From: Saprospiraceae bacterium | GTDB taxonomy: Bacteria > Bacteroidota > Bacteroidia > Chitinophagales > Saprospiraceae | Length of the DNA stretch: 64,000 nt | Assembly (NCBI GenBank): GCA_026993525.1 | Contig: JALWSS010000009.1 | Coordinates: 1 to 64,000 of the forward strand | Direction: 5' to 3' | Shown here: one piece after another, positions 1 to 64,000 of the stretch | Layout: every line of letters begins with the position of its first letter | How positions within the stretch are numbered: the first letter of the stretch is position 1 | Notes under the pieces: model-generated | What the model saw: only the letters and a program-made list of their open reading frames with translations | Databases searched by the model: none | Told to the model about the DNA's origin: nothing | Translations under genes and position numbers: made by a program

Positions 1-32
1 GTTCCTCAGTTCCTCAATTCCTCAGTTCCTCA
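1..32. repeat. Octamer tandem repeat, 4 units
   Basis: Four head-to-tail copies of (G/A)TTCCTCA fill the first 32 bases, right up to the stop codon of the next gene. The array may extend left of the window. A period of 8 argues against coding function. It resembles the other short-period intergenic arrays in this window. Confidence 0.85.
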
Positions 33-33
33 A

Positions 34-954
34 TCAATGTCCGTTTCCTGTGATCTTCTTTTGGCTGGAGCTGACCATCTCCTGTGAGGCCACAAAGGAG
101 GTGACCATTTGAGAAAGCATGTCGGCAGCGGCGTTGGGTGCATTTGGAAGCAGGATCAGGGTGGAGTTGGATTTTTCTCCGAGAGACTGGAGCGTATCGT
201 AGTGTTGTGTTACGACGATGAGGGCAGAAGCCTCCTGTGAGTTGATACCGACGCCGTCGAGCATTCTGACGCTGTCTTCCAGGCCTTTGGCAATTTCACG
301 GCGCTGGTCGGCGATTCCCTGTCCTTGCAGGCGTTTGCTTTCGGCTTCGGCTTTTGCTTTGGCCACGATTCGGATCTTCTCGGCTTCGCCTTCGTATTCG
401 GCTGCGATCTTGCGGCGTTCGGAGGCGTTGATGTGGTTCATGGCGGCTTTCACTTCCTGGTCCGGATCAATATCCGTTACCAGGGCCTTGATGATGCCAT
501 AACCGTATTCGTTCATGGCCTCTTCAAGTTCCCTCAGAATGGCCAGGGCGATGTCATCTTTCCTTTCAAAAACATCGTCCAGTTTCATTTTCGGAACTTC
601 AGCACGAACGACATCGAAAACGTAGGAAGTGATCTGCTCGGTTGGGTTCTGCAACTTGTAAAAGGCGTCGTAGATCGCCTCTTCGAGGATGCGGTATTGG
701 ACAGAGACTTTCATTCCGACAAATACATTGTCTTTCGTTTTCGTCTCAACGTGCACATCCAGTTGCTGAATCTTCAGGTTGATCCTTCCGGCAATGGTGT
801 CAATGACAGGGAATTTGAATTGCAGGCCCGGGTTCCGGATGCTGTGGAACTTGCCAAATCGTTGGATGACAGCGGCAGTCTGCTGTTTTACGGTGAACAG
901 TCCGGTGTATAAGAGGTACAAGGCTAAGACGGCTACAATAATGAGTGGTTCCAT
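34..954 (-). CDS. SPFH/band 7 (stomatin-like) membrane protein
   Basis: A 306-residue stomatin/prohibitin-family protein, probably a membrane-anchored scaffold forming oligomeric rings in the inner membrane. The start chosen (MEPLIIVAVL) puts one hydrophobic segment at residues 1-18, followed by the typical QQTAAVIQRFGKF entry into the SPFH domain. A longer reading frame upstream lacks family similarity. The central region carries VQYRI and an AEYEGEAEKIRIVAKAKAEAE stretch, the alanine/glutamate-rich coiled coil that follows the SPFH fold, then a QHYDTLQSL tail typical of bacterial members. A protease partner of the NfeD type would be expected in some subfamilies, but none is adjacent. Family assignment is secure; the exact role is not known. 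Confidence 0.9.
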   Translation of the reverse strand: MEPLIIVAVLALYLLYTGLFTVKQQTAAVIQRFGKFHSIRNPGLQFKFPVIDTIAGRINLKIQQLDVHVETKTKDNVFVGMKVSVQYRILEEAIYDAFYKLQNPTEQITSYVFDVVRAEVPKMKLDDVFERKDDIALAILRELEEAMNEYGYGIIKALVTDIDPDQEVKAAMNHINASERRKIAAEYEGEAEKIRIVAKAKAEAESKRLQGQGIADQRREIAKGLEDSVRMLDGVGINSQEASALIVVTQHYDTLQSLGEKSNSTLILLPNAPNAAADMLSQMVTSFVASQEMVSSSQKKITGNGH

Positions 955-1465
955 TGCTGATGTTGTTTGTGAGTATGATTGATGAGGCTCGAAAATTAAG
1001 AAGAGAAGTGCTTTGGATGGGAATATTTCCACCAAACGGGAAGGAAACAAGACGAGCGAAAAAAGGCCGGCAGGCGAGGGCTAAAAAGAAAAACCACACA
1101 AGTACGTGAGGCGTTTTAGACCCCTTTAGATACAGGAATAAGGCTGTCGGAGTGATTTCGGTAATCCCCTTGTCTTTTGCGCACCAAGGGATTGGATACG
1201 GAAAAGAACCGGACAAGTCAACGGCTGGGGCCCGCCCTAGTCGCACTCCAAATCATACCTTAACTTTAGTAGTGTTGAGTCAAAACATTAAGGATGTACT
1301 TGTGCGGTATTTTCTTTTGTCAACGGCCACTTCTGGTCGTCGTTGCGATGGCAAGGTAAGGGGTTTCTGAAAAAGAAAAAAGCCTGCCAGATGTTAAAAA
1401 TATCCTTGACAATCTGGCATAAAAGGCAAGCTCCTGAAGCACAGTAAAATGCCTTTTGTCAACTG
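955..1465. other. Intergenic gap, 511 bp
   Basis: No convincing gene. Reading frames here overlap on both strands and have no recognisable motif. The right end holds the terminator of the PorV-like gene (separate entry). I see nothing else that I can support. Confidence 0.6.
1376..1426 (-). terminator. Terminator of the PorV-like gene
   Basis: Read on the minus strand, inverted repeats GCCAGAT/ATCTGGC (arms 1412-1418 and 1386-1392) with outer GCC/GGC pairs are followed by a run of six T (1376-1381). It lies about 40 bp past the stop of the PorV-like gene. The loop is long (19 nt), so strength is uncertain. Confidence 0.6.
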
Positions 1466-2566
1466 TCATTTTTTCCTTGGTTTCAAATCCAGCCGGAGGG
1501 AAACGATGTGCGAATAGCGGTTTTGGGAATCCCCCAGATCGGTAAAAGCATAATCAACCCTAAGGCTGTAGATTTGCATGCCAACGCCGACGGAAGGGCG
1601 CGAGATGTAGCGTTTTTGGCCGTCGAAATCAGCTTCCTGCTGCAACTGGTTGATGCCTGCTCTGAGAAACAGGAAATCCTGGTAGTTGACCTCCATTCCA
1701 AACCCCGGATCAATGCTGACGGGGTCGCCGGAAATGAGGGTGTTCCGCTTTCCGTCGGTGGTGGCGAGGGCGTTCAATTCAGCCAGCAGGCTGAAGTCCC
1801 TGAAGTTGAACATTCGGGCTGCGCCCAATACGATTTGAGGCCTGGTGACCTCCAGGGAATTGATGTCGGGCAGCTCGTTGCCGGTAGCCAGCAGAACGGC
1901 CTTCTCATCATCCGTAAAAGTCACGTGCCAGGCGTTGAAGGTGGAGGTGATGTCCCTGCCGGTGGCGGCCAGCAGCCAGGGGCCGCTTTTCCATTGGAGG
2001 CCCAGGTCAAAACCAAAGCCCCATGAATTGGCGAAGGTGCCGATGACCCGCCTGACGATTTTCACGTTGCCGCCGACATTGAATTCCTTGCCTTTTTTTG
2101 TTTTCCACTTTTGGGCATAGCTGCCGAGGATGGCGTAATCAGCAGCTGAGAAGGATACGATGTTGTCGTAGTTGACGGTGCCGTCATCTTCGAAAAGGCT
2201 GAGGGTGTTCGGGATGTCGTCAATGCCGAACCGGATCATGGACAAGCCCAGCCTGCGGTTGCCGGTTGCAAAGGGAATGGTGATGCCCAGGTAGTCGAAT
2301 TTGCCAACGCCGGCAAACCACTCTGCATGCATGGCGCCCAGTTGGAGGCCGTCGGTAGAGTCCATGTTGGCCAGGCCGGCGGGGTTCCAGTAGCCGCTGG
2401 TCACATCCTCCGTGCTGGCGATGACGGCATTGCCCATGGCCTGGGCGCGGGCACTGACACCGATGGACAGAAATTCGTTGCTGTACTTCTGGCCAATGGC
2501 TACCCCGGTCATTGCGACGAAAAAAAACAGAAAACAAAATGGGCTGAAAGGTGCAGGTAGCTTCAT
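1466..2566 (-). CDS. PorV/PorQ-family outer-membrane protein
   Basis: A 366-residue protein with a signal peptide (hydrophobic to about residue 25, cleavage near VAIGQ) and the family opening FLSIGVSARAQAMGNAV...TSGYWNPAGLA, typical of the PorV/PorQ group of beta-barrel proteins (UPF0164-like). Known PorV shuttles T9SS cargo to the attachment machinery at the cell surface; PorQ has a related role. Three T9SS clients in this window make such a role sensible, but Bacteroidota carry several paralogues and I cannot say which one this is. Alternating beta strands run to the C-terminus (SLRLDLKPRKK). A -7 promoter element lies about 70 bp upstream. Confidence 0.8.
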   Translation of the reverse strand: MKLPAPFSPFCFLFFFVAMTGVAIGQKYSNEFLSIGVSARAQAMGNAVIASTEDVTSGYWNPAGLANMDSTDGLQLGAMHAEWFAGVGKFDYLGITIPFATGNRRLGLSMIRFGIDDIPNTLSLFEDDGTVNYDNIVSFSAADYAILGSYAQKWKTKKGKEFNVGGNVKIVRRVIGTFANSWGFGFDLGLQWKSGPWLLAATGRDITSTFNAWHVTFTDDEKAVLLATGNELPDINSLEVTRPQIVLGAARMFNFRDFSLLAELNALATTDGKRNTLISGDPVSIDPGFGMEVNYQDFLFLRAGINQLQQEADFDGQKRYISRPSVGVGMQIYSLRVDYAFTDLGDSQNRYSHIVSLRLDLKPRKK

Positions 2567-2633
2567 CTGATAATGTTTGGTCTCACTAACGGCATGTTCA
2601 CAACTTCAGTGCGGGATTAACATCCTTCGGCCA

Positions 2634-2641
2634 CAAATGTA
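2634..2641 (-). promoter_or_regulatory. -7 element of the PorV-like gene
   Basis: Minus-strand TACATTTG matches the Bacteroidota -7 consensus TAnnTTTG exactly. No TTTG is present about 20 nt upstream, so only half of the promoter is supported. Confidence 0.5.
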
Positions 2642-2714
2642 CCAAACCCGACAGCAGCGCTGATGTAAGGACGAATACAGATTTTTTCTAATTTGCAGGC
2701 CCTTAAAATTTGCT

Positions 2715-4355
2715 ATGAACAAACAGCAATTGCTCGATACTGTCCGTGAACTGATCTCCGAAGCGCAAACCGGTGAAGCGCTTGACCTCCTTGAGCACGA
2801 GTGGTCCGGTAAACCTGCCTTCAGGATACTGCTCAGGGAGGTGCTCTCCATTGGTGCATTGTACAACAAAACCAAAAGCGACGAATCAAAAGGAATTGTC
2901 AGCTTCGACAATGCACAACTGAACTACAACAAAGCCAACGACCGCCTGCTCACGGTTCTGGAATTTTTTGAGAACGACGAGCTGGAACCAGAAGTTCTGA
3001 CAGCAGGGAAAGAAAAGGCAAAGCGCAAAAAAGCATGGCTCTGGGCATTGTTGCTTCCCCTTGCAGTGGTGCTTGTTTTTCTGTTGAAACCTGATTTGTT
3101 GAACGGCGGAAAGACCGGCGGTGGCCAAAAAGGACGCTGCCCTGAGTTCAGTCGAAATGCGCTCAAGATCATGGTATTGCCTTTTTACAAAGTGAACCGG
3201 CAGGCGGGCCAGCCCGAAGGACTTTTTGCCGAGAAGCTGGAATCATTTTGCGCCAAATGCAAACTGGACGTCGCCGTGAGGATCAACGAGCAGTTTGAGC
3301 CTGTAAAATTGCTCAGTTACGATGAGGCCGGTCGCTTCGCAAAACGCTGTGGCGCAGATCTGGTCTTTTGGGGACGAACGGAATTTGCCGAAGGAAGAAA
3401 TATCCTGAAAACCCGCTACCGATTTGCCGATGACAGACCGCTGGCGGTGGAACTGAGCAAGCTGGAGTGGGGCGAAAGCCAGTTCGATACCGTCAAAGTA
3501 CTTTCTGACATCGCCAGCGACCGCACTTTTACGGCTGATCTGGAGGAGGTCATCTTACTGGCCATTGGTTCCAATGAAATGATGGAGGGAAGAAATGACA
3601 ACGCAGCCTGTTTGCTGTCTTCTTTTGAATCAGGGGATTCTCAGGTAATGGTGGTCAAATCCATGCTCCTGGCTGAAAACTACCTCCGTTCCGGAAACAC
3701 GGAAGCAGCCCTGGAGGCCTATGACGACATGCTGGCCGCCGATCCTGCCAACTGGCTGGCCCTCAACAACCGTGGCATGCTGTTGATGAAAGACGGCAAC
3801 TACCTGCAGGCCATCAACGACTTTTCTGCCGCCATCGGTCAAAAGGAGGACCCGGCTGTTCTGTACGCAAGGGCAAAAGCCTACCAGTCTTCCGAACAGT
3901 TGTCAAGGGCAGAAGTGGATTTGGAAAAGGTCGTGAAAATCTCCCCGGAGTTGGCCCCGAAGGCAAAAACCGATCTGGAAAAGACCCGAAAGGAAATCCA
4001 GTTGCAGGAGGGCATCATCAAAGAAATTGAACCGCAACCCACCCACCAGTTCAACTCCACAAAATACATCTCCAAAGTGGATGCCTACAGCAGGTTGGGC
4101 AACAACCAAAAGGCCATTCAATTGGTGGAAAAAGGCCTGGAAGCCAAACCCCTGGACCCGAAACTGACCGCAAAAAAGATAGAGTTGTTGCTGAAGGACA
4201 ACAAAGAGAAAGAAGCCAAAGCTGATCTGAAAGCAGCCCGGGAAAAAGGCATCACCATGGAAGAACTTTCACGACACAGCGAGACCGTGGCCCGGTTTAT
4301 CAAAGAGCTCAAGTCAAAGCGCAAGGTCATTCGCAATTACAAAAAGCTCAATTAG
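2715..4355 (+). CDS. Putative EAD11 domain - TM - TPR protein
   Basis: A 546-residue protein of unusual build. Residues 1-90 resemble effector-associated domain 11: a short helical opening, then ALYNKTKSDESKGIVSFDNA and N-x(3)-N-D-R-LL, as in the YN...D...G(I)(L/V)S...N.i...LL pattern of EAD11. Residues 107-124 form one strongly hydrophobic helix with lysines on its N-side, so the EAD-like part should face the cytoplasm. Residues 145-290 (LKIMVLPFYKV...GADLVFWGRTE) look like a FlgO/TolB-N type alpha/beta domain, and residues 300-540 are TPR-like repeats (NWLALNNRGMLLMKDGNYLQAINDF). EADs recruit effectors in conflict and signalling systems, so this may be a transmembrane sensor. No partner with the same EAD is seen nearby. 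The stop overlaps the convergent gene by 4 bp. Confidence 0.7.
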   Translation: MNKQQLLDTVRELISEAQTGEALDLLEHEWSGKPAFRILLREVLSIGALYNKTKSDESKGIVSFDNAQLNYNKANDRLLTVLEFFENDELEPEVLTAGKEKAKRKKAWLWALLLPLAVVLVFLLKPDLLNGGKTGGGQKGRCPEFSRNALKIMVLPFYKVNRQAGQPEGLFAEKLESFCAKCKLDVAVRINEQFEPVKLLSYDEAGRFAKRCGADLVFWGRTEFAEGRNILKTRYRFADDRPLAVELSKLEWGESQFDTVKVLSDIASDRTFTADLEEVILLAIGSNEMMEGRNDNAACLLSSFESGDSQVMVVKSMLLAENYLRSGNTEAALEAYDDMLAADPANWLALNNRGMLLMKDGNYLQAINDFSAAIGQKEDPAVLYARAKAYQSSEQLSRAEVDLEKVVKISPELAPKAKTDLEKTRKEIQLQEGIIKEIEPQPTHQFNSTKYISKVDAYSRLGNNQKAIQLVEKGLEAKPLDPKLTAKKIELLLKDNKEKEAKADLKAAREKGITMEELSRHSETVARFIKELKSKRKVIRNYKKLN

Positions 4356-5605
4356 GGATTGACCGGGATTTTGAAATTCTCCACCTTTTTTCGCTGGCGC
4401 AATTGCACAATGTATATGCCACGGTTCAAACCCGCTGCCGGCAGACTGGTTTCTCTAATGCCGGCTTCGATTCTGATTGAATTGACCAGGCGCCCTGAAA
4501 TATCTGCAATGGCAAGCAATATCTCGTCGCCCGTTTCTTCGCTGAATACAATCCGGATGGTTTTTCCCGAAGGATTGTAAAAGACAAGGGGTTGCTCGTT
4601 TGGCTGGAGCTCGACCGTTACCACTTTCGAGTAAGTGAAAGAGCCATCTTCATCTACCTGCTTCAGCCGGTAATAATTGATGCCCTCCGATGGGGATTCA
4701 TGCGTGAAACTGTATTGGTGGGTTTCGGTAGTTGTGCCATGTCCCTGAAGGCTCCCGATCAGGCGGTAATGCATCCCGTCAGAACTGTGCTCAACCTGAA
4801 ATTCCCGGTTTTGGATTTCGGTGGCTGTCTCCCAAAACAGTTCAACCCTGTCAGCACTTGCCTCCGCCCTGAAGCTGACCAACTGTACCGGCAGCACAAT
4901 GCCGGAAATGACGATGTCATCGAGACCGAACTCGTCGCGGGAGCCGGAACCACTCACATCATCTCCAGTCCATTTCAGGTACAGGTAGCCGCCATTTGCC
5001 AGGTTGAGTCCTGACAAGGTTGTACTTCTTGTCGTTGTCGTCCATGAAACCGGTAGAGGATCGGCAGCTCCAGGCGAGGCATAGTCCAAAGCTGAAACGG
5101 ATGTGTAGCTGATGTCGTCAGTTGACCAGGAAAAGTTGAAAGAATTTGATCGGTCTTTGTCGTTAAATACTTTGATCTCGTAGCTGAGGTTCAGTTGGTT
5201 GATGGCACTGCCCGAATTGTTTTGAATTCTCAAGGTAAAATCTCCTGGTGTGAAATCAGCAGCACCGGGCTGTACGCCCAGGCAGAAGTCACCGGTGGCT
5301 GTTTCAAAGGCGTAAACACCACCGGTACCGGTGCCACCCGAATGAGTTCCTCTGGCAAAATCCCCCGTTGTGTGGGTTCCCGAGAACATTCCATCTCCGT
5401 CGGAAAACCCGGTAGCTCTCCACCCGTCTGAATCGAGTTGCCCGGCGGTGGGGGCACCAACAAACCCCGTCCCCTGAAACTGCCCGTTGTTCACACCGCT
5501 CACGGTGTTGTCAAAGTCAATGGTGTAGGTACCTGCGCCGGTGATGGAAAGTTGAGAATAAGCCAGGAACGGCCATAGCAGCATGGCCCAAAGAAGGGTT
5601 TTCAT
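4352..5605 (-). CDS. T9SS type A client, secreted protein
   Basis: A 417-residue secreted protein with a signal peptide (MKTLLWAMLLWPFLAYSQ). The body is a glycine/aspartate/serine-rich beta domain (FDNTVSGVNNGQFQGTGF) with pairs such as LRIQNNSGSAINQLNLSYEIK, resembling an extracellular lectin-like or lamin-tail-like beta-sandwich. Around residue 240 it changes to the fibronectin-like module common before sorting signals (LVSFRAEASADRVELFWETATE, YYRLKQVDEDGSFTYSKVV). The last 75 residues (VFYNPSGKTIRIVF ... GIYIVQLRQRKKVENFKIPV) form a type A T9SS sorting domain. The passenger's function is unknown. The gene converges on the EAD11-like gene with a 4-bp overlap. Confidence 0.85.
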   Translation of the reverse strand: MKTLLWAMLLWPFLAYSQLSITGAGTYTIDFDNTVSGVNNGQFQGTGFVGAPTAGQLDSDGWRATGFSDGDGMFSGTHTTGDFARGTHSGGTGTGGVYAFETATGDFCLGVQPGAADFTPGDFTLRIQNNSGSAINQLNLSYEIKVFNDKDRSNSFNFSWSTDDISYTSVSALDYASPGAADPLPVSWTTTTRSTTLSGLNLANGGYLYLKWTGDDVSGSGSRDEFGLDDIVISGIVLPVQLVSFRAEASADRVELFWETATEIQNREFQVEHSSDGMHYRLIGSLQGHGTTTETHQYSFTHESPSEGINYYRLKQVDEDGSFTYSKVVTVELQPNEQPLVFYNPSGKTIRIVFSEETGDEILLAIADISGRLVNSIRIEAGIRETSLPAAGLNRGIYIVQLRQRKKVENFKIPVNP

Positions 5606-5749
5606 AGTGTCCGATTTGAGGTTCGTACTTTTCTTTATCGCAACTCCTGCTCCTCTATACCTCTTGTCCAGTTCGTATTCTATGGAAGATGCCTAAAGAT
5701 AGTGTACAAACTCAAACCAGTAAAATGCGCACGAAAAAATAATTCAGAT

Positions 5750-6898
<1,149 letters not shown>

Positions 6899-6962
6899 TT
6901 TTCTGTGGTTTGGTTGGTTAAGTGTTAGGGTTCAACGTGCAAAAGCGGCAGCGGTTCCGGAA

Positions 6963-8081
6963 TTATTCAAAGCCAAAACACTGCCGTATTTTGTGATAAA
7001 TTTCAGTATTCTCATACACTCCACGGAACAACTCAGCGCCGGGTCCATAGGCGAAAACAGGCACCATCGAGGCGGTGTGGCCGTTGGTGGTAAAAGCTGG
7101 TTTGACCTTGTCACCGGCGTCGCCCTGGTTCAGCCCCAGACCTCCCGTGGTGTGGTCAGCAGTGACAATGACCAGGGTTTCTCCATCCTCGGTTGCCAGT
7201 CTGAGCACCGCTGCAACGGCCTTTTCAAAATCCAGTATTTCGTATTTCAGCATTTCAGCCTGGTTGGAGTGGCAGGCCCAGTCAATTTGTGAACCCTCCA
7301 CCATCAGGAAGAAACCTTTGCCGCTTCTTTTCTTCAAAAAATCAACGGCCAGTTCAGATGCGTAGGGCAGGTACTCACGCTGCTGCATGGCCGGCAGGGG
7401 CTGGTTGTCGGCGGTGAAAAAGGCAAATCGCTTTGCCGCTGAAGGATGGATGTTGTAAAGGTTGGAATGGAAGTAATCGTAAACGGCAAAGCCATTCTTT
7501 TTCAACTCGTAAATGAGGTTTCGGTCGTCTTTTTCCCTTCGGTTAAAGTATTTCTTGCCCCCGCCGATGAAAAAATCAACACTGCTCTTCGGAAAATACT
7601 CCGCTATCTGTTCGTAGTGATAGCGGGTCGTACTGTGGGCAACAAAAGCGGCAGGCGTGGCGTGCACAATGGATGAAGTTACCACCATTCCGGTGGACAG
7701 CCCCTTTTCGGATGCCTCTTCCAATAGGGTCTTCAAAACCTGGCCCCGGGCATCCAGGGCGATGGAGTGGTTGGTGGTTTTGACACCGGTGGCAATGGCC
7801 GTTGCTCCGGCTGCTGAATCGGTGACCAGGTTGTCTGCAGATTGGGTCTTCTGAAAACCGACCACCGGAAAAGACCTGAAAACCTGTTCTTTGGACCTGT
7901 AGGTGAAGAGCAGGGAAACCTGGGCAAGCCCCATTCCGTCGCCGATCATCAGCACGACGTTTTTGGGTTTCGGCTGAGGTGAGGATGGAAATATACTGCC
8001 ACTTCCAGCCGCTGCTTGCCGGATCATTGTACCACTCAGAATGAGCAATACCGTTATGACAATCCTTGTCCTTTTTATCAA
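6963..8081 (-). CDS. phoA: Alkaline phosphatase
   Basis: A 372-residue periplasmic phosphomonoesterase of the PhoA family. A signal peptide (MIKRTRIVITVLLILSG) ends near the QAAAG stretch. Metal and active-site motifs are present in order: VVLMIGDGMG (metal Asp), TDSAAGATAIATG (nucleophile Ser after Asp), SQIDWACHSN (metal Asp/His), VIVTADHTTGG (Asp-His) and TTNGHTASMVPVFAYGP (His). At 372 residues it is shorter than the enteric enzyme (about 450) but inside the range of Bacteroidota members. No Pho box could be recognised. It fits phosphate scavenging together with the 5'-nucleotidase lipoprotein at 24.4 kb. Confidence 0.93.
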   Translation of the reverse strand: MIKRTRIVITVLLILSGTMIRQAAAGSGSIFPSSPQPKPKNVVLMIGDGMGLAQVSLLFTYRSKEQVFRSFPVVGFQKTQSADNLVTDSAAGATAIATGVKTTNHSIALDARGQVLKTLLEEASEKGLSTGMVVTSSIVHATPAAFVAHSTTRYHYEQIAEYFPKSSVDFFIGGGKKYFNRREKDDRNLIYELKKNGFAVYDYFHSNLYNIHPSAAKRFAFFTADNQPLPAMQQREYLPYASELAVDFLKKRSGKGFFLMVEGSQIDWACHSNQAEMLKYEILDFEKAVAAVLRLATEDGETLVIVTADHTTGGLGLNQGDAGDKVKPAFTTNGHTASMVPVFAYGPGAELFRGVYENTEIYHKIRQCFGFE

Positions 8082-8377
8082 AATCCTGCGTTTACTGCGC
8101 GCTCAAATGTGTTGATGCCGTCCCTGCTTTCACTCGTGGTTTTGTGAGTTTGGCGACCGGGGCGCCGTGGTTTTATTCAGCCAATGCATCCAAAAGCGGC
8201 CCGAAATTACGATTACCGATTGATTGAAGAAAAACCAAAGGTGCCGGGATTGTAGTCTGAAATTGCATGCTGGAAAAAGAAGCGTTGTTCAAACGCAAAA
8301 AGATTGGTTTATATCCTTGTTGTGCGTTTGATTGTTTTGTGCATGGATGCGAAGGCCAAATTTTAAAGGCTTAAGAT
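8082..8377. other. Intergenic gap
   Basis: AT-rich non-coding sequence between the alkaline phosphatase start and the promoter at 8378. No gene seen. Confidence 0.5.
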
Positions 8378-8409
8378 TTTGTTTTTGAATTACAAAGTTT
8401 TTACCTTAG
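8378..8409 (+). promoter_or_regulatory. Plus-strand promoter in the phoA-waaA gap
   Basis: TTTG (8378-8381), a 20-nt spacer and TACCTTAG (8402-8409) fit the Bacteroidota -33/-7 promoter with one mismatch in the -7 box (TAnnTTTG). Both flanking genes run on the minus strand, so it cannot serve them. Confidence 0.55.
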
Positions 8410-8414
8410 CGCCT

Positions 8415-8540
8415 GTCAATCAATTGAGAAGATAAATTTGAATCACTGATACAGGCACTTTTTCAGAAAGTGCATTCAAGATTTGGTTTTTTGGGGTTAA
8501 ATAAGCTGGCTTCCTTCAATTTTGGAAGTCGGCTTTTTTA
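8415..8540 (+). ncRNA. Candidate small RNA, about 125 nt
   Basis: Bounded by the promoter at 8378-8409 and an intrinsic terminator at 8505-8539. Inside are an inverted repeat GCCTGT/ACAGGC (8411-8416 and 8451-8456, the first arm at the expected 5' end) and a perfect hairpin GCACTTT-5 nt-AAAGTGC (8455-8473). No ATG-started frame of useful length is present. The 3' part is antisense to the last codons of the Kdo transferase gene, so a cis effect is possible. It does not resemble 6S, SRP, tmRNA or RNase P RNA as I know them. The call rests on promoter-terminator geometry alone. Confidence 0.4.
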
Positions 8541-9804
8541 TTGGCAACAATCCTTTTGATTGCAAGTGTTCGAGCATCTTTTTCGTCACCCCGGCATTCA
8601 CTTCAAAAAGTTTCTTGGCCTTACTTCTTACCTTTTTGAGCTTGTCCTCCTGTTCAAAACTTTTTATTGCACTGCTGATATCCTCTGAAGATTCAATCGC
8701 CTCGGCAATGCCGGCATTTATCATTTGCCGGGCCTCGGGGTATTGATCGCAATGCTTTCCGAATAGCAGTGGCAAACCATAAGCCGCAGGTTCGATGATG
8801 TTGTGCAGGCCGGTTCCGCCCACGGCGCCTCCGATGAACGCCGCAGTTCCGTACCGGTAGATTCTGGACAACAGTCCCATCTTGTCAACGATCAGGGTTC
8901 TCGCCTCGGCAACGGATTCCGGTGATTGCACTGCTTCCGAGTAGAGCAGTGTTTGCGGCCATTTTTGTACCCATTGCTTCATCCGCCCGGAATCAAGCTC
9001 ATGGGGGACGATGACGAGCTTCCAGTCTTCCGGCATTTCTGAGGAAAAAGCCCTGAAAAGCAAGGCTTCATCAGGTGGCCAGGTACTGCCGGCTATCAGG
9101 ACTTTCTTTTCGTCGCAAAAAGCTTCCAATACCTCATTCCGGTACGGGGTGGCGGCAATCTCAGAGGCCCTTTCAAACCGGGGGTCGCCGCAAACCTGAC
9201 AGTGTCTGATCCCGATCTTTTCGAGCAGGCCGGCCGATTCGGGATATTGCACCAGGATGAGGTCAAAGAAGGCGAGCATTCTCCGGTACAGACCACCATA
9301 CCATCGGAAGAAGACCTGGTCTGTTCTGAAATTGGCTGCTACCAGTATTGTCGGGATGTTTCTCGCATCGAGCTCGAGGAGGTAGTGGTACCACAGTTCG
9401 TATTTTACGAAGAAAACAAGGTCGGGCTGCACGAGGTCCAGAAACTGCCGGGCGTTCTTTCTGTTGTCCGGCGGCAGGTAATGGGCCGCGTTGGTCAACT
9501 CCTCCCAGGCTGCGTGCTCCATTCCGGAAGGGGAAAAAAAAGTCAGGATGATTTTTGACGAAGGAAATTGTTCTTTGAGGGCTTCCAGCAATGGCCGCCC
9601 CTGCTCAAACTCGCCGTGCGAGGCACAGTGCATCCAGATAACCGGGCTTGTTCCGTGCGTACTTTTTTCCAGTTCCTGAAAAACGAAGCGCCTTCCCGAT
9701 ACCCACTTCCCGGCCTTTGAATTGAACAGCGCTGCAACCCGTATTGCAGTGAAGTAAATCCTTGTAACAATATCATATATGAATACACTCAACAATCTCA
9801 ACAC
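8497..9804 (-). CDS. waaA: 3-deoxy-D-manno-octulosonic acid (Kdo) transferase
   Basis: A 435-residue GT30 glycosyltransferase that adds Kdo to lipid A precursor at the inner membrane. The N-terminal hydrophobic anchor is MLRLLSVFIYDIVTRIYFTA. The catalytic loop ASHGEFEQGRPLLEAL holds the conserved Glu, followed by ILTFFSPSGME, DLVFFVKYELWYHYL, VCGDPRFER, LIAGSTWPPDE and, near the C-terminus, FIGGAVGGTGLHNIIEPAAYGLP, the CMP-Kdo binding region. Length is normal. It shows that the organism makes Kdo-bearing LPS. An octamer repeat array and two small palindromes lie just upstream of the start, and an antisense terminator overlaps the 3' end. Confidence 0.95.
   Translation of the reverse strand: MLRLLSVFIYDIVTRIYFTAIRVAALFNSKAGKWVSGRRFVFQELEKSTHGTSPVIWMHCASHGEFEQGRPLLEALKEQFPSSKIILTFFSPSGMEHAAWEELTNAAHYLPPDNRKNARQFLDLVQPDLVFFVKYELWYHYLLELDARNIPTILVAANFRTDQVFFRWYGGLYRRMLAFFDLILVQYPESAGLLEKIGIRHCQVCGDPRFERASEIAATPYRNEVLEAFCDEKKVLIAGSTWPPDEALLFRAFSSEMPEDWKLVIVPHELDSGRMKQWVQKWPQTLLYSEAVQSPESVAEARTLIVDKMGLLSRIYRYGTAAFIGGAVGGTGLHNIIEPAAYGLPLLFGKHCDQYPEARQMINAGIAEAIESSEDISSAIKSFEQEDKLKKVRSKAKKLFEVNAGVTKKMLEHLQSKGLLPIKKPTSKIEGSQLI
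8505..8539 (+). terminator. Plus-strand intrinsic terminator
   Basis: GCTGGCTTCC (8505-8514) pairs with GGAAGTCGGC (8524-8533) across all ten positions (two G-T), with a 9-nt loop and six T (8534-8539). It lies within the 3' end of the oppositely oriented waaA gene and would end the candidate small RNA. Confidence 0.65.
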
Positions 9805-9808
9805 TTCA

Positions 9809-9846
9809 ATCCCGGATCAAGTCCGGGATCGTGACATAAGCTCACG
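9809..9846. repeat. Two adjacent small palindromes
   Basis: ATCCCGGA-5 nt-TCCGGGAT (9809-9829) is followed at once by CGTGA-7 nt-TCACG (9830-9846). Both are perfect inverted repeats. The first shares the ATCCCG core with other intergenic hairpins in this window. Confidence 0.7.
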
Positions 9847-9849
9847 ACT

Positions 9850-9950
9850 TTCAACCCTTCAACCCTTCAACAATTCAACAATTCAACAATTCAACCCTTC
9901 AACAATTCAACCCTTCAACAATTCAACAATTCAACAATTCAACAATTCAA
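9850..9950. repeat. Octamer array TTCAACCC / TTCAACAA
   Basis: Twelve complete tandem octamers of the form TTCAAC(CC or AA), plus a partial one, run from 9850 to 9950. The order of CC and AA variants is CC CC AA AA AA CC AA CC AA AA AA AA. The array ends inside the stop codon of the next minus-strand gene. It lies between that gene and waaA. Confidence 0.95.
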
Positions 9951-10705
9951 TACCTGATCTCATCCGGGTTTTCACCGATGTACAAAGGCATTGTCCAGCC
10001 GATGCGCCAGCCGGTGAGCAGGTCAAAACGGGTGTCGGTTTGCCGGATTCTTTGGTCAAAGTTGAAGCTGCGCCGGTTTTTGGTCCAGGCCTGGGTGAAT
10101 TCCATTCCGATCATCAGGTTGATGCGCCGGTTGGCGGAGAGGTACTGGTAGCCGATGAACTGGGTGGTGGCAAAGCCGTTGGACAACCTGTCGTAGCCCT
10201 TTTTGTAGGTACCCGAAAGTGAGGACACTTTACCGAGCGGGTCATCCTGAATCCTTATTTTGTGCTGAAAGAATCCGAGCCCCAGGGTGGCCCTGATGCC
10301 GGAACGGCTTCTTTGGTTGGAGCGAAAAATCCTCCCAAATTCGGCATTGAAAGCCAGTCCCCGTTGCCGCAGGCGAATTTCTGCCGGAAAGATGTCATCG
10401 TTGAAAATGAGACCGTCAGCACCGGTCAGGCTATTCAGAACGTTTTCATCCACATTGTCGCCGAAGTGGAATCCGGCTTGTATCCCAGCCAGCCAGTTGT
10501 TTTTGGTGAGCAGGTCAAAAGCGGCGCCTGCACTGAATGAAGGGCCGAAACGCTTGTTGAGGTCTGCACCGGGCAGGTGTACCCCGTATTGAAAATTGAG
10601 CAGCAGCATGTTTCCCTCATTGTTGTGTTCTTCTTCATACCAGCGCTGCTGGCCGTGCAGGGCCGATGAAGCCAAAAAGATCAAAAGGAATAGTGCTGAT
10701 CGCAT
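9947..10705 (-). CDS. Outer-membrane beta-barrel protein, unknown role
   Basis: A 252-residue protein starting MRSALFLLIFLASSALHGQQ, a clear signal peptide. This start, not an upstream Met, is chosen because the upstream extension is out of keeping (it covers the Kazal gene on another frame). The mature part has alternating hydrophobic strands with aromatic ends (LLNFQYGVHLPG, AGIQAGFHFGDNV, LAFNAEFGRIFRS, IRATLGLGFFQHKIR, INLMIGMEFTQAWT, RFDLLTGWRIGWTMPLY), as expected for a small outer-membrane barrel. I do not recognise a named family. It probably belongs to the transcription unit running from the RibF-GT2 fusion through the Kazal gene. Confidence 0.75.
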   Translation of the reverse strand: MRSALFLLIFLASSALHGQQRWYEEEHNNEGNMLLLNFQYGVHLPGADLNKRFGPSFSAGAAFDLLTKNNWLAGIQAGFHFGDNVDENVLNSLTGADGLIFNDDIFPAEIRLRQRGLAFNAEFGRIFRSNQRSRSGIRATLGLGFFQHKIRIQDDPLGKVSSLSGTYKKGYDRLSNGFATTQFIGYQYLSANRRINLMIGMEFTQAWTKNRRSFNFDQRIRQTDTRFDLLTGWRIGWTMPLYIGENPDEIRY

Positions 10706-10778
10706 ATAAAACTGATTCTTGGTAAAATCCGAAGCAAAGTAAAGCAATGTGCCCGCAGCCTCAGTGCAGGTTGGCTGA

Positions 10779-11015
10779 CTAATCCTGACATTTTCCAGGC
10801 GTCCAGCTTTTGACCCCGGCGTTTCGAGCCTGACAATCGTTGGTGTAGGTCTTGCCGTCGCAACCGCAAACCGGGTCGTACAGGTCCGGGCAATCGGTTT
10901 TCTCAGGATTGGGCACCAGGCATTCATCGGGTTGTTGCACCTTTCTGCACTGGCTGGCCAGGCTCAAAATTGCGACGAAAAGAAAAAAAGACCGGTGGAG
11001 GACTGCTTTGCGCAT
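10779..11015 (-). CDS. Small secreted Kazal-type inhibitor domain protein
   Basis: A 78-residue protein: hydrophobic leader to about residue 20, then a Kazal-like module with the spacing C-x(5)-DPVCGCDGKTYTNDC-x-A-x-NAGV-x(7)-C. Six cysteines follow the leader, as expected for three disulfides, so it is probably periplasmic or surface-exposed. Kazal domains inhibit serine proteases; whether this one does is inference. The cysteine after LASQ could be a lipidation site but Gln at -1 is unusual. It begins 12 bp after the stop of the RibF-GT2 fusion gene, so the two are likely co-transcribed. Confidence 0.85.
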   Translation of the reverse strand: MRKAVLHRSFFLFVAILSLASQCRKVQQPDECLVPNPEKTDCPDLYDPVCGCDGKTYTNDCQARNAGVKSWTPGKCQD

Positions 11016-11026
11016 TACGGGGAGTT

Positions 11027-13024
11027 TCAGAGTTTGTTGAACACCTTTTTCCGAAGGACAAAATACTGGAAAACAATGCTTTTGGGCAGCATTCCAGTGC
11101 GGTTGCTGTGAGGCAGAATGCGAAGCCGTTCCACCAGTTTTTCAATCTCGATGCGCTTTTTGACAAAGGTGACCAGCGCCAGCAAAAAGGTGAAGAAGGC
11201 ACCAAAAACGGCCTGCGCGTGTAGCCACCTGCCATTGACCAGGAACACGATGGCAGCTATGGAGTCAAGTGCTACCCGCATGGGCATGATGAAAGCCATG
11301 CGCCATACCGATTCGTTTTTCAAAAGGGTGTAATGGCTGTTCCTGAAATTGAGGTAGGTCTTGTAGGGCGAATGGTAGCCAAGTGTGCCGCCCCCCAGGT
11401 GGTACACAACCGATTTGGGGGTGAACATGATTTTGTATCCGGCGCGTTTGAATCGCCAGCAAAGGTCAATTTCTTCCAGGTGAGCGAAGAACTCGTTGTC
11501 AAAACCGCCAAAACCATTGAACAAAGGCCCCCTTGTTATCATACAAGCGCCCGAAGCCCAGAATATCTCTGTCTGCTGATCGTACTGGCCGAGGTCTTTC
11601 TCCACCGTGTCGAAGATGCGGCCCCGACAAAACGGATAACCGAGAAAGTCCATCCAGCCGCCGGCAGCACCTGCGTATTCAAAGTACTCCGGCTGGGCCA
11701 GGCTTAATATCTTGGGTTGCACTGCAGCTACTGTCCGGTCCTTTTCCATCATTTTGATGGCGGGTTGCAGCCACTTTTTGGGCGTTTTAACGTCGGAATT
11801 GAGCAAAACGAAGTAATCGTGCTCCAGGTCCTGCAATGCCAGGTTGTAGCCTTTGGCAAACCCGTGATTTTTGTTCAGTTTGATGATGCCGACCTGCGGA
11901 AACTTTTCCTTCAGCATCTCGATGGAATCGTCCGTACTGGCGTTGTCAGCCACGATGACCTCGAAGTTGGGGTACTTCGTTGACAAAACGCTGGGCAGGT
12001 ATTCCTCCAGGTATTTCCTGCCGTTGTAATTCAGGATGACAATGCCGGCAGAAGGGTGGGAAAGGCGCTCCCATTCCCTGACTTGCTTCCAGGACTTTTT
12101 CAGGATAGCCTCAGCCGATACCTTGTCTGCAGCCAGCCGTTTTTTGAGTTCGTTCAGGTCCTTGAGTTGTTCATCGTTGCGGATGAATTCAACGAGCTCG
12201 ATTTTCAATTCATCTTCGTAAATGACCTCGTTGAAATCAAAAATGTTGATCTCGATGGTTCTGCCCGGTTTGTTTTTGAGCGTCGGCCGTTGGCCAATGT
12301 ACAGCATTCCCGGGTGCCTCTTACCCTCGTAAATGGCATAAGCAGCATAAATCCCATCCGGAGGAATGAGTTTGGCTTTTTCTTCGATCCGCAAGTTGGC
12401 CGTCGGAAAACCGATCGAGGTGCCGATCTGCTGGCCTTTGACCACTTTGCCGCTCAGCTCAAAGTAATGCCCCAGCAATTTGGACGCCCCTGCCACATCT
12501 CCCGCCCTGATCAGGTTTCGGATTTTGGTGGAGCTGACCGCTATCTGGTCAACCTCCTGCTTCTGAATTTCTACGACCTTATATCCGGCGGTGTTTTCGT
12601 ACCACTTCAGGTAGTTGATGTCTCCCTGGCGGTTGAATCCAAAGCGATGGTCATAACCGATGACAAGGAATTTCGGCTGGAATTTTTCGACGAGAAAACG
12701 CTGGATGTATTCATCGGCACTCACCTGGGAAAACTCAACGGTGAAAGGAACGATAACCAGGTGGTCAACTCCGGTTTTGGCAATGAGTCCGATCTTTTCT
12801 TCGGTGGTGGAAATCAAATGGAGCCCGCTGTCCTTCGGGTAAATGATCTGCCTCGGATGAGGATGGAAAGTGACAACGACACTCTCACCACTGTTGGCTA
12901 TGGCGAGGTCTTTTACTCTTTTAAGTAGCTTCTTGTGGCCCAGGTGTACACCGTCAAATGACCCGATGGTTACTACGGCGTTTCTGAAGTAAGGCAATTC
13001 GCTTAGGTCTCTGTGCACTTTCAT
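11027..13024 (-). CDS. ribF: RibF (riboflavin kinase/FAD synthetase) fused to GT2 glycosyltransferase
   Basis: One uninterrupted 665-codon frame joins two complete enzymes. Residues 1-320 are bifunctional RibF: the FMN adenylyltransferase part has TIGSFDGVHLGHKKLL and VSSTKIRNLI, the riboflavin kinase part has GTSIGFPTANL and GIYAAYAIY...LYIGQRPT. Residues 322-665 are a family 2 glycosyltransferase: AGIVILNYNGRKYLEE, VIVADNASTDDS, YFVLLNSDVKTPKKW (DxD-like), HLEEIDLCWRFKRAGY, and a C-terminal hydrophobic segment near FGAFFTFLLALV. The linker is only a few residues (near S322-H323) and has no in-frame Met that could start the GT2 alone. FMN/FAD synthesis and surface glycan synthesis are unrelated, so the fusion is odd. 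A -7 element sits 5 bp before the ATG. Confidence 0.92.
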   Translation of the reverse strand: MKVHRDLSELPYFRNAVVTIGSFDGVHLGHKKLLKRVKDLAIANSGESVVVTFHPHPRQIIYPKDSGLHLISTTEEKIGLIAKTGVDHLVIVPFTVEFSQVSADEYIQRFLVEKFQPKFLVIGYDHRFGFNRQGDINYLKWYENTAGYKVVEIQKQEVDQIAVSSTKIRNLIRAGDVAGASKLLGHYFELSGKVVKGQQIGTSIGFPTANLRIEEKAKLIPPDGIYAAYAIYEGKRHPGMLYIGQRPTLKNKPGRTIEINIFDFNEVIYEDELKIELVEFIRNDEQLKDLNELKKRLAADKVSAEAILKKSWKQVREWERLSHPSAGIVILNYNGRKYLEEYLPSVLSTKYPNFEVIVADNASTDDSIEMLKEKFPQVGIIKLNKNHGFAKGYNLALQDLEHDYFVLLNSDVKTPKKWLQPAIKMMEKDRTVAAVQPKILSLAQPEYFEYAGAAGGWMDFLGYPFCRGRIFDTVEKDLGQYDQQTEIFWASGACMITRGPLFNGFGGFDNEFFAHLEEIDLCWRFKRAGYKIMFTPKSVVYHLGGGTLGYHSPYKTYLNFRNSHYTLLKNESVWRMAFIMPMRVALDSIAAIVFLVNGRWLHAQAVFGAFFTFLLALVTFVKKRIEIEKLVERLRILPHSNRTGMLPKSIVFQYFVLRKKVFNKL

Positions 13025-13029
13025 GGCGG

Positions 13030-13037
13030 CAAATGTA
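13030..13037 (-). promoter_or_regulatory. -7 element directly before ribF
   Basis: Minus-strand TACATTTG, an exact TAnnTTTG match, ends 5 nt before the start codon. Transcripts would begin at or next to the ATG. No -33 TTTG at the expected spacing. Confidence 0.45.
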
Positions 13038-13153
13038 GCAGTGATTGGGTATTCAGCGCTTTTGCACTCTTCATTTTTTCAAACACTGACAATTCGCAGA
13101 ACAAGGCTTGCTTTTTCTTATTTGGATTCAATTCACATTGCAGTTCGAGTGTG

Positions 13154-13161
13154 TACCTTTG
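13154..13161 (+). promoter_or_regulatory. -7 element of mrp
   Basis: TACCTTTG matches TAnnTTTG exactly, 25 bp before the mrp start. A TTTG at 13121-13124 is too far away (29 nt) to be a standard -33 box. Confidence 0.5.
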
Positions 13162-13186
13162 CACCAATTAAATTGAATACCCTGGC

Positions 13187-14284
13187 ATGAACAAAGAACA
13201 AGTACTCAAAGCGCTGGAAACTGTAGATGATCCCATTTCCGGGCTGAACCTGGTGGAGGCACAGCGAATTGCCAATCTGGTCATTGAAGGAAACAATGTG
13301 AATTTCCACCTGGTACTTCCTTCTCTCAACCATCCCCAAAAGGACAGTTTGATTTTTGCCTGCATGGAAGCCATCCAAAAGGACATTCCCGGGGCAGAAG
13401 CAAATATCCACGTGACCACCAGGGCTGAACAGGCAAATGGACAGGGCAATGCCCAAAGCCCTCAACCGATAAAAAACATTATAGCCGTTGCATCCGGCAA
13501 GGGTGGGGTAGGCAAATCAACCGTTTCGACCAACCTGGCGCTGGCCATGCATCAACTGGGTGCCAAAGTAGGCTTGGTGGATGCTGACCTGTACGGACCA
13601 TCTATTCCGACGATGCTCGGTTTGAAAGGGCAGCGGCCTCAGGTGCGCGAAGTGAACGGCAAACCAAAGATATTTCCGCTGCAAGCGCATGGCATACCGG
13701 TCATGTCCATTGGATTCATCATCGAGCCGGAACAGGCCGTAGTGCTGCGTGGCCCCCGGCTTGCAGGTATCATTCAGCAATTCTTCAACGATGTCGTTTG
13801 GGAACCGCTGGATTACCTGATCGTTGACCTGCCCCCCGGAACCGGCGATATCCAATTGACCCTGGTGCAAACCGTGGCCGTGACCGGGGCATTGATGGTG
13901 ACCACTCCCCAGGAGGTGGCCGTTGCCGATGCGCTCAAGGCCATGAATATGTTCCTCTTGCCCGCCATCAATGTGCCCATCCTTGGGGTTGTTGAAAACA
14001 TGTCCTGGTTTACCCCGGACGATCTGCCCGACCGCAAATACAAAATATTTGGCGAAGGAGGTGGAGAAAAACTGTCACAACTCGGCAAGGTACCTTTGCT
14101 CGGGCAGGTGCCTATGGTGATGGGTATCAGAGAAGCTGGTGACAACGGCAACCCGGCTGTGATGAAAAAGGGCACCGTAATGGCCGATGCTTTTCTCGAT
14201 TTGGCCAAAAAGACGATGGAACAAGTTGAACAGCGCAATAAAAATCTGGATCCCACCCAGGTGGTTCAGATCACTCAGAAATGA
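13187..14284 (+). CDS. mrp: Mrp/ApbC Fe-S cluster carrier ATPase
   Basis: A 365-residue P-loop protein that binds and hands over Fe-S clusters in the cytoplasm. Residues 1-90 are a MIP18/DUF59 domain (MNKEQVLKALETVDDPISGLNLV), then the deviant Walker A ASGKGGVGKSTVSTNLALA, VDADLYGPSIPTMLG, and the Walker B region YLIVDLPPGTGDIQLTL. The CxxC pair of enteric ApbC is not present at VVENMSWFTPDDLPDRKY, which is usual in Bacteroidota. The next gene encodes a NifU C-terminal domain protein 254 bp on, making this a small Fe-S assembly locus. Confidence 0.95.
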   Translation: MNKEQVLKALETVDDPISGLNLVEAQRIANLVIEGNNVNFHLVLPSLNHPQKDSLIFACMEAIQKDIPGAEANIHVTTRAEQANGQGNAQSPQPIKNIIAVASGKGGVGKSTVSTNLALAMHQLGAKVGLVDADLYGPSIPTMLGLKGQRPQVREVNGKPKIFPLQAHGIPVMSIGFIIEPEQAVVLRGPRLAGIIQQFFNDVVWEPLDYLIVDLPPGTGDIQLTLVQTVAVTGALMVTTPQEVAVADALKAMNMFLLPAINVPILGVVENMSWFTPDDLPDRKYKIFGEGGGEKLSQLGKVPLLGQVPMVMGIREAGDNGNPAVMKKGTVMADAFLDLAKKTMEQVEQRNKNLDPTQVVQITQK

Positions 14285-14324
14285 GTCCACAGTAAAAAGG
14301 CCGCATTCCAGTTGGTGCTTGTTT

Positions 14325-14383
14325 TTGAAAGGTTTTTTTGAAAGGTTTTTTGAAAGGTTTTTTGAAATGTTTTTTAGGTTTTT
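14325..14383. repeat. Imperfect 12-13 bp tandem repeat
   Basis: Four copies of a unit like TGAAAGGTTTTTT, the last ones degenerate, follow the mrp stop. Strongly strand-biased (G/T-rich on plus). No coding or hairpin function seen. Confidence 0.8.
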
Positions 14384-14447
14384 GTGATACGTAGTTGATT
14401 GCAAGTGAATGGTTTAAAGAACGGTGAGCAATCAACGACGCATTTCA

Positions 14448-14468
14448 ATCCCGATATCCCATCGGGAT
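14448..14468. repeat. Small palindrome with ATCCCGAT core
   Basis: ATCCCGAT-5 nt-ATCGGGAT, an 8-bp perfect inverted repeat between mrp and the NifU-domain gene. Shares its core word with hairpins at 9.8, 31.9, 34.6, 39.1 and 54.8 kb. Confidence 0.7.
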
Positions 14469-14538
14469 CGGAACCAAAAAACATGCGCCTTTTGTGAATT
14501 AGGGTTTTTGCAGTGCACTCAGAAATAAATCCTCCATT

Positions 14539-14802
14539 ATGACAGCGGAACAAAAATCGGTTTTGATAAAACAGGTTGATGAAGCCCTTGACGAAGTTCG
14601 TCCGCATCTCCGCGTTGATGGTGGAGATGTGGAAGTGGTTGATATCACCGATGAGTACGTCGTCAAAGTCAAGTGGCTTGGCAATTGCGAAAACTGTTTC
14701 ATGTCAATTATGACCATGAAAGCAGGTATTGAGAAAGCCATAAAAAACCGCCTTCCTGAACTTACGGAAATAGAAGCCATCAACGGCATCGAGATGCCCT
14801 GA
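14539..14802 (+). CDS. NifU C-terminal domain Fe-S scaffold
   Basis: An 87-residue protein consisting only of the NifU C-terminal (Nfu) domain: VRPHLRVDGGDVEVVDI followed by the cluster-binding WLGNCENCFMS with C50 and C53. Nfu proteins assemble and deliver [4Fe-4S] clusters as dimers. The common form has GAC..C; here GNC..C, a small variation. Its position after mrp and before pyrF (23 bp gap) suggests a shared transcript. Confidence 0.93.
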   Translation: MTAEQKSVLIKQVDEALDEVRPHLRVDGGDVEVVDITDEYVVKVKWLGNCENCFMSIMTMKAGIEKAIKNRLPELTEIEAINGIEMP

Positions 14803-14825
14803 CCAATTAACAGAAGTCACCCTCA

Positions 14826-15644
14826 ATGACTCGCAAAGACTTAGTCGCCAACATTTTTGACAAAGGCTCTTTCCTCTGCATAGGACTTGACACCGACCCC
14901 CGGCGCATTCCAAAGCACTTGCTGAAATATGAAGATCCGGTATTTGAATTCAACCGCCGGATCATCGGGGCCACGCATGACCTTTGCGTGGCTTACAAGC
15001 CCAACATTGCTTTTTACGAAGCCAACGGAGCTGAAGGCTGGGTGAGCCTCGAGCGCACCATTGACATTATTCCTGAAAACATTTTTACCATCGCTGACGC
15101 AAAACGGGGCGACATTGGCAATACCAGCGCCATGTACGCCCGTGCGTTTTTTCATGCGATGGATTTTGATGCCGTCACCGTGGCTCCGTACATGGGCGAA
15201 GACAGCGTGACCCCTTTTCTGGGATTTGAGAACAAGTGGGTCATTCTGCTTGCCTTGACTTCCAACAAAGGGAGCTCCGACTTTCAATTGCTCAGCCTCG
15301 ACACCGGCCGGCCGGTTTACGAAGCGGTCCTGACCACTGCCCGGCAATGGGCCGGCACCGGTCAATTGATGTTCGTGGTGGGAGCCACCCACCCGGAAAA
15401 GTTGGCTGACATCCGAAAAATTGCACCCGACAATTTTCTGCTGGTACCGGGCGTGGGCGCCCAGGGTGGTTCGCTGGAGGAGGTTTGCAGGTATGGCCTG
15501 AACAAGGAAGTCGGACTCCTGGTCAACTCCTCCCGGGGAATTATCTACGCAAGCGATGGAGAAGATTTTGCCGAAAAGGCGAGGGAAAAAGCGCTGGACT
15601 TAAAAAACCGGATGTCGGAAATACTCGACCGTACCTTCGGTTAA
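14826..15644 (+). CDS. pyrF: Orotidine 5'-phosphate decarboxylase
   Basis: A 272-residue enzyme making UMP from OMP in pyrimidine synthesis. It belongs to the longer type 2 group: [32 protein letters not shown], and the catalytic [11 protein letters not shown] with the Lys/Asp network. The substrate phosphate region [13 protein letters not shown] and [13 protein letters not shown] complete the barrel. Length is right for this type. It starts 23 bp after the NifU-domain gene. Confidence 0.96.
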
Positions 15645-15738
15645 TTCCAAATGGCAGATGTTACCATTCACTTGTTACCCGTTAGGTATTCATCAATGAA
15701 ACTCATCTTGTCTGACTGTATAACCCAATCCTGAAAGC

Positions 15739-16605
15739 ATGAAGAAAGTACTCCTGGCCGCAACGGCACTTTTTGTCAGCATTTCTGCTTTTACCCAGTA
15801 CCTGGAGGCCGGGCTGCTCCTCGGCGGTGCCAATTACGTGGGCGATCTTTCCAACAACTCCAGCACCATTTACCTGAAGGAAACCAAGCTGGCTTATGGT
15901 GGGTTTGTCAGGTACAACATCAACGACCTGTTCACCGCCCGACTTGGAATAAGCGCCGGCAAAATCGCCGGCTCCGATGCCAACGTGAACAACGATCAAT
16001 TCATCCGGGAAAGAAACCTGAGTGTGAGAACCAACATCCTGGAAGTTGCACTGATTGGTGAGTTCAATGTTCTGGGCTATCAGCCAAACGGCCTGTACAG
16101 CCCATTCTCACCCTACCTGTTTGCCGGTGTTGCCATGACCAGTTTCAACCCCAAAGCCCGGTACCAGGGCAATTGGATCGCTTTGCAGCCGCTCGGAACC
16201 GAAGGTCAGGGCATGCCGGGCTTTGGTGCCAGGTACAGCAAAACAACTTTTTCCATTCCTTTTGGGGTGGGAGTGAAATACGCCCTTTCCGATAAACTGA
16301 ACATCGGGCTGGAACTGGGTGCCAGGCCCACTTTCACCGACTACCTGGACGATGTCAGCGGAGCTTATGTTTCCTATCCGGACCTGCTGGCCGGCAACGG
16401 AGAATTGGCCGCAGCCCTCGGCAACAGGACAGGAGAGTACAAAGGCACAGAACCCGTCGTTGTGGTTACCGGCACCCAGCGCGGAGACAGCGCAAAAAGG
16501 GACTGGTACTTCATCATGGGCCTCACCGTGTCGTACAACTTTCTGGACAACGGCCTGATGGGCAGCCGCTCACGCAGCAAGGGCCGCAAAGGCTGCTACG
16601 ACTGA
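15739..16605 (+). CDS. DUF6089-family outer-membrane protein
   Basis: A 288-residue protein with signal peptide (MKKVLLAATALFVSISAFTQ) and the DUF6089 opening YLEAGLLLGGANYVGDLSN...GGFVRYNINDLFTARLGIS. Further strands (PYLFAGVAMTSFNPKARY, FSIPFGVGVKYALSDKLNIGLELGARPTFTDYLDDVSGAY) fit a beta barrel in the outer membrane. Members are widespread in Bacteroidota without an assigned function. The last 10 bp overlap the convergent proC gene. Confidence 0.85.
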   Translation: MKKVLLAATALFVSISAFTQYLEAGLLLGGANYVGDLSNNSSTIYLKETKLAYGGFVRYNINDLFTARLGISAGKIAGSDANVNNDQFIRERNLSVRTNILEVALIGEFNVLGYQPNGLYSPFSPYLFAGVAMTSFNPKARYQGNWIALQPLGTEGQGMPGFGARYSKTTFSIPFGVGVKYALSDKLNIGLELGARPTFTDYLDDVSGAYVSYPDLLAGNGELAAALGNRTGEYKGTEPVVVVTGTQRGDSAKRDWYFIMGLTVSYNFLDNGLMGSRSRSKGRKGCYD

Positions 16606-17411
16606 CCGGCAGCTTTGCCAAGTTCCTCGGCGCGTTTCAGCGCAGCATCGGCGCCGGTGATGATATCCTGATACAGTTCGGTTTTGCCAAATGCCGACAA
16701 GGCGGCCTCGGTGGTACCTCCCCTCGAGGCCACTTTTTTTATCCATTCTTCGCAACTGAAATCCGTCTTCTGGAACAAGTCAATGGCACCTTTGAAGGTC
16801 TGGCTGACCAGCATCTCGGCCTCGCTCTCGTTGAAACCCATCTTGCGGCCTGCTTCTATCAAAGCCTGCATGAAGTACCAGACATAGGCCGGGCCACTGC
16901 CCGAAATGGCGGTGGCGGCATCTATCATGGCCTCGTTGCTGACGTAAAGGCTCTTTCCGGTGGTGTTGATGAGGTTCTGAACCATTACCAGCTCGATCCG
17001 GGTCACTTCCTCTGTTGACGTAAACACGGTCATGCCCATTCCAACCTGTGAGGGCAGGTTGGGCATGGCACGGATCACTTTTTTGGTTCCCAAATGATCG
17101 GCGATGGTCTTCATCTTCACCCCTGCCATGATGGACAACACCACCTGCTGCTCATCTATGAGCGGCCTGAGCCGTTCAAACAATTCGGCAGCGTCTTGAG
17201 GTTTCACTGCCAGTATGATCAGGTCGGCAAGGTTGATACAGCCTTCTGGTTCCGAATAAACATTGAATTCGGTGTCCTTTGTCAGCTCATAAGACCGCTC
17301 TGCCGATTTCTCGAGTACCATCAGGTTTTGACGGTCGCAAATGTGTGAACGAAGGAAACTGTGGGCGTAGGTCATGCCCATGTTTCCACCACCTATTATC
17401 AAAATTTTCAT
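16596..17411 (-). CDS. proC: Pyrroline-5-carboxylate reductase
   Basis: A 271-residue enzyme for the last step of proline synthesis. The start MKILIIGGGNMGMTYAHSF gives the NAD(P) dinucleotide-binding loop at the N-terminus, so an upstream Met is not used. ILAVKPQDAAELF, VRAMPNLPSQVGMGMTVF and the signature ISGSGPAYVWYFMQALIEAG...LVSQTFKGA...VASRGGTTEAALSAF are all present. Length is standard. Its 3' end overlaps the DUF6089 gene by 10 bp. Confidence 0.95.
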   Translation of the reverse strand: MKILIIGGGNMGMTYAHSFLRSHICDRQNLMVLEKSAERSYELTKDTEFNVYSEPEGCINLADLIILAVKPQDAAELFERLRPLIDEQQVVLSIMAGVKMKTIADHLGTKKVIRAMPNLPSQVGMGMTVFTSTEEVTRIELVMVQNLINTTGKSLYVSNEAMIDAATAISGSGPAYVWYFMQALIEAGRKMGFNESEAEMLVSQTFKGAIDLFQKTDFSCEEWIKKVASRGGTTEAALSAFGKTELYQDIITGADAALKRAEELGKAAGQS

Positions 17412-17433
17412 AGTCTTTCTTTTCAGATTTTGT

Positions 17434-17538
17434 TCGCTTCGCAACGGGGGTGCAAATCTGCGGGAAAATATGTCATCTCATTTTTCTTCCGGCCAACTTT
17501 CTGAAAAATGATACCTTTCGCACCTGATTGCGAAGCGA
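17434..17538. repeat. Inverted pair of the 11-bp word TTGCGAAGCGA in the proC leader
   Basis: TCGCTTCGCAA (17434-17444) and TTGCGAAGCGA (17528-17538) face each other in the divergent proC / isoaspartyl peptidase gap. The same 11-mer occurs exactly at 3332, 22445, 25939, 29486, 47516, 53588, 56871, 61385 and 63793 (start positions, either orientation), mostly inside genes and in all reading frames. About 0.03 copies would be expected by chance in this window. Confidence 0.9.
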
Positions 17539-17558
17539 CAAAAAAAAAACTTCTGACC

Positions 17559-18605
17559 ATGCACAGGCACACTTGTTTCACCTTGATTTTCACATTTACC
17601 ATGCTTTTGATGATGAATGCATGCAACTCGCCCTCCGGGCAACAAACCACCGGCACCCCAACCAATGGACAGGCGGTTCCTGAATACGCCATTGTGATCC
17701 ACGGCGGTGCCGGCACCATCACCAAAGCCAACATGACTCCCGAAAAAGAGAAAGCCTATACCGAGGCACTGAACAAAGCCCTGGACACAGGTGAGGAAGT
17801 ACTCAAAAATGGCGGAACGGCCCTTGAAGCCGTCGAAAAAACACTGATGTACCTGGAGGACAATCCACTGTTCAACGCCGGCAAAGGTGCCGTGCTGACC
17901 AATTCGGAAACCTGTGAGCTGGACGCCAGCATCATGGACGGTTCAGACCAGAATGCGGGTGCCGTGGCGGGCGTAAAGCATGTGAAGAACCCCATCCGGG
18001 CAGCCATTGCCGTCATGAAAAACTCTCCCCATGTGATGATGGCAGGAACGGGCGCTGACCAGTTTGCACTGGAGCAAGGCCTGGATACCGTGAGCAACGA
18101 ATACTTCTTCACCGAACGGCGGCTGGAATCCATCCGGAAGGCCAGGGCCCGGGAAGAAAAAACGGGAATGACCGGCCGGCGCCACGATGAAAAATTTGGC
18201 ACCGTCGGTTGCGTGGCTCTGGACAAAAACGGCAACCTGGCGGCAGGCACCTCCACCGGAGGAATGACCAACAAGCGCTGGGGAAGGGTGGGGGACTCAC
18301 CCATCATTGGCGCCGGCACCTATGCCGACAATGCAACCTGCGGAATCTCCTGCACCGGACACGGTGAATATTTCATTCGGTACACGGTGGCCGCTGACGT
18401 CGCCCACAGGATGGCTTACCTGGGTGAGTCCGTTGAGGAAGCTGCCAATTTTGTCGTGAACGAAAAACTGGATGAAAAGGGTGGCAGCGGAGGCCTCATT
18501 GCAATGGATGCCAAAGGCAATGTTGCAATGCCCTTCAACACCGAAGGCATGTACAGGGGCTACGCACGCCCGGGTGAAAGAGTGGTAAAGATCTACAAAG
18601 ACTGA
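17559..18605 (+). CDS. iaaA: Isoaspartyl peptidase/L-asparaginase lipoprotein
   Basis: A 348-residue Ntn-hydrolase precursor. The start MHRHTCFTLIFTFTMLLMMN is chosen because it yields a lipoprotein signal ending in MMNAC. The asparaginase_2 fold opens with AIVIHGGAGTITKANM; autoproteolysis would occur before the Thr of GTVGCVALDKNGNLAAGTSTGGM, releasing the beta subunit with an N-terminal Thr nucleophile; GDSPIIGAGTYAD and CTGHGEYFIR bind substrate. It should degrade beta-aspartyl dipeptides or asparagine in the periplasm. Head-to-head with proC and followed 54 bp later by the degenerate histidine kinase gene. Confidence 0.93.
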   Translation: MHRHTCFTLIFTFTMLLMMNACNSPSGQQTTGTPTNGQAVPEYAIVIHGGAGTITKANMTPEKEKAYTEALNKALDTGEEVLKNGGTALEAVEKTLMYLEDNPLFNAGKGAVLTNSETCELDASIMDGSDQNAGAVAGVKHVKNPIRAAIAVMKNSPHVMMAGTGADQFALEQGLDTVSNEYFFTERRLESIRKARAREEKTGMTGRRHDEKFGTVGCVALDKNGNLAAGTSTGGMTNKRWGRVGDSPIIGAGTYADNATCGISCTGHGEYFIRYTVAADVAHRMAYLGESVEEAANFVVNEKLDEKGGSGGLIAMDAKGNVAMPFNTEGMYRGYARPGERVVKIYKD

Positions 18606-18659
18606 TCTGCCCCTCACGGCATCAATTTTGCCTTTTGAGAGGCACCAAAACTACACAAC

Positions 18660-20123
18660 ATGGTGTCTTTCAATTTTTTGTCTCGCCTGTCATTCACACT
18701 TTCAGTGCTTTTTCTTTTCAGTACCGGGGTCCATGCTCAATCTGCCGAACCACTTCAGGAGGATGGGAGTTCCGGTTTTTGGGCAGTGGGGGTATTGTTG
18801 GTGGTGCTGGGTGCCTGGTGGTTGGGCAAAAAAGAAGCACGGGAGGCGGAAAGGCTCCTGGACGATCACAAGAAGAAACTGGAAGCCCTTCGGAAGGAAG
18901 TTGCTGAACTGAATGAAAAACTCAAAGCCAAAAGCGAAGGGCTGGCTTTGCTGGAGCAAAAATTGAGCAATACACTGGCCCTGAAAGACCAGGCTGTGGC
19001 CGATTCGTTTTCAAGGGATCAGTTCGTGGCCATGGTCAGCCAGCAAATGCGCGAACCCCTGAATGACATCAGCAGCGCACTGAGGGCATTGTCAAGAGAC
19101 ATCGGGGAAGAAGAGCTTGAAGACCACCTTTTTGAAATAGAAAATGCAGCGAACGACCTGGTGGTTTACATCAATGATATTCTGGACCAATGCAAGGTGG
19201 AAGCAGGGAAAGTTGCCCTGGAGGAAAGAAAATTTGACGTCCGCAGCCTGATTGAAACCGTCCGGGAACAAGTAGAGGCAGATTCATCGTGTGCCCTTTG
19301 CAAGACCGATGTTCAGATACACCCCCGTGTACCGGTTAACCTGGTCGGCGATACCGTTCGCCTTCGGCAAATACTCACCCACCTTTTCCAGTGTGTATAT
19401 GCGACTGGTGAAGTTGCTGACATTCGTTTATCGGTGGCGCCTCAGGATCTGTTTCTTCGGAATGCGACATTGAAGTTTACCATTGAGGGAAAGCATGAAC
19501 AGGCAAATGAACTGGATAATGAGTTGGAATCTTTGATGCAGCCGGATTCACCCTTGCTGAAAAGTGCCCACCGGTTGGTGCGCTTGCAGAATGGCAAAAT
19601 GACGGTGAAGAAAGGGTTGCAAGCTTCTTTGTTGATTCAGGTCTGGCTGCCTTTCCGTTTGCCGGGCAATGTAGATTCCGTTGCTCCGGATAATGCAAAA
19701 GTCAGGAAAGATTCCGGGCCGCTGAGTCAAAGTCTTGCGGGCTATCAAATCCTGGTTGCGGAAGACAACAAGATCACCCAGGTGGTGGTGGCGAAGGTAC
19801 TCAAAGACCGGGGCGCTGAAGTGTGTCTGGTGGCAAACGGCCAGGAGGCCGTAACACTTTTCGAAGAAAAGAAATTTGACCTCGTCATCATGGATATCAA
19901 CATGCCGGTTTTGGATGGTTATCAGGCAGTTGCTAAGATCAGAAGGATGGAGCAAGGCAATGGAACAAAAGTTCCGATCATTGCGCTCACTTCATCTGTC
20001 CTTCTCACAACCAAAGAAAAAGCCCTGCTGCACGGCATGGATGAGTATGTTGGCAAGCCATTCTCCATTGACGATCTGATGGACAAAGTCTCTTTCTGTC
20101 TTTCAGAGTTCAAACAGGCCTGA
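18660..20123 (+). CDS. Degenerate hybrid histidine kinase with intact receiver
   Basis: A 487-residue protein: signal peptide (to about residue 27), one transmembrane helix (residues 40-56), a long coiled coil (57-110), a HisKA-like dimerisation domain (117-185), a poorly conserved ATPase-like region (about 240-345) and a C-terminal receiver (360-483). The phosphoacceptor His is replaced: SQQMREPLNDI has Gln128 where SHE(I/L)RTPL is normal. The N-box (LTHLFQCVY) lacks its Asn and no G-box glycines are seen, so kinase activity is doubtful. The receiver is complete: acidic VAEDN, phosphoryl Asp412 in VIMDINMP, ALTSS and VGKPF. It may work as a membrane-tied phosphate acceptor for another kinase. 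A strong terminator follows. Confidence 0.85.
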   Translation: MVSFNFLSRLSFTLSVLFLFSTGVHAQSAEPLQEDGSSGFWAVGVLLVVLGAWWLGKKEAREAERLLDDHKKKLEALRKEVAELNEKLKAKSEGLALLEQKLSNTLALKDQAVADSFSRDQFVAMVSQQMREPLNDISSALRALSRDIGEEELEDHLFEIENAANDLVVYINDILDQCKVEAGKVALEERKFDVRSLIETVREQVEADSSCALCKTDVQIHPRVPVNLVGDTVRLRQILTHLFQCVYATGEVADIRLSVAPQDLFLRNATLKFTIEGKHEQANELDNELESLMQPDSPLLKSAHRLVRLQNGKMTVKKGLQASLLIQVWLPFRLPGNVDSVAPDNAKVRKDSGPLSQSLAGYQILVAEDNKITQVVVAKVLKDRGAEVCLVANGQEAVTLFEEKKFDLVIMDINMPVLDGYQAVAKIRRMEQGNGTKVPIIALTSSVLLTTKEKALLHGMDEYVGKPFSIDDLMDKVSFCLSEFKQA

Positions 20124-20137
20124 GGCCTGGAAAAACA

Positions 20138-20176
20138 GAAAGCCGGTCAGCAAATTCGCTGACCGGCCTTCTGCTC
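20138..20176. terminator. Bidirectional terminator
   Basis: GCCGGTCAGC (20142-20151) and GCTGACCGGC (20158-20167) form a perfect 10-bp stem with a 6-nt loop, extended by AGAA/TTCT pairs. T-rich tracts follow on both strands (CTCTTTT on plus, TTTCTGTTTTT on minus), so it can end both the receiver-protein gene and the convergent thioredoxin-like gene. Confidence 0.85.
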
Positions 20177-20201
20177 TTTTCTCCAACCAGGTATTTGGAA
20201 A

Positions 20202-20255
20202 CAAAAAACCTCAAAAACCTTCTGAAAAACTTCCAAAAACCTCCAAAACCTTCCT
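20202..20255. repeat. Short-period A/C-rich repeat
   Basis: Imperfect 10-11 bp units of the type CAAAAACCTTC run up to the stop of the thioredoxin-like gene. Same style as the arrays near 31.9, 39.1 and 52.5 kb. Confidence 0.7.
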
Positions 20256-20808
20256 ACTTGCTCTTCCTGAACTCGTCCCAGGTGGTATTCTCGTAGTGGT
20301 CATCTTTTACGAACTCGAGTTCTTTCAGCAGGTCAGGAGCGGGTTTGTAGCCCGGGCTGATGAGGATGCGTTCGTATTCGGGAGTCAGGTAAACATAGCT
20401 TGGGTATCCGAGGCGGCCATTGAGCAATTCATAAGCCAGGGTGTGCACACCGTTGCGGCCACCGGCCCTCCACTTGAAGGTTCTGCCCTGGAAAACGATG
20501 TCTTCCTTTTGTTCTGCATTGAACTTCACCGGGTGGAAATTCTCATTGATGAACTTTACGACGCTGGGGTCGGTGAAGGTGGTTTTGTCCATGCGCTTGC
20601 ACCAGCCGCACCAGTCGGTGTAAAAGTCAATGAAGAACTTTTTCTTTACAGTTTCGTTGGCCTTGACGGCCTCGTCCCAGGAGAGCCATTTGATGGCAGC
20701 ATCACCGCTGGAAGCCTGAGGTGCTTTGTCGCTTTGGATATTGGTGGCAGCAATGGCAACTACGACCAGGGCAGCGAGTGAGAGCACAAGGAATGTTACT
20801 TTTTTCAT
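20254..20808 (-). CDS. Thioredoxin-fold protein, periplasmic
   Basis: A 184-residue protein with signal peptide or N-terminal anchor (MKKVTFLVLSLAALVVVAIAA) and a thioredoxin-like domain of the thioredoxin_7/DUF255 type. The redox pair is visible in FIDFYTDWCGWCKRMD, and the cis-Pro loop is GRLGYPSYVYLTPEYE. An insertion with a GGRNGVHTLAYELL helix sits between them. It probably reduces or isomerises disulfides in envelope proteins. Stands alone between a terminator and ubiX. Confidence 0.9.
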   Translation of the reverse strand: MKKVTFLVLSLAALVVVAIAATNIQSDKAPQASSGDAAIKWLSWDEAVKANETVKKKFFIDFYTDWCGWCKRMDKTTFTDPSVVKFINENFHPVKFNAEQKEDIVFQGRTFKWRAGGRNGVHTLAYELLNGRLGYPSYVYLTPEYERILISPGYKPAPDLLKELEFVKDDHYENTTWDEFRKSK

Positions 20809-20932
20809 GAATGGGAAAATTTTATGGGCGCAAAGCCCGGAATGATTGAAAGCTGCACGAAGGTATAAAGTACCCCAACGATAGTGGTTCTTCGATTTGG
20901 ATTTAATTTTCTATTAACGCAAAAAAGACGCC

Positions 20933-21496
20933 ATGCGGAAACTTGTGGTGGGGGTTGGAGGGAGCAGTGGAGCCATCTATGCCAGGCTGCTTTTTGACCG
21001 GTTGGAGCAGCTGAACACCCAGTGGAGCAGGGTGGGAGTGGTGATGAGCAACAACGCCCGTTTGAATTGGGAACTGGAGCTTGGAAACTCAGCTTACAGG
21101 GAGTATCCTTTTGATTTTTACGAGAAGAATGACTTCATGGCACCTTTTGCCTCTGGCTCCGCCAAATACGACACCATGATCGTCTGCCCCTGCAGCATGG
21201 GGCAGTTGGGCCGGATCGCAGCGGGCATTTCCGATGATTTGATTTCGAGAGCAGCCGACGTTATTCTGAAGGAAAGAAGAAAACTGGTGCTGGTGCCCAG
21301 AGATACCCCGCTCAACCTCATTCACATCAACAACATGAAGGCCGTCACCGAGGCGGGCGGGATCGTATTGCCTGCCTGCCCGTCTTTTTACAGCAAACCC
21401 AACAGCATCGAGGACCTGGCCCTGACGGTTGTCGATCGCGTTTTGGACATTTGCGGCTTTGAACTGGAAACCTGCCGTTGGGGCAACGATGATTGA
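20933..21496 (+). CDS. ubiX: Flavin prenyltransferase UbiX
   Basis: A 187-residue flavoprotein that joins dimethylallyl phosphate to FMN to make the prenyl-FMN cofactor for UbiD decarboxylases. The motifs are VVGVGGSSGAIYARLL (FMN phosphate loop), YDTMIVCPCSMGQLGRIAAGISDDLISRAADV, and RRKLVLVPRDTPLNLIHINNM with PACPSFYSKP. No ubiD is in the window; a UbiA-type prenyltransferase lies at 39.9 kb. The pseudouridine synthase gene begins 6 bp after its stop. Confidence 0.95.
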   Translation: MRKLVVGVGGSSGAIYARLLFDRLEQLNTQWSRVGVVMSNNARLNWELELGNSAYREYPFDFYEKNDFMAPFASGSAKYDTMIVCPCSMGQLGRIAAGISDDLISRAADVILKERRKLVLVPRDTPLNLIHINNMKAVTEAGGIVLPACPSFYSKPNSIEDLALTVVDRVLDICGFELETCRWGNDD

Positions 21497-21502
21497 GAGA
21501 AA

Positions 21503-22228
21503 ATGAAAAGAACTTTCGAAATCATTCACGAAGACGATGCCATCATCGTCCTTAACAAAGCTGCCGGTGTGCTGAGCTTGCCCGACCGTTACCATCCGGA
21601 AAGATTCAACCTGTTGGCCCAACTGAACAAAGCTTACGGAAAGGTATTCGTGGTGCACCGGCTGGACAAGGAAACCAGCGGTGTGATGGTTTTCGCCCGC
21701 AACGAAGAAGCGCACAAGCACCTGTCGCAACAATTTGAAAACCGCGCTGTGTTCAAGCATTATTTTGCCATCGTTGACGGGGAATTGCCGGAAGGCGAAG
21801 GAAAAATTGACAAACCGCTGGCGCCGCATCAGCATCACCCGGAGCGGATGGTAGCATCGTTGAGGGGCAAGCCTTCGCTCACCACCTATAAAGTAACGCA
21901 TAAATTTCGCGCTTTCACCGCGGTGGAAGCAGAGATTCACACGGGCAGAACGCATCAGATCAGGGTGCATTTTAAGAGCATTGGCCACCCCCTGGCCGTG
22001 GATGCCATTTATGGCAAACGGAGTGAACTTTTCCTTTCTGAATTCAAACGCAAGAATTTCCGGCTTGGAAAAAACCAGGAAGAACGCCCCCTTATCCGCC
22101 GCTCCACGCTCCATGCACACCGCATCGCTTTTACCCATCCGGCTTCCGGCCGGCCGGTTGAATTTGAGGCGCCACTGCCAAAAGACCTCAGGGCAACATT
22201 GAATCAATTACAAAAATGGGCCGGCTGA
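21503..22228 (+). CDS. RluA-family pseudouridine synthase
   Basis: A 241-residue RluA/RluD-type catalytic domain converting uridine to pseudouridine in rRNA or tRNA. The catalytic Asp lies in VHRLDKETSGVMVFARN; HTGRTHQIRVHFKSIGHPLAVDAIYG and TLHAHRIAFTHPASG follow as in the family. No N-terminal S4 domain, so the length is short and the target (tRNA or 23S rRNA) cannot be told. Likely co-transcribed with ubiX (6-bp gap). Its stop is 5 bp from the convergent AacS gene. Confidence 0.93.
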   Translation: MKRTFEIIHEDDAIIVLNKAAGVLSLPDRYHPERFNLLAQLNKAYGKVFVVHRLDKETSGVMVFARNEEAHKHLSQQFENRAVFKHYFAIVDGELPEGEGKIDKPLAPHQHHPERMVASLRGKPSLTTYKVTHKFRAFTAVEAEIHTGRTHQIRVHFKSIGHPLAVDAIYGKRSELFLSEFKRKNFRLGKNQEERPLIRRSTLHAHRIAFTHPASGRPVEFEAPLPKDLRATLNQLQKWAG

Positions 22229-22233
22229 ACCGC

Positions 22234-24225
22234 TCATTTGGCGATTTTCTCCCCCAGCTTTTTGCCGAAGCCGATAAAAAAATTCAGAGATTCCGGGTTT
22301 CGCATGGAGTCCCTGTTGGCGGCTTTGTCCAGCGGTTTGCCCAGGAGGATTTTCTTAACCGGTGCCTCCATTTTTTTACCACTGATGGTATAGGGGATTT
22401 CAGCCACCTGGATGATCTCATCCGGTACATGCCTCGGTGAGCACTCGCTTCGCAAAGTGGATTTGATCTTTTTCACCAGGTTTTCCGACAGGTTTTCATT
22501 TTCCTTCAGCACTACAAACAATGGCATATAGTCTCGCCCTCCGGGCAATTCCAGATTGACGATCAGGCTGTCGGCTATTTCCTGCACTTTATCCACTGCC
22601 CGGTACACTTCCGCAGTGCCTATGCGCACCCCCTGCCGGTTCAGGGTTGCATCAGAGCGGCCCCAGATGATGACGGTGCCCCGGGAGGTCAGCGTGATCC
22701 AGTCGCCGTGCCGCCAGACACCCGGGTAAACGTCGAAATAGCTGCTTTTGTAACGCGCGTAATTATCGTCGCCCCAGAAGAACACCGGCATGGAAGGCAT
22801 CGGTTTGGTAACGACCAGTTCCGCCACTTCATCGGTCACCGGAATGCCGGCTTCGTTCCAGGCTTCAATGGCTGCCCCCAGACAGCGGCATTGAATTTCA
22901 CCTTCGTAAACCGGGAGCAGGGGGTTGCCGCCCACCCAGGCTGTACACACATCGGTGCCGCCGGCCATGGAGCAGAGCCACACGTCTTCCTTGATGTGTT
23001 CATAAACATAGTCGAATGCCTCGGGAGGCAGGGGAGAGCCGGTAGAACCTATTGACCGTATCTTGCTGAGGTCGAAGTCTTTGCCAGGCCGGAGGCCCTG
23101 TTTCATATTGGCTATCAGGAAAGGCGCCGAGGTGCCGAAATGATGGATTCCGGCTTCTTCGGCCAACTTCCACAGCCTGCTCAGGTCCGGATAGCCCGGG
23201 CTGCCGTCGTACAGAACGATGCTTGCCCCGGCCAGCATGCTTGCGTGCAAGAAATTCCACATCATCCAGCCGGTGGTGGAAAACCAGAAAAAGCGCTCTC
23301 CCGGTTGCACATCGTTGTGAAAGTGGAGGTATTTCAGGTGTTCCATCAGGTTGCCACCGTGGCTGTGGGTGATGGCCTTCGGAATGCCTGTCGTTCCGGA
23401 AGAATACAGGATGTAAATGGGGTGGTCAAAAGGTACCGGTGTGAAGTTCAGCTCGCTGTTGGCGGTGAATGTATCGTTCCATAAAACCACTTTGGACCGG
23501 TCAAAGATTTTGGGTTCCTCGTTGAGGTAGGGTACCAGTACCACTTTTTCTACCGTCGGCAATTTGGCGGTCATTTCTTCCACTGCCTGCATTTTGTCGA
23601 AGGGTTTGCCGTTGTAGCTGTAACCGTCCACAGCAAACAGTACCCTGGGCTCGATCTGGGCAAAGCGGTCCACCACGCTGTTTACACCAAAGTCCGGAGA
23701 GCAACTCGACCAGGTGGCCCCGATGGAGGCAGCAGCCAGAAAGGCATAGGTGGCTTCGGGGAAATTGGGCAGGTAGGCAGCTATCCGGTCGCCTTTCCCG
23801 ATACCCAGGGATTTGAGGTAAGCGGCCATGGAGGCCACCTGAGAAGTCAGTTCCGGCCATCCGATTTCAATGGTCTCATGCCGTTCACTGGCAAAAATGA
23901 TGGCTGGCTGTGCGTCGTTTCTCATTCTGAAAATGTGCTCCACGTAGTTGAGCTCACTGCCTGGAAACCAACGTGCGCCCGGCATTGTTGCGTTCTCCAG
24001 CACGGTGGAATACGGCTTGTGGGCGATTACCTCGAAATATTCCCATACGCTCTGCCAGAAATCTTCCAGCTCTTCCACAGACCACCGGTACACATCGTCG
24101 TAATTCTTAAAGTTTTTCCCTTTTTCTGAATTGAGCCAGGCGAAGTAATGGGTCAGTCTGGCGTTTTCCCGGAATGTTTTTGACGGTTCCCAAAGTACGG
24201 GTGGCGTTTTGGAATTGTTGGACAT
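22234..24225 (-). CDS. aacS: Acetoacetate-CoA ligase
   Basis: A 663-residue adenylating enzyme making acetoacetyl-CoA from acetoacetate, ATP and CoA. Length and layout match AacS: N-terminal WEPSKTFRENARLTHYFAWL, the AMP-binding loop YILYSSGTTGIPKAITHSHGG, IRSIGSTGSPLPPEAFDYVYE, and GTDVCTAWVGGNPLLPVYEGE. The C-terminal lysine loop includes YTISGKKMEAPVKKIL. It lets the cell use ketone-type compounds or recycle acetoacetate from amino acid or PHB breakdown. It converges on the pseudouridine synthase gene with a 5-bp gap. Confidence 0.95.
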   Translation of the reverse strand: MSNNSKTPPVLWEPSKTFRENARLTHYFAWLNSEKGKNFKNYDDVYRWSVEELEDFWQSVWEYFEVIAHKPYSTVLENATMPGARWFPGSELNYVEHIFRMRNDAQPAIIFASERHETIEIGWPELTSQVASMAAYLKSLGIGKGDRIAAYLPNFPEATYAFLAAASIGATWSSCSPDFGVNSVVDRFAQIEPRVLFAVDGYSYNGKPFDKMQAVEEMTAKLPTVEKVVLVPYLNEEPKIFDRSKVVLWNDTFTANSELNFTPVPFDHPIYILYSSGTTGIPKAITHSHGGNLMEHLKYLHFHNDVQPGERFFWFSTTGWMMWNFLHASMLAGASIVLYDGSPGYPDLSRLWKLAEEAGIHHFGTSAPFLIANMKQGLRPGKDFDLSKIRSIGSTGSPLPPEAFDYVYEHIKEDVWLCSMAGGTDVCTAWVGGNPLLPVYEGEIQCRCLGAAIEAWNEAGIPVTDEVAELVVTKPMPSMPVFFWGDDNYARYKSSYFDVYPGVWRHGDWITLTSRGTVIIWGRSDATLNRQGVRIGTAEVYRAVDKVQEIADSLIVNLELPGGRDYMPLFVVLKENENLSENLVKKIKSTLRSECSPRHVPDEIIQVAEIPYTISGKKMEAPVKKILLGKPLDKAANRDSMRNPESLNFFIGFGKKLGEKIAK

Positions 24226-24394
24226 AGGGCCTGGTTTGAATTTTCGATGAAAGGCAATTGTTTTCCGAAGGAGGTAAAGTTAGAAAAAGGGGAAGGCAAA
24301 CGGGAAATGACAAATCTCCTGCAGGAAGTGGAATCCAGCGGTACATCTGCTTTCTTCGGAGAATCAGCCAACTATGCAGTTGAACAAAATCATC

Positions 24395-24402
24395 TACTTT
24401 TG
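24395..24402 (+). promoter_or_regulatory. -7 element of the 5'-nucleotidase gene
   Basis: TACTTTTG matches TAnnTTTG exactly, 18 bp before the chosen start codon. No -33 TTTG at the usual distance. Confidence 0.45.
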
Positions 24403-24420
24403 GTCGTCAGAAAACAAACA

Positions 24421-25992
24421 ATGAACAGCCAAATGATTCGTCTCGCTTTCCTTCGGATTCTTGCATTCATCTTGCTCAGTGCAAGTCTCGCCTGCACAAC
24501 TACCAAAAAAACTGCCTCAACAGAACCCGGCCCGCCCCAAACCGTGGACTTCATCATCCTGCAAATGAATGATGTTTACGAGTTGTCACCACAGGAGAAC
24601 GGCGCGGTTGGAGGCCTGGCAAGGGTGGCTACACTGCGAAAAGAGTTGCTCAAAGAAACACCGCATGTACTGACCGTTTTGGCCGGAGATTTTCTGAGCC
24701 CCTCGCTGCTCGGCACCCTTAAACTGAACGGAGAACGGATCAAAGGCCGGCAAATGGTTGAAACCATGAATGCGCTGGGACTCGATCTGGTCGCCTTTGG
24801 CAACCATGAATTTGACCTGAAGGAAGAAGAACTGCAAAAACGCATCAACGAATCCCGCTTCGTCTGGCTGACCACCAACATCTGGCACAAAACAGAAAAC
24901 GGACTGGAACCATTCTACAAATACCAGGAAGGCAAACGCATTCAGATGCCTAAGGCTTTCACCTGGAACATTCGATACGACGAGAAGGCTGAGCCGCTGA
25001 AGGTGGGCTTTTACAGCGCTTGTATCAATGACAACGATCCTGACTACGTGCATTTTGACGATCCGTATCAGTCGGCTGAGAAAATGTACATGCATTTGTA
25101 CCCGGATTCAGATGTCCTGATCGGATTGACTCACCTCGAGTTGGTAATGGACCTGAAACTGGCCTCTATGCTGGTGAAAACTGCCCTCATCATGGGTGGA
25201 CACGAGCATGAAAACAGCATTGATACCGTCGGCAATGTGGTGGTTGCAAAGGCTGATGCCAATGCCAAATCGGTGTACGTGCACAGGTTCACCTACAACC
25301 TGGATGACAAGAGCTGGAAGTTGAATTCGTCTTTGGTCAGGATCACCGATGCGATAGCGCCTGACCCCGCAATTGACACCATCGTGAAAAAGTGGGAGGG
25401 CATCATGATGCAACAGATCAGTCAGGTGGTTGAGAATCCATCGGAGGTGATCTACAACGCCCATGTACCTTTGGACGGCCGGGAAAAGAGCATTCGAAAC
25501 CAACAGACCAACCTGGGGCAATTGATTGCTGCCAGTATGGCCTTTGCAGCCAAAAAGCCGGTGGACGGAGCGATCCTCAACAGTGGATCGGTGAGAATAG
25601 ACGACCAGCTCGAAGGACCCATAACCCCTGTGGAGATTTTCCGTACACTGCCTTATGGGGGAAAACTTTACGAGGTGGAACTCAGTGGAAAGATGCTCAA
25701 ACGCACACTGGATGCAGGATGGGAGAACAAAGGCCTCGGCGGGTTCCTGCAATGGCACAACATCAACAGGACCGAAGCCGGCGATTGGATCGTCGGCGGA
25801 AAACCCCTGGACCTCAAACGCAACTACCGGATCGTAATGGGAGATTATTTGTGGAAAGGCCTTGAAGCGGGCCTGGAGTTCCTGAATACCACCAACATGC
25901 TCTCGTGGGAAACCGTTGCCGAAGGCGATGAAACAGATTTGCGAAGCGATGTAAGAAAAGCTGTGGTGGCTTACCTGAAAACCTTGAAATAA
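24421..25992 (+). CDS. 5'-nucleotidase / metallophosphatase lipoprotein
   Basis: A 523-residue envelope protein with a lipoprotein signal (LLSASLAC). The upstream in-frame extension is rejected because it would bury this signal. The calcineurin-like domain shows LQMNDVYEL, VLTVLAGDFLSPS, LVAFGNHEFDLKEEEL and MGGHEHENS; the C-terminal 5'-nucleotidase domain shows QQTNLGQLIAASM, AILNSGSVRIDDQ and IFRTLPYGGKLYEVELSG. The first metal motif has Tyr where most members have His (NDVY, not ND.H), known from a bacterial subgroup. It probably dephosphorylates nucleotides or sugar phosphates outside the inner membrane. It leads a run of same-strand genes through ftsX. Confidence 0.9.
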   Translation: MNSQMIRLAFLRILAFILLSASLACTTTKKTASTEPGPPQTVDFIILQMNDVYELSPQENGAVGGLARVATLRKELLKETPHVLTVLAGDFLSPSLLGTLKLNGERIKGRQMVETMNALGLDLVAFGNHEFDLKEEELQKRINESRFVWLTTNIWHKTENGLEPFYKYQEGKRIQMPKAFTWNIRYDEKAEPLKVGFYSACINDNDPDYVHFDDPYQSAEKMYMHLYPDSDVLIGLTHLELVMDLKLASMLVKTALIMGGHEHENSIDTVGNVVVAKADANAKSVYVHRFTYNLDDKSWKLNSSLVRITDAIAPDPAIDTIVKKWEGIMMQQISQVVENPSEVIYNAHVPLDGREKSIRNQQTNLGQLIAASMAFAAKKPVDGAILNSGSVRIDDQLEGPITPVEIFRTLPYGGKLYEVELSGKMLKRTLDAGWENKGLGGFLQWHNINRTEAGDWIVGGKPLDLKRNYRIVMGDYLWKGLEAGLEFLNTTNMLSWETVAEGDETDLRSDVRKAVVAYLKTLK

Positions 25993-26013
25993 CAACTTGA
26001 AACCCAACCTGTC

Positions 26014-26448
26014 ATGATAAAAGCATTGCTAAAATTACTGGTGATCCTCGTGATCGGAATCTTGATCTACAACTATTTTCTCGGCACCCCACAGGAGAAG
26101 AAGGGCGTGGAAAAAATTGTGAAAGAGTTTAAGGACTTTGGAGGTTCAGTAGCTGATTTGCTGAAGTCGGAAAAGGAGAAATTTGACAAGGGCAAGTACG
26201 ACGATGCCCTCAGCAAGATTGGCAACACACTGAAAGACCTGAAAGAATCATTGAAAGGCCAGGGAGAAGCGTACAGCAATGACATCAACGACCTTTTGGA
26301 GAAAAAGGAGCAACTTTCGGACGAGTTGGAAAAAATGGAAAAAAATGCGAAGGACAGTGGTGTGGACACCAGCAAGGTAAAAGAGCAGCTCCGGTCCTTG
26401 CTGGAAGAAACACAACGACTCCTCTCAGAAATGGAATCCGGAAAATAA
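26014..26448 (+). CDS. Membrane-anchored coiled-coil protein, unknown
   Basis: A 144-residue protein with an N-terminal transmembrane helix (MIKALLKLLVILVIGILIYNYF) and a highly charged alpha-helical remainder with heptads (DLLEKKEQLSDELEKMEKNA, LRSLLEETQRLLSEME). I do not recognise the family. It starts 21 bp after the 5'-nucleotidase gene and ends 7 bp before ftsX, so it is likely co-transcribed with the cell-division gene, and an envelope-structural role is possible. Confidence 0.75.
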   Translation: MIKALLKLLVILVIGILIYNYFLGTPQEKKGVEKIVKEFKDFGGSVADLLKSEKEKFDKGKYDDALSKIGNTLKDLKESLKGQGEAYSNDINDLLEKKEQLSDELEKMEKNAKDSGVDTSKVKEQLRSLLEETQRLLSEMESGK

Positions 26449-26455
26449 TCTCCCA

Positions 26456-27319
26456 ATGTCCACCCAAGCAAGTACGCGGCCCAACTACATTTATGCCATT
26501 ATCAGCGTTGCCCTGGTGCTGTTCCTGTTGGGGCTTTTCGCCATTGTAGTGTTGCAGGGGCAGCAAATGATCAAGTATTTCAAAGAGCAGATTGAGATCA
26601 TCGTTGAATTGAAAGATGGCACAACGTCCACCGATCAAAAACTCGTCAGCACCAAATTGATGAACAGCGATTACCTGTTGAAGAATTCAATCCGTTTCAT
26701 TTCGAAAGAGCAAGGCGCAGCCATCATGCAGCAGGAATTTGGCAAGGAGTTTCTTCAGTTGGACATGCCCAACCCCTTGTACGATGTGTTGCTTTTCAGG
26801 GTCAGGGCCGATTACCTGGAGCCGGATAGTTTGAACCGCATCCGGCAGGAACTCCGGGAGTTGCCCATCGTTTCGGATGTTTATTACCAGGAAGACGTTA
26901 CGGAAGCCATTGGGAGAAACCTGAAAAGCATTGCTTTCGGCGTGTTGATCGTGGGTGTATTCTGTGTGCTCGTTGCAGTTGCCCTGATCCTCAACACCAT
27001 CCGCCTGGCCCTGTATGCCAATCGCTTTCTCATTAAGAACATGGAATTGGTCGGAGCCTCCTGGTCAGCTATCTCGAGGCCTTTTCTTCGGAAAAGTTTC
27101 GTTCACGGGCTTGTCTCCGGTTTGTTGGCCATTGCCGGAATTTCGGTGTTGGGTTATTTTATCCTGAGTGATTCACCGGAATTGGGAGAAGTGATCTACT
27201 GGCCCGGAATTGCTTATGTATTTGCCGGGATATTGATTGCCGGGGCTGCAATTTCCCTTCTGAGTACCTATTGGGTGGTCAACAAATACCTCCGTATGCG
27301 GGTGGATGACCTGTATTGA
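26456..27319 (+). CDS. ftsX: Cell division ABC transporter permease FtsX
   Basis: A 287-residue four-TM permease-like protein. TM1 is near residues 12-33, then the periplasmic domain (IEIIVELKDGT...FISKEQGAAIMQQEFGKEF...RIRQELRELPIVSDVYYQE), then TM2-4 with the FtsX signature LILNTIRLALYANRFLIKNMELVGAS. FtsX with FtsE controls peptidoglycan hydrolases at the septum. ftsE is not adjacent, which is usual in Bacteroidota. The order ftsX-DUF3098-uppP-truB is a conserved Bacteroidota cluster. Confidence 0.95.
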   Translation: MSTQASTRPNYIYAIISVALVLFLLGLFAIVVLQGQQMIKYFKEQIEIIVELKDGTTSTDQKLVSTKLMNSDYLLKNSIRFISKEQGAAIMQQEFGKEFLQLDMPNPLYDVLLFRVRADYLEPDSLNRIRQELRELPIVSDVYYQEDVTEAIGRNLKSIAFGVLIVGVFCVLVAVALILNTIRLALYANRFLIKNMELVGASWSAISRPFLRKSFVHGLVSGLLAIAGISVLGYFILSDSPELGEVIYWPGIAYVFAGILIAGAAISLLSTYWVVNKYLRMRVDDLY

Positions 27320-27431
27320 AGCACGATCTTCCGTTAGCGAGTTTCTTTCGATCCATGAATTTGCGATAGATTTGCGCCTTCAGGCAACAACATAAACAGG
27401 TCTTTTTGACCCTAAAATACAAATCCGGATC

Positions 27432-27773
27432 ATGAGTAATCCTTCAAAAAAGAAAAAGGTGGTTGTCACCACATCTGCTCCGAGAAAGGCCGCAGTAAAA
27501 CCCAGGCGAGGTGGCACGAGTCCTTCAAAAGCCAGTGTGAAGCCCACCGACCTTGTTTTTGGCAAGGTGAATTTCCTGTGGATGTTTGGCGGCATCGTTT
27601 TAATAGCCATAGGCCTTGTATTGATGAGTGGAGGAAGAATGCCATCTCCCGATGTATGGGATCCTGACCTCATGTACAGTCCCCGTCGGATAATCATAGC
27701 TCCGGCCCTGATTCTGCTTGGCCTCATTGTTGAAATAGTTGCCATATTCAAAAAGACTGCACCGGAAACGTAA
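27432..27773 (+). CDS. DUF3098 two-TM membrane protein
   Basis: A 113-residue protein: basic, disordered N-terminus (residues 1-38), then VFGKVNFLWMFGGIVLIAIGLVLMSGGR and a second helix IIIAPALILLGLIVEIVAIF. The GGRMPSPDVWDPDLMYSPRR linker is characteristic of DUF3098. Function unknown; its constant place between ftsX and uppP suggests a cell-envelope role. Confidence 0.92.
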   Translation: MSNPSKKKKVVVTTSAPRKAAVKPRRGGTSPSKASVKPTDLVFGKVNFLWMFGGIVLIAIGLVLMSGGRMPSPDVWDPDLMYSPRRIIIAPALILLGLIVEIVAIFKKTAPET

Positions 27774-27805
27774 GCGGCCAGATTACTCACCAAACAACAC
27801 AATAA

Positions 27806-28606
27806 ATGAATGAGCTACTTCTTGCTGCTATCCTCGGGATAGTGCAGGGTCTGACGGAATTCCTCCCAGTGAGCAGCAGTGGGCACCTTGAACTGGCAAA
27901 GTACCTTCTCGGTGATCAGAGTATGCCCGGGCAAAGTTTGCTGATGACCGTGGTTGTGCATTTCGGAACAGCTTTGAGCACCGTTGTCATTTTCCGGAAT
28001 GATGTTGTCCGCATACTCAAAAGCCTGTTTTCATTCAGCTGGGACGAGCAAAGCAAGTTTGCAGTCAAGATCATTCTGTCAATGATACCGGCCGCCCTGG
28101 TGGGTTTGTTTTTTGAAGATGAAATTGATGCACTGTTCAACAAACAACTGATGTTGGTGGGAATCAGTTTGATAGTCACAGCGGTACTGTTGCTGCTGGC
28201 TGACAGGGCCCGGGATACCACCCAAAAAGTCGGGTATGGACATTCACTGTTCGTGGGATTGTCGCAGGCTTTAGCCATACTCCCGGGGATTTCCCGTTCA
28301 GGTGCTACCATTTCAACCTCTGTACTTTTGGGGATTGACAGAACGAGGGCTGCCCGGTTCTCATTCCTGATGGTGGTTCCGCTCATCTTCGGAAAGATCG
28401 CCAAGGATCTGTTGAGCGGTGACCTGGCAACTGCTTCTCACAATCATTGGGGAGCCTTGACAATTGGCTTTTTTGCTTCGTTTCTGACGGGGATGATCGC
28501 CTGCAAATGGATGATTGCCCTTGTGAAAAAGAGCCAGTTGAAATACTTTGCGATTTACTGTGTGATTGTTGGAATAATGGCCATTATTCTACATCTTGCT
28601 GTATAA
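27806..28606 (+). CDS. uppP: Undecaprenyl-diphosphate phosphatase
   Basis: A 266-residue integral membrane enzyme that recycles undecaprenyl pyrophosphate for peptidoglycan and LPS synthesis; loss affects bacitracin sensitivity. Signatures are GIVQGLTEFLPVSSSGHLEL (first catalytic motif, Glu-rich) and LPGISRSGATISTSVLLG (second motif with Ser-Arg). About seven hydrophobic segments are visible. 32 bp after DUF3098. Confidence 0.97.
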   Translation: MNELLLAAILGIVQGLTEFLPVSSSGHLELAKYLLGDQSMPGQSLLMTVVVHFGTALSTVVIFRNDVVRILKSLFSFSWDEQSKFAVKIILSMIPAALVGLFFEDEIDALFNKQLMLVGISLIVTAVLLLLADRARDTTQKVGYGHSLFVGLSQALAILPGISRSGATISTSVLLGIDRTRAARFSFLMVVPLIFGKIAKDLLSGDLATASHNHWGALTIGFFASFLTGMIACKWMIALVKKSQLKYFAIYCVIVGIMAIILHLAV

Positions 28607-28673
28607 GTGTGACCACAATTTGTTGGTTGTCTTAAATTTGTGGTTGCTTATTCTTTCATGAAATTTCTTCAGA

Positions 28674-29396
28674 ATGGATGACCCTCTTCCTGGACAAAAA
28701 TTTATTGAAGGTGCCTTTCTTCTCGTCAATAAGCCTAAATCCTGGACTTCTTTTGACGTTGTCAACAAAATCCGCTCCTCGCTGAAACAAAGCCTGGGAA
28801 TAAAAAAAATAAAGGTGGGACATGCAGGCACCCTGGACCCTATGGCCACGGGCTTGTTGATTGTTTGTACCGGTAAAATGACCAAAAAACTTTCCGGTTA
28901 CCAGGGCTTGGATAAAACCTACACCGGTGTCATCACTTTGGGTGCTACCACGGCATCGTACGATTCAGAGTGTGAGCCCGAAAACATGCAATCATTGGAT
29001 GACCTGAGCGAAGAGGATATTTATTCGGCAAAAGAGTCATTCATTGGTGATCTCATGCAGATGCCACCGATCTATTCTGCCATCAAGGTGGATGGGCAGC
29101 CACTTTACAAACGCGCCCGTGCCGGCAAAAAAGTAGAGGTGAAACCCAGGCCCGTCACCGTATATGATTTTGAGATCACCGCCATCCAATTACCCGAAGT
29201 ACATTTCCGGGTGCGATGCTCCAAAGGCACTTACATTCGCTCACTGGCCCACGATTTTGGCCAGCAGCTGGGAGTGGGCGCCTACCTCACTGAACTGACA
29301 CGAACAGCCATTGGTGACTACCGCCTGGAAGGCGCCTGGGAACTGGAAGCACTTGTTGATCACATCGAATCCATTGCTCCAACTGTCAACTCCTGA
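28674..29396 (+). CDS. truB: tRNA pseudouridine-55 synthase TruB
   Basis: A 240-residue enzyme making pseudouridine 55 in the T loop of tRNAs. It shows LLVNKPKSWTSFDVVNKIR, the catalytic GHAGTLDPMATGLL with its Asp, KTYTGVITLGATTASYDSE, and RCSKGTYIRSLAHDFGQ. The C-terminal PUA domain of the long form is missing, typical for this phylum. Its stop overlaps the start of the YigZ gene by 1 nt (TGATG). Confidence 0.96.
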   Translation: MDDPLPGQKFIEGAFLLVNKPKSWTSFDVVNKIRSSLKQSLGIKKIKVGHAGTLDPMATGLLIVCTGKMTKKLSGYQGLDKTYTGVITLGATTASYDSECEPENMQSLDDLSEEDIYSAKESFIGDLMQMPPIYSAIKVDGQPLYKRARAGKKVEVKPRPVTVYDFEITAIQLPEVHFRVRCSKGTYIRSLAHDFGQQLGVGAYLTELTRTAIGDYRLEGAWELEALVDHIESIAPTVNS

Positions 29397-30049
29397 TGTC
29401 AAGTGATTCGTTCAAAACTTTGGCTGCCCCCTCGTGCGGTGAATTCCGGGACCGGGGGAGTAAGTTCATTGCCTTCGCATTCCCATTGCGAAGCGAGGAA
29501 GAATGGACAGCTCTGTTGGAGGAGGTAAAAAAAGAACATCCCAAAGCTCGTCATCATTGTTGGGCCTATCGTTTCGGAGTGCAGGGTGAGAATTACCGGG
29601 CAAACGACGATGGTGAACCATCGGGCACCGCAGGCAGGCCGATCCTCGGCCAAATAGACAGTTTTGAACTCACGAATGTTTTTGTAGTTGTGGTCAGGTA
29701 TTTCGGGGGCACCCTGTTGGGAACATCCGGATTGATCAACGCTTACAAAAACAGCACACATGATTCGCTGCAAAAAGCTCAGATCGTCACGAAATTCATC
29801 TCCCGCAAATTCCGGGTTTCATTTGATTATGCGCTGATGGGGGAGGTGATGAATGCAGCCAAACGGATCGATGCTGAAATTCTGGAACATAGTTTTGATG
29901 CCAATCCGTCCATCACCATTGAGATCAGGGCCTCCAAATCGGATTCAGAGCTTCTAAGGTTGAAAGCACTTGTCACGAGGACATCTCTCGAGCAGGCCGC
30001 AGAATCGGAGAAAACAAAAGGATTTGAAATTGTGGAGCTTGTGGGCTGA
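29396..30049 (+). CDS. yigZ: YigZ/IMPACT-family protein
   Basis: A 217-residue protein with the UPF0029/IMPACT fold: EFRDRGSKFIAFAFPL, ARHHCWAYRFG, NDDGEPSGTAGRPILGQI, VVVVRYFGGTLLGTSGLINAY, and a C-terminal ferredoxin-like DUF1949 domain. YigZ-type proteins are linked to translation and stress in other organisms; the exact role is not established. Translation is probably coupled to truB by the 1-nt overlap. Confidence 0.92.
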   Translation: MSSDSFKTLAAPSCGEFRDRGSKFIAFAFPLRSEEEWTALLEEVKKEHPKARHHCWAYRFGVQGENYRANDDGEPSGTAGRPILGQIDSFELTNVFVVVVRYFGGTLLGTSGLINAYKNSTHDSLQKAQIVTKFISRKFRVSFDYALMGEVMNAAKRIDAEILEHSFDANPSITIEIRASKSDSELLRLKALVTRTSLEQAAESEKTKGFEIVELVG

Positions 30050-30140
30050 GTACCGGCTTGCCCGGGCATTACTTATTTGTAAAAGACTAATTATTCAAAT
30101 TAAAATTTGGTCTAACAATTTAAAAACGTAAACCAATTTT

Positions 30141-30171
30141 TCTGAAAAAATCAATTCATTAATTACATTTG
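30141..30171 (+). promoter_or_regulatory. Promoter of the OmpA/HhH pair
   Basis: TCTG (30141-30144, one mismatch to TTTG), 19-nt spacer, then TACATTTG (30164-30171, exact -7 match), 65 bp before the OmpA-family start. The AT-rich stretch 30085-30160 precedes it. Confidence 0.6.
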
Positions 30172-30236
30172 GCCCGTCCCGTCGCACAGTTGTTGTAAAA
30201 AATCCTGAAGAAACTTTCATAAATATCAAACTGACT

Positions 30237-31103
30237 ATGCCAAGGTTAGCACTATTGCCTATCGGTGCATTTTTGATTTGGTGTTATGTGTGCCAGCAAT
30301 GGTATGTGTGCAACATCAAGCAAAAATGCAATGGAGAGAGCCCGGAAATTGAGTCTGTAACTGACAGCCTGTCAACCGGAGACACAGCCGCTGCGCAGCC
30401 AGCTGAAAACACTTATGCCCTTGGATTCAAATGGAACAGTGAAATCCCGGAGCCGGGGCCTGGATACGATGAATTCGTCAATTCTAAAGTGAATTCATTG
30501 CCCGAAGGGCAACTTTTCGAAATCGTGGGTAAATACTACGGTGATGAATCCACGCCGGAAGGCAGCTCAAATATGGGCCTTGCCAGGGCCGGGCAGGTAA
30601 AGAAGCTTTTTGAAGGCAAAGTGGATGAGAATCTTATAGTTGTTACGTCCAGACAGATTGGCACCAGTTCGCCGGAAGCATTGAAAAATGGCTACCTGGA
30701 TGCCATTGATATCAACTACAAAGAAGCACCCAAAGGGGACGAAGTAGAAATCATTGAAGTGGAAAACAGGATCAGTATTCTGTTCCCTTACGGCAGTTCT
30801 ACGAAAGAAGCAAATCCGCAGGTTGACGAATACCTGGACAAGCTTGCAGAAAGGCTTTCGAAAACTGACGAGACGGTTTCCATTACCGGCCATACCGATG
30901 CATCCGGCACAGAAGACTTCAACTACAAATTGGCGCTGGACAGGGCCAGACACATTCAGGCTATCCTCGTCGCAAAAGGCATTTCTGCTGACCGGATTCA
31001 GATTGCCTCCAAAGGCGAGAAGCAACCCGTGGCCAGCAATGACACTGAAGAGGGCAGACGTCAAAACAGGCGTGTAGAACTGGTCCTCAATGAAAAGCAA
31101 TGA
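30237..31103 (+). CDS. OmpA-family cell-wall binding protein
   Basis: A 288-residue protein with an N-terminal hydrophobic segment (LALLPIGAFLIWCYVCQQWYV), an unassigned middle part, and a C-terminal OmpA domain (SILFPYGSSTKEANPQVDEYLDKLA, ITGHTDASGTEDFNYKLALDRAR, IQIASKGEKQPVASNDTEEGRRQNRRVEL), which binds peptidoglycan diaminopimelate. The N-terminal anchor looks like an inner-membrane helix and not a cleaved signal. Next gene, 43 bp on, encodes a membrane HhH protein; the pair recurs in Bacteroidota. Confidence 0.9.
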   Translation: MPRLALLPIGAFLIWCYVCQQWYVCNIKQKCNGESPEIESVTDSLSTGDTAAAQPAENTYALGFKWNSEIPEPGPGYDEFVNSKVNSLPEGQLFEIVGKYYGDESTPEGSSNMGLARAGQVKKLFEGKVDENLIVVTSRQIGTSSPEALKNGYLDAIDINYKEAPKGDEVEIIEVENRISILFPYGSSTKEANPQVDEYLDKLAERLSKTDETVSITGHTDASGTEDFNYKLALDRARHIQAILVAKGISADRIQIASKGEKQPVASNDTEEGRRQNRRVELVLNEKQ

Positions 31104-31146
31104 TTTGAAATTCCATCTTCGCAATAACCATCAAAAACGATAAACC

Positions 31147-31788
31147 ATGTTTGAGAATACTTTTCAGGGCCCCGGTGCAGGAACCTATGCCGATCACACC
31201 ATGGAGATTCTTCTGATGCTGCTTGTGGCGTTTGCGTTAGGCCTTTTGCTGGGCTACATTTTGTGGAGCCGCTTCAGAAATATGTACAAAGAACTTGAAG
31301 AAGAGCATGGCCGCCTCAAGCATCTTCACACAGAACTTGAGAAAGACCACGCAAGTCTTCGCTACAAAGCCGAGCAACTGGAAGGGGAAAATGATTCTCT
31401 GAAGAAAAAGAACCGGGGCCTGGAGGCAGATGTGTTCATGTACAAAGGGAAACTCGAACAGCTCCAGTCCTCTGGTGGTGAGAAAAAGGCTGCTTCCAAA
31501 ATGGCCATGGGAGCAGCTGCCGCAACAGGAGCCAGTGATGATTTGAAAAAAATTGAAGGTATCGGACCTAAAATAGAAAAACTGTTGAATGCTGCGGGCA
31601 TCATGACCTTCCGACAACTCGCTGATGCACCGCTATCAAAACTCCAAAACATTCTGGAAGAAGCAGGCCCCCGGTTCAAGCTTGCAGATCCAGGAACCTG
31701 GACTCAACAGGCCGCCCTGGCCGCAGATGGCAAATGGGACGATTTAAAGACCCTCCAGGACGAACTGAGCGGAGGACGTAAAAAGTAG
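31147..31788 (+). CDS. Membrane-anchored coiled-coil protein with HhH domain
   Basis: A 213-residue protein: TM helix near residues 18-37 (EILLMLLVAFALGLLLGYIL), a coiled coil (38-100, ELEEEHGRLKHLHTELEKDH), a linker, and a C-terminal helix-hairpin-helix unit DLKKIEGIGPKIEKLLNAAGIMTFRQLADAP. That HhH type is found in many small envelope-linked Bacteroidota proteins and also in L21-linked proteins; a nucleic acid or protein partner cannot be named. Co-transcribed with the OmpA-family gene. A strong hairpin follows. Confidence 0.85.
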   Translation: MFENTFQGPGAGTYADHTMEILLMLLVAFALGLLLGYILWSRFRNMYKELEEEHGRLKHLHTELEKDHASLRYKAEQLEGENDSLKKKNRGLEADVFMYKGKLEQLQSSGGEKKAASKMAMGAAAATGASDDLKKIEGIGPKIEKLLNAAGIMTFRQLADAPLSKLQNILEEAGPRFKLADPGTWTQQAALAADGKWDDLKTLQDELSGGRKK

Positions 31789-31842
31789 TATCGAGACATC
31801 TGCAACAAGTCATCTTTCTAACTATTCCCCTGAAAATCAGGC

Positions 31843-31897
31843 GGTTGCTTCCGGTACCTTTCCCGAAAAAATTTCGGGATAGGGACCGGAAGCAACC
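31843..31897. repeat. Long near-perfect hairpin between convergent genes
   Basis: Arms of 26 bp (31843-31868 and 31872-31897) match at 24 of 26 positions, with a 3-nt loop. The outer arm is GGTTGCTTCCGGT, the inner TCCCGAAA. It lies between the HhH gene and convergent rimM and may end both transcripts, though no T-run follows directly. Confidence 0.85.
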
Positions 31898-31950
31898 CCT
31901 CTAAACCCCTCTCAACCGCTCTAAACCTCCTAAACCCCTCTAAACCTTAA
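31895..31950. repeat. CCCCTCTAAA-type short-period repeat
   Basis: About five imperfect 10-11 bp units of CCCCTCTAAA(C) follow the hairpin and end near the rimM stop. The same motif flanks hairpins at 39.1 and 54.8 kb. Confidence 0.8.
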
Positions 31951-31963
31951 TACACTCATTTCT

Positions 31964-32482
31964 CTAAAGCTCGAAAAGCCCTTCGGGTAACCTGACCACA
32001 ACCGTTTTCTTATCAACTTGAATCGTATCTATTAATTCATCGTGAAGGGGAATCAAGAACTCGTTCTTTTCTTCATCAACCACGGCGGCAAGTTCCTGTT
32101 GCGGATATTCCAGCACCTCTTTGATGGTACCCCTTTTTCCGGACGTCAGATCGTACATAAGGTAACCGGACAGCATGCCAAATGCCGGGTGGTTCGATGC
32201 ATCCCGGCCGAACTCTTCAATCAGTTGACTTTCAAGTGAAATGGTCATGGATGTCAGTGGTAAAGCGGCTTGGGGAGAATCAATTTCCTCAAGTTTGAGA
32301 ATGGGATATTTTTCACCTCTTATCTCTTCTACGAAAAACGGAACGGGCTTGCCGGCCTGGTTTACAAAAACGAAATCTGCGTTGTACAATGCTTCCAGAT
32401 ATGCCTCATCAATCCTGGCTTTCAGTTCACCTTGTGCACCGTGAACCTTCGTGATTTTTCCAATGGGGGTCAGGGAGAGCAT
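31964..32482 (-). CDS. rimM: Ribosome maturation factor RimM
   Basis: A 172-residue protein acting in 30S head assembly with S19. N-terminal beta domain SLTPIGKITKVHGAQGELKAR, then the PRC-barrel (GYLMYDLTSGKRGTIKEVLEYPQQELAAVVDEEKNEFLIPLHDELIDTI) as usual. The common partners rpsP and trmD are not adjacent. It is the last gene of mnmA-lipoprotein-rimM, beginning 3 bp after the lipoprotein stop. Confidence 0.95.
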   Translation of the reverse strand: MLSLTPIGKITKVHGAQGELKARIDEAYLEALYNADFVFVNQAGKPVPFFVEEIRGEKYPILKLEEIDSPQAALPLTSMTISLESQLIEEFGRDASNHPAFGMLSGYLMYDLTSGKRGTIKEVLEYPQQELAAVVDEEKNEFLIPLHDELIDTIQVDKKTVVVRLPEGLFEL

Positions 32483-32485
32483 AAT

Positions 32486-33226
32486 TCAATTGTGATCAAT
32501 GAGGGTTTGTTTGAGAATAAAACCTTTTTCAGCCTTTTCTTCCCAATTCATGCCGATGCAATCTTCAATGCATTGGGTGTCCAGTATCCAAAGCTCCCGG
32601 TAAACCAGGCCAACATCCCTTGCGTATTTCTCGTGTGCCTGCCGCAGTTCAATCAAATTCTCACTGTCGGCATTCTGAATTGTCACAACATCGGGAAATG
32701 AATCCCCTCCGATTGTTTCCGGTTGGCCGGCCTGGAGGATTCGATAGGACCAGGATTTGAACATTTCCAGGGTTTCACCGGCTACTGTGACCTTGGTTCC
32801 GGAGTCGAAAAACACATTTCCGTCCCATGAAACATTTTCACGAACGGGGAATGTGAGCTTGATGAACCGGAGATTGTCTTCAACCCTTTGCGCCTGGTTA
32901 TCGGTTACAGAGGCTGTGACCACCTTTTTGATGGACCAGGGGAGTGAATCAACAGCCCTTTGGTACTGTTCAATCCGGAACACCGTGGAACCTGTCAGGT
33001 CTGTGAAACTGTCAACAACGATTTCTTTGAGAAAGGAGGTGGACTGCGAGACCAAAGAGTCTCCTGTCGGGTCGTAAATGGTCGAGTCCATCCGGTAGGT
33101 CAGAAATTGACCAATTTCCAGGGGGTAGTAGTCGTACCCGAAGTCCCGGTCAAAATCATCAGGCTCCGTTTTGCAGGCTGCAAGCAGGGCTAACGCAAAA
33201 ATCAGGATGCTAATTCTAAATCTCAT
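32486..33226 (-). CDS. Hypothetical lipoprotein
   Basis: A 246-residue lipoprotein (lipobox ALLAAC after a 17-residue leader). The mature part is rich in beta strands (YYPLEIGQFLTYRMDSTIYD, VRENVSWDGNVFF, YARDVGLVYRELWILDTQ) and occurs widely in Bacteroidota without a named role, as far as I can recall. It overlaps mnmA by 4 bp (ATGA) and precedes rimM by 3 bp, so it lies inside a translation-related operon. Confidence 0.8.
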   Translation of the reverse strand: MRFRISILIFALALLAACKTEPDDFDRDFGYDYYPLEIGQFLTYRMDSTIYDPTGDSLVSQSTSFLKEIVVDSFTDLTGSTVFRIEQYQRAVDSLPWSIKKVVTASVTDNQAQRVEDNLRFIKLTFPVRENVSWDGNVFFDSGTKVTVAGETLEMFKSWSYRILQAGQPETIGGDSFPDVVTIQNADSENLIELRQAHEKYARDVGLVYRELWILDTQCIEDCIGMNWEEKAEKGFILKQTLIDHN

Positions 33227-34323
33227 TGAAAGGCACTTCCGTGAATGATTCCACCACCAACAACGTCATCACCTTCGTAAAATACGGCGCTTTGTCCGGG
33301 AGCGATTCCTTTGACGTTGGCCAGAAACTCTACCTCGATGGCTCCTTGGGCAGGGTGGAGGAGGCTGAAAGTCCCGTTGTCCCGGTACCTGACTTTAGTT
33401 ACAACTTCCAGGCCATCAGGCACTTCTGCGTATTTCATGTAGTTCACCTTGCCAACTTTCATCGAATTGCGGATCAGTTCGTCTTCCGTACCCAGTACCA
33501 CTGTATTTGATTCGGGCCTGATCTCGGTGACAAACATCGGTTGCCCAAATGCCATTCCAAGTCCTTTCCGTTGGCCAATGGTGTAAAACGGGTATCCTTT
33601 GTGCTCTCCAATTATTTCGCCACTGGTGTTGACGAATTTACCCCCCGCCACTTTTTCTTCGAGATCGGGCACCCTTCTCTTCAGAAAGCTCCGGTAATCG
33701 TTGTCAGGCACAAAACAGATCTCATAGCTTTCAGCTTTCCTGGCCAGTTCGGTATAACCCCTTTCATAGGCCATTTGCCGCACTTCCTGTTTGGTGAACC
33801 TGCCCAATGGGAAATGGCTTCTTTGAAGGCATTCCTGACTCAGGCCCCACAAAACGTACGATTGATCTTTGTTTGGATCGCTGGCTTTGGTGATGTACTT
33901 TCTGCCTTGGTGCTCATTGATAATTGCATAATGTCCGGTGGCTATGAATTCACAGTCCAAAGCATCTGCTCTTTTCAGAAGCGAATTCCATTTGATGTGG
34001 GTGTTGCAGAGAACACATGGGTTGGGCGTTCTGCCGGCAAGGTATTCATCCACAAAGTTGTCAATGACATAATCACCAAACTCTTCCCGAATATCTACGA
34101 TGAAGTGGTGAAAGCCCATGTCAACAGCCACTTTCCTGGCGTCGTTGATGGAGTCGAGGCTACAGCAGCCGGTCTCTTTCCTTGAACCACCCGAAGTGGC
34201 ATAATCCCAGGTTTTCATGGTAATACCAATGACTTCATAACCCTGCTCGTGCATGAGCATAGCGGTCACCGTACTGTCGATGCCTCCACTCATCGCTACC
34301 AGAACCCTTCCTAATTTACTCAT
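33223..34323 (-). CDS. mnmA: tRNA-specific 2-thiouridylase MnmA
   Basis: A 366-residue enzyme thiolating U34 of Lys/Glu/Gln tRNAs. The PP-loop is VLVAMSGGIDSTVTAMLM; the catalytic cysteines are in NPCVLCNTHIKW and YEICFVPDNDYRSFL, the two needed for persulfide transfer; GYPFYTIGQRKGLGMAFGQPMFV follows. Length is standard. First gene of an operon with a lipoprotein gene and rimM, all linked by overlaps or 3-bp gaps. Confidence 0.97.
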   Translation of the reverse strand: MSKLGRVLVAMSGGIDSTVTAMLMHEQGYEVIGITMKTWDYATSGGSRKETGCCSLDSINDARKVAVDMGFHHFIVDIREEFGDYVIDNFVDEYLAGRTPNPCVLCNTHIKWNSLLKRADALDCEFIATGHYAIINEHQGRKYITKASDPNKDQSYVLWGLSQECLQRSHFPLGRFTKQEVRQMAYERGYTELARKAESYEICFVPDNDYRSFLKRRVPDLEEKVAGGKFVNTSGEIIGEHKGYPFYTIGQRKGLGMAFGQPMFVTEIRPESNTVVLGTEDELIRNSMKVGKVNYMKYAEVPDGLEVVTKVRYRDNGTFSLLHPAQGAIEVEFLANVKGIAPGQSAVFYEGDDVVGGGIIHGSAFQ

Positions 34324-34432
34324 GAAACAGTGACTTTATGATTCTTTTTAACCTTACCTGGCAATGAGGTTTTTCAAAGAGTTTGCAAAATTACAACTTT
34401 GGCCTTCCTTTGCTACCTGCACTGTCCTGGTT

Positions 34433-34473
34433 GAATCAATTGGCAGCAAAGGGAACAACCCGCCAATTGATTC
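34433..34473. repeat. 12-bp perfect inverted repeat upstream of mnmA
   Basis: GAATCAATTGGC (34433-34444) and GCCAATTGATTC (34462-34473) with a 17-nt loop, in the divergent mnmA / rlpA gap. No T-run follows. It may be an operator or a transcript hairpin. The rest of the 403-bp gap (34324-34726) holds the 106-bp element below and no gene. Confidence 0.75.
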
Positions 34474-34551
34474 TGTTGAAATTTCGTTAAGAATTTGAAA
34501 TTGCATTCTGTAAATCAGTAATTTACACTTTTAATTTAGCCCTGAATGGAG

Positions 34552-34657
34552 ATTGTACTCAAAACGAAGTGCTTGGGGGGAGATCCCGATCCCGAATCCC
34601 CATCCGAACCTAAAGAGCGTGACGGATCATTCCCAAACCACTTCGAGTCGGGTATAT
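34552..34657 (+). mobile_element. 106-bp palindromic MITE-like element, copy 1
   Basis: Terminal inverted repeats of 26 bp: left arm starts ATTGTAC and holds CGAAGTG...TTGGG; right arm holds CCCAAACCACTTCG and ends GTATAT. The second copy at 46712-46816 has the same length, arms and a related CCCATCC...GAG.GTGA interior. The interior of this copy also carries the dispersed 12-mer ATCCCGATCCCG (34583-34594). No transposase gene is in the window; it would depend on one elsewhere. Confidence 0.75.
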
Positions 34658-34726
34658 TCACCATCGGTGTCTAAATTTGGTAATGCCAATTCCAATGAAC
34701 CTGAATTATTAACCAAACGTACTGAC

Positions 34727-35557
34727 ATGAAAAAACAAGCATTTCTCATCACCCTGTTGGCAGTTCTTCTGGTACCGGTTTTTGTAAACGCACAACAGGA
34801 AGAACTTGGACTCGCCTCTTTTTACTCAGACCTTTTTCAGGGCAAACCAACGGCCAGTGGAGAGTTGTATGACAAAAACAAAATGACGGCTGCCCACAAA
34901 ACCCTTCCTTTCGGTACAACAATTAAAGTAACGAGGTTGGACAACGGAAAATCAGTGAAGGTCACCGTCAATGACCGCGGGCCGTACATCAGTGGCAGGA
35001 TCGTTGAGTTGTCCAGAGCTGCTGCGGAAAAAATTGACCTGGTACGAGACGGCGTAACGAGGGTGAAAGTCGAAGTTGTTTCTGACGAAACCAGTGGAAA
35101 AGAAGCAGTAACTTCTTCAAAACCATCACCAGGCAAAAAGGAGGCTGTCACGGCCAAAGGCGGGCAAACCAAAACGGCGAAAAAAGCTGAGAAAAAGTCG
35201 CCAACCAAACCCAAAGCGGTTGCTGTTAAATCTGCTACCTCAGGGAAAGGGAAATCTTCAACCTCTACGGGCTTGTATGAAGTCTCATTGAAGCGGGAAG
35301 ACATGAAAGGCTTTGGCGTTCAGGTAGCCGCCTTCAAAAGCGAGGACGCCATGTTCAAAAAGGTTGAAGAGCTGAAATCCCAATGGTTTGACAAGGTCCT
35401 CGTCAGCGTGGCCGAATCAAAGGATGGAAGTAAACTGTACAAGATCATACTCGGCTCGTTTGCAACAAAAAACGAGGCCGAGGAGTACAAGAAAAACCTC
35501 AAAAAGAACAAGAAGATGGATGGCTTCGTAGTGGATCTTTCAAAGATCGGCCAATAG
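34727..35557 (+). CDS. rlpA: RlpA-like septal ring lipid-free protein with SPOR domain
   Basis: A 276-residue secreted protein. The start MKKQAFLITLLAVLLVPVFVN gives a signal peptide (cleavage near VNAQ); a longer upstream frame runs through the MITE-like element and is rejected. Residues 25-120 are the double-psi beta-barrel (LASFYSDLFQGKPTASGELYD, AAHKTLPFGTTIKVTRLDNG, VTVNDRGPYISGRIVELSRAAA), related to lytic transglycosylases. A Lys/Ser/Thr-rich linker (residues 125-185) follows, then SPOR (GVQVAAFKSEDAMF...YKIILGSFATKNEAEEYKK), which binds denuded glycan at division sites. Confidence 0.92.
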   Translation: MKKQAFLITLLAVLLVPVFVNAQQEELGLASFYSDLFQGKPTASGELYDKNKMTAAHKTLPFGTTIKVTRLDNGKSVKVTVNDRGPYISGRIVELSRAAAEKIDLVRDGVTRVKVEVVSDETSGKEAVTSSKPSPGKKEAVTAKGGQTKTAKKAEKKSPTKPKAVAVKSATSGKGKSSTSTGLYEVSLKREDMKGFGVQVAAFKSEDAMFKKVEELKSQWFDKVLVSVAESKDGSKLYKIILGSFATKNEAEEYKKNLKKNKKMDGFVVDLSKIGQ

Positions 35558-35603
35558 CCTCCTTTTCGATTTGCTTTTGGTTGAAATAATTTTTGCCATC
35601 CCC

Positions 35604-35635
35604 TTTGGGGTAAATTATTGGAACCTATAAATTTG
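35604..35635 (+). promoter_or_regulatory. Promoter of the tRNA-Thr/tRNA-Pro unit
   Basis: TTTG (35604-35607), 20-nt spacer, TAAATTTG (35628-35635): full match to the Bacteroidota -33/-7 promoter, with the tRNA-Thr start 22 bp further on. Confidence 0.85.
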
Positions 35636-35656
35636 CGGCCGCTTGAAATACGCCAG

Positions 35657-35729
35657 GCCACCCTAGCTCAGCTGGTAGAGCAACGCATTCGTAATGCGTG
35701 GGTCGGGAGTTCGAGTCTCCTGGGTGGCT
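35657..35729 (+). tRNA. tRNA-Thr (CGT)
   Basis: A 73-nt cloverleaf: acceptor GCCACCC / GGGTGGC, D-loop AGCTCAGCTGGTAGAGC, anticodon stem ACGCA/TGCGT with loop TTCGTAA (anticodon CGT, reads ACG), T-arm GGGAG TTCGAGT CTCCT. Discriminator base T. The 3' CCA is not encoded. Confidence 0.97.
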
Positions 35730-35746
35730 CAGAATACATCTTCGAT

Positions 35747-35821
35747 CGGGGTGTAGCGCAGCCCGGTTAGCGCGCGTCGTTCGGGACGACGAGGTCGGAG
35801 GTTCGAATCCTCTCACCCCGA
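35747..35821 (+). tRNA. tRNA-Pro (CGG)
   Basis: A 75-nt cloverleaf 17 bp after tRNA-Thr: acceptor CGGGGTG / CACCCCG, D-arm AGCGCAGCCCGGTTAGCGC, anticodon stem CGTCG/CGACG with loop TTCGGGA (anticodon CGG, reads CCG), T-arm GGAGG TTCGAAT CCTCT. The 3' CCA is not encoded. Confidence 0.97.
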
Positions 35822-35825
35822 CATG

Positions 35826-35858
35826 GCCCTGCTGAGGTGATTACCCGGCAGGGCTTTT
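35826..35858 (+). terminator. Terminator of the tRNA unit
   Basis: GCCCTGC (35826-35832) and GCAGGGC (35848-35854) form a 7-bp stem followed by TTTTCCTTTT, starting 4 bp after tRNA-Pro. Confidence 0.85.
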
Positions 35859-35893
35859 CCTTTTAACCGTACCCTCCTTGCAACTCCTTTGGA

Positions 35894-35924
35894 TTTGAAT
35901 CTTCTGTCAAATTTTCTACCTTAG
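35894..35924 (+). promoter_or_regulatory. Promoter of the 61-residue basic protein
   Basis: TTTG (35894-35897), 19-nt spacer, TACCTTAG (35917-35924; one mismatch to TAnnTTTG). The same -7 variant serves the candidate small RNA at 8.4 kb. Confidence 0.6.
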
Positions 35925-35995
35925 CACGTCTTTACACCCATGAAGTATCCTTAGCGACGAGTTATTGCCTTTTCTTAAACCACAAACCGTGCGCT

Positions 35996-36181
35996 ATGGG
36001 TTCTAGTAAAACATCCAAGTTGAACCGGGTTATTGTCAAGTTGACAAAAGCGGCCAACCGGGCCCGCAAGAAACAACCCGCTAATCCAAAGTCCACTTCA
36101 TCAGTTCGAGAATCCAGCCGGATGAAGTTTGGTCTTACAAGCCTGAATTCTTCAATCCCCATGTTTCGCATGCAGGATTAA
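35996..36181 (+). CDS. Small basic protein, unknown (61 aa)
   Basis: A 61-residue protein rich in Lys, Arg and Ser (MGSSKTSKLNRVIVKLTKAA...NRARKK), with no signal peptide or membrane helix. I do not recognise it. It is accepted because it has its own promoter-like element 72 bp upstream and a strong terminator 25 bp after the stop, separate from the tRNA unit. The composition would suit nucleic acid binding; that is inference. Alternatively the transcript could be a non-coding RNA. Confidence 0.55.
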   Translation: MGSSKTSKLNRVIVKLTKAANRARKKQPANPKSTSSVRESSRMKFGLTSLNSSIPMFRMQD

Positions 36182-36205
36182 GTGTACCGGGCTTGATGGA
36201 CAAAA

Positions 36206-36239
36206 GGGCTCCCGAATAACGATTCGGAAGCCCTTTTTT
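36206..36239. terminator. Strong bidirectional terminator
   Basis: GGGCTcCCGAAT (36206-36217) pairs with ATTCGGaAGCCC (36222-36233), one mismatch, 4-nt loop, then six T on plus; on minus TTTTG follows. It can end the small basic gene and the convergent lipoprotein gene. Confidence 0.9.
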
Positions 36240-36258
36240 CATGCATCGGAAACAGCCC

Positions 36259-37455
36259 TCACCAATCAAGTCTCGCCCTTCTGATCTTGCTCTTGATGAT
36301 TGGTTTGAGCTTGTCGGCGGCGTCGAGGATCAGCATTTCATCGGTAGGGAAGGGCAGGGGTTTGTTACCCAGTTTCTTTTTTGACTCTTCCGAAAGTGCC
36401 CGCTCATCGCCTTTGAAGGTAGCTGCATAATTCTCAAAGTTTACTTCAACGGTCACCAGATCACTTTTGATGAGATCGCCAAGTCTGTTGTCAGTAAACT
36501 CCAGGGTGCCTGAAACAACTGCTGCTTTGTGCTGGTATGTTTCAAAGACCCTTGCCTTGATCAGCACCTTTTTGGGGATCTTTATGTCATTGCCAGCTGA
36601 ATCTTTCCTGACATTTCCATTTTCATCCAGAACATACTCCCATCCCTCTTCAATAGTTTTGTCATCAATGTACTCCCGTTCTTTGACCGTTTCCGGACTT
36701 ACATCAATCTGGGTGATGTACAGCGTGACAGTATAGTCGTATTCTATTCCTTGAAGCGGTTTGCTGTGAACCTGCCGCCATTTTTGCTGGAGGTCAGATA
36801 AATCCACGCGTCGGAGTTCCCTGTCGAATTCCCTGGGCATTAAGACATTGGAATGGTTCTTCACATCAAAAAGTACATAAACCGTCCCCAGGTCAAGGGC
36901 TTTTTGCATGAGTTCATCTTCGTCTTTATAACGGTCGTAATAGTAGGTCAGTTTTTGAAACATCTCATAGGCATCCCTCGCTGCTGATTTATCCCCTCTT
37001 TCAGCAAGGGCAAGAAGCCTTTTTCCTTCGTTGTAGTAGTAGTCGGCCGCCTTGGCTTTGGCTTCTATTTCCAGGTCTTCAATCCTTACAAATTTGAAGG
37101 AAGCTTTATAGCCATGCTGGTCAATCAAGGGCAACAAGGGTTCTATGGCCCGTTGGCGTTTTTTGATTCGTTCTACTATCCGGTTTATTTCAACCCAGTT
37201 TTCTTCCCTGCCTTCCCTTTTCAAGACCTCGATCTCTTTCATGTCTTTCTTGGTGGCTTTCTCAAAGGCCTCTTCCAATGTTTTGACATACCTGGCCTTT
37301 TTCTTCTTTTTCCCGGCCAGTCTTTTCACACTGGTATAAATGGCCGGATCGTACTGGCCTTTTTCCAGCATTTTCACGGGGTTGCCACATGCTACAAGAA
37401 TTGAGAAAAGTGTCAGGATTGCAAATTGTCCGAAAGAATTTAGTTGGAGTTTCAT
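36259..37455 (-). CDS. Hypothetical lipoprotein with helical N-half
   Basis: A 398-residue lipoprotein (leader to LFSILVAC). Residues 40-200 are strongly helical and charged, with tetratricopeptide-like spacing (KRLLALAERGDKSAARDAYEMFQKLTYYY). The second half is beta-rich (YDYTVTLYITQIDVSPETV, VSGTLEFTDNRLGDLIKSDLV). It resembles widespread Bacteroidota lipoproteins of unknown role; no domain can be named. Stands alone between the terminator at 36.2 kb and pepT. Confidence 0.8.
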   Translation of the reverse strand: MKLQLNSFGQFAILTLFSILVACGNPVKMLEKGQYDPAIYTSVKRLAGKKKKKARYVKTLEEAFEKATKKDMKEIEVLKREGREENWVEINRIVERIKKRQRAIEPLLPLIDQHGYKASFKFVRIEDLEIEAKAKAADYYYNEGKRLLALAERGDKSAARDAYEMFQKLTYYYDRYKDEDELMQKALDLGTVYVLFDVKNHSNVLMPREFDRELRRVDLSDLQQKWRQVHSKPLQGIEYDYTVTLYITQIDVSPETVKEREYIDDKTIEEGWEYVLDENGNVRKDSAGNDIKIPKKVLIKARVFETYQHKAAVVSGTLEFTDNRLGDLIKSDLVTVEVNFENYAATFKGDERALSEESKKKLGNKPLPFPTDEMLILDAADKLKPIIKSKIRRARLDW

Positions 37456-37627
37456 AAGCCCACGGTTTTAATGTTCCATAATAATGTGGGCAAGGTATAG
37501 CCCAGCAATTATCCCCTCAAGATATGGGATGGTTAAGAAAAGGCAATTAAAAGTTAAAGGATGCCGTATTGTGGGCACCAGGGTTAAGATTCCCAAATGG
37601 ATGTGAAATTTTAAGTAGCTGATTCTC

Positions 37628-38875
37628 TCAAGACCTTTCTTCCCAAATTTTGGCGAGGTGGATAATCGTCAGCGTAGCCTTTTCCATATCCTGAACAGAC
37701 ACCCATTCCTGTTTTGAGTGAAAGGCATGTTCACCTGCAAAGATGTTTGGACACGGCAAACCCATAAAAGAAAGCCGACTTCCATCAGTGCCTCCTCTGA
37801 TGCTGGAACGAATTGGCTTCAAACCCGCCCTTTCAATGGCCTCAACGGCATACTGCACCACCTGGGGATGTTGATCGAGCACCTTTTTCATGTTGCGGTA
37901 TTGTTCCGTAACAGTAAGCGTGCCAGTAGCACCCGGGTACTCCTTCAGCACTTCATCCATGGTGTTTTGAAGGACAGCTTCGTGGTCTTTCAGTTTTTCA
38001 TCGGTGAAGTCCCTTACGATGAAGACAATTTTCGCATGCTCTACAGTTCCTTCCATTGACACAGGGTGCACAAATCCTTCTCTCCCCGAGGTTGTTTCCG
38101 GAGACAATGTGTCTTTAGGCAGTTTGGAAACAATTTCTGAGGCTATCTTCAAAGCACTTACGAGCTTCCCTTTGGCAAACCCCGGATGGGCGCTAATCCC
38201 TTTGACTTCAAGAATGGCTGCATCCGCAGAAAAGGTTTCGTCTTCCAGCGAACCTGCTTTTTCTCCGTCAACTGTATAGCCGAAATTGGCTCCCAGCTTT
38301 TTCATGTCAACTTTATCAACCCCTCTTCCTATTTCTTCATCCGGCGTAAACAGTATCCTGATGGTGCCATGCTTAACCTCAGGGTGGGTCATAAAGTAAT
38401 TGGCGGCATCCATTATCTCTGCCAGTCCGGCTTTGTTGTCAGCTCCCAGAAGCGTTGTACCGCTCGCTGTAATGATGTCATGGCCAATTTGCTCCTCCAG
38501 GTCTGGGTGCTCAGATTTGCGAATAACCACATTTGGGTCATCCGGCAGGACGATATCCCCTCCATCGTAATTCTCGTGAATGACTGGCTTGACACCGGTT
38601 CCGCTTGAATCAGGGGAAGTATCCATGTGGGAACAAAAGCAAATCACCGGAACATCTTTGTCAGTGTTGGAAGGGATGGTTGCGTACACATATCCATACT
38701 CGTCCATGTGAGCGTTTGCAATTCCCATTGATTGCAGTTCTTCAACAAGCAATTTGCCTAAATCCTTCTGTTTTTCCGTTGATGGAATGGTACTGGAATT
38801 CGGGTCAGATTGGGTGTCAATCTGCACATACCGAAGAAACCTGTCAAGGAAAGTGTGCTGGTAGTTGATATTCAT
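37628..38875 (-). CDS. pepT: Peptidase T (tripeptidase)
   Basis: A 415-residue M20B zinc aminopeptidase releasing the N-terminal residue of tripeptides in the cytoplasm. It has FLRYVQIDTQSDPNS, the metal motif CFCSHMDTSPDSSG, GTTLLGADNKAGLAEIMDA (metal Asp), FTPDEEIGRGVD (catalytic and metal Glu), GEKAGSLEDETFSADA and the C-terminal IRGGTDGSRLSFMGLPCPNIF. Length matches the family (about 410). Confidence 0.96.
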   Translation of the reverse strand: MNINYQHTFLDRFLRYVQIDTQSDPNSSTIPSTEKQKDLGKLLVEELQSMGIANAHMDEYGYVYATIPSNTDKDVPVICFCSHMDTSPDSSGTGVKPVIHENYDGGDIVLPDDPNVVIRKSEHPDLEEQIGHDIITASGTTLLGADNKAGLAEIMDAANYFMTHPEVKHGTIRILFTPDEEIGRGVDKVDMKKLGANFGYTVDGEKAGSLEDETFSADAAILEVKGISAHPGFAKGKLVSALKIASEIVSKLPKDTLSPETTSGREGFVHPVSMEGTVEHAKIVFIVRDFTDEKLKDHEAVLQNTMDEVLKEYPGATGTLTVTEQYRNMKKVLDQHPQVVQYAVEAIERAGLKPIRSSIRGGTDGSRLSFMGLPCPNIFAGEHAFHSKQEWVSVQDMEKATLTIIHLAKIWEERS

Positions 38876-39226
38876 TTCAATTGTTTATTCGGTTGAGAAG
38901 CAGGTACCTTGCAAAGGTTCGATTATTTCAGGCGCCAATAAAAGAAAAATTAAACTTCCGGAATTGTGTTGATGAAAATAGCCAACGCGCATTAAAAACA
39001 ATGAGTCCCCTGAATAAGTCACTTTCCTGAAGTTTCCCCTGTAAACCAGGTGCCTGATCCCGATCCCGGAGAATTTCATGCCCCCTCCCAATAAACCCCT
39101 CTCAACCCCTCTCAACTCCTCTTAACTCCTCTAAACTCCACTAAACCTCACCCCTCCACCATGAGCAATTCCTGTTCATCTCCCATCATTTTGTTTAACA
39201 CCTCGTTAACAAGGGTGAAAGCGGGC
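38876..39226. repeat. Repeat-bearing gap before the DUF1573 gene
   Basis: 462-bp gap (to 39337) without genes. It holds the 12-mer ATCCCGATCCCG (39057-39068) and imperfect repeats of the CCCCTCTCAAC / CTCCTCTAAAC type (39093-39158), the same pairing seen at 31.9 and 54.8 kb. The promoter at 39227-39260 follows. Confidence 0.75.
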
Positions 39227-39260
39227 TTGACATCTATTCACGACGAATGGCATAAATTTG
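39227..39260 (+). promoter_or_regulatory. Promoter of the DUF1573 lipoprotein
   Basis: TTG (39227-39229), 23-nt spacer, TAAATTTG (39253-39260; exact -7 match), 78 bp before the start codon. The spacer is a little long. Confidence 0.6.
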
Positions 39261-39337
39261 CCGGACGCTTTTGCCGACACATGCAAAGTGTCAACCCGAA
39301 GAATTAATCTCAACTCATCATCAAAACTCAAATCAAG

Positions 39338-39865
39338 ATGTTCAAGCAAATTAAACTTGGATTTCTCGCAATCGCCCTGATTGGTTTGCTGGCAAGTTGC
39401 CAGAACGACCAGCAAGCGCGTGACGAAGCCGTTAGTGCTGCTGCCGGCAACACCACAACTGCTTCCAGTACTCCACAAAAGCCTGGGCAAGTTCAACCGG
39501 CAGCCAATGCAACTACCCCTGCACCTCCTACCGGTCCGACAACTACCATCAAATTTGAAGAGCAGGAATACAACTTTGGCACGATCAAATCAGGAGAGAA
39601 GGCTGAGCACGAATATACCTTCACCAACACCGGTTCAGAACCTTTGGTTATCTCAAATGCAAAAGGTAGCTGTGGTTGTACCGTTCCACAATGGCCCAAA
39701 GAGCCCATTCCTCCCGGCGGAAACGGTAAGATCAAGGTCGTTTTTAACAGTAAGGGAAAAAGTGGCCCTCAAACCAAGACTGTAACAATCACTGCCAACA
39801 CAGATCCACCAAACACCATCATTTATATCAAAGGTCAGGTGGAAAAAGCTGATGCTCAGCAATAA
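39338..39865 (+). CDS. DUF1573-domain lipoprotein
   Basis: A 175-residue lipoprotein (lipobox GLLASC, C22 area). After an Ala/Pro/Thr-rich linker (residues 30-70) comes DUF1573, an Ig/ASH-like beta domain: FEEQEYNFGTIKSGEKAEHEYTFTNTGSEPLVISNAKGSCGCTVP and PIPPGGNGKIKVVFNSKGK. Such proteins are common, often highly expressed Bacteroidota envelope proteins of unknown role. A symmetric terminator follows. Confidence 0.92.
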   Translation: MFKQIKLGFLAIALIGLLASCQNDQQARDEAVSAAAGNTTTASSTPQKPGQVQPAANATTPAPPTGPTTTIKFEEQEYNFGTIKSGEKAEHEYTFTNTGSEPLVISNAKGSCGCTVPQWPKEPIPPGGNGKIKVVFNSKGKSGPQTKTVTITANTDPPNTIIYIKGQVEKADAQQ

Positions 39866-39884
39866 TTCCAACATTACTTTTTTC

Positions 39885-39919
39885 GAAAAGCCTGCATGAT
39901 TCAATTGTGCAGGCTTTTC
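39885..39919. terminator. Terminator of the DUF1573 gene
   Basis: GAAAAGCCTGCA (39885-39896) and TGCAGGCTTTTC (39908-39919) make a perfect 12-bp stem with an 11-nt loop and T-runs on both strands. It ends 16 bp before ubiA, so ubiA needs its own start signals in this short space. Confidence 0.85.
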
Positions 39920-39935
39920 CAATTTAGCTGTATTG

Positions 39936-40799
39936 ATGAAGAAATACCTATCCCTGGTAAAATTTGCCCACACGGTGTTTGCAATGCCTTTTGCTTTGTT
40001 GGGTTTTTTTCTGGCTGTGCAGCATCCCGGAAAACATTTTGAAGGACGTCTGCTCTTGTTGGTGATACTTTGCATGGTTTTCGCCCGAAACGCCGCAATG
40101 GCTTTCAACCGTTACCTGGACCGGAACATTGACAAAGCCAATCCCAGAACGGCATCGCGTGAAATTCCGGCAGGTGTCATCAGCCCGAAATCTGCCCTTG
40201 TCTTCGTGTTTCTCAACGCCCTGGCATTCATTGCAACCACCTGGTTCATCAATGAGCTTTGTTTTTACCTCTCTCCAATTGCCTTGCTGGTAATCCTGGG
40301 TTACAGTTATACCAAGCGATACTCTGCGCTTTGTCACCTTGTACTCGGTATGGGACTGGCGTTGGCACCTGTCGGGGCTTACATTGCTGTGACCGGAGCT
40401 TTTCACACCTTGCCGGTACTCTATGGCTTTGTGGTTATGTTTTGGGTGGCGGGTTTCGACATCATTTATGCCTTGCAGGACGATGATTTCGACCGTTCGA
40501 TGAAGCTGCATTCCATCCCGTCGGCATTGGGCCGGACCAAAGCTTTGAAACTATCTGAACTTCTCCACTTGTTGTGCGCCGTCAGCATGATAGTGGCCAC
40601 CTGGGTTGCCCAACTCAATTATCCCCAAATCGGGTGGTTGGCCTGGATTGCGGCAGTGTTTTTTCTTGCCTCATTGGTTTATCAGCACCTGCTGGTGAAA
40701 CCCAATGACCTGAGCAAGGTCAATCTGGCATTTTTTACCACCAACGGAATGGCAAGCCTGCTGTTTGGTTTGCTCACAATTATTGACCTGCTTTTGTAA
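39936..40799 (+). CDS. ubiA: UbiA-family prenyltransferase
   Basis: A 287-residue integral membrane enzyme that puts a polyprenyl chain on an aromatic acid. ATG at 39936 is taken as start, one codon inside a TTG-initiated frame. The first Asp-rich motif is NRYLDRNIDKANPRT, the second DIIYALQDDDFDRSMKLHSIP, separated by about seven TM helices. This fits the 4-hydroxybenzoate prenyltransferase-like group linked to menaquinone synthesis by the futalosine route in other bacteria; the substrate is inference. Its stop is 4 bp from the convergent adhesin gene. Confidence 0.9.
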   Translation: MKKYLSLVKFAHTVFAMPFALLGFFLAVQHPGKHFEGRLLLLVILCMVFARNAAMAFNRYLDRNIDKANPRTASREIPAGVISPKSALVFVFLNALAFIATTWFINELCFYLSPIALLVILGYSYTKRYSALCHLVLGMGLALAPVGAYIAVTGAFHTLPVLYGFVVMFWVAGFDIIYALQDDDFDRSMKLHSIPSALGRTKALKLSELLHLLCAVSMIVATWVAQLNYPQIGWLAWIAAVFFLASLVYQHLLVKPNDLSKVNLAFFTTNGMASLLFGLLTIIDLLL

Positions 40800-40803
40800 A
40801 GTC

Positions 40804-43800
40804 CTATCGCCTTACCACTTTGATCACCTTTGTGAGAGCACCATCGTATTTGACCATGATGAAATAGAGTCCGGATACCAGGTCTTCTGTAGGAATGGTT
40901 TTCAGTTTCTCATTTTCTTCGAAATGACCCGATAGCCAGATCCTTCCACGAGCATCTACAATCGCAAAGCTTATTTGCGAGCCGAAATCTTCGACAACAG
41001 CCAGGTTGATTGTCTGATCAAACGGATTTGGATAGGCATGCACGAGATTGTTGCCGGCACCAAATATCAATTGAACCACATTGGAGTACCTGACGTTCCC
41101 ACCCGATTCTGTAAGTTTCAGGCGGTAATAGTTTTTACCCGAAGGAGGAGAAAGATGAATGTGTTGAAAGAACGTACTGTCACCGGAGGTGAATGTACTG
41201 TCCAACGTTGCAACAGCCGAAAAAGAAGTTTGCGGAGTTGCCCATTCCATTTGATATTGTACTCCTGCCAGCGAATCAGCCGGCCATTGCCAGAACAGTC
41301 GGGCATCATTTCCATCAGCCATGCCGATGAGCAGAATCGCTTCATCTTCACAATCACTGAGGCTCTCCAGGAAGAAGGTGTCAGTGCGGGAGCATACGCC
41401 CACGGTTTTGGTTATTGCAAGCCAGGCATTCTGGTCTTCGCCCCAGGAAACAAAAGGCACCTGTACCCCGGCAGCGGAAGGCAGTGAAGCACCAGGTGAA
41501 AAAATCCATTCGTACTCAGCTCCATTCTCCGGTAGTGCAACTTCGTATGAATAAGGCAACCCGGCACAAACGGTTTGAGGGCCGCTGGCGGTAGTCGGCG
41601 AAACAGTTTGAGTTTCAATTTTGAGTACGTTGGCCGGGAGTAATTCAACACAACCCCCTCGCCTGGCGGTGCGTACATAAAAGGTGGTTTCGATGGGTGT
41701 TGCATGGAAATCCTTTCCGTCAGCTCCCGGAATTGCATCCCAGGTACCAGGATCAAAAGCCTGGTCATTGTGAGTCTGGTACCACTGATAGAATATATCC
41801 CCGCTACCACCACCGGCCGCTTGCACTTCACTGAGTAAAACCGGTGAATCTGCCGGCAAGCAGATTTTGTCGTTGCAGCAAATCTCGCCGGCCTCAGTAA
41901 CATTGTCGCAGGTGTCCAGGGCCACCAGCCCTGCATCAATGTCCATCCTCGTTTCACCACCACCGAGTACCAGGCTGGGAGTAGTGCCGGTTGACGGGTC
42001 TATGTCACTGTCGAGGTTTGTGTCGCCACCCGCCAATGGATTGGTGAATTCATAACCCTGTGGCACCTGGACATTCACCACATATTCGCCTGGCGGCAAA
42101 AAGAAGCCGTACAGTCCAAGACTGTCGGACATGCTTGATTTGCTTTCGCTTCCGCCGGTAAAGTTGACTCCCTGAACTTCGATTTTCACGCTGTCAAGTC
42201 CAGGTTCCCCGCTGTCCTGCAGACCATTGTTGTTTTGATCAAACCACACCAGGTCTCCAATCCGGGCAAATGAAGGAATTTCAAATTGGCGAACCTCTTC
42301 ACAATCATTTGCATCGGTCAGTGTTACCGAGTAAAGGCCGGGAGATAGCCCGTAAATGGTGTCGCCCGTCAGGGTGTTGCTCCAATTGATCTGCACCGGA
42401 GGTTCGAGATTGGAATAGACCGCCGTCAAGATGCCGTCAGGGGCCTGGGGGGAGGATGGATAGTTGAGCATTTCAATTTCGAGTTCAGGCTTTGAGGCAA
42501 CTTCCAGCAAAATGCTGTCATTCAATGTGCATCCATTTGCATCGGTAACTAAAACCGAATACTGGCCGGCTGCGTAGGTTTCTATAACTGAGCTCGTATC
42601 TCCGTTGCTCCAGACCAATGACCAGGGCTGCACGCCACCACTGACATTGACTTGTGCAAATGCGGGGTCTCCACAGAGACCCGGCTGGGCGGTCATGGTC
42701 ATTGCCAAAGGAGATGGTTCGGTTATTTCTGAAGAAATGACTTTCGTACACCCCGAAGCGGATTCGGTGATGGTGGCTTCATATACACCCGACCCGAGTT
42801 GGGCCAGTTGGGTTCCGGTGTCTCCCGTGTTCCAGGTGATTTGGAGGGCGCTGTTGCCTCCGGAAAGCTCCACGGATATTTCTCCGTCTGATGCGCCAAA
42901 GCAACTGATGTCAGATTGTTCGGTTGCTACACTGAAAACACCTCCAGGCTGTATTTGAACAGAATCTATACCCTGACACCCCATTGCGTCGGTCAATGTC
43001 ACACTGTACCCTCCGGCTTCCAGCCCTGTTACCAGTTGGCTTTGTTGTCCGGTTGACCACTCAAAGGACAATGGGTGCACAGCATTGGTTGGAGGAATAA
43101 CCGTTGCATTGACAGGGCTCCCTACGCAACTGTATTGCGGAGCGACGATGTCAATGGAAAGAGCGGGGCCTTGAGCAACGGTATAGGTGCCGGTTTGCGT
43201 GCATCCCAACAGGTCAGTCACCGTAACGGCATACACTCCCGGTGGCAGATTGCCTATTCCGTTGGTCGTAGCCCCGTTGCTCCATTGGAACTGAAAGGGA
43301 GGTGTTCCTGCTGAAGCGATGGCTACAACGGTACCGTCATTTTTCCCGAAACAACTGGTTCCGGCCCCAAAAAGGTCTAATTGAATTCCGGGAATTTCCT
43401 GTAAAAAAACCGATTCACTGGCGCTGCAACCGTGCCCGTCAGTTATGGTTACTGAAAAATCCCCGCCGCTGCTACTGGTTATGGTCTGGTCAATGGAACC
43501 GTTGGACCATTGATAAGTATATGGACCCGTGCCCCCCGTAGCGATGGCTTGCATGTGCGCATCTGAATCGCAGGTGCCGGCATCTGAGATGATGCTTGCC
43601 ACCAATTCATCAGGCTCTGTAAGGGTAAAAGCCTCAGAGGCGCTGCATCCGGCAATATCTGTAATGGTAAGATCGTAAGTGCCGCCACTGAGGCCTTCGA
43701 GTTCCGTTGAATTGGCTCCGGTACTCCATTGAATACTAAAAGGTGCAAGCCCCGACTGAATATCAATGGCAATGCTTCCGTCGGCGGCTCCATTGCATGA

Positions 43801-45471
43801 AATGGAGTCAACCATAGAAGTAAATGAAACTACCGGGCTGTTGAAGATGGTTTTGCCCCCCTGGCCTTCGCAGCCCTCCGAACTTGTTACTGTTACAGAA
43901 TAAGAGCCGGGGCCGAGGTTGTGAAGGGTGGGGGTTGTTTCTCCGTTGCTCCACAGGTACTGATACGGGGCCGATCCATATTGCACCGAGGCTGTCAGCA
44001 TGCCGGTATTCTCATTGCCACAGACCAGTGAAGTTCCTGAAACATTGACGATCAAGGTATTGGGCTGCTCGATGGTAACGGAATCCATCAGCTGACAACC
44101 TTCAGAGGAAGTGATACTCACGTAATAAAGTCCCGCACCTGCATTTTGCAAGATGCTGTCTGTCGATCCGTCAGACCATTTGAAGTTAAAGGGCCAGGTG
44201 CCGCCCCCGGTGATGGCAGGTGTTATGCTTCCGTCCTTCGCTGCGCAATGTGAAGCATTATTGACGAAGAAAGAAGCCTGGAATGGTGGAGGATAGGTGA
44301 GGGTGACCGAATCCACCTTGCTACAACCCGCATTGTCAGCGACTGTGACCGTGTACAACCCGGGGGCGAGATTCTCCAGGCTTTGTGTGCTGTCGCCGGT
44401 ATTCCAATTGAAAGTAAACGGGGGAATACCATCATCAGGCTGAATTTTGATCATTCCATTGTTGGTGCCATGGCAGGAAGGTTGTTGCGTTTGCAGGGTC
44501 ACTTTGAGGTTGCTGGAATTGTTCAACTGAAATGTTTTGGTTCCGGTGCAGCCCATGGCATCTTGTACCGTTACCGTGTAGGTGCCTGCTGGCAGGTTGT
44601 AAATGGAAGCTGACGAATCGCCGGTGTTCCAGGAATAGTCAGCGGGCAAATAGGCCCCCGGGGCGTTGGCGATGGCCCAACCTGTGCTGTCACCTGAGCA
44701 ACCGGGCTGCTCAGTTTGTACCTGTATTCCCAATGGGTTCTCTTCCAGCCCTACCGTGTCAGTGGCTTCAATACTGCACCCGTTGTAACCCGTAATGGTC
44801 ACACTGACAGGGCCTGCCGGAATGCTGTCAATGATGGGGCCTGACATGCCATTGTCCCACTCATAGTCAAAAGGAGGTACGCCGCCGCTGACCGAAACTT
44901 CCGCACTTCCACCTCCGACGGGGTTGTTGCAAGCTGCGTTGGTGGTTGATGTGGCAGCGCTCATTGGCTCACCGATGTACTGGCAGTTGATGAATGCGCA
45001 ATTGTTGGCATCGAGTACGGTGATACAGTATTGACCAAGTGGCAGGCCGGAAATCGTTGCGGTGGTGTCGCCTGTATTCCACGACAGGGAGTATGGCGGT
45101 GTTCCTCCTGAGGGCAGGGCGGTCATGGCGCCGGGGGGCGTGCAGGCTGTTACGTTGATGGGAACCTCCAGGGGGGGCGGAGCCGATAATTCAATTGAGT
45201 CAATGACTTCAGTGCCGTCCTGGTCTGTGACGGTCAAAGCATACCAGCCTGCTGAAAGTCCGGTGATTGGGTTCCCTGTTTCTCCATTGCTCCATTCGAA
45301 TTGGTAAGGGGGCTGTCCACCATTGACTGTGGCCAAAATTGAACCGGTGGCAAATCCTCCACACAAGGGAGGGTTGCCGGTGAGGGTTACCGTAAGCTGT
45401 GCGGCGGCAGACGGTAGTTTCAGAAGTGCCATAAGCACAAGCAAAAGGGCTGGGAGGTAAGGTTTGTTCAT
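40804..45471 (-). CDS. Giant SprB-repeat adhesin, T9SS type A client
   Basis: A 1,555-residue surface protein (ATG at 45471; 45477 also possible, 1,557). Signal peptide NKPYLPALLLVLMALLKLPS. Fourteen SprB-type repeats follow, each about 75 residues with the pattern PYxFxW(S/N)(N/T)G(E/D)T...L..G.YxVTVTD. Then an SdrD B-like domain (IGDLVWFDQNNNGLQDSGEPG), a region with cysteines and FYVRTARRGGC, PKD-like sequence (YEVALPENGAEYEWIFSPGA), and a type A sorting domain (VHAYPNPFDQTINLAVVEDF ... SGLYFIMVKYDG). It should be exported by the T9SS and act in attachment or gliding as SprB does in Flavobacterium; function here is inference. Confidence 0.9.
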   Translation of the reverse strand: MNKPYLPALLLVLMALLKLPSAAAQLTVTLTGNPPLCGGFATGSILATVNGGQPPYQFEWSNGETGNPITGLSAGWYALTVTDQDGTEVIDSIELSAPPPLEVPINVTACTPPGAMTALPSGGTPPYSLSWNTGDTTATISGLPLGQYCITVLDANNCAFINCQYIGEPMSAATSTTNAACNNPVGGGSAEVSVSGGVPPFDYEWDNGMSGPIIDSIPAGPVSVTITGYNGCSIEATDTVGLEENPLGIQVQTEQPGCSGDSTGWAIANAPGAYLPADYSWNTGDSSASIYNLPAGTYTVTVQDAMGCTGTKTFQLNNSSNLKVTLQTQQPSCHGTNNGMIKIQPDDGIPPFTFNWNTGDSTQSLENLAPGLYTVTVADNAGCSKVDSVTLTYPPPFQASFFVNNASHCAAKDGSITPAITGGGTWPFNFKWSDGSTDSILQNAGAGLYYVSITSSEGCQLMDSVTIEQPNTLIVNVSGTSLVCGNENTGMLTASVQYGSAPYQYLWSNGETTPTLHNLGPGSYSVTVTSSEGCEGQGGKTIFNSPVVSFTSMVDSISCNGAADGSIAIDIQSGLAPFSIQWSTGANSTELEGLSGGTYDLTITDIAGCSASEAFTLTEPDELVASIISDAGTCDSDAHMQAIATGGTGPYTYQWSNGSIDQTITSSSGGDFSVTITDGHGCSASESVFLQEIPGIQLDLFGAGTSCFGKNDGTVVAIASAGTPPFQFQWSNGATTNGIGNLPPGVYAVTVTDLLGCTQTGTYTVAQGPALSIDIVAPQYSCVGSPVNATVIPPTNAVHPLSFEWSTGQQSQLVTGLEAGGYSVTLTDAMGCQGIDSVQIQPGGVFSVATEQSDISCFGASDGEISVELSGGNSALQITWNTGDTGTQLAQLGSGVYEATITESASGCTKVISSEITEPSPLAMTMTAQPGLCGDPAFAQVNVSGGVQPWSLVWSNGDTSSVIETYAAGQYSVLVTDANGCTLNDSILLEVASKPELEIEMLNYPSSPQAPDGILTAVYSNLEPPVQINWSNTLTGDTIYGLSPGLYSVTLTDANDCEEVRQFEIPSFARIGDLVWFDQNNNGLQDSGEPGLDSVKIEVQGVNFTGGSESKSSMSDSLGLYGFFLPPGEYVVNVQVPQGYEFTNPLAGGDTNLDSDIDPSTGTTPSLVLGGGETRMDIDAGLVALDTCDNVTEAGEICCNDKICLPADSPVLLSEVQAAGGGSGDIFYQWYQTHNDQAFDPGTWDAIPGADGKDFHATPIETTFYVRTARRGGCVELLPANVLKIETQTVSPTTASGPQTVCAGLPYSYEVALPENGAEYEWIFSPGASLPSAAGVQVPFVSWGEDQNAWLAITKTVGVCSRTDTFFLESLSDCEDEAILLIGMADGNDARLFWQWPADSLAGVQYQMEWATPQTSFSAVATLDSTFTSGDSTFFQHIHLSPPSGKNYYRLKLTESGGNVRYSNVVQLIFGAGNNLVHAYPNPFDQTINLAVVEDFGSQISFAIVDARGRIWLSGHFEENEKLKTIPTEDLVSGLYFIMVKYDGALTKVIKVVRR

Positions 45472-45648
45472 GGTCATGTCTTCTGATGAAAGGGGTTGGT
45501 TCTCAAAAAAACAGCACAGCAAATTCGCCTGAATTGCTGAAGCCTGAAAAATGTCCTGATTCCAATTGAAGGGAGAAGTGATAACCAGTGGGCAGATGCA
45601 AGGCAAATGTACTAAATCAAATTGCCTTTCAGGAATTGTAAGGATTAC

Positions 45649-46320
45649 TCACCCGCCGTACTTTCTCTTGATGATCTCTGTGTAATTGTCTTTTACCGCA
45701 CCAAAAACGAGGTTGTATGAAACGCCAAGCTGAATGGCATGGTAGGTAGCAGTATAGGCCTGGCGCAGGTTGGGGATTTCAGGTCTTTTGGAATAATAGA
45801 TATTGTATGATGCTTCGATCATGGCGTATTTACCGAAGGGAAAGGAAAAACCTATGCCGGCATTGGCGCCCGGGTATTTGTCGTAATTGTAGGTGTACTG
45901 CTGTCCGACAACAGCATCCGTAAATGTGAGTTTGCTGTCATAAACACCGATTCCTCCTCTTAATACCAGACCAAACCTGGCAGCGGGGTATCGGCAAAGC
46001 TTTGACCTGAGAAACAAACCCAAATACCGGGAGGATATCTCATCTGAACCGAAAGGAATTCCGCTCACCTCCAAATCGAGTTCAGGCGGGATAAGGTCCT
46101 GAGAGTACTCTATGCCAATTTGCAGCTTGTGAAGTCCTCCGGCAATGCGGCCGCCAAAGTTCAGGTACCGGGAGTTATTCGCATAGGAAAAGTCGTATTT
46201 GGTATTGTTCATCCCGGCAAATCCCTCTACTACCAGGTTCTGGGTGTGAACCGGATTGGGAAACAGGTAAAGGGCCAGCAGGACAATGATGGCAAAATAT
46301 GTCTTGTGGGCGGAACGCAT
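45649..46320 (-). CDS. Outer-membrane beta-barrel protein
   Basis: A 223-residue protein (start MRSAHKTYFAIIVLLALYLF; an ATG at 46338 is possible) with a signal peptide ending near PVHTQ. Strands such as FAGMNNTKYDFSYANNSRYLNFGG, FGLVLRGGIGVYDSKLTF, YPGANAGIGFSFPFGKYAMIEASYN and AIQLGVSYNLVFG suggest an 8-stranded barrel like other outer-membrane beta-barrel proteins (PF13568 type). A 13-bp hairpin lies just upstream of the start region. It is 171 bp downstream of nothing on its strand but precedes the giant adhesin, whose biogenesis it might support; unproven. Confidence 0.75.
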   Translation of the reverse strand: MRSAHKTYFAIIVLLALYLFPNPVHTQNLVVEGFAGMNNTKYDFSYANNSRYLNFGGRIAGGLHKLQIGIEYSQDLIPPELDLEVSGIPFGSDEISSRYLGLFLRSKLCRYPAARFGLVLRGGIGVYDSKLTFTDAVVGQQYTYNYDKYPGANAGIGFSFPFGKYAMIEASYNIYYSKRPEIPNLRQAYTATYHAIQLGVSYNLVFGAVKDNYTEIIKRKYGG

Positions 46321-46358
46321 GTGTTTTCTAATTGGCATTGCTGCGGGTAGGAAATAAT

Positions 46359-46393
46359 TAAGGTTAGACAAAAGCGCTGGTTGTCTAACCTTA
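46359..46393. repeat. 13-bp perfect hairpin in the leader of the barrel gene
   Basis: AAGGTTAGACAA (46360-46371) and TTGTCTAACCTT (46381-46392), extended by one T-A pair, with a 9-nt loop. It sits 21 bp before the 46338 ATG and between this gene and the 52-residue peptide gene on the same strand. It has no T-run, so an RNA stabiliser or operator is as likely as a terminator. Confidence 0.75.
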
Positions 46394-46457
46394 TTCGTTG
46401 TTCCTGTCTTCATATATCAGACATGCAACGCGGGAACATGAAAGAAGTTTACCCCGA

Positions 46458-46616
46458 TTACATCATTCGCAAGGCTTTCACCAGATAAGTACATGAAAAG
46501 GGCAATACCAACCAAAACCACTGTGGCATTGCAACAAGCATCCAGATCATTACTATGGTGGAGACAGCGAAAAGAATCCAGTCCTTCAGCGTAGAATTTG
46601 TAGCTTCAACATTCAT
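46458..46616 (-). CDS. Small two-TM membrane protein (52 aa)
   Basis: A 52-residue protein starting MNVEATNSTLKDWILFAV, with two close hydrophobic helices (WILFAVSTIVMIWMLVAM and WFWLVLPFSCTYLV). Upstream Met is out because the promoter lies there. No family recognised. A textbook promoter 22-53 bp upstream makes expression likely. Possibly a subunit-like or regulatory membrane peptide. Confidence 0.7.
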   Translation of the reverse strand: MNVEATNSTLKDWILFAVSTIVMIWMLVAMPQWFWLVLPFSCTYLVKALRMM

Positions 46617-46637
46617 TTTGTTCTGATTTTGTGGGGG

Positions 46638-46669
46638 CAAAAGTAGAAACCACTCCACGAACTGGCAAA
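46638..46669 (-). promoter_or_regulatory. Promoter of the 52-residue membrane protein
   Basis: Minus strand: TTTG (46669-46666), 20-nt spacer, TACTTTTG (46645-46638). Full match to the Bacteroidota -33/-7 consensus, 22 bp before the ATG. Confidence 0.85.
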
Positions 46670-46711
46670 TGTGAAGCTGATCATTTTTTCGATTTCAGGG
46701 GCACTGGATGG

Positions 46712-46816
46712 ATATACTCAAAACGAAGTGGTTTGGGCGGCTCCGCCGCCCAAACTTCCCATCCACACTGGACGGGAGTGATGAATTACTCCCAAACCAC
46801 TTCGAATCGGGTATAT
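46712..46816 (+). mobile_element. 105-bp palindromic MITE-like element, copy 2
   Basis: Left arm 46712-46737 and right arm 46791-46816 are imperfect inverted repeats: outer ATATAC/GTATAT and inner CGAAGTGGTTTGGG / CCCAAACCACTTCG match perfectly, with a 6-nt mismatched stretch between. An internal hairpin GTTTGGGCGGC-3 nt-GCCGCCCAAAC overlaps the left arm. Same orientation, length and arms as copy 1 at 34552-34657. Confidence 0.8.
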
Positions 46817-46833
46817 TAAACTAATGTGTCAAG

Positions 46834-47541
46834 ATGGACAAAGGGTATTTGTGGCATCGTCTTACATTCCTGGTCAAGACTTACCCCGTGAGGTTGGTCA
46901 GGTTGTTTAATTGGCCTGTGGCCGGCTGCAAGCGGCTGTTTCATTACAACTCACCCAACCGGAGGAACCTGGTGATTCAGGTTGCCGGATGGTGGCTGGG
47001 CATGGTGTTCCTGCTGTTGAATTTGTTGCTGGCAGGAGATGTTTATGAACTTGTCTCCAGGGGCCTGAAAAAGCCCCGCCCACTGAGCCGTGATGAACTG
47101 GAATTTGCGAAGAAGATTTTTGGAACATCTATCCGGTTTGAATTGGTGAGGCTGGATGAACGGGCTCGCCTGGGCTGCAAAAACAAAGGCATTGCCTATG
47201 TGAGCTTGTTTACCATCAACAGTTGGGGTGTTGTGAGCAGCGACACCCTGATACACGAGTTGATGCATGTCTGGCAATACCAAAAAATGGGGTTGGCCTA
47301 CATCCCGCTGGCCCTGCTGGCACAAAGAAGTTCGGAAGGATATAGCTACAACGGACCGAAGGGGCTCAAACAAGCCCGCAAAGCCGGCTTCAAACTCTGC
47401 TCCTTTAACCTCGAACAACAGGCAGAGATCATAGCCGGCTACGCTTCTGCAATCAGGCCCCTGGGTAAAAGCAGGCAACCCGGACCGGATCAACACGTTT
47501 CAGATTTGGAGCACTTCGCTTCGCAATTGCATCAAAGATGA
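46834..47541 (+). CDS. Membrane protein with HExxH metallopeptidase-like motif
   Basis: A 235-residue protein. A hydrophobic helix at about residues 48-68 (IQVAGWWLGMVFLLLNLLLAG) anchors it; the rest holds DTLIHELMHVWQYQKMG, an HExxH zinc site with the V(W/F)QYQ context of DUF4157-like zincins. RFELVRLDERARLGCKNKG and YVSLFTIN precede it. Proteolytic activity is not proven. It starts 18 bp after the MITE-like element, so the element may carry or affect its promoter. Confidence 0.75.
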   Translation: MDKGYLWHRLTFLVKTYPVRLVRLFNWPVAGCKRLFHYNSPNRRNLVIQVAGWWLGMVFLLLNLLLAGDVYELVSRGLKKPRPLSRDELEFAKKIFGTSIRFELVRLDERARLGCKNKGIAYVSLFTINSWGVVSSDTLIHELMHVWQYQKMGLAYIPLALLAQRSSEGYSYNGPKGLKQARKAGFKLCSFNLEQQAEIIAGYASAIRPLGKSRQPGPDQHVSDLEHFASQLHQR

Positions 47542-47592
47542 GGGCCTGGTGAATAAAATGTGGATTCCTGAATTTGTAAATCGTTGAAGTTG

Positions 47593-47600
47593 TAAGTTTG
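47593..47600 (+). promoter_or_regulatory. -7 element of the corA gene
   Basis: TAAGTTTG, exact TAnnTTTG match, 26 bp before the start. TTTG at 47573-47576 gives a short 16-nt spacer. Confidence 0.5.
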
Positions 47601-47626
47601 CGCACTTGAATGAAATGTCGTGATCC

Positions 47627-48577
47627 ATGATTAAATATTACATCAGAGAACAAGGCAGGGTTAAGGAGACGCTGGAGCCGACGCCGGGTTCATGGATCAA
47701 CATTTCTCCTCCTTTCACCCCGGAAGAGCTCGAGGAAGTGGCCCAGCAATTTGACATCCCGCTGGATTTCCTCACTGACCCGCTTGACATTGACGAGCGC
47801 TCGCGTTATGAAAGAGATGAAGACCAAAAACTCATCATTCTCAGTACACCCATCCTCAATCCGTTGGAGGAAGATATTGATGCCATATTCATCACCATTC
47901 CGGTGGGTATCGTGCTTACACCTGATCACCTGATCACCATCAGTTCGTATGAAAATCCGGTGTTGAACTTGTTTCTCGAGAACAAAGTGAAAAATTTTGA
48001 ACCGGAGGATGAGCAACTTTTTGTTCTTCAGCTTTTTGAACAAAATGTTTACCGGTTCCTGAATTGCCTGAAGCAATTGAATCAGCGCCGCAATCTCATC
48101 GAAAAGGAACTTTATTTTTCCAGCAGAAATCAGGAGTTGAAATACCTCCTCAGCATTGAAAAGAGCCTGGTATATTTTGCCTCCTCACTCAGCGACAATG
48201 AGTTGCTGAAGATGAAAATGAAACGAACGGATTTCTTGTCGCTGGGAGCAGATGAGGAAAAGCTCGAACTGTTTGAGGATGTCATCATTGACAACAGCCA
48301 GGCCCTTCAGATGGCCAATATGTACACCAACATCCTGAATGGTACCATGGATGCCTATGGCTCCATCATTTCAAACAACCTCAACCTGACCATTAAAAGA
48401 CTCACCACCATCACCATCATTCTGATGGTTCCCACACTTGTAGCGAGTTTTATGGGAATGAATGTTGTTCTGCCTGTTGAAGCAAATGAAGAGCACACCT
48501 TTTGGCTCATCATTGTCATTTCCATCGTGAGCAGCTTCATTTTGGGTTGGTATTTCCAACGGAAAAATCTCTTTTGA
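47627..48577 (+). CDS. corA: CorA-family divalent cation transporter
   Basis: A 316-residue CorA: N-terminal cytoplasmic alpha/beta domain (GSWINISPPFTPEELEEVAQQF), long helix with YTNILNGTMDAYGSIISNNLN, TM1 ending in the selectivity signature FMGMNVVLPV, TM2 (FWLIIVISIVSSFILGWYF) and a basic tail QRKNLF. The GMN motif defines the Mg2+/Co2+ channel family. Co2+/Mg2+ uptake next to a B12-dependent enzyme gene is suggestive but may be coincidence. Confidence 0.95.
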   Translation: MIKYYIREQGRVKETLEPTPGSWINISPPFTPEELEEVAQQFDIPLDFLTDPLDIDERSRYERDEDQKLIILSTPILNPLEEDIDAIFITIPVGIVLTPDHLITISSYENPVLNLFLENKVKNFEPEDEQLFVLQLFEQNVYRFLNCLKQLNQRRNLIEKELYFSSRNQELKYLLSIEKSLVYFASSLSDNELLKMKMKRTDFLSLGADEEKLELFEDVIIDNSQALQMANMYTNILNGTMDAYGSIISNNLNLTIKRLTTITIILMVPTLVASFMGMNVVLPVEANEEHTFWLIIVISIVSSFILGWYFQRKNLF

Positions 48578-48686
48578 TCCCCTCCGGATCTTGTCAGCAA
48601 TTCTTGTTTGATTTTCAACCCATTAAGATTTTTTCCCTCCCGGTTTAATCTATTTGCTTACAAAAACCGTAAATTCCGGTTTTGCG

Positions 48687-48771
48687 TTTTCCACAATGTG
48701 AATAACCTGTGGAAAAATACAAAGCACTGACAGGCAGCTTGTTGCAATAGTTATCCACAGCTTGTGGAAAA
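48687..48771. other. Cluster of five DnaA boxes; candidate oriC or DnaA-controlled region
   Basis: Five 9-mers fit TTWTNCACA: TTTTCCACA (48687, plus), TTATTCACA (48705, minus), TTTTCCACA (48716, minus), TTATCCACA (48751, plus, the classic high-affinity box) and TTTTCCACA (48771, minus). They fall within 85 bp of a 493-bp gap (48578-49070). A 7-bp inverted repeat AAAACCG/CGGTTTT (48663-48683) and AT-rich sequence lie just to the left. Chance would give about four such boxes in the whole window. The role may be the chromosomal origin or DnaA control of the ribonucleotide reductase. Confidence 0.7.
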
Positions 48772-48960
48772 CTCAATGCTGCCAAACTTTGAAGGTGCAT
48801 TACTTTAGTGCTTACAAACCACATACAGAGAAAAGTGCACACGTTCACCAACCGTCTTGCGGTCGAAACACAGGGGGGAACATATCCGTCTCACCAGACA
48901 AATTTCCGTTCCCGTTAAACAAACTTTCGAGGCTTACTGATACTAAAAACTATTGTGCCT

Positions 48961-48995
48961 CGTCTCCGCCTTCCATCGGAAGGTGGGGCGTTTTT
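48961..48995 (+). terminator. Intrinsic terminator in the ribonucleotide reductase leader
   Basis: CTCCGCCTTCC (48964-48974) pairs with GGAAGGTGGGG (48978-48988), extended by CG/CG past a bulge, then TTTTTG. It lies 76 bp before the nrdJ ATG. Upstream, CGAGGC (48928-48933) can pair with GCCTCG (48957-48962), whose last two bases belong to the terminator stem, so the two structures compete. Either an attenuator or the end of a short RNA. Confidence 0.7.
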
Positions 48996-49070
48996 GTGTA
49001 AAGACACTGGAAGGTATTGTGCGAATTGCAACGACATCACCTTTAACCAAACTCACACAAGCAACAGATT

Positions 49071-51665
49071 ATGGAGACATTGGCTTTGACTCACTCACCC
49101 ACAGGCAATGGGAAAAAAGGAACCACCCGGACATATACCTTCAAAGAAGCGCTGAAAGCGGCTACCCGGTATTTCAAGGGGGATGAGCTTGCGGCCAACG
49201 TTTGGATCAACAAGTACGCCCTCAAAGACTCGGAAGGGAATCTGTATGAGCGGACCCCTGACGATATGCACAAGCGGATAGCTACCGAGCTGGCCCGGAT
49301 AGAGGCGAAGTATCCGAACCCGGTGAAGTTTGATGCGCTGTATGAACTTCTGAAAAATTTCAAGTACATCGTTCCCCAGGGAAGCCCCATGTCGGGTATT
49401 GGCAACAATTATCAGGTGTCTTCACTCTCCAATTGCTTTGTCATCGGCAACAATGCAGACTCCTACGGAGGTATCATCCGCACCGATGAAGAGCAAGTGC
49501 AGTTGATGAAAAGACGGGGTGGGGTAGGCCACGACCTTTCTCACATTCGCCCGAAAGGCAGCCAGGTACTCAACAGTGCTCTTACGTCCACGGGACTGGT
49601 GCCGTTCATGGAACGCTATTCAAATTCCACCCGTGAGGTGGCCCAGGATGGCCGGCGGGGTGCGCTGATGCTCACTGTTTCAATTAAACACCCTGATGCG
49701 GAAGATTTTATTGATGCCAAACTGGAGGCCGGAAAAGTGACCGGTGCAAATGTGAGTGTCAGGGTAACGGATGAGTTCATGTCCGCAGCGGTGTCGGGCA
49801 AGAAGTTTACCCAGCAATATCCCATTGATTCTGACAAACCGCTATTCTCCAAGGAGATAGATGCACAGGCATTGTGGAACAAAATCATTCACAATGCCTG
49901 GAAATCAGCTGAACCCGGGGTGTTGTTCTGGGATACGATAATTCGGGAATCGGTACCGGATTGCTACGAAGACCTTGGGTACAAAACCATTTCAACCAAT
50001 CCCTGCGGTGAAATTCCGCTGTGCCCTTATGACAGTTGCCGTTTGCTGGCTATTAATCTTTACAGTTATGTAGATCATCCGTTTACGCCAAAGGCGAAAT
50101 TCAATTTCCAGAAGTTTTCACAGCATGTGCAATTGGCACAGCGCATCATGGATGACATCATTGACATTGAATTGGAGAAGATTGACCGCATTCTGGCCAA
50201 GATCGAAAACGATCCTGAAGCAGAAGATATCAAGGGGACAGAATACAAGCTTTGGAAGAAGATCAAGAAGACTTGTGAAGAAGGCCGGAGAACCGGCGTC
50301 GGAATTACAGCTGAGGGCGATATGCTTGCTGCACTTGGGCTTCAATATGGCACTGATGAAGCCATTGATTTTTCCACCGAGGTTCATAAAATACTGGCCG
50401 TCAATGCTTACAAGTCTTCGGTAAAGCTGGCCAGAGAGCGAGGCCCGTTCAAGATTTACGACGCTGCCCGTGAAGCAGGAAACCCCTTCATCAACCGGCT
50501 CAGGGAAGTCGATCCGAAGCTCTACGAGGACATGGTGAAGTACGGCCGCCGAAACATCGCCTTGCTGACCATTGCACCAACCGGTACGGTAAGTCTGATG
50601 ACCCAGACCACCTCAGGCATCGAGCCTGCCTTTCTCATCACCTACAAGCGCCGCCGCAAGGTCAATCCAAATGACCAGGAAGCCAAAGTGTCTTTCGTTG
50701 ATGAGGTCGGAGACGCTTGGGAGGAGTACAATGTTTTTCACCACAAGTTTCTCACCTGGCTGGAAGCCAATGGCGTTGACAGGAAGAAGGTTGAAAGCAT
50801 GGATGCGAAGGAATTGGATAAACTCATCCGGGAATCACCGTATCACAAAGCAACAGCCAACGATGTGGATTGGGTGCAGAAAGTAAAGATGCAGGGGGCC
50901 ATTCAGAAGTGGGTGGACCACAGCATCAGCGTAACGGTGAATATCCCTGAAAACACGCCCGAAGAAAAGGTGCGCGAGATTTACAAAACCGCGTGGGAAG
51001 CAGGTTGTAAGGGATGCACCATTTACCGGGAGGGCTCTCGTTCAGGGGTGCTCGTTTCTGACAAAGACAAAAAAGAAGACGCCTCATCTGCTGACCAGGC
51101 CAACTCCTTTGCCGTCACCTATGCACCCAAGCGCCCCAGGCGCCTGGATGCAGAGATCATCCGCTTCAAGAACAACAACGAGCGTTGGATTGCGGTGGTT
51201 GGTTTGCTGGAAGAAAGACCCTACGAGATTTTTACCGGACGGGCAGAAGATACTTTCATGATCCCGTCTTATGTTAGCAGAGGTTGGGTGCTCAAGCAAA
51301 AAGATGAGTTTGGCAACAACAGGTACGACTTCCAATACCTTGACAAAGACGGATACAAGGTGACCATGGAAGGGCTCTCCCGTTCTTTTGACAAAGAGTA
51401 CTGGAATTACGCAAAACTGATCTCTGGCACCTTGCGCCATGGAATGCCCCTTCAGTACGTAGTGAACATGGTAAACAGCCTGAATGTGGAACAAGAACAC
51501 ATCAACACCTGGAAAAACGGCGTGGTACGGGCGTTGAAAAAATTCATTCCGGACGGCACCCAGGCAGTAAAACAGGTTTGCCCGGAGTGTGGCGATCACG
51601 ATGGGGTGATCTACAAGGAGGGTTGCCTCATTTGCAAGAGCTGTGGCCACACTGAGTGCGGTTGA
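49071..51665 (+). CDS. nrdJ: Adenosylcobalamin-dependent ribonucleotide reductase (class II)
   Basis: An 864-residue class II enzyme reducing ribonucleotides to deoxyribonucleotides with B12. Motifs: SLSNCFVIGNNADSYGGI (first redox Cys), KRRGGVGHDLSHIRPKG, SNSTREVAQDGRRGALMLTV, NPCGEIPLCPYDSC (catalytic Asn-x-Cys-x-Glu), NIALLTIAPTGTVSLMTQ, and GCKGCTIYREGSRSGVL. The C-terminus has a zinc-ribbon-like CPECGDHDGVIYKEGCLICKSC used in re-reduction. No N-terminal ATP cone. Oxygen-independent, needs cobalamin. DnaA boxes and a terminator lie in its leader; no B12 riboswitch was recognised. Confidence 0.96.
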   Translation: METLALTHSPTGNGKKGTTRTYTFKEALKAATRYFKGDELAANVWINKYALKDSEGNLYERTPDDMHKRIATELARIEAKYPNPVKFDALYELLKNFKYIVPQGSPMSGIGNNYQVSSLSNCFVIGNNADSYGGIIRTDEEQVQLMKRRGGVGHDLSHIRPKGSQVLNSALTSTGLVPFMERYSNSTREVAQDGRRGALMLTVSIKHPDAEDFIDAKLEAGKVTGANVSVRVTDEFMSAAVSGKKFTQQYPIDSDKPLFSKEIDAQALWNKIIHNAWKSAEPGVLFWDTIIRESVPDCYEDLGYKTISTNPCGEIPLCPYDSCRLLAINLYSYVDHPFTPKAKFNFQKFSQHVQLAQRIMDDIIDIELEKIDRILAKIENDPEAEDIKGTEYKLWKKIKKTCEEGRRTGVGITAEGDMLAALGLQYGTDEAIDFSTEVHKILAVNAYKSSVKLARERGPFKIYDAAREAGNPFINRLREVDPKLYEDMVKYGRRNIALLTIAPTGTVSLMTQTTSGIEPAFLITYKRRRKVNPNDQEAKVSFVDEVGDAWEEYNVFHHKFLTWLEANGVDRKKVESMDAKELDKLIRESPYHKATANDVDWVQKVKMQGAIQKWVDHSISVTVNIPENTPEEKVREIYKTAWEAGCKGCTIYREGSRSGVLVSDKDKKEDASSADQANSFAVTYAPKRPRRLDAEIIRFKNNNERWIAVVGLLEERPYEIFTGRAEDTFMIPSYVSRGWVLKQKDEFGNNRYDFQYLDKDGYKVTMEGLSRSFDKEYWNYAKLISGTLRHGMPLQYVVNMVNSLNVEQEHINTWKNGVVRALKKFIPDGTQAVKQVCPECGDHDGVIYKEGCLICKSCGHTECG

Positions 51666-51711
51666 TCAAAAGACGAATCATTGAAAGTATATCATACCTG
51701 GATGTAAAAAT

Positions 51712-51739
51712 GGGTGAGTCGCAACCGGCTCACCCTCTT
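51712..51739. terminator. Hairpin shared by nrdJ and sir2 ends
   Basis: GGGTGAG (51712-51718) and CTCACCC (51729-51735), 10-nt loop, then TCTTT. The right arm includes the Sir2 stop codon, so the hairpin overlaps coding sequence of the convergent gene. Confidence 0.65.
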
Positions 51740-52437
51740 TCGTTCAGCAGTTTTTCCACCAATTTGGGCACACCTGTGGTGGCCACTTCTGCAATCACTT
51801 CGAGGTGGGCAATTGACCGCATTTCGGGATTTAAACTGGGATTGGGGTCTATGTAATACACCTTTGCATGCGAAGGGGCATAGCCCACCAAACCGGCTGC
51901 CGGATACACCTGCATGCTGGTTCCGACCACGATGATCATATCGGCAAATTCTACCTCAGCGGCTGCCACTTCAAGCATCGGTACGTACTCGCCAAACCAG
52001 ACGATGTGTGGGCGCAATTGAGCCCCTTTTTCGCACTTGTCACCCAGGTGAAGGTCTTTGTCCCAGTCGTAGATCAGGGCAGGGTCCAGCGTGCTTCGCA
52101 CTTTCTTCAACTCCCCGTGTAAATGGATCACATTGGTGCTGCCGCCCCGTTCGTGCAAGTCGTCAACGTTTTGGGTGATGACCACCGTTTCAAACTTTGA
52201 TTCCAGCTTTGCAAGGGCCTGATGGGCTGCATTGGGCCTGACATCGTTCAATTGCCTCCTGCGGGCATTGTAAAATTCGAGTACCAACTCTTTGTTCCTG
52301 TGCCAGCCTTCGATGGAGGCCACTTCCATTACGTCGTGTTCTTCCCAAAGACCGCCGGAATCCCTGAATGTTTTTATTCCGCTTTCAGCGCTGATGCCGG
52401 CACCGGTAAGGACTACCACTTTCTTCCTGGCTGCCAT
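51730..52437 (-). CDS. cobB: Sir2-family NAD-dependent deacylase
   Basis: A 235-residue sirtuin. Start MAARKKVVVLTGAGISAESG; an earlier Met would translate the GGTTTTTGA repeat into a PQKPQ run and is rejected. Motifs: GAGISAESGIKTFRDSGGLW, TQNVDDLHERGG, catalytic His in VIHLHGEL, IVVGTSMQVYPAAGL. FYNARRRQ holds the Tyr-x-x-Arg pair of class III sirtuins, which favour succinyl/malonyl-lysine. The zinc module is eroded: only one Cys (DKCEKG) in place of four. Confidence 0.93.
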   Translation of the reverse strand: MAARKKVVVLTGAGISAESGIKTFRDSGGLWEEHDVMEVASIEGWHRNKELVLEFYNARRRQLNDVRPNAAHQALAKLESKFETVVITQNVDDLHERGGSTNVIHLHGELKKVRSTLDPALIYDWDKDLHLGDKCEKGAQLRPHIVWFGEYVPMLEVAAAEVEFADMIIVVGTSMQVYPAAGLVGYAPSHAKVYYIDPNPSLNPEMRSIAHLEVIAEVATTGVPKLVEKLLNERG

Positions 52438-53054
52438 TTTGATGAAATGTTTTTGAGGGTTTTGAGGTTTTTGAGGTTTTTGAGGGTTTTTAGGGCTATC
52501 GATTACCCACAAGTCCATCATTCCGGTTCTGAGGGCTCTGACTCATAAAGTAACCGAGGTTTGAAAACCCCATCAAACATCTTGAAACCCCTTGTTTCCT
52601 GTCCCTGTCCGGCGGCCAGACGGGCGGCGGCCAGACGGGTAACGAGGGGTTAGCGGATTACCTCCTAATCACATCAAACATCTTTACAGAGCATCAGCAT
52701 CCATTTCAAGGCACATCCCGAATTTGGTGATAAAGCTATTCCTGATGTGATGTTTTGAATAGAAGTTGGATGTGGGTAGGGGTACTGGCATGATTCCCGC
52801 CGTTGCCTGTCTGCCGACAAGGCAGGAAACGGCGGGTTACAAGATGGCTGATGTCATCACGGCTTTTTGCCAAAGCTAAGGCAACAGGGTATAAAATGTT
52901 TCTTTCACGATCAATGAAGTTGGGTTGTAGAGGCATTTTCCGATGGGGTTGGGATTTGTGGGTAATCGATAGGGTTTTTAGGGTTATGAGGGTTTTTAGG
53001 GTTTTGTACCGAGGCAAGCTCGGGATTGAGGTTTTTGGGGGCGTCATTTAACCC
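52438..53054. repeat. Repeat-rich gap, about 620 bp
   Basis: No credible gene. It holds G/T-rich short-period repeats (52450-52496 and 52971-53006, units like GAGGTTTTT and AGGGTTTTT), a 20-bp inverted repeat (52497-52516 and 52952-52971; 19 of 20 identical; core TCGATTACCCACAA), two tandem copies of a 15-bp GGCGGCCAGACGGGC-type unit (about 52609-52640), and a hairpin CCCGCCGTT...AACGGCGGG with 15 of 17 arm positions paired (52796-52836). It might be a decayed mobile element bounded by the 20-bp repeats. Confidence 0.75.
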
Positions 53055-53088
53055 ACGTTTACTAAACCTTTGGAGGTTTGGTAAACGT
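53055..53088. repeat. 14-bp hairpin abutting a stop codon
   Basis: ACGTTTACTAAACC (53055-53068) pairs with GGTTTGGTAAACGT (53075-53088), one G-T pair, 6-nt loop. It begins directly after the minus-strand stop of the SWIM-domain gene. No T-run, so probably an mRNA 3' stabiliser or weak terminator. Confidence 0.75.
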
Positions 53089-54735
53089 CTAAAAAGCAAC
53101 TTCCTTTTTGAGTTTTCCGGGGTAATTCTTTCTCAGAAATGCCCGCAGATTGCCGGCCAGTGATTGGTTGCAGTTCCTTTCGATTTCACGCAGCCAGGTT
53201 GCAAGTTGCCTTGCGGGCACCGGTCCGAAGTGGGTCTTCAGGTAGCGTTCAAAATGTGCCTCAAACAACTTCCTGGTTTCCTCCGGCCGGGTTTCATAGA
53301 GCGGTGCAGCAAACTTGATCAGCACGTTGATGTTGGATTTTTCTCCGAGCACATTCAGCAGACCACTCCAGTTTTGCCGAAGGGCCAGCAAAGAGAGGCT
53401 GAGGAAGTCATCCGTAGAGAATTGGATCTCATTTTCCACTTTTGCGATCCGATCATTAGAAACATCGGTGATGACCGACTGGCAACTTTTGTAGTATTCG
53501 CTGCTGCCGGTTTCGTGGAAGAGCCAGAGTGAATTTTCGAAAATATCATTGGGGGAGTTCAGCTGTTCCGAGGCGGTCAGCATGGTTTTGCGAAGCGAAA
53601 AATGAAGGTCAACCGGCAGGCCTGCTTCGAAAGCCTGGTTAGCCGCCAGCATGCTTTCTTTTGGCATGGATGACAACATTAGCATTTCCGACAGGCGCAT
53701 CAACAACAGGTAGTCGGTTTGCTCCCGGATGATGCCTTCGAAAACATGCTGAGATGCTGACGATGCCGGCAAGAAGGGGATCACGCAGTTGGCCAATTCA
53801 AGTTTGTGTTCGATGCTGTGCTGTTTTTTGAATTCTGTACCCACCGCCTGGAGAAGTTGGGTCATTTTTCCCCTTTCATCTGAAAGACCGAGTGCAATGC
53901 CCAACAGCGAGCCGGCTATGCCCAGTTGTCGGGCGGCCCTTTTGTGAAATTTGCTTTTCGCAAATTCCCAGACCTGGCTTTTCATATCCGGTGAGAGTTC
54001 CTTGCCGGCCAGCAATTTCAGTTTATCACAGGTCTTTGCCGTGCTCCTGGAAAGCTCTTCGATGTTCTGCGGGCACTTTCTGATGATGTTCAGCAACCTT
54101 GAAATGAGTACATTCAACAGGTCATAAGCCTCCGTGTAGTGTTGGAGCGCAATGGCATCATCGGCCTGGTTGTTCAGCATTTCCACAAACCCGGACAGGT
54201 GTCTGACGCCCTGGGCACTAATGGTATCCTGCCGGCTGGTCAGGTGTTTGAACACCGTGTCGAGCAGCTCGTTGTATTTGGTTTCGTTATCGTCGTAAGG
54301 GATGCCGGCAGCAAACCGCACCTTCAGTGCAATGCCGAAGAGCCTGTTTTTGCGGGCATACTGCCGGATAAACGCCTGCAATTCATCCGGTGGGGTGGCC
54401 CTCAGGATTTGGTTGACAGAGAGGTTCTGAGAGCTTTTCTTTCTTTTCTTTTTTACTTCTTCTCTCGTTGCTGTCAGTTTTCTTCTCAAAACAAACAACA
54501 CGGCGGCAATGTGCCCGCATACACCGGATTCGTCAAACGAGGGGCACTCACATGAATAGGCCCTGACCTTGTCAGCAACCAACTGGACTTCTATTTCAAA
54601 CTGATCGATGTTGGATATCCACAGGTTGCCATCCAGTTTTACCACGTCCGGCCTGCTTCTGTCGAGAATGGTTTCGCCGATCAGGAGGATGTTTTCGTTG
54701 AGGTTGGCTTCTATGTTTTGGATTGGAAATTTCAT
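53089..54735 (-). CDS. SWIM zinc-finger protein
   Basis: A 548-residue cytoplasmic protein. Residues 1-85 carry a SWIM domain (AYSCECPSFDESGVCGHIAAVLF; CxCx(n)CxH), usually DNA- or protein-binding. A basic stretch (REEVKKKRKKSS) follows, then about 430 residues of helical, repeat-like sequence without a known domain. SWIM proteins often pair with SNF2 helicases or MoxR/VWA genes; none is next to it. No signal peptide. Function unknown. Confidence 0.8.
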   Translation of the reverse strand: MKFPIQNIEANLNENILLIGETILDRSRPDVVKLDGNLWISNIDQFEIEVQLVADKVRAYSCECPSFDESGVCGHIAAVLFVLRRKLTATREEVKKKRKKSSQNLSVNQILRATPPDELQAFIRQYARKNRLFGIALKVRFAAGIPYDDNETKYNELLDTVFKHLTSRQDTISAQGVRHLSGFVEMLNNQADDAIALQHYTEAYDLLNVLISRLLNIIRKCPQNIEELSRSTAKTCDKLKLLAGKELSPDMKSQVWEFAKSKFHKRAARQLGIAGSLLGIALGLSDERGKMTQLLQAVGTEFKKQHSIEHKLELANCVIPFLPASSASQHVFEGIIREQTDYLLLMRLSEMLMLSSMPKESMLAANQAFEAGLPVDLHFSLRKTMLTASEQLNSPNDIFENSLWLFHETGSSEYYKSCQSVITDVSNDRIAKVENEIQFSTDDFLSLSLLALRQNWSGLLNVLGEKSNINVLIKFAAPLYETRPEETRKLFEAHFERYLKTHFGPVPARQLATWLREIERNCNQSLAGNLRAFLRKNYPGKLKKEVAF

Positions 54736-55096
54736 ATCAGAGTCCCCTGTAAAAAGTCATTTCACTTTGGAGTTGATTGCAGATGCAACAGGTTAAACCC
54801 CTCTAAACCTCCCGTCCCGATCCCGAAAGCCGATAGCTATCGGCTTCGGGATTCGGGATCGGGATCAACCCCTCTAAACAAATGAGGGTACTTTTTAAAG
54901 TGCACTCCAATCATGAACAGCGTAGATAAAACAAAACATCAAATATAGCTCAATCGCAATAAGAAGGGTGGATAGCAACAAAACTTTCCCCATCGGAAAG
55001 CCATATTAAAATCCGGCAAATGGAAGAATGGGAGCGTTTGTAATACCTACCTTTGAGAGCCGGTACGCAGTATTATCCCGCTCAAAAAAAACAACT
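54736..55096. repeat. Gap with ATCCCG hairpin flanked by CCCCTCTAAAC repeats
   Basis: 361-bp gap without genes. At 54829-54844 a perfect 16-bp palindrome (GCCGATAGCTATCGGC) is flanked by CCCGAA/TTCGGG and by GATCCCG/CGGGATC words, including ATCCCGATCCCG in reverse (54854-54865). CCCCTCTAAAC occurs at both ends (54799-54809 and 54870-54879). The element spans about 54797-54880. Confidence 0.8.
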
Positions 55097-55594
55097 ATGA
55101 AGAGGAATGTATTCCTGGTGAGACATGCGAAATCCAATTGGGATTACCCACATCTGCGAGATATAGAGCGGCCATTGAACGACAGGGGCTTGCGCGATGC
55201 ACCGCGAATGGCCAGGTATTTCGCTGATGCGGGTCCACTGCCCGACACCCTCATCAGCAGCCCCGCCGTCAGGGCGTTGACAACCGCTGCATTTTTTAAA
55301 GTTGAGCTCGACGTGGACGGGGAGGATTTCTGGATCCGGGATGAGATTTATGAAGGTGCTGCGGGCACTTTGATGCAGTTGGTAAGATTGCTGCCCGAAA
55401 GCGTGGAATGCCCCATGTTTTTTGGCCACAACCCGGGATTTACCATGTTTGCCAATCATTTTCCGGGCGGTGATTTCATGAATGTGCCAACTTGCGGCAT
55501 TGTCCATTACCAGGCAGACATCAACCATTGGGGTGAATTCAGTCCGGAAAAGGCAAAAGTGGTGGCCCATTATTTTCCAAAAGAAGTATTGTGA
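55097..55594 (+). CDS. sixA: SixA-type histidine phosphatase
   Basis: A 165-residue phosphoglycerate-mutase-like phosphatase. The start MKRNVFLVRHAKSNWDYPHL places the RHG-type catalytic loop (LVRHAKS) at the N-terminus, so the upstream frame is not used. LISSPAVRALTTA and FFGHNPGFTMFANH (second His) complete the site. SixA removes phosphate from phospho-His in His-phosphotransfer proteins in E. coli; here the target is unknown. 1 bp before the DUF4296 lipoprotein. Confidence 0.9.
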   Translation: MKRNVFLVRHAKSNWDYPHLRDIERPLNDRGLRDAPRMARYFADAGPLPDTLISSPAVRALTTAAFFKVELDVDGEDFWIRDEIYEGAAGTLMQLVRLLPESVECPMFFGHNPGFTMFANHFPGGDFMNVPTCGIVHYQADINHWGEFSPEKAKVVAHYFPKEVL

Positions 55595-55595
55595 T

Positions 55596-55925
55596 ATGCG
55601 TTTTGCTGTTTTACTGAGCTCGTTTTTCTTTTTCTTCGCCTGCGGCAACGAAGAGGTAGCACTGCCTCTGAGCGAAGAAAAGATGGCGCACATACTGGCG
55701 GATGTACACACGGCTGAGGCTGCCATCAGAAATGCCACCGGAACGGACAAAGATTCACTCCAACAGTTGTACTACCGGCGCATCATGAAGATACACGGAG
55801 TCAGCCGGCCGGATTTCGACACAACACTGGCCATCATCCAGATGGACCCCGACCGCCTGGTCAGGGTGTACAGCAGGGCCGGCAGCATCCTGGATTCACT
55901 GGGACAAAAATTTGACGAAGACTAA
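55596..55925 (+). CDS. DUF4296 lipoprotein
   Basis: A 109-residue lipoprotein (lipobox FFFFAC) with the DUF4296 helical domain: LPLSEEKMAHILADVHTAEAAI and YYRRIMKIHGVSRPDFDTTLAII. Conserved in Bacteroidota, function unknown. Starts 1 bp after sixA and ends 8 bp before sbcC. Confidence 0.88.
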   Translation: MRFAVLLSSFFFFFACGNEEVALPLSEEKMAHILADVHTAEAAIRNATGTDKDSLQQLYYRRIMKIHGVSRPDFDTTLAIIQMDPDRLVRVYSRAGSILDSLGQKFDED

Positions 55926-55933
55926 GAAAGGAT

Positions 55934-58900
55934 ATGCTCATCAGAAAAATCAGGTTAAAGAACATCCACTCCATCCGGGAAGAAACTTTGATTGATTTTA
56001 CCCAAACTCCCCTCCGGCAATGCGGGCTCTTTGCAATCACGGGAGAAACCGGTGCCGGCAAAACCACCATTCTGGATGCCATAACCCTGGCGCTTTATGG
56101 TATGGTTTGCAGGACCTCCAACTCCAGGCAGGGTGACAATTACGAATCCCTTTCAATTGGGGCCAGGCACGGTTTTGCAGAATGCGAGTTTGAGACTGGA
56201 AAAGGGGAGGTGTACCTGGGGCAATGGTCCATGACAAGGCGGATTACCCGTAAGGGTGAAGTGGTCACCGATGTCAAACGTCAGTTGTCAAGATTCAACG
56301 AAGCGACAAAGGAATACGACATTCTGACGAGTAGAAAGCGGGAAATGAATGTCCAGGTAGAAGAATTGACCGGGCTTGATTTCAGCCGCTTCACCAGATC
56401 TGTTTTGCTGGCGCAAGGCGAGTTTGCCGCATTCATGAAGGCAAGCCTGGACGATCGCAGCGAACTACTGGAAAAGATCACCGGCACTTCCATTTACACC
56501 GGGATATCGAAAGCTGCATTGGACAAGCTCCGGGAGGAAGAAATGAAACTGAATCAACTGGACACAAGGCTCGGAGCCTTGCAGTTGTTGGACAGTGAGA
56601 CCCTGGAACAGCTCGCCGGCCGGAAACAACAACTGGATGAGGAAACAAAAGCCCTCGATGCCCTGGCAGATCAGTTCCGGAAAAGCCTGGATTGGGTGGT
56701 GAAGAAACAAGAACTGGAACGACAGGAGGAAAATGCCCGCCGGGAACTGACTGCCATTGCCGAAGAAGAGCAACAAACAGAAAGCGACCGGCGAAGGTTG
56801 GAAATTCACTACAAGGCCCTGCCACTGAAGGCCGAATGGGTGCAGGTAGAACGAATACAGCGCGACTTGTTTGCGAAGCGAAACAAGCTCAGGGAAAATG
56901 AAAAAGAGAAGGCAACCGCCGAAAATAAACTGCAACAGCTCGATGCGGAGTTGAACCTTGCCAGTGTGGCATTCAAAAAGCACAGCTCCGGCAAAAAAGA
57001 CTTCCTGGATTTATTGGCGAAGGTCAGGGAATTGGACAAGGAACTTGGCCTCCAAAACCAACAACTGGAGCAACAGACCAGGTTCGAAATTGAGACGAAA
57101 AATAAGCAAGAGAAAAAGGCGCTCCAGATCCGCAACCTGGAACAAAAACTGGAACAAAAGGTGTCCGAACTGAAGACCCTGACCGACTGGCTGAAAGCCA
57201 ATGCCGGCCTGCAGGCGCTTGCTGACAAGGTTCCATTGATAGCGGCGAAAGTTGCCGATTTGAAAGAGCTGAATCTTAAAATGGAAAATGTCGAATCGGA
57301 AAGAAAAGCGCTCGAAGACGAAAAGGAGAAACTGGAAAAGGAACTGAAAGAACTGGGCAGCAAAAAAGCCGCAGTGACCAAAGCCATCGGGGAGATCGAA
57401 GAAGCTTTGAAATCCAAAAGCGAGGGAGCCTATTCCGGCGATCCGGAAAAATTTCTGGACGCGCTGAGCGCGCAGTTGGAGGAACTGACCACCCGCCGGC
57501 AAAAGCTGGAATCGTTGCTCGAGAAGGAGGCCCGGTACCGTGATAACATTGCCCAGGCGCGGGAACTGGAAGAACAGCTCCGCAACCTGCGGCTGGAAGC
57601 CCACCACCTGGACAAAGCCCTGCTCACATTGACGGAGGAGTTGGAAGAGGCCGTTGCGGAAAGGGATTATACATGGAAAATTTACCACCAGCAGCAGCGA
57701 ATCGCCAGCTACGAAAAAGACCGGGCAGAACTGAAAGAAGGAGAACCCTGCCCCCTCTGTGGAGCTGAGCACCATCCTTACCACAAGCACGGAATCACCG
57801 TTTACGAAGATGAAGCAAAACAAGCATACGAGGCAGCTGAGAATAAGCTTGAGCGCTTGAAAAAGAGAGAAAAACAACTGTTCGCAAAACTGAGCAACCT
57901 CCTGTTTCAGACGGAAACAATCAGCAACGAAGAAGCTTCCGGAACACTGGACAAACTCCAGGTTGAACTGGAAATTCAGGAACGGGCTTTTGCTGAAGCC
58001 CTCGACCGGGCCTCCACTGCATTTTCATTCACCGGCAAACCGGACCCGCTCGCTGAAGAGATGAAATACCTGAGCTCCCGGGAAACGAAAATGAAGGAAT
58101 TGCGGGATTTCTTCAGAGCGAAGGCCCGGGAGTTGACCGGGCTTCGCAAACAGTTGTCCGAACTGGACAGCAGGCTCACCAAAACAGAATACACACGGAA
58201 CAGGGCCAATGATGCCTGGCTGGCATTGCAGGAGCGATTGGAGGATCACCAAAATGACCGGAGCAGAACACTGGAAGAACTCAAAAAACTCACCGGAAAA
58301 GGGGTTGAAAACGCCAACCTGGACGACCTGGTCGCAAGCTTGAAAACGGGCGTTGAGATTTTCCAGCGCAAACTTGAGCGAAAAGAGGCCCTGCTCCATT
58401 CCATTGAAGGAGTGAAAAAGGAAATTGACATTTACAAAGCAGAACTGGAGGAGCACTCAAATGCCTTGTCGGCTTTTCAGGAAAAAAGAAAAGAAACTTC
58501 AGCGGCTTTCGCTGAGTTGCAGAAAAAGCGCCGTGTTCTTTTCGAGGAAAAAGACCCTGAGCAGGAGCAGCAAAAATGGCAGAACAGGTTGGATGAACTA
58601 AAAAGCACTGTCAATGCCCTGGAAACTTCTCTAGCTTCGCAAAACGAGCGGCTGATATCCGCCCGGAAAGAAGCTGAAAAGCTCCGGACAGAAATCACCA
58701 ACCTCACGGATGAGAGGGAAAAACTCGAAGACCAACTCCATCCTAAACTGCGGAAGCTCGGATTTGAAAAGCTGGAGGAACTGTCGGATGCCCTCCTCGA
58801 CGAAGCCACCCTGAAACAGATCGAGGCCAGGTTGGAAGACCTCAAACACCGGAAAATTAAAGCTGTCCAGGAACTTGACAGAGCTGGCAAGGAACTGAAG

Positions 58901-59596
58901 CAAATGGCTGACAGTCAACCTGAAATAACCGACAAGACCCAACTGGAAGCTTCCCTTCGGGAAAAGAAATCCCGGCAAGAGGCTTGTTTGCAGGAACTGG
59001 GTGGCATCACCGAACAGCTCAAACAGGATGCCCTGCGAAGAAAACAGGCCGGTGATCTGGAAAAGGAACGGGAGCGACAGCTTGAAACCCTTCAGCGCTG
59101 GAGAAACCTGTACGAGTTGATCGGTTCCCGAGACGGAAAAAAGTTCCGGGTCTTTGCCCAATCCCTCACCCTGCAACGCCTGGTGTACCTGGCCAATCAA
59201 CAACTGGAGCACCTCTACGGCAGGTACAGAATCGTCAAAAGGGCAGGTTCTGACCTCGACCTGGACATTGTGGACACCTACCAGGCAGACAGTGTGAGGT
59301 CTCTGTTCAGCTTGTCCGGTGGAGAGAGTTTTCTGGTTTCACTGGCGCTGGCTTTGGGACTATCCTCGCTCGCCGGCCGCCAATCCAACATCCGTTCCCT
59401 GTTCATTGATGAAGGATTTGGCAGCCTGGATGAGCAAACCCTCGATATGGCGATCAGTACCCTTGAAAACTTGCAGGCAGGAGGCAAAACCATTGGCATC
59501 ATTTCGCACGTGAAAGAGCTGAAAGAGCGAATTGCGACACAGATCAAAGTGGTGAAGAAAAGCAACGGAATAAGCCGCGTTGATATCCTTGGGTGA
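55934..59596 (+). CDS. sbcC: SbcC-type nuclease ATPase subunit
   Basis: A 1,220-residue SMC-like protein of the SbcCD/Rad50 complex, which opens hairpins and blocked DNA ends. Walker A ITGETGAGKTTILDAITLALYG near residue 38, Q-loop ARSVLLAQGEFAAFMKAS (reads TRSVLLAQGEF), coiled coils with the zinc hook CPLC near residue 605, then signature SLSGGESFLVSLALALGLSSL and Walker B IRSLFIDEGFGSLDEQTLD. Length is normal. The nuclease partner sbcD, usually adjacent, is not in this window; the upstream neighbours are sixA and the DUF4296 gene. Confidence 0.93.
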   Translation: MLIRKIRLKNIHSIREETLIDFTQTPLRQCGLFAITGETGAGKTTILDAITLALYGMVCRTSNSRQGDNYESLSIGARHGFAECEFETGKGEVYLGQWSMTRRITRKGEVVTDVKRQLSRFNEATKEYDILTSRKREMNVQVEELTGLDFSRFTRSVLLAQGEFAAFMKASLDDRSELLEKITGTSIYTGISKAALDKLREEEMKLNQLDTRLGALQLLDSETLEQLAGRKQQLDEETKALDALADQFRKSLDWVVKKQELERQEENARRELTAIAEEEQQTESDRRRLEIHYKALPLKAEWVQVERIQRDLFAKRNKLRENEKEKATAENKLQQLDAELNLASVAFKKHSSGKKDFLDLLAKVRELDKELGLQNQQLEQQTRFEIETKNKQEKKALQIRNLEQKLEQKVSELKTLTDWLKANAGLQALADKVPLIAAKVADLKELNLKMENVESERKALEDEKEKLEKELKELGSKKAAVTKAIGEIEEALKSKSEGAYSGDPEKFLDALSAQLEELTTRRQKLESLLEKEARYRDNIAQARELEEQLRNLRLEAHHLDKALLTLTEELEEAVAERDYTWKIYHQQQRIASYEKDRAELKEGEPCPLCGAEHHPYHKHGITVYEDEAKQAYEAAENKLERLKKREKQLFAKLSNLLFQTETISNEEASGTLDKLQVELEIQERAFAEALDRASTAFSFTGKPDPLAEEMKYLSSRETKMKELRDFFRAKARELTGLRKQLSELDSRLTKTEYTRNRANDAWLALQERLEDHQNDRSRTLEELKKLTGKGVENANLDDLVASLKTGVEIFQRKLERKEALLHSIEGVKKEIDIYKAELEEHSNALSAFQEKRKETSAAFAELQKKRRVLFEEKDPEQEQQKWQNRLDELKSTVNALETSLASQNERLISARKEAEKLRTEITNLTDEREKLEDQLHPKLRKLGFEKLEELSDALLDEATLKQIEARLEDLKHRKIKAVQELDRAGKELKQMADSQPEITDKTQLEASLREKKSRQEACLQELGGITEQLKQDALRRKQAGDLEKERERQLETLQRWRNLYELIGSRDGKKFRVFAQSLTLQRLVYLANQQLEHLYGRYRIVKRAGSDLDLDIVDTYQADSVRSLFSLSGGESFLVSLALALGLSSLAGRQSNIRSLFIDEGFGSLDEQTLDMAISTLENLQAGGKTIGIISHVKELKERIATQIKVVKKSNGISRVDILG

Positions 59597-59721
59597 TGCT
59601 CATTGGCGGCGTGAAAATGTACTTTGTGCAATTGCAATGGCGTTGTACTCCTGTTTGCGTTCTGACCGATGTTCCAAAACCGATTTGGATTTCTACTTGA
59701 AATCGTCACATTTAGCTGCTG

Positions 59722-62700
59722 ATGAACAGATTTTGCCTCCCGGTTTTCCTTTTCCTGTTTTTTGTTTTCCTGTCTTCTTCGCTGGCGCAATACAGCCTCC
59801 GGATTTACATCCTGGATGGCAACGCCACCACCACCTGCACCGACATTTTCTCCGACCCTGACCCCATGTGGAGTGTGCAGATAGAAGGGCAGGGGTGGGT
59901 GAGCTATCCGGCCCTGGGGCCTTGTTTCACGGCCTTGCCCAACCTGCAATACCAGGCCAGTTGGCAATGCCTGGCTGATATTCCCGACAGCATCGAAATC
60001 TGCCTGCGTGCCTTTGAAAACGACCCTGGCTTTTTCAACCCCTGCGATGTGGTTCCCGATTGTGAGGAAAGCATTTGCACCAAGGTGCCCTACCTCCGGC
60101 AAGACACGCAAGTGGTTCAGATTCAGCTGCCCGGGGGCGGCAGCTCGGAAGCAACCGCCACCCTTGGATTGTTGAGTTTTGGCTTTCCCGGGGGCTTGAA
60201 CGACGATGCCTGCGATGCCATCTATCTCGGTGAGCTGAGCGCTGACACCGTCCTTGGCAATGCCGATACCAGCCTTTACAACAACTACTGTGCTACGGCC
60301 ATCAACGAGCCCAGCCCCTGGGGCTACGGCGCCGGCTGGGTCAATAACCAGGCGGTGTGGTTCACTTTCAGTACCGGGCCGGCTCCCTCTTCCCATGTTC
60401 TCGTTCGCATGGAAAGCGACCCCAGTGGGGTGGGGGACCCCATCAATTTGCAGGCGGCCATCTGGACCAACGACAACGGCTGCACCGGTGGCTGGAATTT
60501 TATCACGCAAAACCACGATCCTCTGACCTGGGGTGAAGAAATCCTGCTCGAGTGCCCCGAACCCAACACCACTTATTACATCATGGTGGATGCCGTTTGG
60601 GACGATCCGCAGCAGTTGGAAGGCTGGTTTGGCGTTGAAGTGCGGGATTTCGGAGTCATCCCCCTCAGCGATGCGGTTTGCGAGGCCTGGCCCCTGGGGC
60701 AGGTTCCCGAAGCCGGTCTGATCACTTCTCCCGAAGCTCTCTCCAACAATTGTTCTGACAACAGCACCGGTGTTTCACCCGCAGCATTCTCCGTTCAGGC
60801 CGGGGTATGGTTGAGTTTTGTCGCTCCGCAAAGCGGCCATGTGGTCATAGATGCAAGCCCAGATACCGCACTCGACCCCATTGACCTCCAGTTGGCGGTC
60901 TATTCTTCGTCAAACGGTGACTGCAGTGGGCAGCTTACCGAGTTGGCCAGTGGATACAGCCCGGCTTCCCCCGACGAGTCGCTGACCATCCATTGCCTCA
61001 ATCCGGGACAGGAGTATTTCATCCTGGTGGATGGAGGCGGCAACGTCGAGACTGAAACAGGCATTTTCAACCTGACAATTGCGGATGGCGGGGATGACAC
61101 CCCGGTCACCAACCAATCGGTGACAATTTGCGCTTACGACACCCTCTTCGTCGGAAATTCCAGCTACACCCAATCAGGTAGCTATGCTGACACCCTGATT
61201 TTGCCGGGCGGTTGCGACAGCATCGTGTTGACGGAACTTACTGTGTTGGATCCGATAGTGCTGAACCTCGAAATTGTCCAGCAGGGCCTGAACCCCGGAA
61301 ACACCGATGGCAGCGCCCAGGTGAGTCCTTCAGGAGGCGCCGGAGGGTTTAGCATAGCCTGGTCAGACGGGCAAACAACCAGCCTCGCTTCGCAATTGGC
61401 CGGGGGCGATGTTTACTGTGTCACGGCAACAGATTCCAACGGGTGCGAAAGCGACACCTGCTTTGCCATGCCTTTCTTCGTCAAAGTCCAGCCCATCGTA
61501 CAGGTGGACTCCGTGCAATGCCCTGGTGGAACGGATGGCGGCATACAACTCACGGCTCATGCGGGAGAGCCGCCCTACCAATACAGCTGGGAAAACGAGG
61601 ATGAATCGCTCACCGGTAGCGGAACCATTGCCTCCGACAGTGCATTTGTGTCTTTGCCCAATTTGCCCGCCGGCAATTACACCGTGACCATTTCCGACGC
61701 CAATACCGATTCGGTGTTTGTGGTGACGGTTCCGGAGCCATTGCCAATCAGTTTGTCCGGGTTGACTGTTGCGGACCTGAGTTGCTTTGGCAGTTGCGAC
61801 GGTCAAATAGTCGTGCAAGTGACCGGTGGCACCGCTCCCTACCAACTCGACTGGTCTTCCGGCGACAGTGGAGCGCAACTGACGGGGCTTTGTGCTGGTG
61901 TTTATGTGCTGGCCGTTGCGGATGCACACGGTTGCGGGGCAATCTTTGAAGTGGAGGTAAACCAACCGGCCGCTTTTTTGGCTGCCATCAGTGAGGTTCA
62001 ACCCATCAGCTGTTTCGGAAGTTCCGACGGGGAAATAATGGTTGCGACAAACGGCAATGCAACCGCCTGGCAATGGAACACCGGTGGAACGGATTCCCTG
62101 CTCACGGGTTTACCCGAAGGGAATTACGAAGTGACGGTGACCAATGCTGACGGATGCACGGCGGTGGCGCAATACCAGTTAAACGGACCATCCGCCCCTG
62201 TTGACGTTGTGATCGGGATCACGAGTCCGGTAATTTGCCAGGGCGATGCCAATGGGGCGCTGACGGCAATGCCTTCAGGGCCCGGAAGCGCATTTTCTTA
62301 CCAATGGAACACCGGACAAACCACTGCTTCCATTTCCAATTTACCGAAGGGAGCCTACGCCGTAACGGTGACAAACGAAGCCGGATGCACGGCAGAATCC
62401 GCCATTCAGCTCACCGAACCGGAGCCCCTTAGCAGTACCTCCGTTACCAATTCCCTGAGTTGCTTCGATCCGCCGGACGGCGGGGTCATCACCGTGGAAA
62501 GCGTGAGTGGCGGTGTGCCACCGTATCTCTTCAGTTCGGATGGATTCGGCTTTTCTTCGCAAAACGAATTGCCGGGCTATACCGCCGGAGAGCAGGTTTA
62601 TTTTGTTCGGGATTCACTGGGCTGTGTCGGAACTTTTTTTGCCACCATCCCCGGCCCGCTGGAAATAGTAGTGGCGGTAGGTGCCGACCAGGTGGTGGAA

Positions 62701-63195
62701 CTCGGCGACCAGGTATTTCTCAATGCCTTCGTCAATTTGCCGGATGTAGCCTTGCAATGGGAGCCGTCGGAACTCTTCGCCTGCGCCACCTGCCTGCAAA
62801 CCAGCGTGTTTCCATACGAAACCACAACGCTGACCCTCACGGCAACTGACACGTTCGGATGCAGTGCTTCAGATGAGTTGCTGGTTCAGGTGCTGCCCCG
62901 GCGCCGTGTTTTCGTCCCCAATGTTTTCAGCCCTGACGGTGACGGCATCAACGACATATTCGTTCCCGAAGGCGGAGCTGATGTGGCGCAAATCGTTGAT
63001 TTCAAAGTGTTTGACCGGTACGGTGCGCTGTTGTACGAGGCCGCTGATTTTCTGCCTGGTGATATCTCCCGGGGGTGGGACGGCCGCCACAAAGGCAAGC
63101 TCCTCAAAAGCGGTGTTTTCGTGTGGTTCGCCAAAATTCGTTTCATTGACGGGGTGGAGGAGTTGTACCGGGGCGATGTGACCATCCTGCGTTGA
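59722..63195 (+). CDS. SprB-repeat surface protein, T9SS type B client
   Basis: A 1,157-residue secreted protein with signal peptide NRFCLPVFLFLFFVFLSSS. Residues 20-470 hold two or more beta domains of the type often found in Bacteroidota surface proteins (NDDACDAIYLGELSAD...AVWFTFSTG; CLNPGQEYFILVDGGG). From about 500 to 1000 come five or six SprB-like repeats (PYQYSWENEDE, PYQLDWSSGDSGAQLTGLCAG, YQWNTGQTTASISNLP). The end is a gliding-motility C-terminal domain (VFVPNVFSPDGDGINDIFVP, FDRYGALLYEA, GWDGRHKGKLLKSGVFVW), the type B sorting signal. It pairs with the giant type A adhesin at 40.8 kb. Confidence 0.9.
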   Translation: MNRFCLPVFLFLFFVFLSSSLAQYSLRIYILDGNATTTCTDIFSDPDPMWSVQIEGQGWVSYPALGPCFTALPNLQYQASWQCLADIPDSIEICLRAFENDPGFFNPCDVVPDCEESICTKVPYLRQDTQVVQIQLPGGGSSEATATLGLLSFGFPGGLNDDACDAIYLGELSADTVLGNADTSLYNNYCATAINEPSPWGYGAGWVNNQAVWFTFSTGPAPSSHVLVRMESDPSGVGDPINLQAAIWTNDNGCTGGWNFITQNHDPLTWGEEILLECPEPNTTYYIMVDAVWDDPQQLEGWFGVEVRDFGVIPLSDAVCEAWPLGQVPEAGLITSPEALSNNCSDNSTGVSPAAFSVQAGVWLSFVAPQSGHVVIDASPDTALDPIDLQLAVYSSSNGDCSGQLTELASGYSPASPDESLTIHCLNPGQEYFILVDGGGNVETETGIFNLTIADGGDDTPVTNQSVTICAYDTLFVGNSSYTQSGSYADTLILPGGCDSIVLTELTVLDPIVLNLEIVQQGLNPGNTDGSAQVSPSGGAGGFSIAWSDGQTTSLASQLAGGDVYCVTATDSNGCESDTCFAMPFFVKVQPIVQVDSVQCPGGTDGGIQLTAHAGEPPYQYSWENEDESLTGSGTIASDSAFVSLPNLPAGNYTVTISDANTDSVFVVTVPEPLPISLSGLTVADLSCFGSCDGQIVVQVTGGTAPYQLDWSSGDSGAQLTGLCAGVYVLAVADAHGCGAIFEVEVNQPAAFLAAISEVQPISCFGSSDGEIMVATNGNATAWQWNTGGTDSLLTGLPEGNYEVTVTNADGCTAVAQYQLNGPSAPVDVVIGITSPVICQGDANGALTAMPSGPGSAFSYQWNTGQTTASISNLPKGAYAVTVTNEAGCTAESAIQLTEPEPLSSTSVTNSLSCFDPPDGGVITVESVSGGVPPYLFSSDGFGFSSQNELPGYTAGEQVYFVRDSLGCVGTFFATIPGPLEIVVAVGADQVVELGDQVFLNAFVNLPDVALQWEPSELFACATCLQTSVFPYETTTLTLTATDTFGCSASDELLVQVLPRRRVFVPNVFSPDGDGINDIFVPEGGADVAQIVDFKVFDRYGALLYEAADFLPGDISRGWDGRHKGKLLKSGVFVWFAKIRFIDGVEELYRGDVTILR

Positions 63196-63242
63196 TCAAA
63201 AGATTCTTACCCGAAGCTTACAATTTGCGCTTGTCTGGCGTT

Positions 63243-63250
63243 TACATTTG
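63243..63250 (+). promoter_or_regulatory. -7 element directly before hemL
   Basis: TACATTTG, exact TAnnTTTG match, ends 4 bp before the hemL ATG, as at ribF. TTTG at 63224-63227 gives a 15-nt spacer. Confidence 0.45.
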
Positions 63251-63254
63251 CCGG

Positions 63255-64000
63255 ATGGAAAGAAAAGCAAGGATCAACCGGGACACATCCGCCGAACTCT
63301 TCCGGAAGGCCAAATCGCTCTTCCCGGGGGGCGTCAATTCTCCTGTACGAGCTTTCAAATCCGTTGGTGGCGTGCCCCTATTCATCAAAGAAGGAAAGGG
63401 CTGCCGCATCACCGACGAAGACGGCAATACCTTTGTTGATTTTTGCTGTTCCTGGGGGCCGCTCATCCTGGGGCACGCCCATCCGGAAGTTCAAAAAGCC
63501 ATCTTCGAAACTGTGAAAAGAGGTACCAGTTTCGGAGCCCCCACCCGCCTCGAAAACGAACTTGCAGAACTGATCATCGAAAACAACCGGTTTGTAGAGA
63601 AGATCCGCTTTGTCAGCAGCGGCACAGAGGCGGTAATGTCAGCCGTGCGCCTGGCCAGAGGCCTTACCGGAAAAGACAAGATCATCAAATTCGATGGGTG
63701 TTACCACGGCCATGTGGATGCCCTTCTGGTAAAAGCCGGGTCGGGCCTGGCCACCTTCGGGGTCAGCACTTCTGCCGGTATTCCGGAGGTCTTCGCTTCG
63801 CAAACCATCGTGCTGCCACTGAACGACCTGGAAGCGGTGGAAGATGCCCTGAAAAAGTTTGCGGATGACATTGCCTGCGTCATCATCGAGCCCATCCCCG
63901 CCAACAACGGCCTGTTGTTGCAAGGAAGGAATTACCTCGAGGGGCTGAGAAAGCTCTGTGACAAATACGGCGTCCTGCTCATTTTTGACGAAGTGATCTC
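63255..64000 (+). CDS. hemL: Glutamate-1-semialdehyde 2,1-aminomutase, 3' end cut by window
   Basis: The first 248 codons of HemL, the PLP enzyme making 5-aminolevulinate for heme in the C5 pathway. The start MERKARINRDTSAELFRKAK is followed by FPGGVNSPVRAF, FVDFCCSWGPLILGHAHPEV, RFVSSGTEAVMSAVRLARG, KFDGCYHGHVDALLVKAGSG and LLIFDEVI (PLP-ring Asp). The catalytic Lys lies beyond the window. No frameshift in the part seen. Confidence 0.96.
   Translation, partial: MERKARINRDTSAELFRKAKSLFPGGVNSPVRAFKSVGGVPLFIKEGKGCRITDEDGNTFVDFCCSWGPLILGHAHPEVQKAIFETVKRGTSFGAPTRLENELAELIIENNRFVEKIRFVSSGTEAVMSAVRLARGLTGKDKIIKFDGCYHGHVDALLVKAGSGLATFGVSTSAGIPEVFASQTIVLPLNDLEAVEDALKKFADDIACVIIEPIPANNGLLLQGRNYLEGLRKLCDKYGVLLIFDEVI

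Follow-up and report, generated by a model that had tools for sequence, protein, structure and literature searches.

The five DnaA boxes crowded between a corA-like gene and the class II ribonucleotide reductase (RNR) gene nrdJ of a Saprospiraceae bacterium raise the question of whether they mark a replication origin, a DnaA-controlled promoter of nrdJ, or both at one place, as the initial annotation of the 64,000-nucleotide stretch analysed here (the window) had allowed. The answer that we favour, with a probability of roughly 0.87 and on the grounds of sequence comparison, is that they serve the nrdJ promoter as a control element to which DnaA binds. All five matches to TTWTNCACA within 85 bp proved to be exact, the one that had been claimed as perfect is indeed TTATCCACA, and the length reported for the gap between the two genes agrees with their coordinates (Table 1). 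The gene order in the window is corA - boxes - nrdJ - sir2, and both box pairs are convergent; a minus-strand box at the offset equivalent to that of the single additional box (+20) is also found in L042 and G061. The product of nrdJ is the sole RNR large subunit detected in the window's genome (G000, a single RNR-alpha match), and the DnaA encoded by this genome is intact, with the box-reading GGRDHSTV motif.

Table 1. Coordinates of genes and predicted regulatory features at the corA-nrdJ locus (positions in the window)
Feature	Position	Strand	Details
corA-like Mg/Co transporter gene, upstream neighbour	47627..48577	+	NCBIfam TIGR00383, 3.7e-34, under curated cut-off
corA-nrdJ gap	48578-49070		493 bp
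Distal inverted DnaA-box pair	48687..48705		TTTTCCACA (+, 48687-48695), 1-bp spacer, TTATTCACA (-, 48697-48705); exact matches
Single additional DnaA box	48708..48716	-	TTTTCCACA; exact match
Proximal inverted DnaA-box pair	48751..48771		TTATCCACA (+, 48751-48759), 3-bp spacer, TTTTCCACA (-, 48763-48771); exact matches
Predicted -7 promoter element	48801..48808	+	TACTTTAG (TAnnTTnG), 29 bp past proximal pair
Predicted nrdJ leader	48813..49070	+	~258 nt; holds conserved TTACTGATAC (48934-48943) and terminator-like hairpin (48964-48988, then CGTTTTT)
nrdJ, adenosylcobalamin-dependent class II ribonucleotide reductase	49071..51665	+	TIGR02504, 564 bits vs cut-off 400

The number of boxes in the window is ordinary and their clustering is not, since six were found against 7.3 +/- 2.6 expected from shuffling, and five of the six are packed into the cluster. 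The earlier expectation of about four boxes per 64 kb was slightly low, while the clustering itself stands. Under a Poisson model, at least five boxes would fall within 85 bp with a probability of about 3e-13 per position. Across the 5.16-Mb draft genome, convergent box pairs spaced by up to 30 bp occur only in this cluster, which holds two, no divergent pairs were found, and single TTWTCCACA boxes occur at background level (122 versus 117 for the reversed control). Clusters of at least four boxes in 120 bp were absent from 1.12 Mb sampled from three relatives.

Such box density, the perfect match and the recurrence of corA and RNR genes as neighbours in many genomes might suggest that replication of the chromosome starts here, with or without an nrd promoter at the same site, and an intergenic cluster of DnaA boxes is a feature shared with bacterial oriC; this reading, however, is hardly probable at all, as the nrd cluster lies off the skew minimum in relatives. 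No strand-skew switch occurs within the 64-kb window. Because the window's own genome is a draft of 230 contigs, GC skew was judged in relatives instead. In the closed relative G062 (7.5 Mb, one contig), five boxes in an identical layout precede nrdB at 297.5 kb. In sampled sequence of this genome, the switch in skew and in coding-strand bias falls within 2.06-2.44 Mb, and the skew minimum in contiguous sequence is at 2.350 Mb, beside ctaA/yedK and 2.05 Mb from the nrd boxes. This minimum has DnaA boxes of its own (2347678-2349377), located around the heme A synthase gene ctaA and a yedK-like gene, as well as an AT-rich tract with a TATTATTATTAG run, which we take to resemble DnaA-trios. The skew of G057 is noisier, with a minimum at roughly 1.85-2.5 Mb; its ctaA, with 15 boxes beside it, is located at 2.051 Mb, and its nrd locus at 0.956 Mb. 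The chromosome of G125 is complete, and its skew is too weak for use.

Boxes were found at ctaA in 10 of the 10 genomes examined. The region of the window's genome homologous to the G062 skew minimum is located on contig C205 (25106-27037, L276), where tandem TTTTCCACA boxes at 25106 and 25118 are followed by ctaA, an AT-rich tract with TATTATTATTAG, more boxes and yedK. By this homology, the C205 region is the probable true oriC of the window's genome, and the oriC of the family is probably located at ctaA/yedK. An AT-rich unwinding element or DnaA-trio tract, of the kind present at ctaA/yedK, was not seen by eye in the corA-nrdJ gap. An origin adjacent to dnaA was rejected as well: no box lies closer than 1.5 kb to dnaA (contig C134) in the window's genome, and dnaA of G062 is 2.35 Mb off the skew minimum. 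Thus, neither the suggestion that the cluster is oriC nor the suggestion that origin and nrd promoter coincide was borne out. Box density alone does not identify oriC, since the corA-nrdJ locus outscores the probable real origin of the same genome by box count.

The other suggestion of the initial annotation, DnaA control of nrdJ, gains strong support from conservation within the family, from a fixed promoter geometry and from the link to the main RNR. The boxes have not been lost in close relatives: nrdJ is preceded by box clusters in most of the Saprospiraceae loci examined, and mostly not in the more distant Flavobacteriales and Bacteroidales. The strict TGTGGAAAA form of the proximal pair is present in 31 of 249 genomes of the order, with many of the sites upstream of RNR genes, and the order-wide search revealed the inverted pair with a 3-bp spacer also before class I nrdBA. 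Boxes precede class I nrdBA, nrdJ of the window type and, in other families, a second type of nrdJ. The corA gene is the upstream neighbour of nrdBA, too, in many relatives, so that the order corA - boxes - RNR is common, with either RNR class filling the RNR slot.

Because either class may occupy the slot behind corA and the boxes, the effects of locus and gene had to be told apart. Where corA and the RNR gene lie apart, no box cluster was found at the displaced corA (15 genomes with a close corA were searched), which rules out the boxes as a corA-linked feature. The nrdBA genes located away from corA keep two to five boxes (G062, G093, G116, G006, G031, G041, G081, G003 and G040). In 16 genomes with both RNR classes, a mean of 2.25 boxes was found at class I genes versus 0.44 at nrdJ (Wilcoxon p 0.0016), and nrdJ as the sole RNR has a mean of 2.68 (Mann-Whitney p 8e-5 versus nrdJ in two-class genomes), with p-values that treat related loci as independent and are hence optimistic. 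The argument leans more on the fact that different RNR genes share one register. Few or no boxes are present at either RNR in some members of the family (G112, G140, G145 and G056).

Two genomes retain boxes beside corA with another gene behind. In G026 (L335, G026:C120), five boxes and the -7 element are kept, and nrdJ is located elsewhere without boxes; in G073 (L336, G073:C75), three boxes are kept between corA and sir2, and nrdJ, located elsewhere, has its own pair. The arrangement in G073 looks like a relocation of nrdJ, since corA - boxes - sir2 is the order of the window minus nrdJ. Recent loss of the RNR gene is the simplest account of the boxes in both genomes, and an additional DnaA-titrating role may exist alongside. 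An inverted DnaA-box pair was also observed upstream of a dnaN-like gene (beta clamp) in L156 (G067:C3), possibly another DnaA target.

The boxes, their geometry, their conservation and their association with RNR genes are directly observable in the sequence. In Flavobacterium, TAnnTTTG at -12 to -5 was mapped as the -7 element of sigma-A promoters (PMC9723704), and both the consensus and its placement were taken from that work. Among 39 loci with the proximal pair, which cover both RNR classes as well as another family, 29 have a TAnnTTnG element beginning 28-30 bp past the pair, and all other offsets over 90 bp gave only 2 matches. By this placement, the transcription start of nrdJ is predicted near 48813. 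Measured start to start, the distal and proximal pairs are 64 bp apart in the window; most loci of either class fall at 64-66 bp, and two at 56 bp. The composite pattern of pair, 28-30 bp and TAnnTTnG was found in 4 of 395 Bacteroidota genomes, in all cases before an RNR gene (two nrdJ of the window type, one nrdB and one PRK07562-type nrdJ in another family), and 0 times for the reversed control. Two more families have a matching layout, in G158 (PRK07562-type nrdJ) and G202 (nrdB). No match to sigma-70-like -35/-10 elements was found at the core promoter.

In many loci a second palindrome-like motif, TGAnnwTCA (TTGATTATCA), is located between the box pairs, at a constant 22-24 bp ahead of the proximal one. 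The window lacks this motif in its inter-pair spacer and has TTGATTTTCA upstream instead (48608-48617), and TTGATnwTCA was found at the origin region in only 2 of 10 relatives.

The cluster might also act as a DnaA-titrating or nucleotide-switching site that merely adjoins the RNR gene, in the manner of datA or DARS of E. coli, which are likewise DnaA-box clusters outside the origin. Dense high-affinity boxes and their persistence beside corA in G026 and G073, where no RNR gene follows, agree with this, and TGAnnwTCA at its fixed distance before the proximal pair could be the site of a partner protein. However, the window cluster is locked in register with the RNR promoter, and a free titration site would predict neither the fixed 28-30 bp spacing to the promoter element, nor the movement of boxes with RNR genes away from corA, nor their presence, in other families, ahead of unrelated RNR types, so that this explanation is improbable, while titration and promoter roles could coexist.

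The near-perfect palindromes TTWTCCACA-N3-TGTGGAWAA could, in turn, be the operator of another dimeric regulator of RNR whose site resembles DnaA boxes. This is very improbable: the spacers of 1 and 3 bp and the extra single boxes in one orientation fit 9-mers read by a monomer better, tandem and single copies of the TTATCCACA and TTTTCCACA 9-mers are found at the origin region too, and the genome encodes a DnaA with the customary recognition motif.

NrdR, which acts on RNR promoters of several classes through two palindromic sites with fixed helical spacing (PMC4009431), shows some likeness to the proposed system, but the sites in the window are DnaA boxes. NrdR control of nrdJ was rejected, as none of 100 Saprospiraceae genomes gave an NrdR (TIGR00244) match over the cut-off, compared with 9 of 14 control genomes, and no NrdR box was found in the window even at 3 mismatches. 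The apparent absence of NrdR from Saprospiraceae contrasts with its description as nearly universal in bacteria (PMC4009431).

The predicted leader of nrdJ has further features of possible regulatory significance. The TTACTGATAC sequence recurs in many nrd leaders of the family, in class I and class II alike, and the hairpin with its T-run could be an attenuator; the z-score of the leader fold is only -1.5. A B12 riboswitch or other Rfam RNA was rejected, with no Rfam match in the leader.

Under DnaA control of the nrdJ promoter, DnaA would bind the two convergent pairs, which are separated by 64 bp (about six turns of the helix), just upstream of a Bacteroidota-type sigma-A promoter, with the pair centres predicted at about -52 and about -117. 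The constant spacing between the proximal pair and the -7 element makes it probable that DnaA, once bound, touches RNA polymerase or positions it. We infer that such occupancy would make the capacity for dNTP synthesis depend on how much DnaA is present and in which nucleotide state, and hence couple it to the initiation of replication. As for the sign of regulation, we think that activation is likelier than repression, since the pairs are located upstream of a core promoter with no sigma-70-like -35/-10 match, while high DnaA-ATP could repress, by analogy with E. coli.

In E. coli, the nrdAB promoter is controlled by DnaA (Augustin 1994 and Olliver 2010, both cited after the review PMC8203912), and DnaA activates or represses nrdAB depending on its level and nucleotide state (PMC8203912). 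ChIP-seq has shown that E. coli DnaA prefers box pairs 2-3 bp apart, including those in the nrdA upstream region (PMC11317965). The window is similar in having closely spaced boxes upstream of an RNR promoter, arranged in pairs that could accommodate two DnaA molecules, as the double box required in E. coli for cooperative DnaA binding; the E. coli double boxes were modelled in tandem (PMC11317965), whereas the pairs in the window are convergent. Unlike E. coli nrdAB, the window has two such pairs, with 1- and 3-bp spacers and 64-66 bp apart, at a promoter of Bacteroidota type, serving a class II enzyme here and class I in relatives, and without NrdR, while the nrdAB operon is also under the control of NrdR, Fis and IciA. 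Experimental demonstration of DnaA control of RNR comes mainly from E. coli, and such control has been proposed for Caulobacter (PMC8203912). A text search of a library of open-access papers revealed no earlier account of DnaA boxes at the nrd genes of any Bacteroidota. DnaA control of nrd is already known from E. coli, and what is new is the rigid promoter with an inverted double pair, its persistence over the exchange of RNR class and its presence in a clade that lacks NrdR.

The promoter element is kept in the family even where the RNR gene behind it has been swapped for one of a different class. A wider proposal, to which we give an even chance, is that in Saprospiraceae and related families DnaA has replaced NrdR as the main regulator of RNR transcription, the DnaA-read promoter being the conserved unit behind which the RNRs (nrdBA and two NrdJ types) are exchanged. 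A distant phylum, different RNR classes and a clade lacking NrdR would make this an independent case of coupling between DnaA and RNR, and the coupling of initiation to dNTP supply becomes testable in culturable strains. If the proposal is true, whichever enzyme supplies dNTPs in these bacteria would be tied to the initiation of replication.
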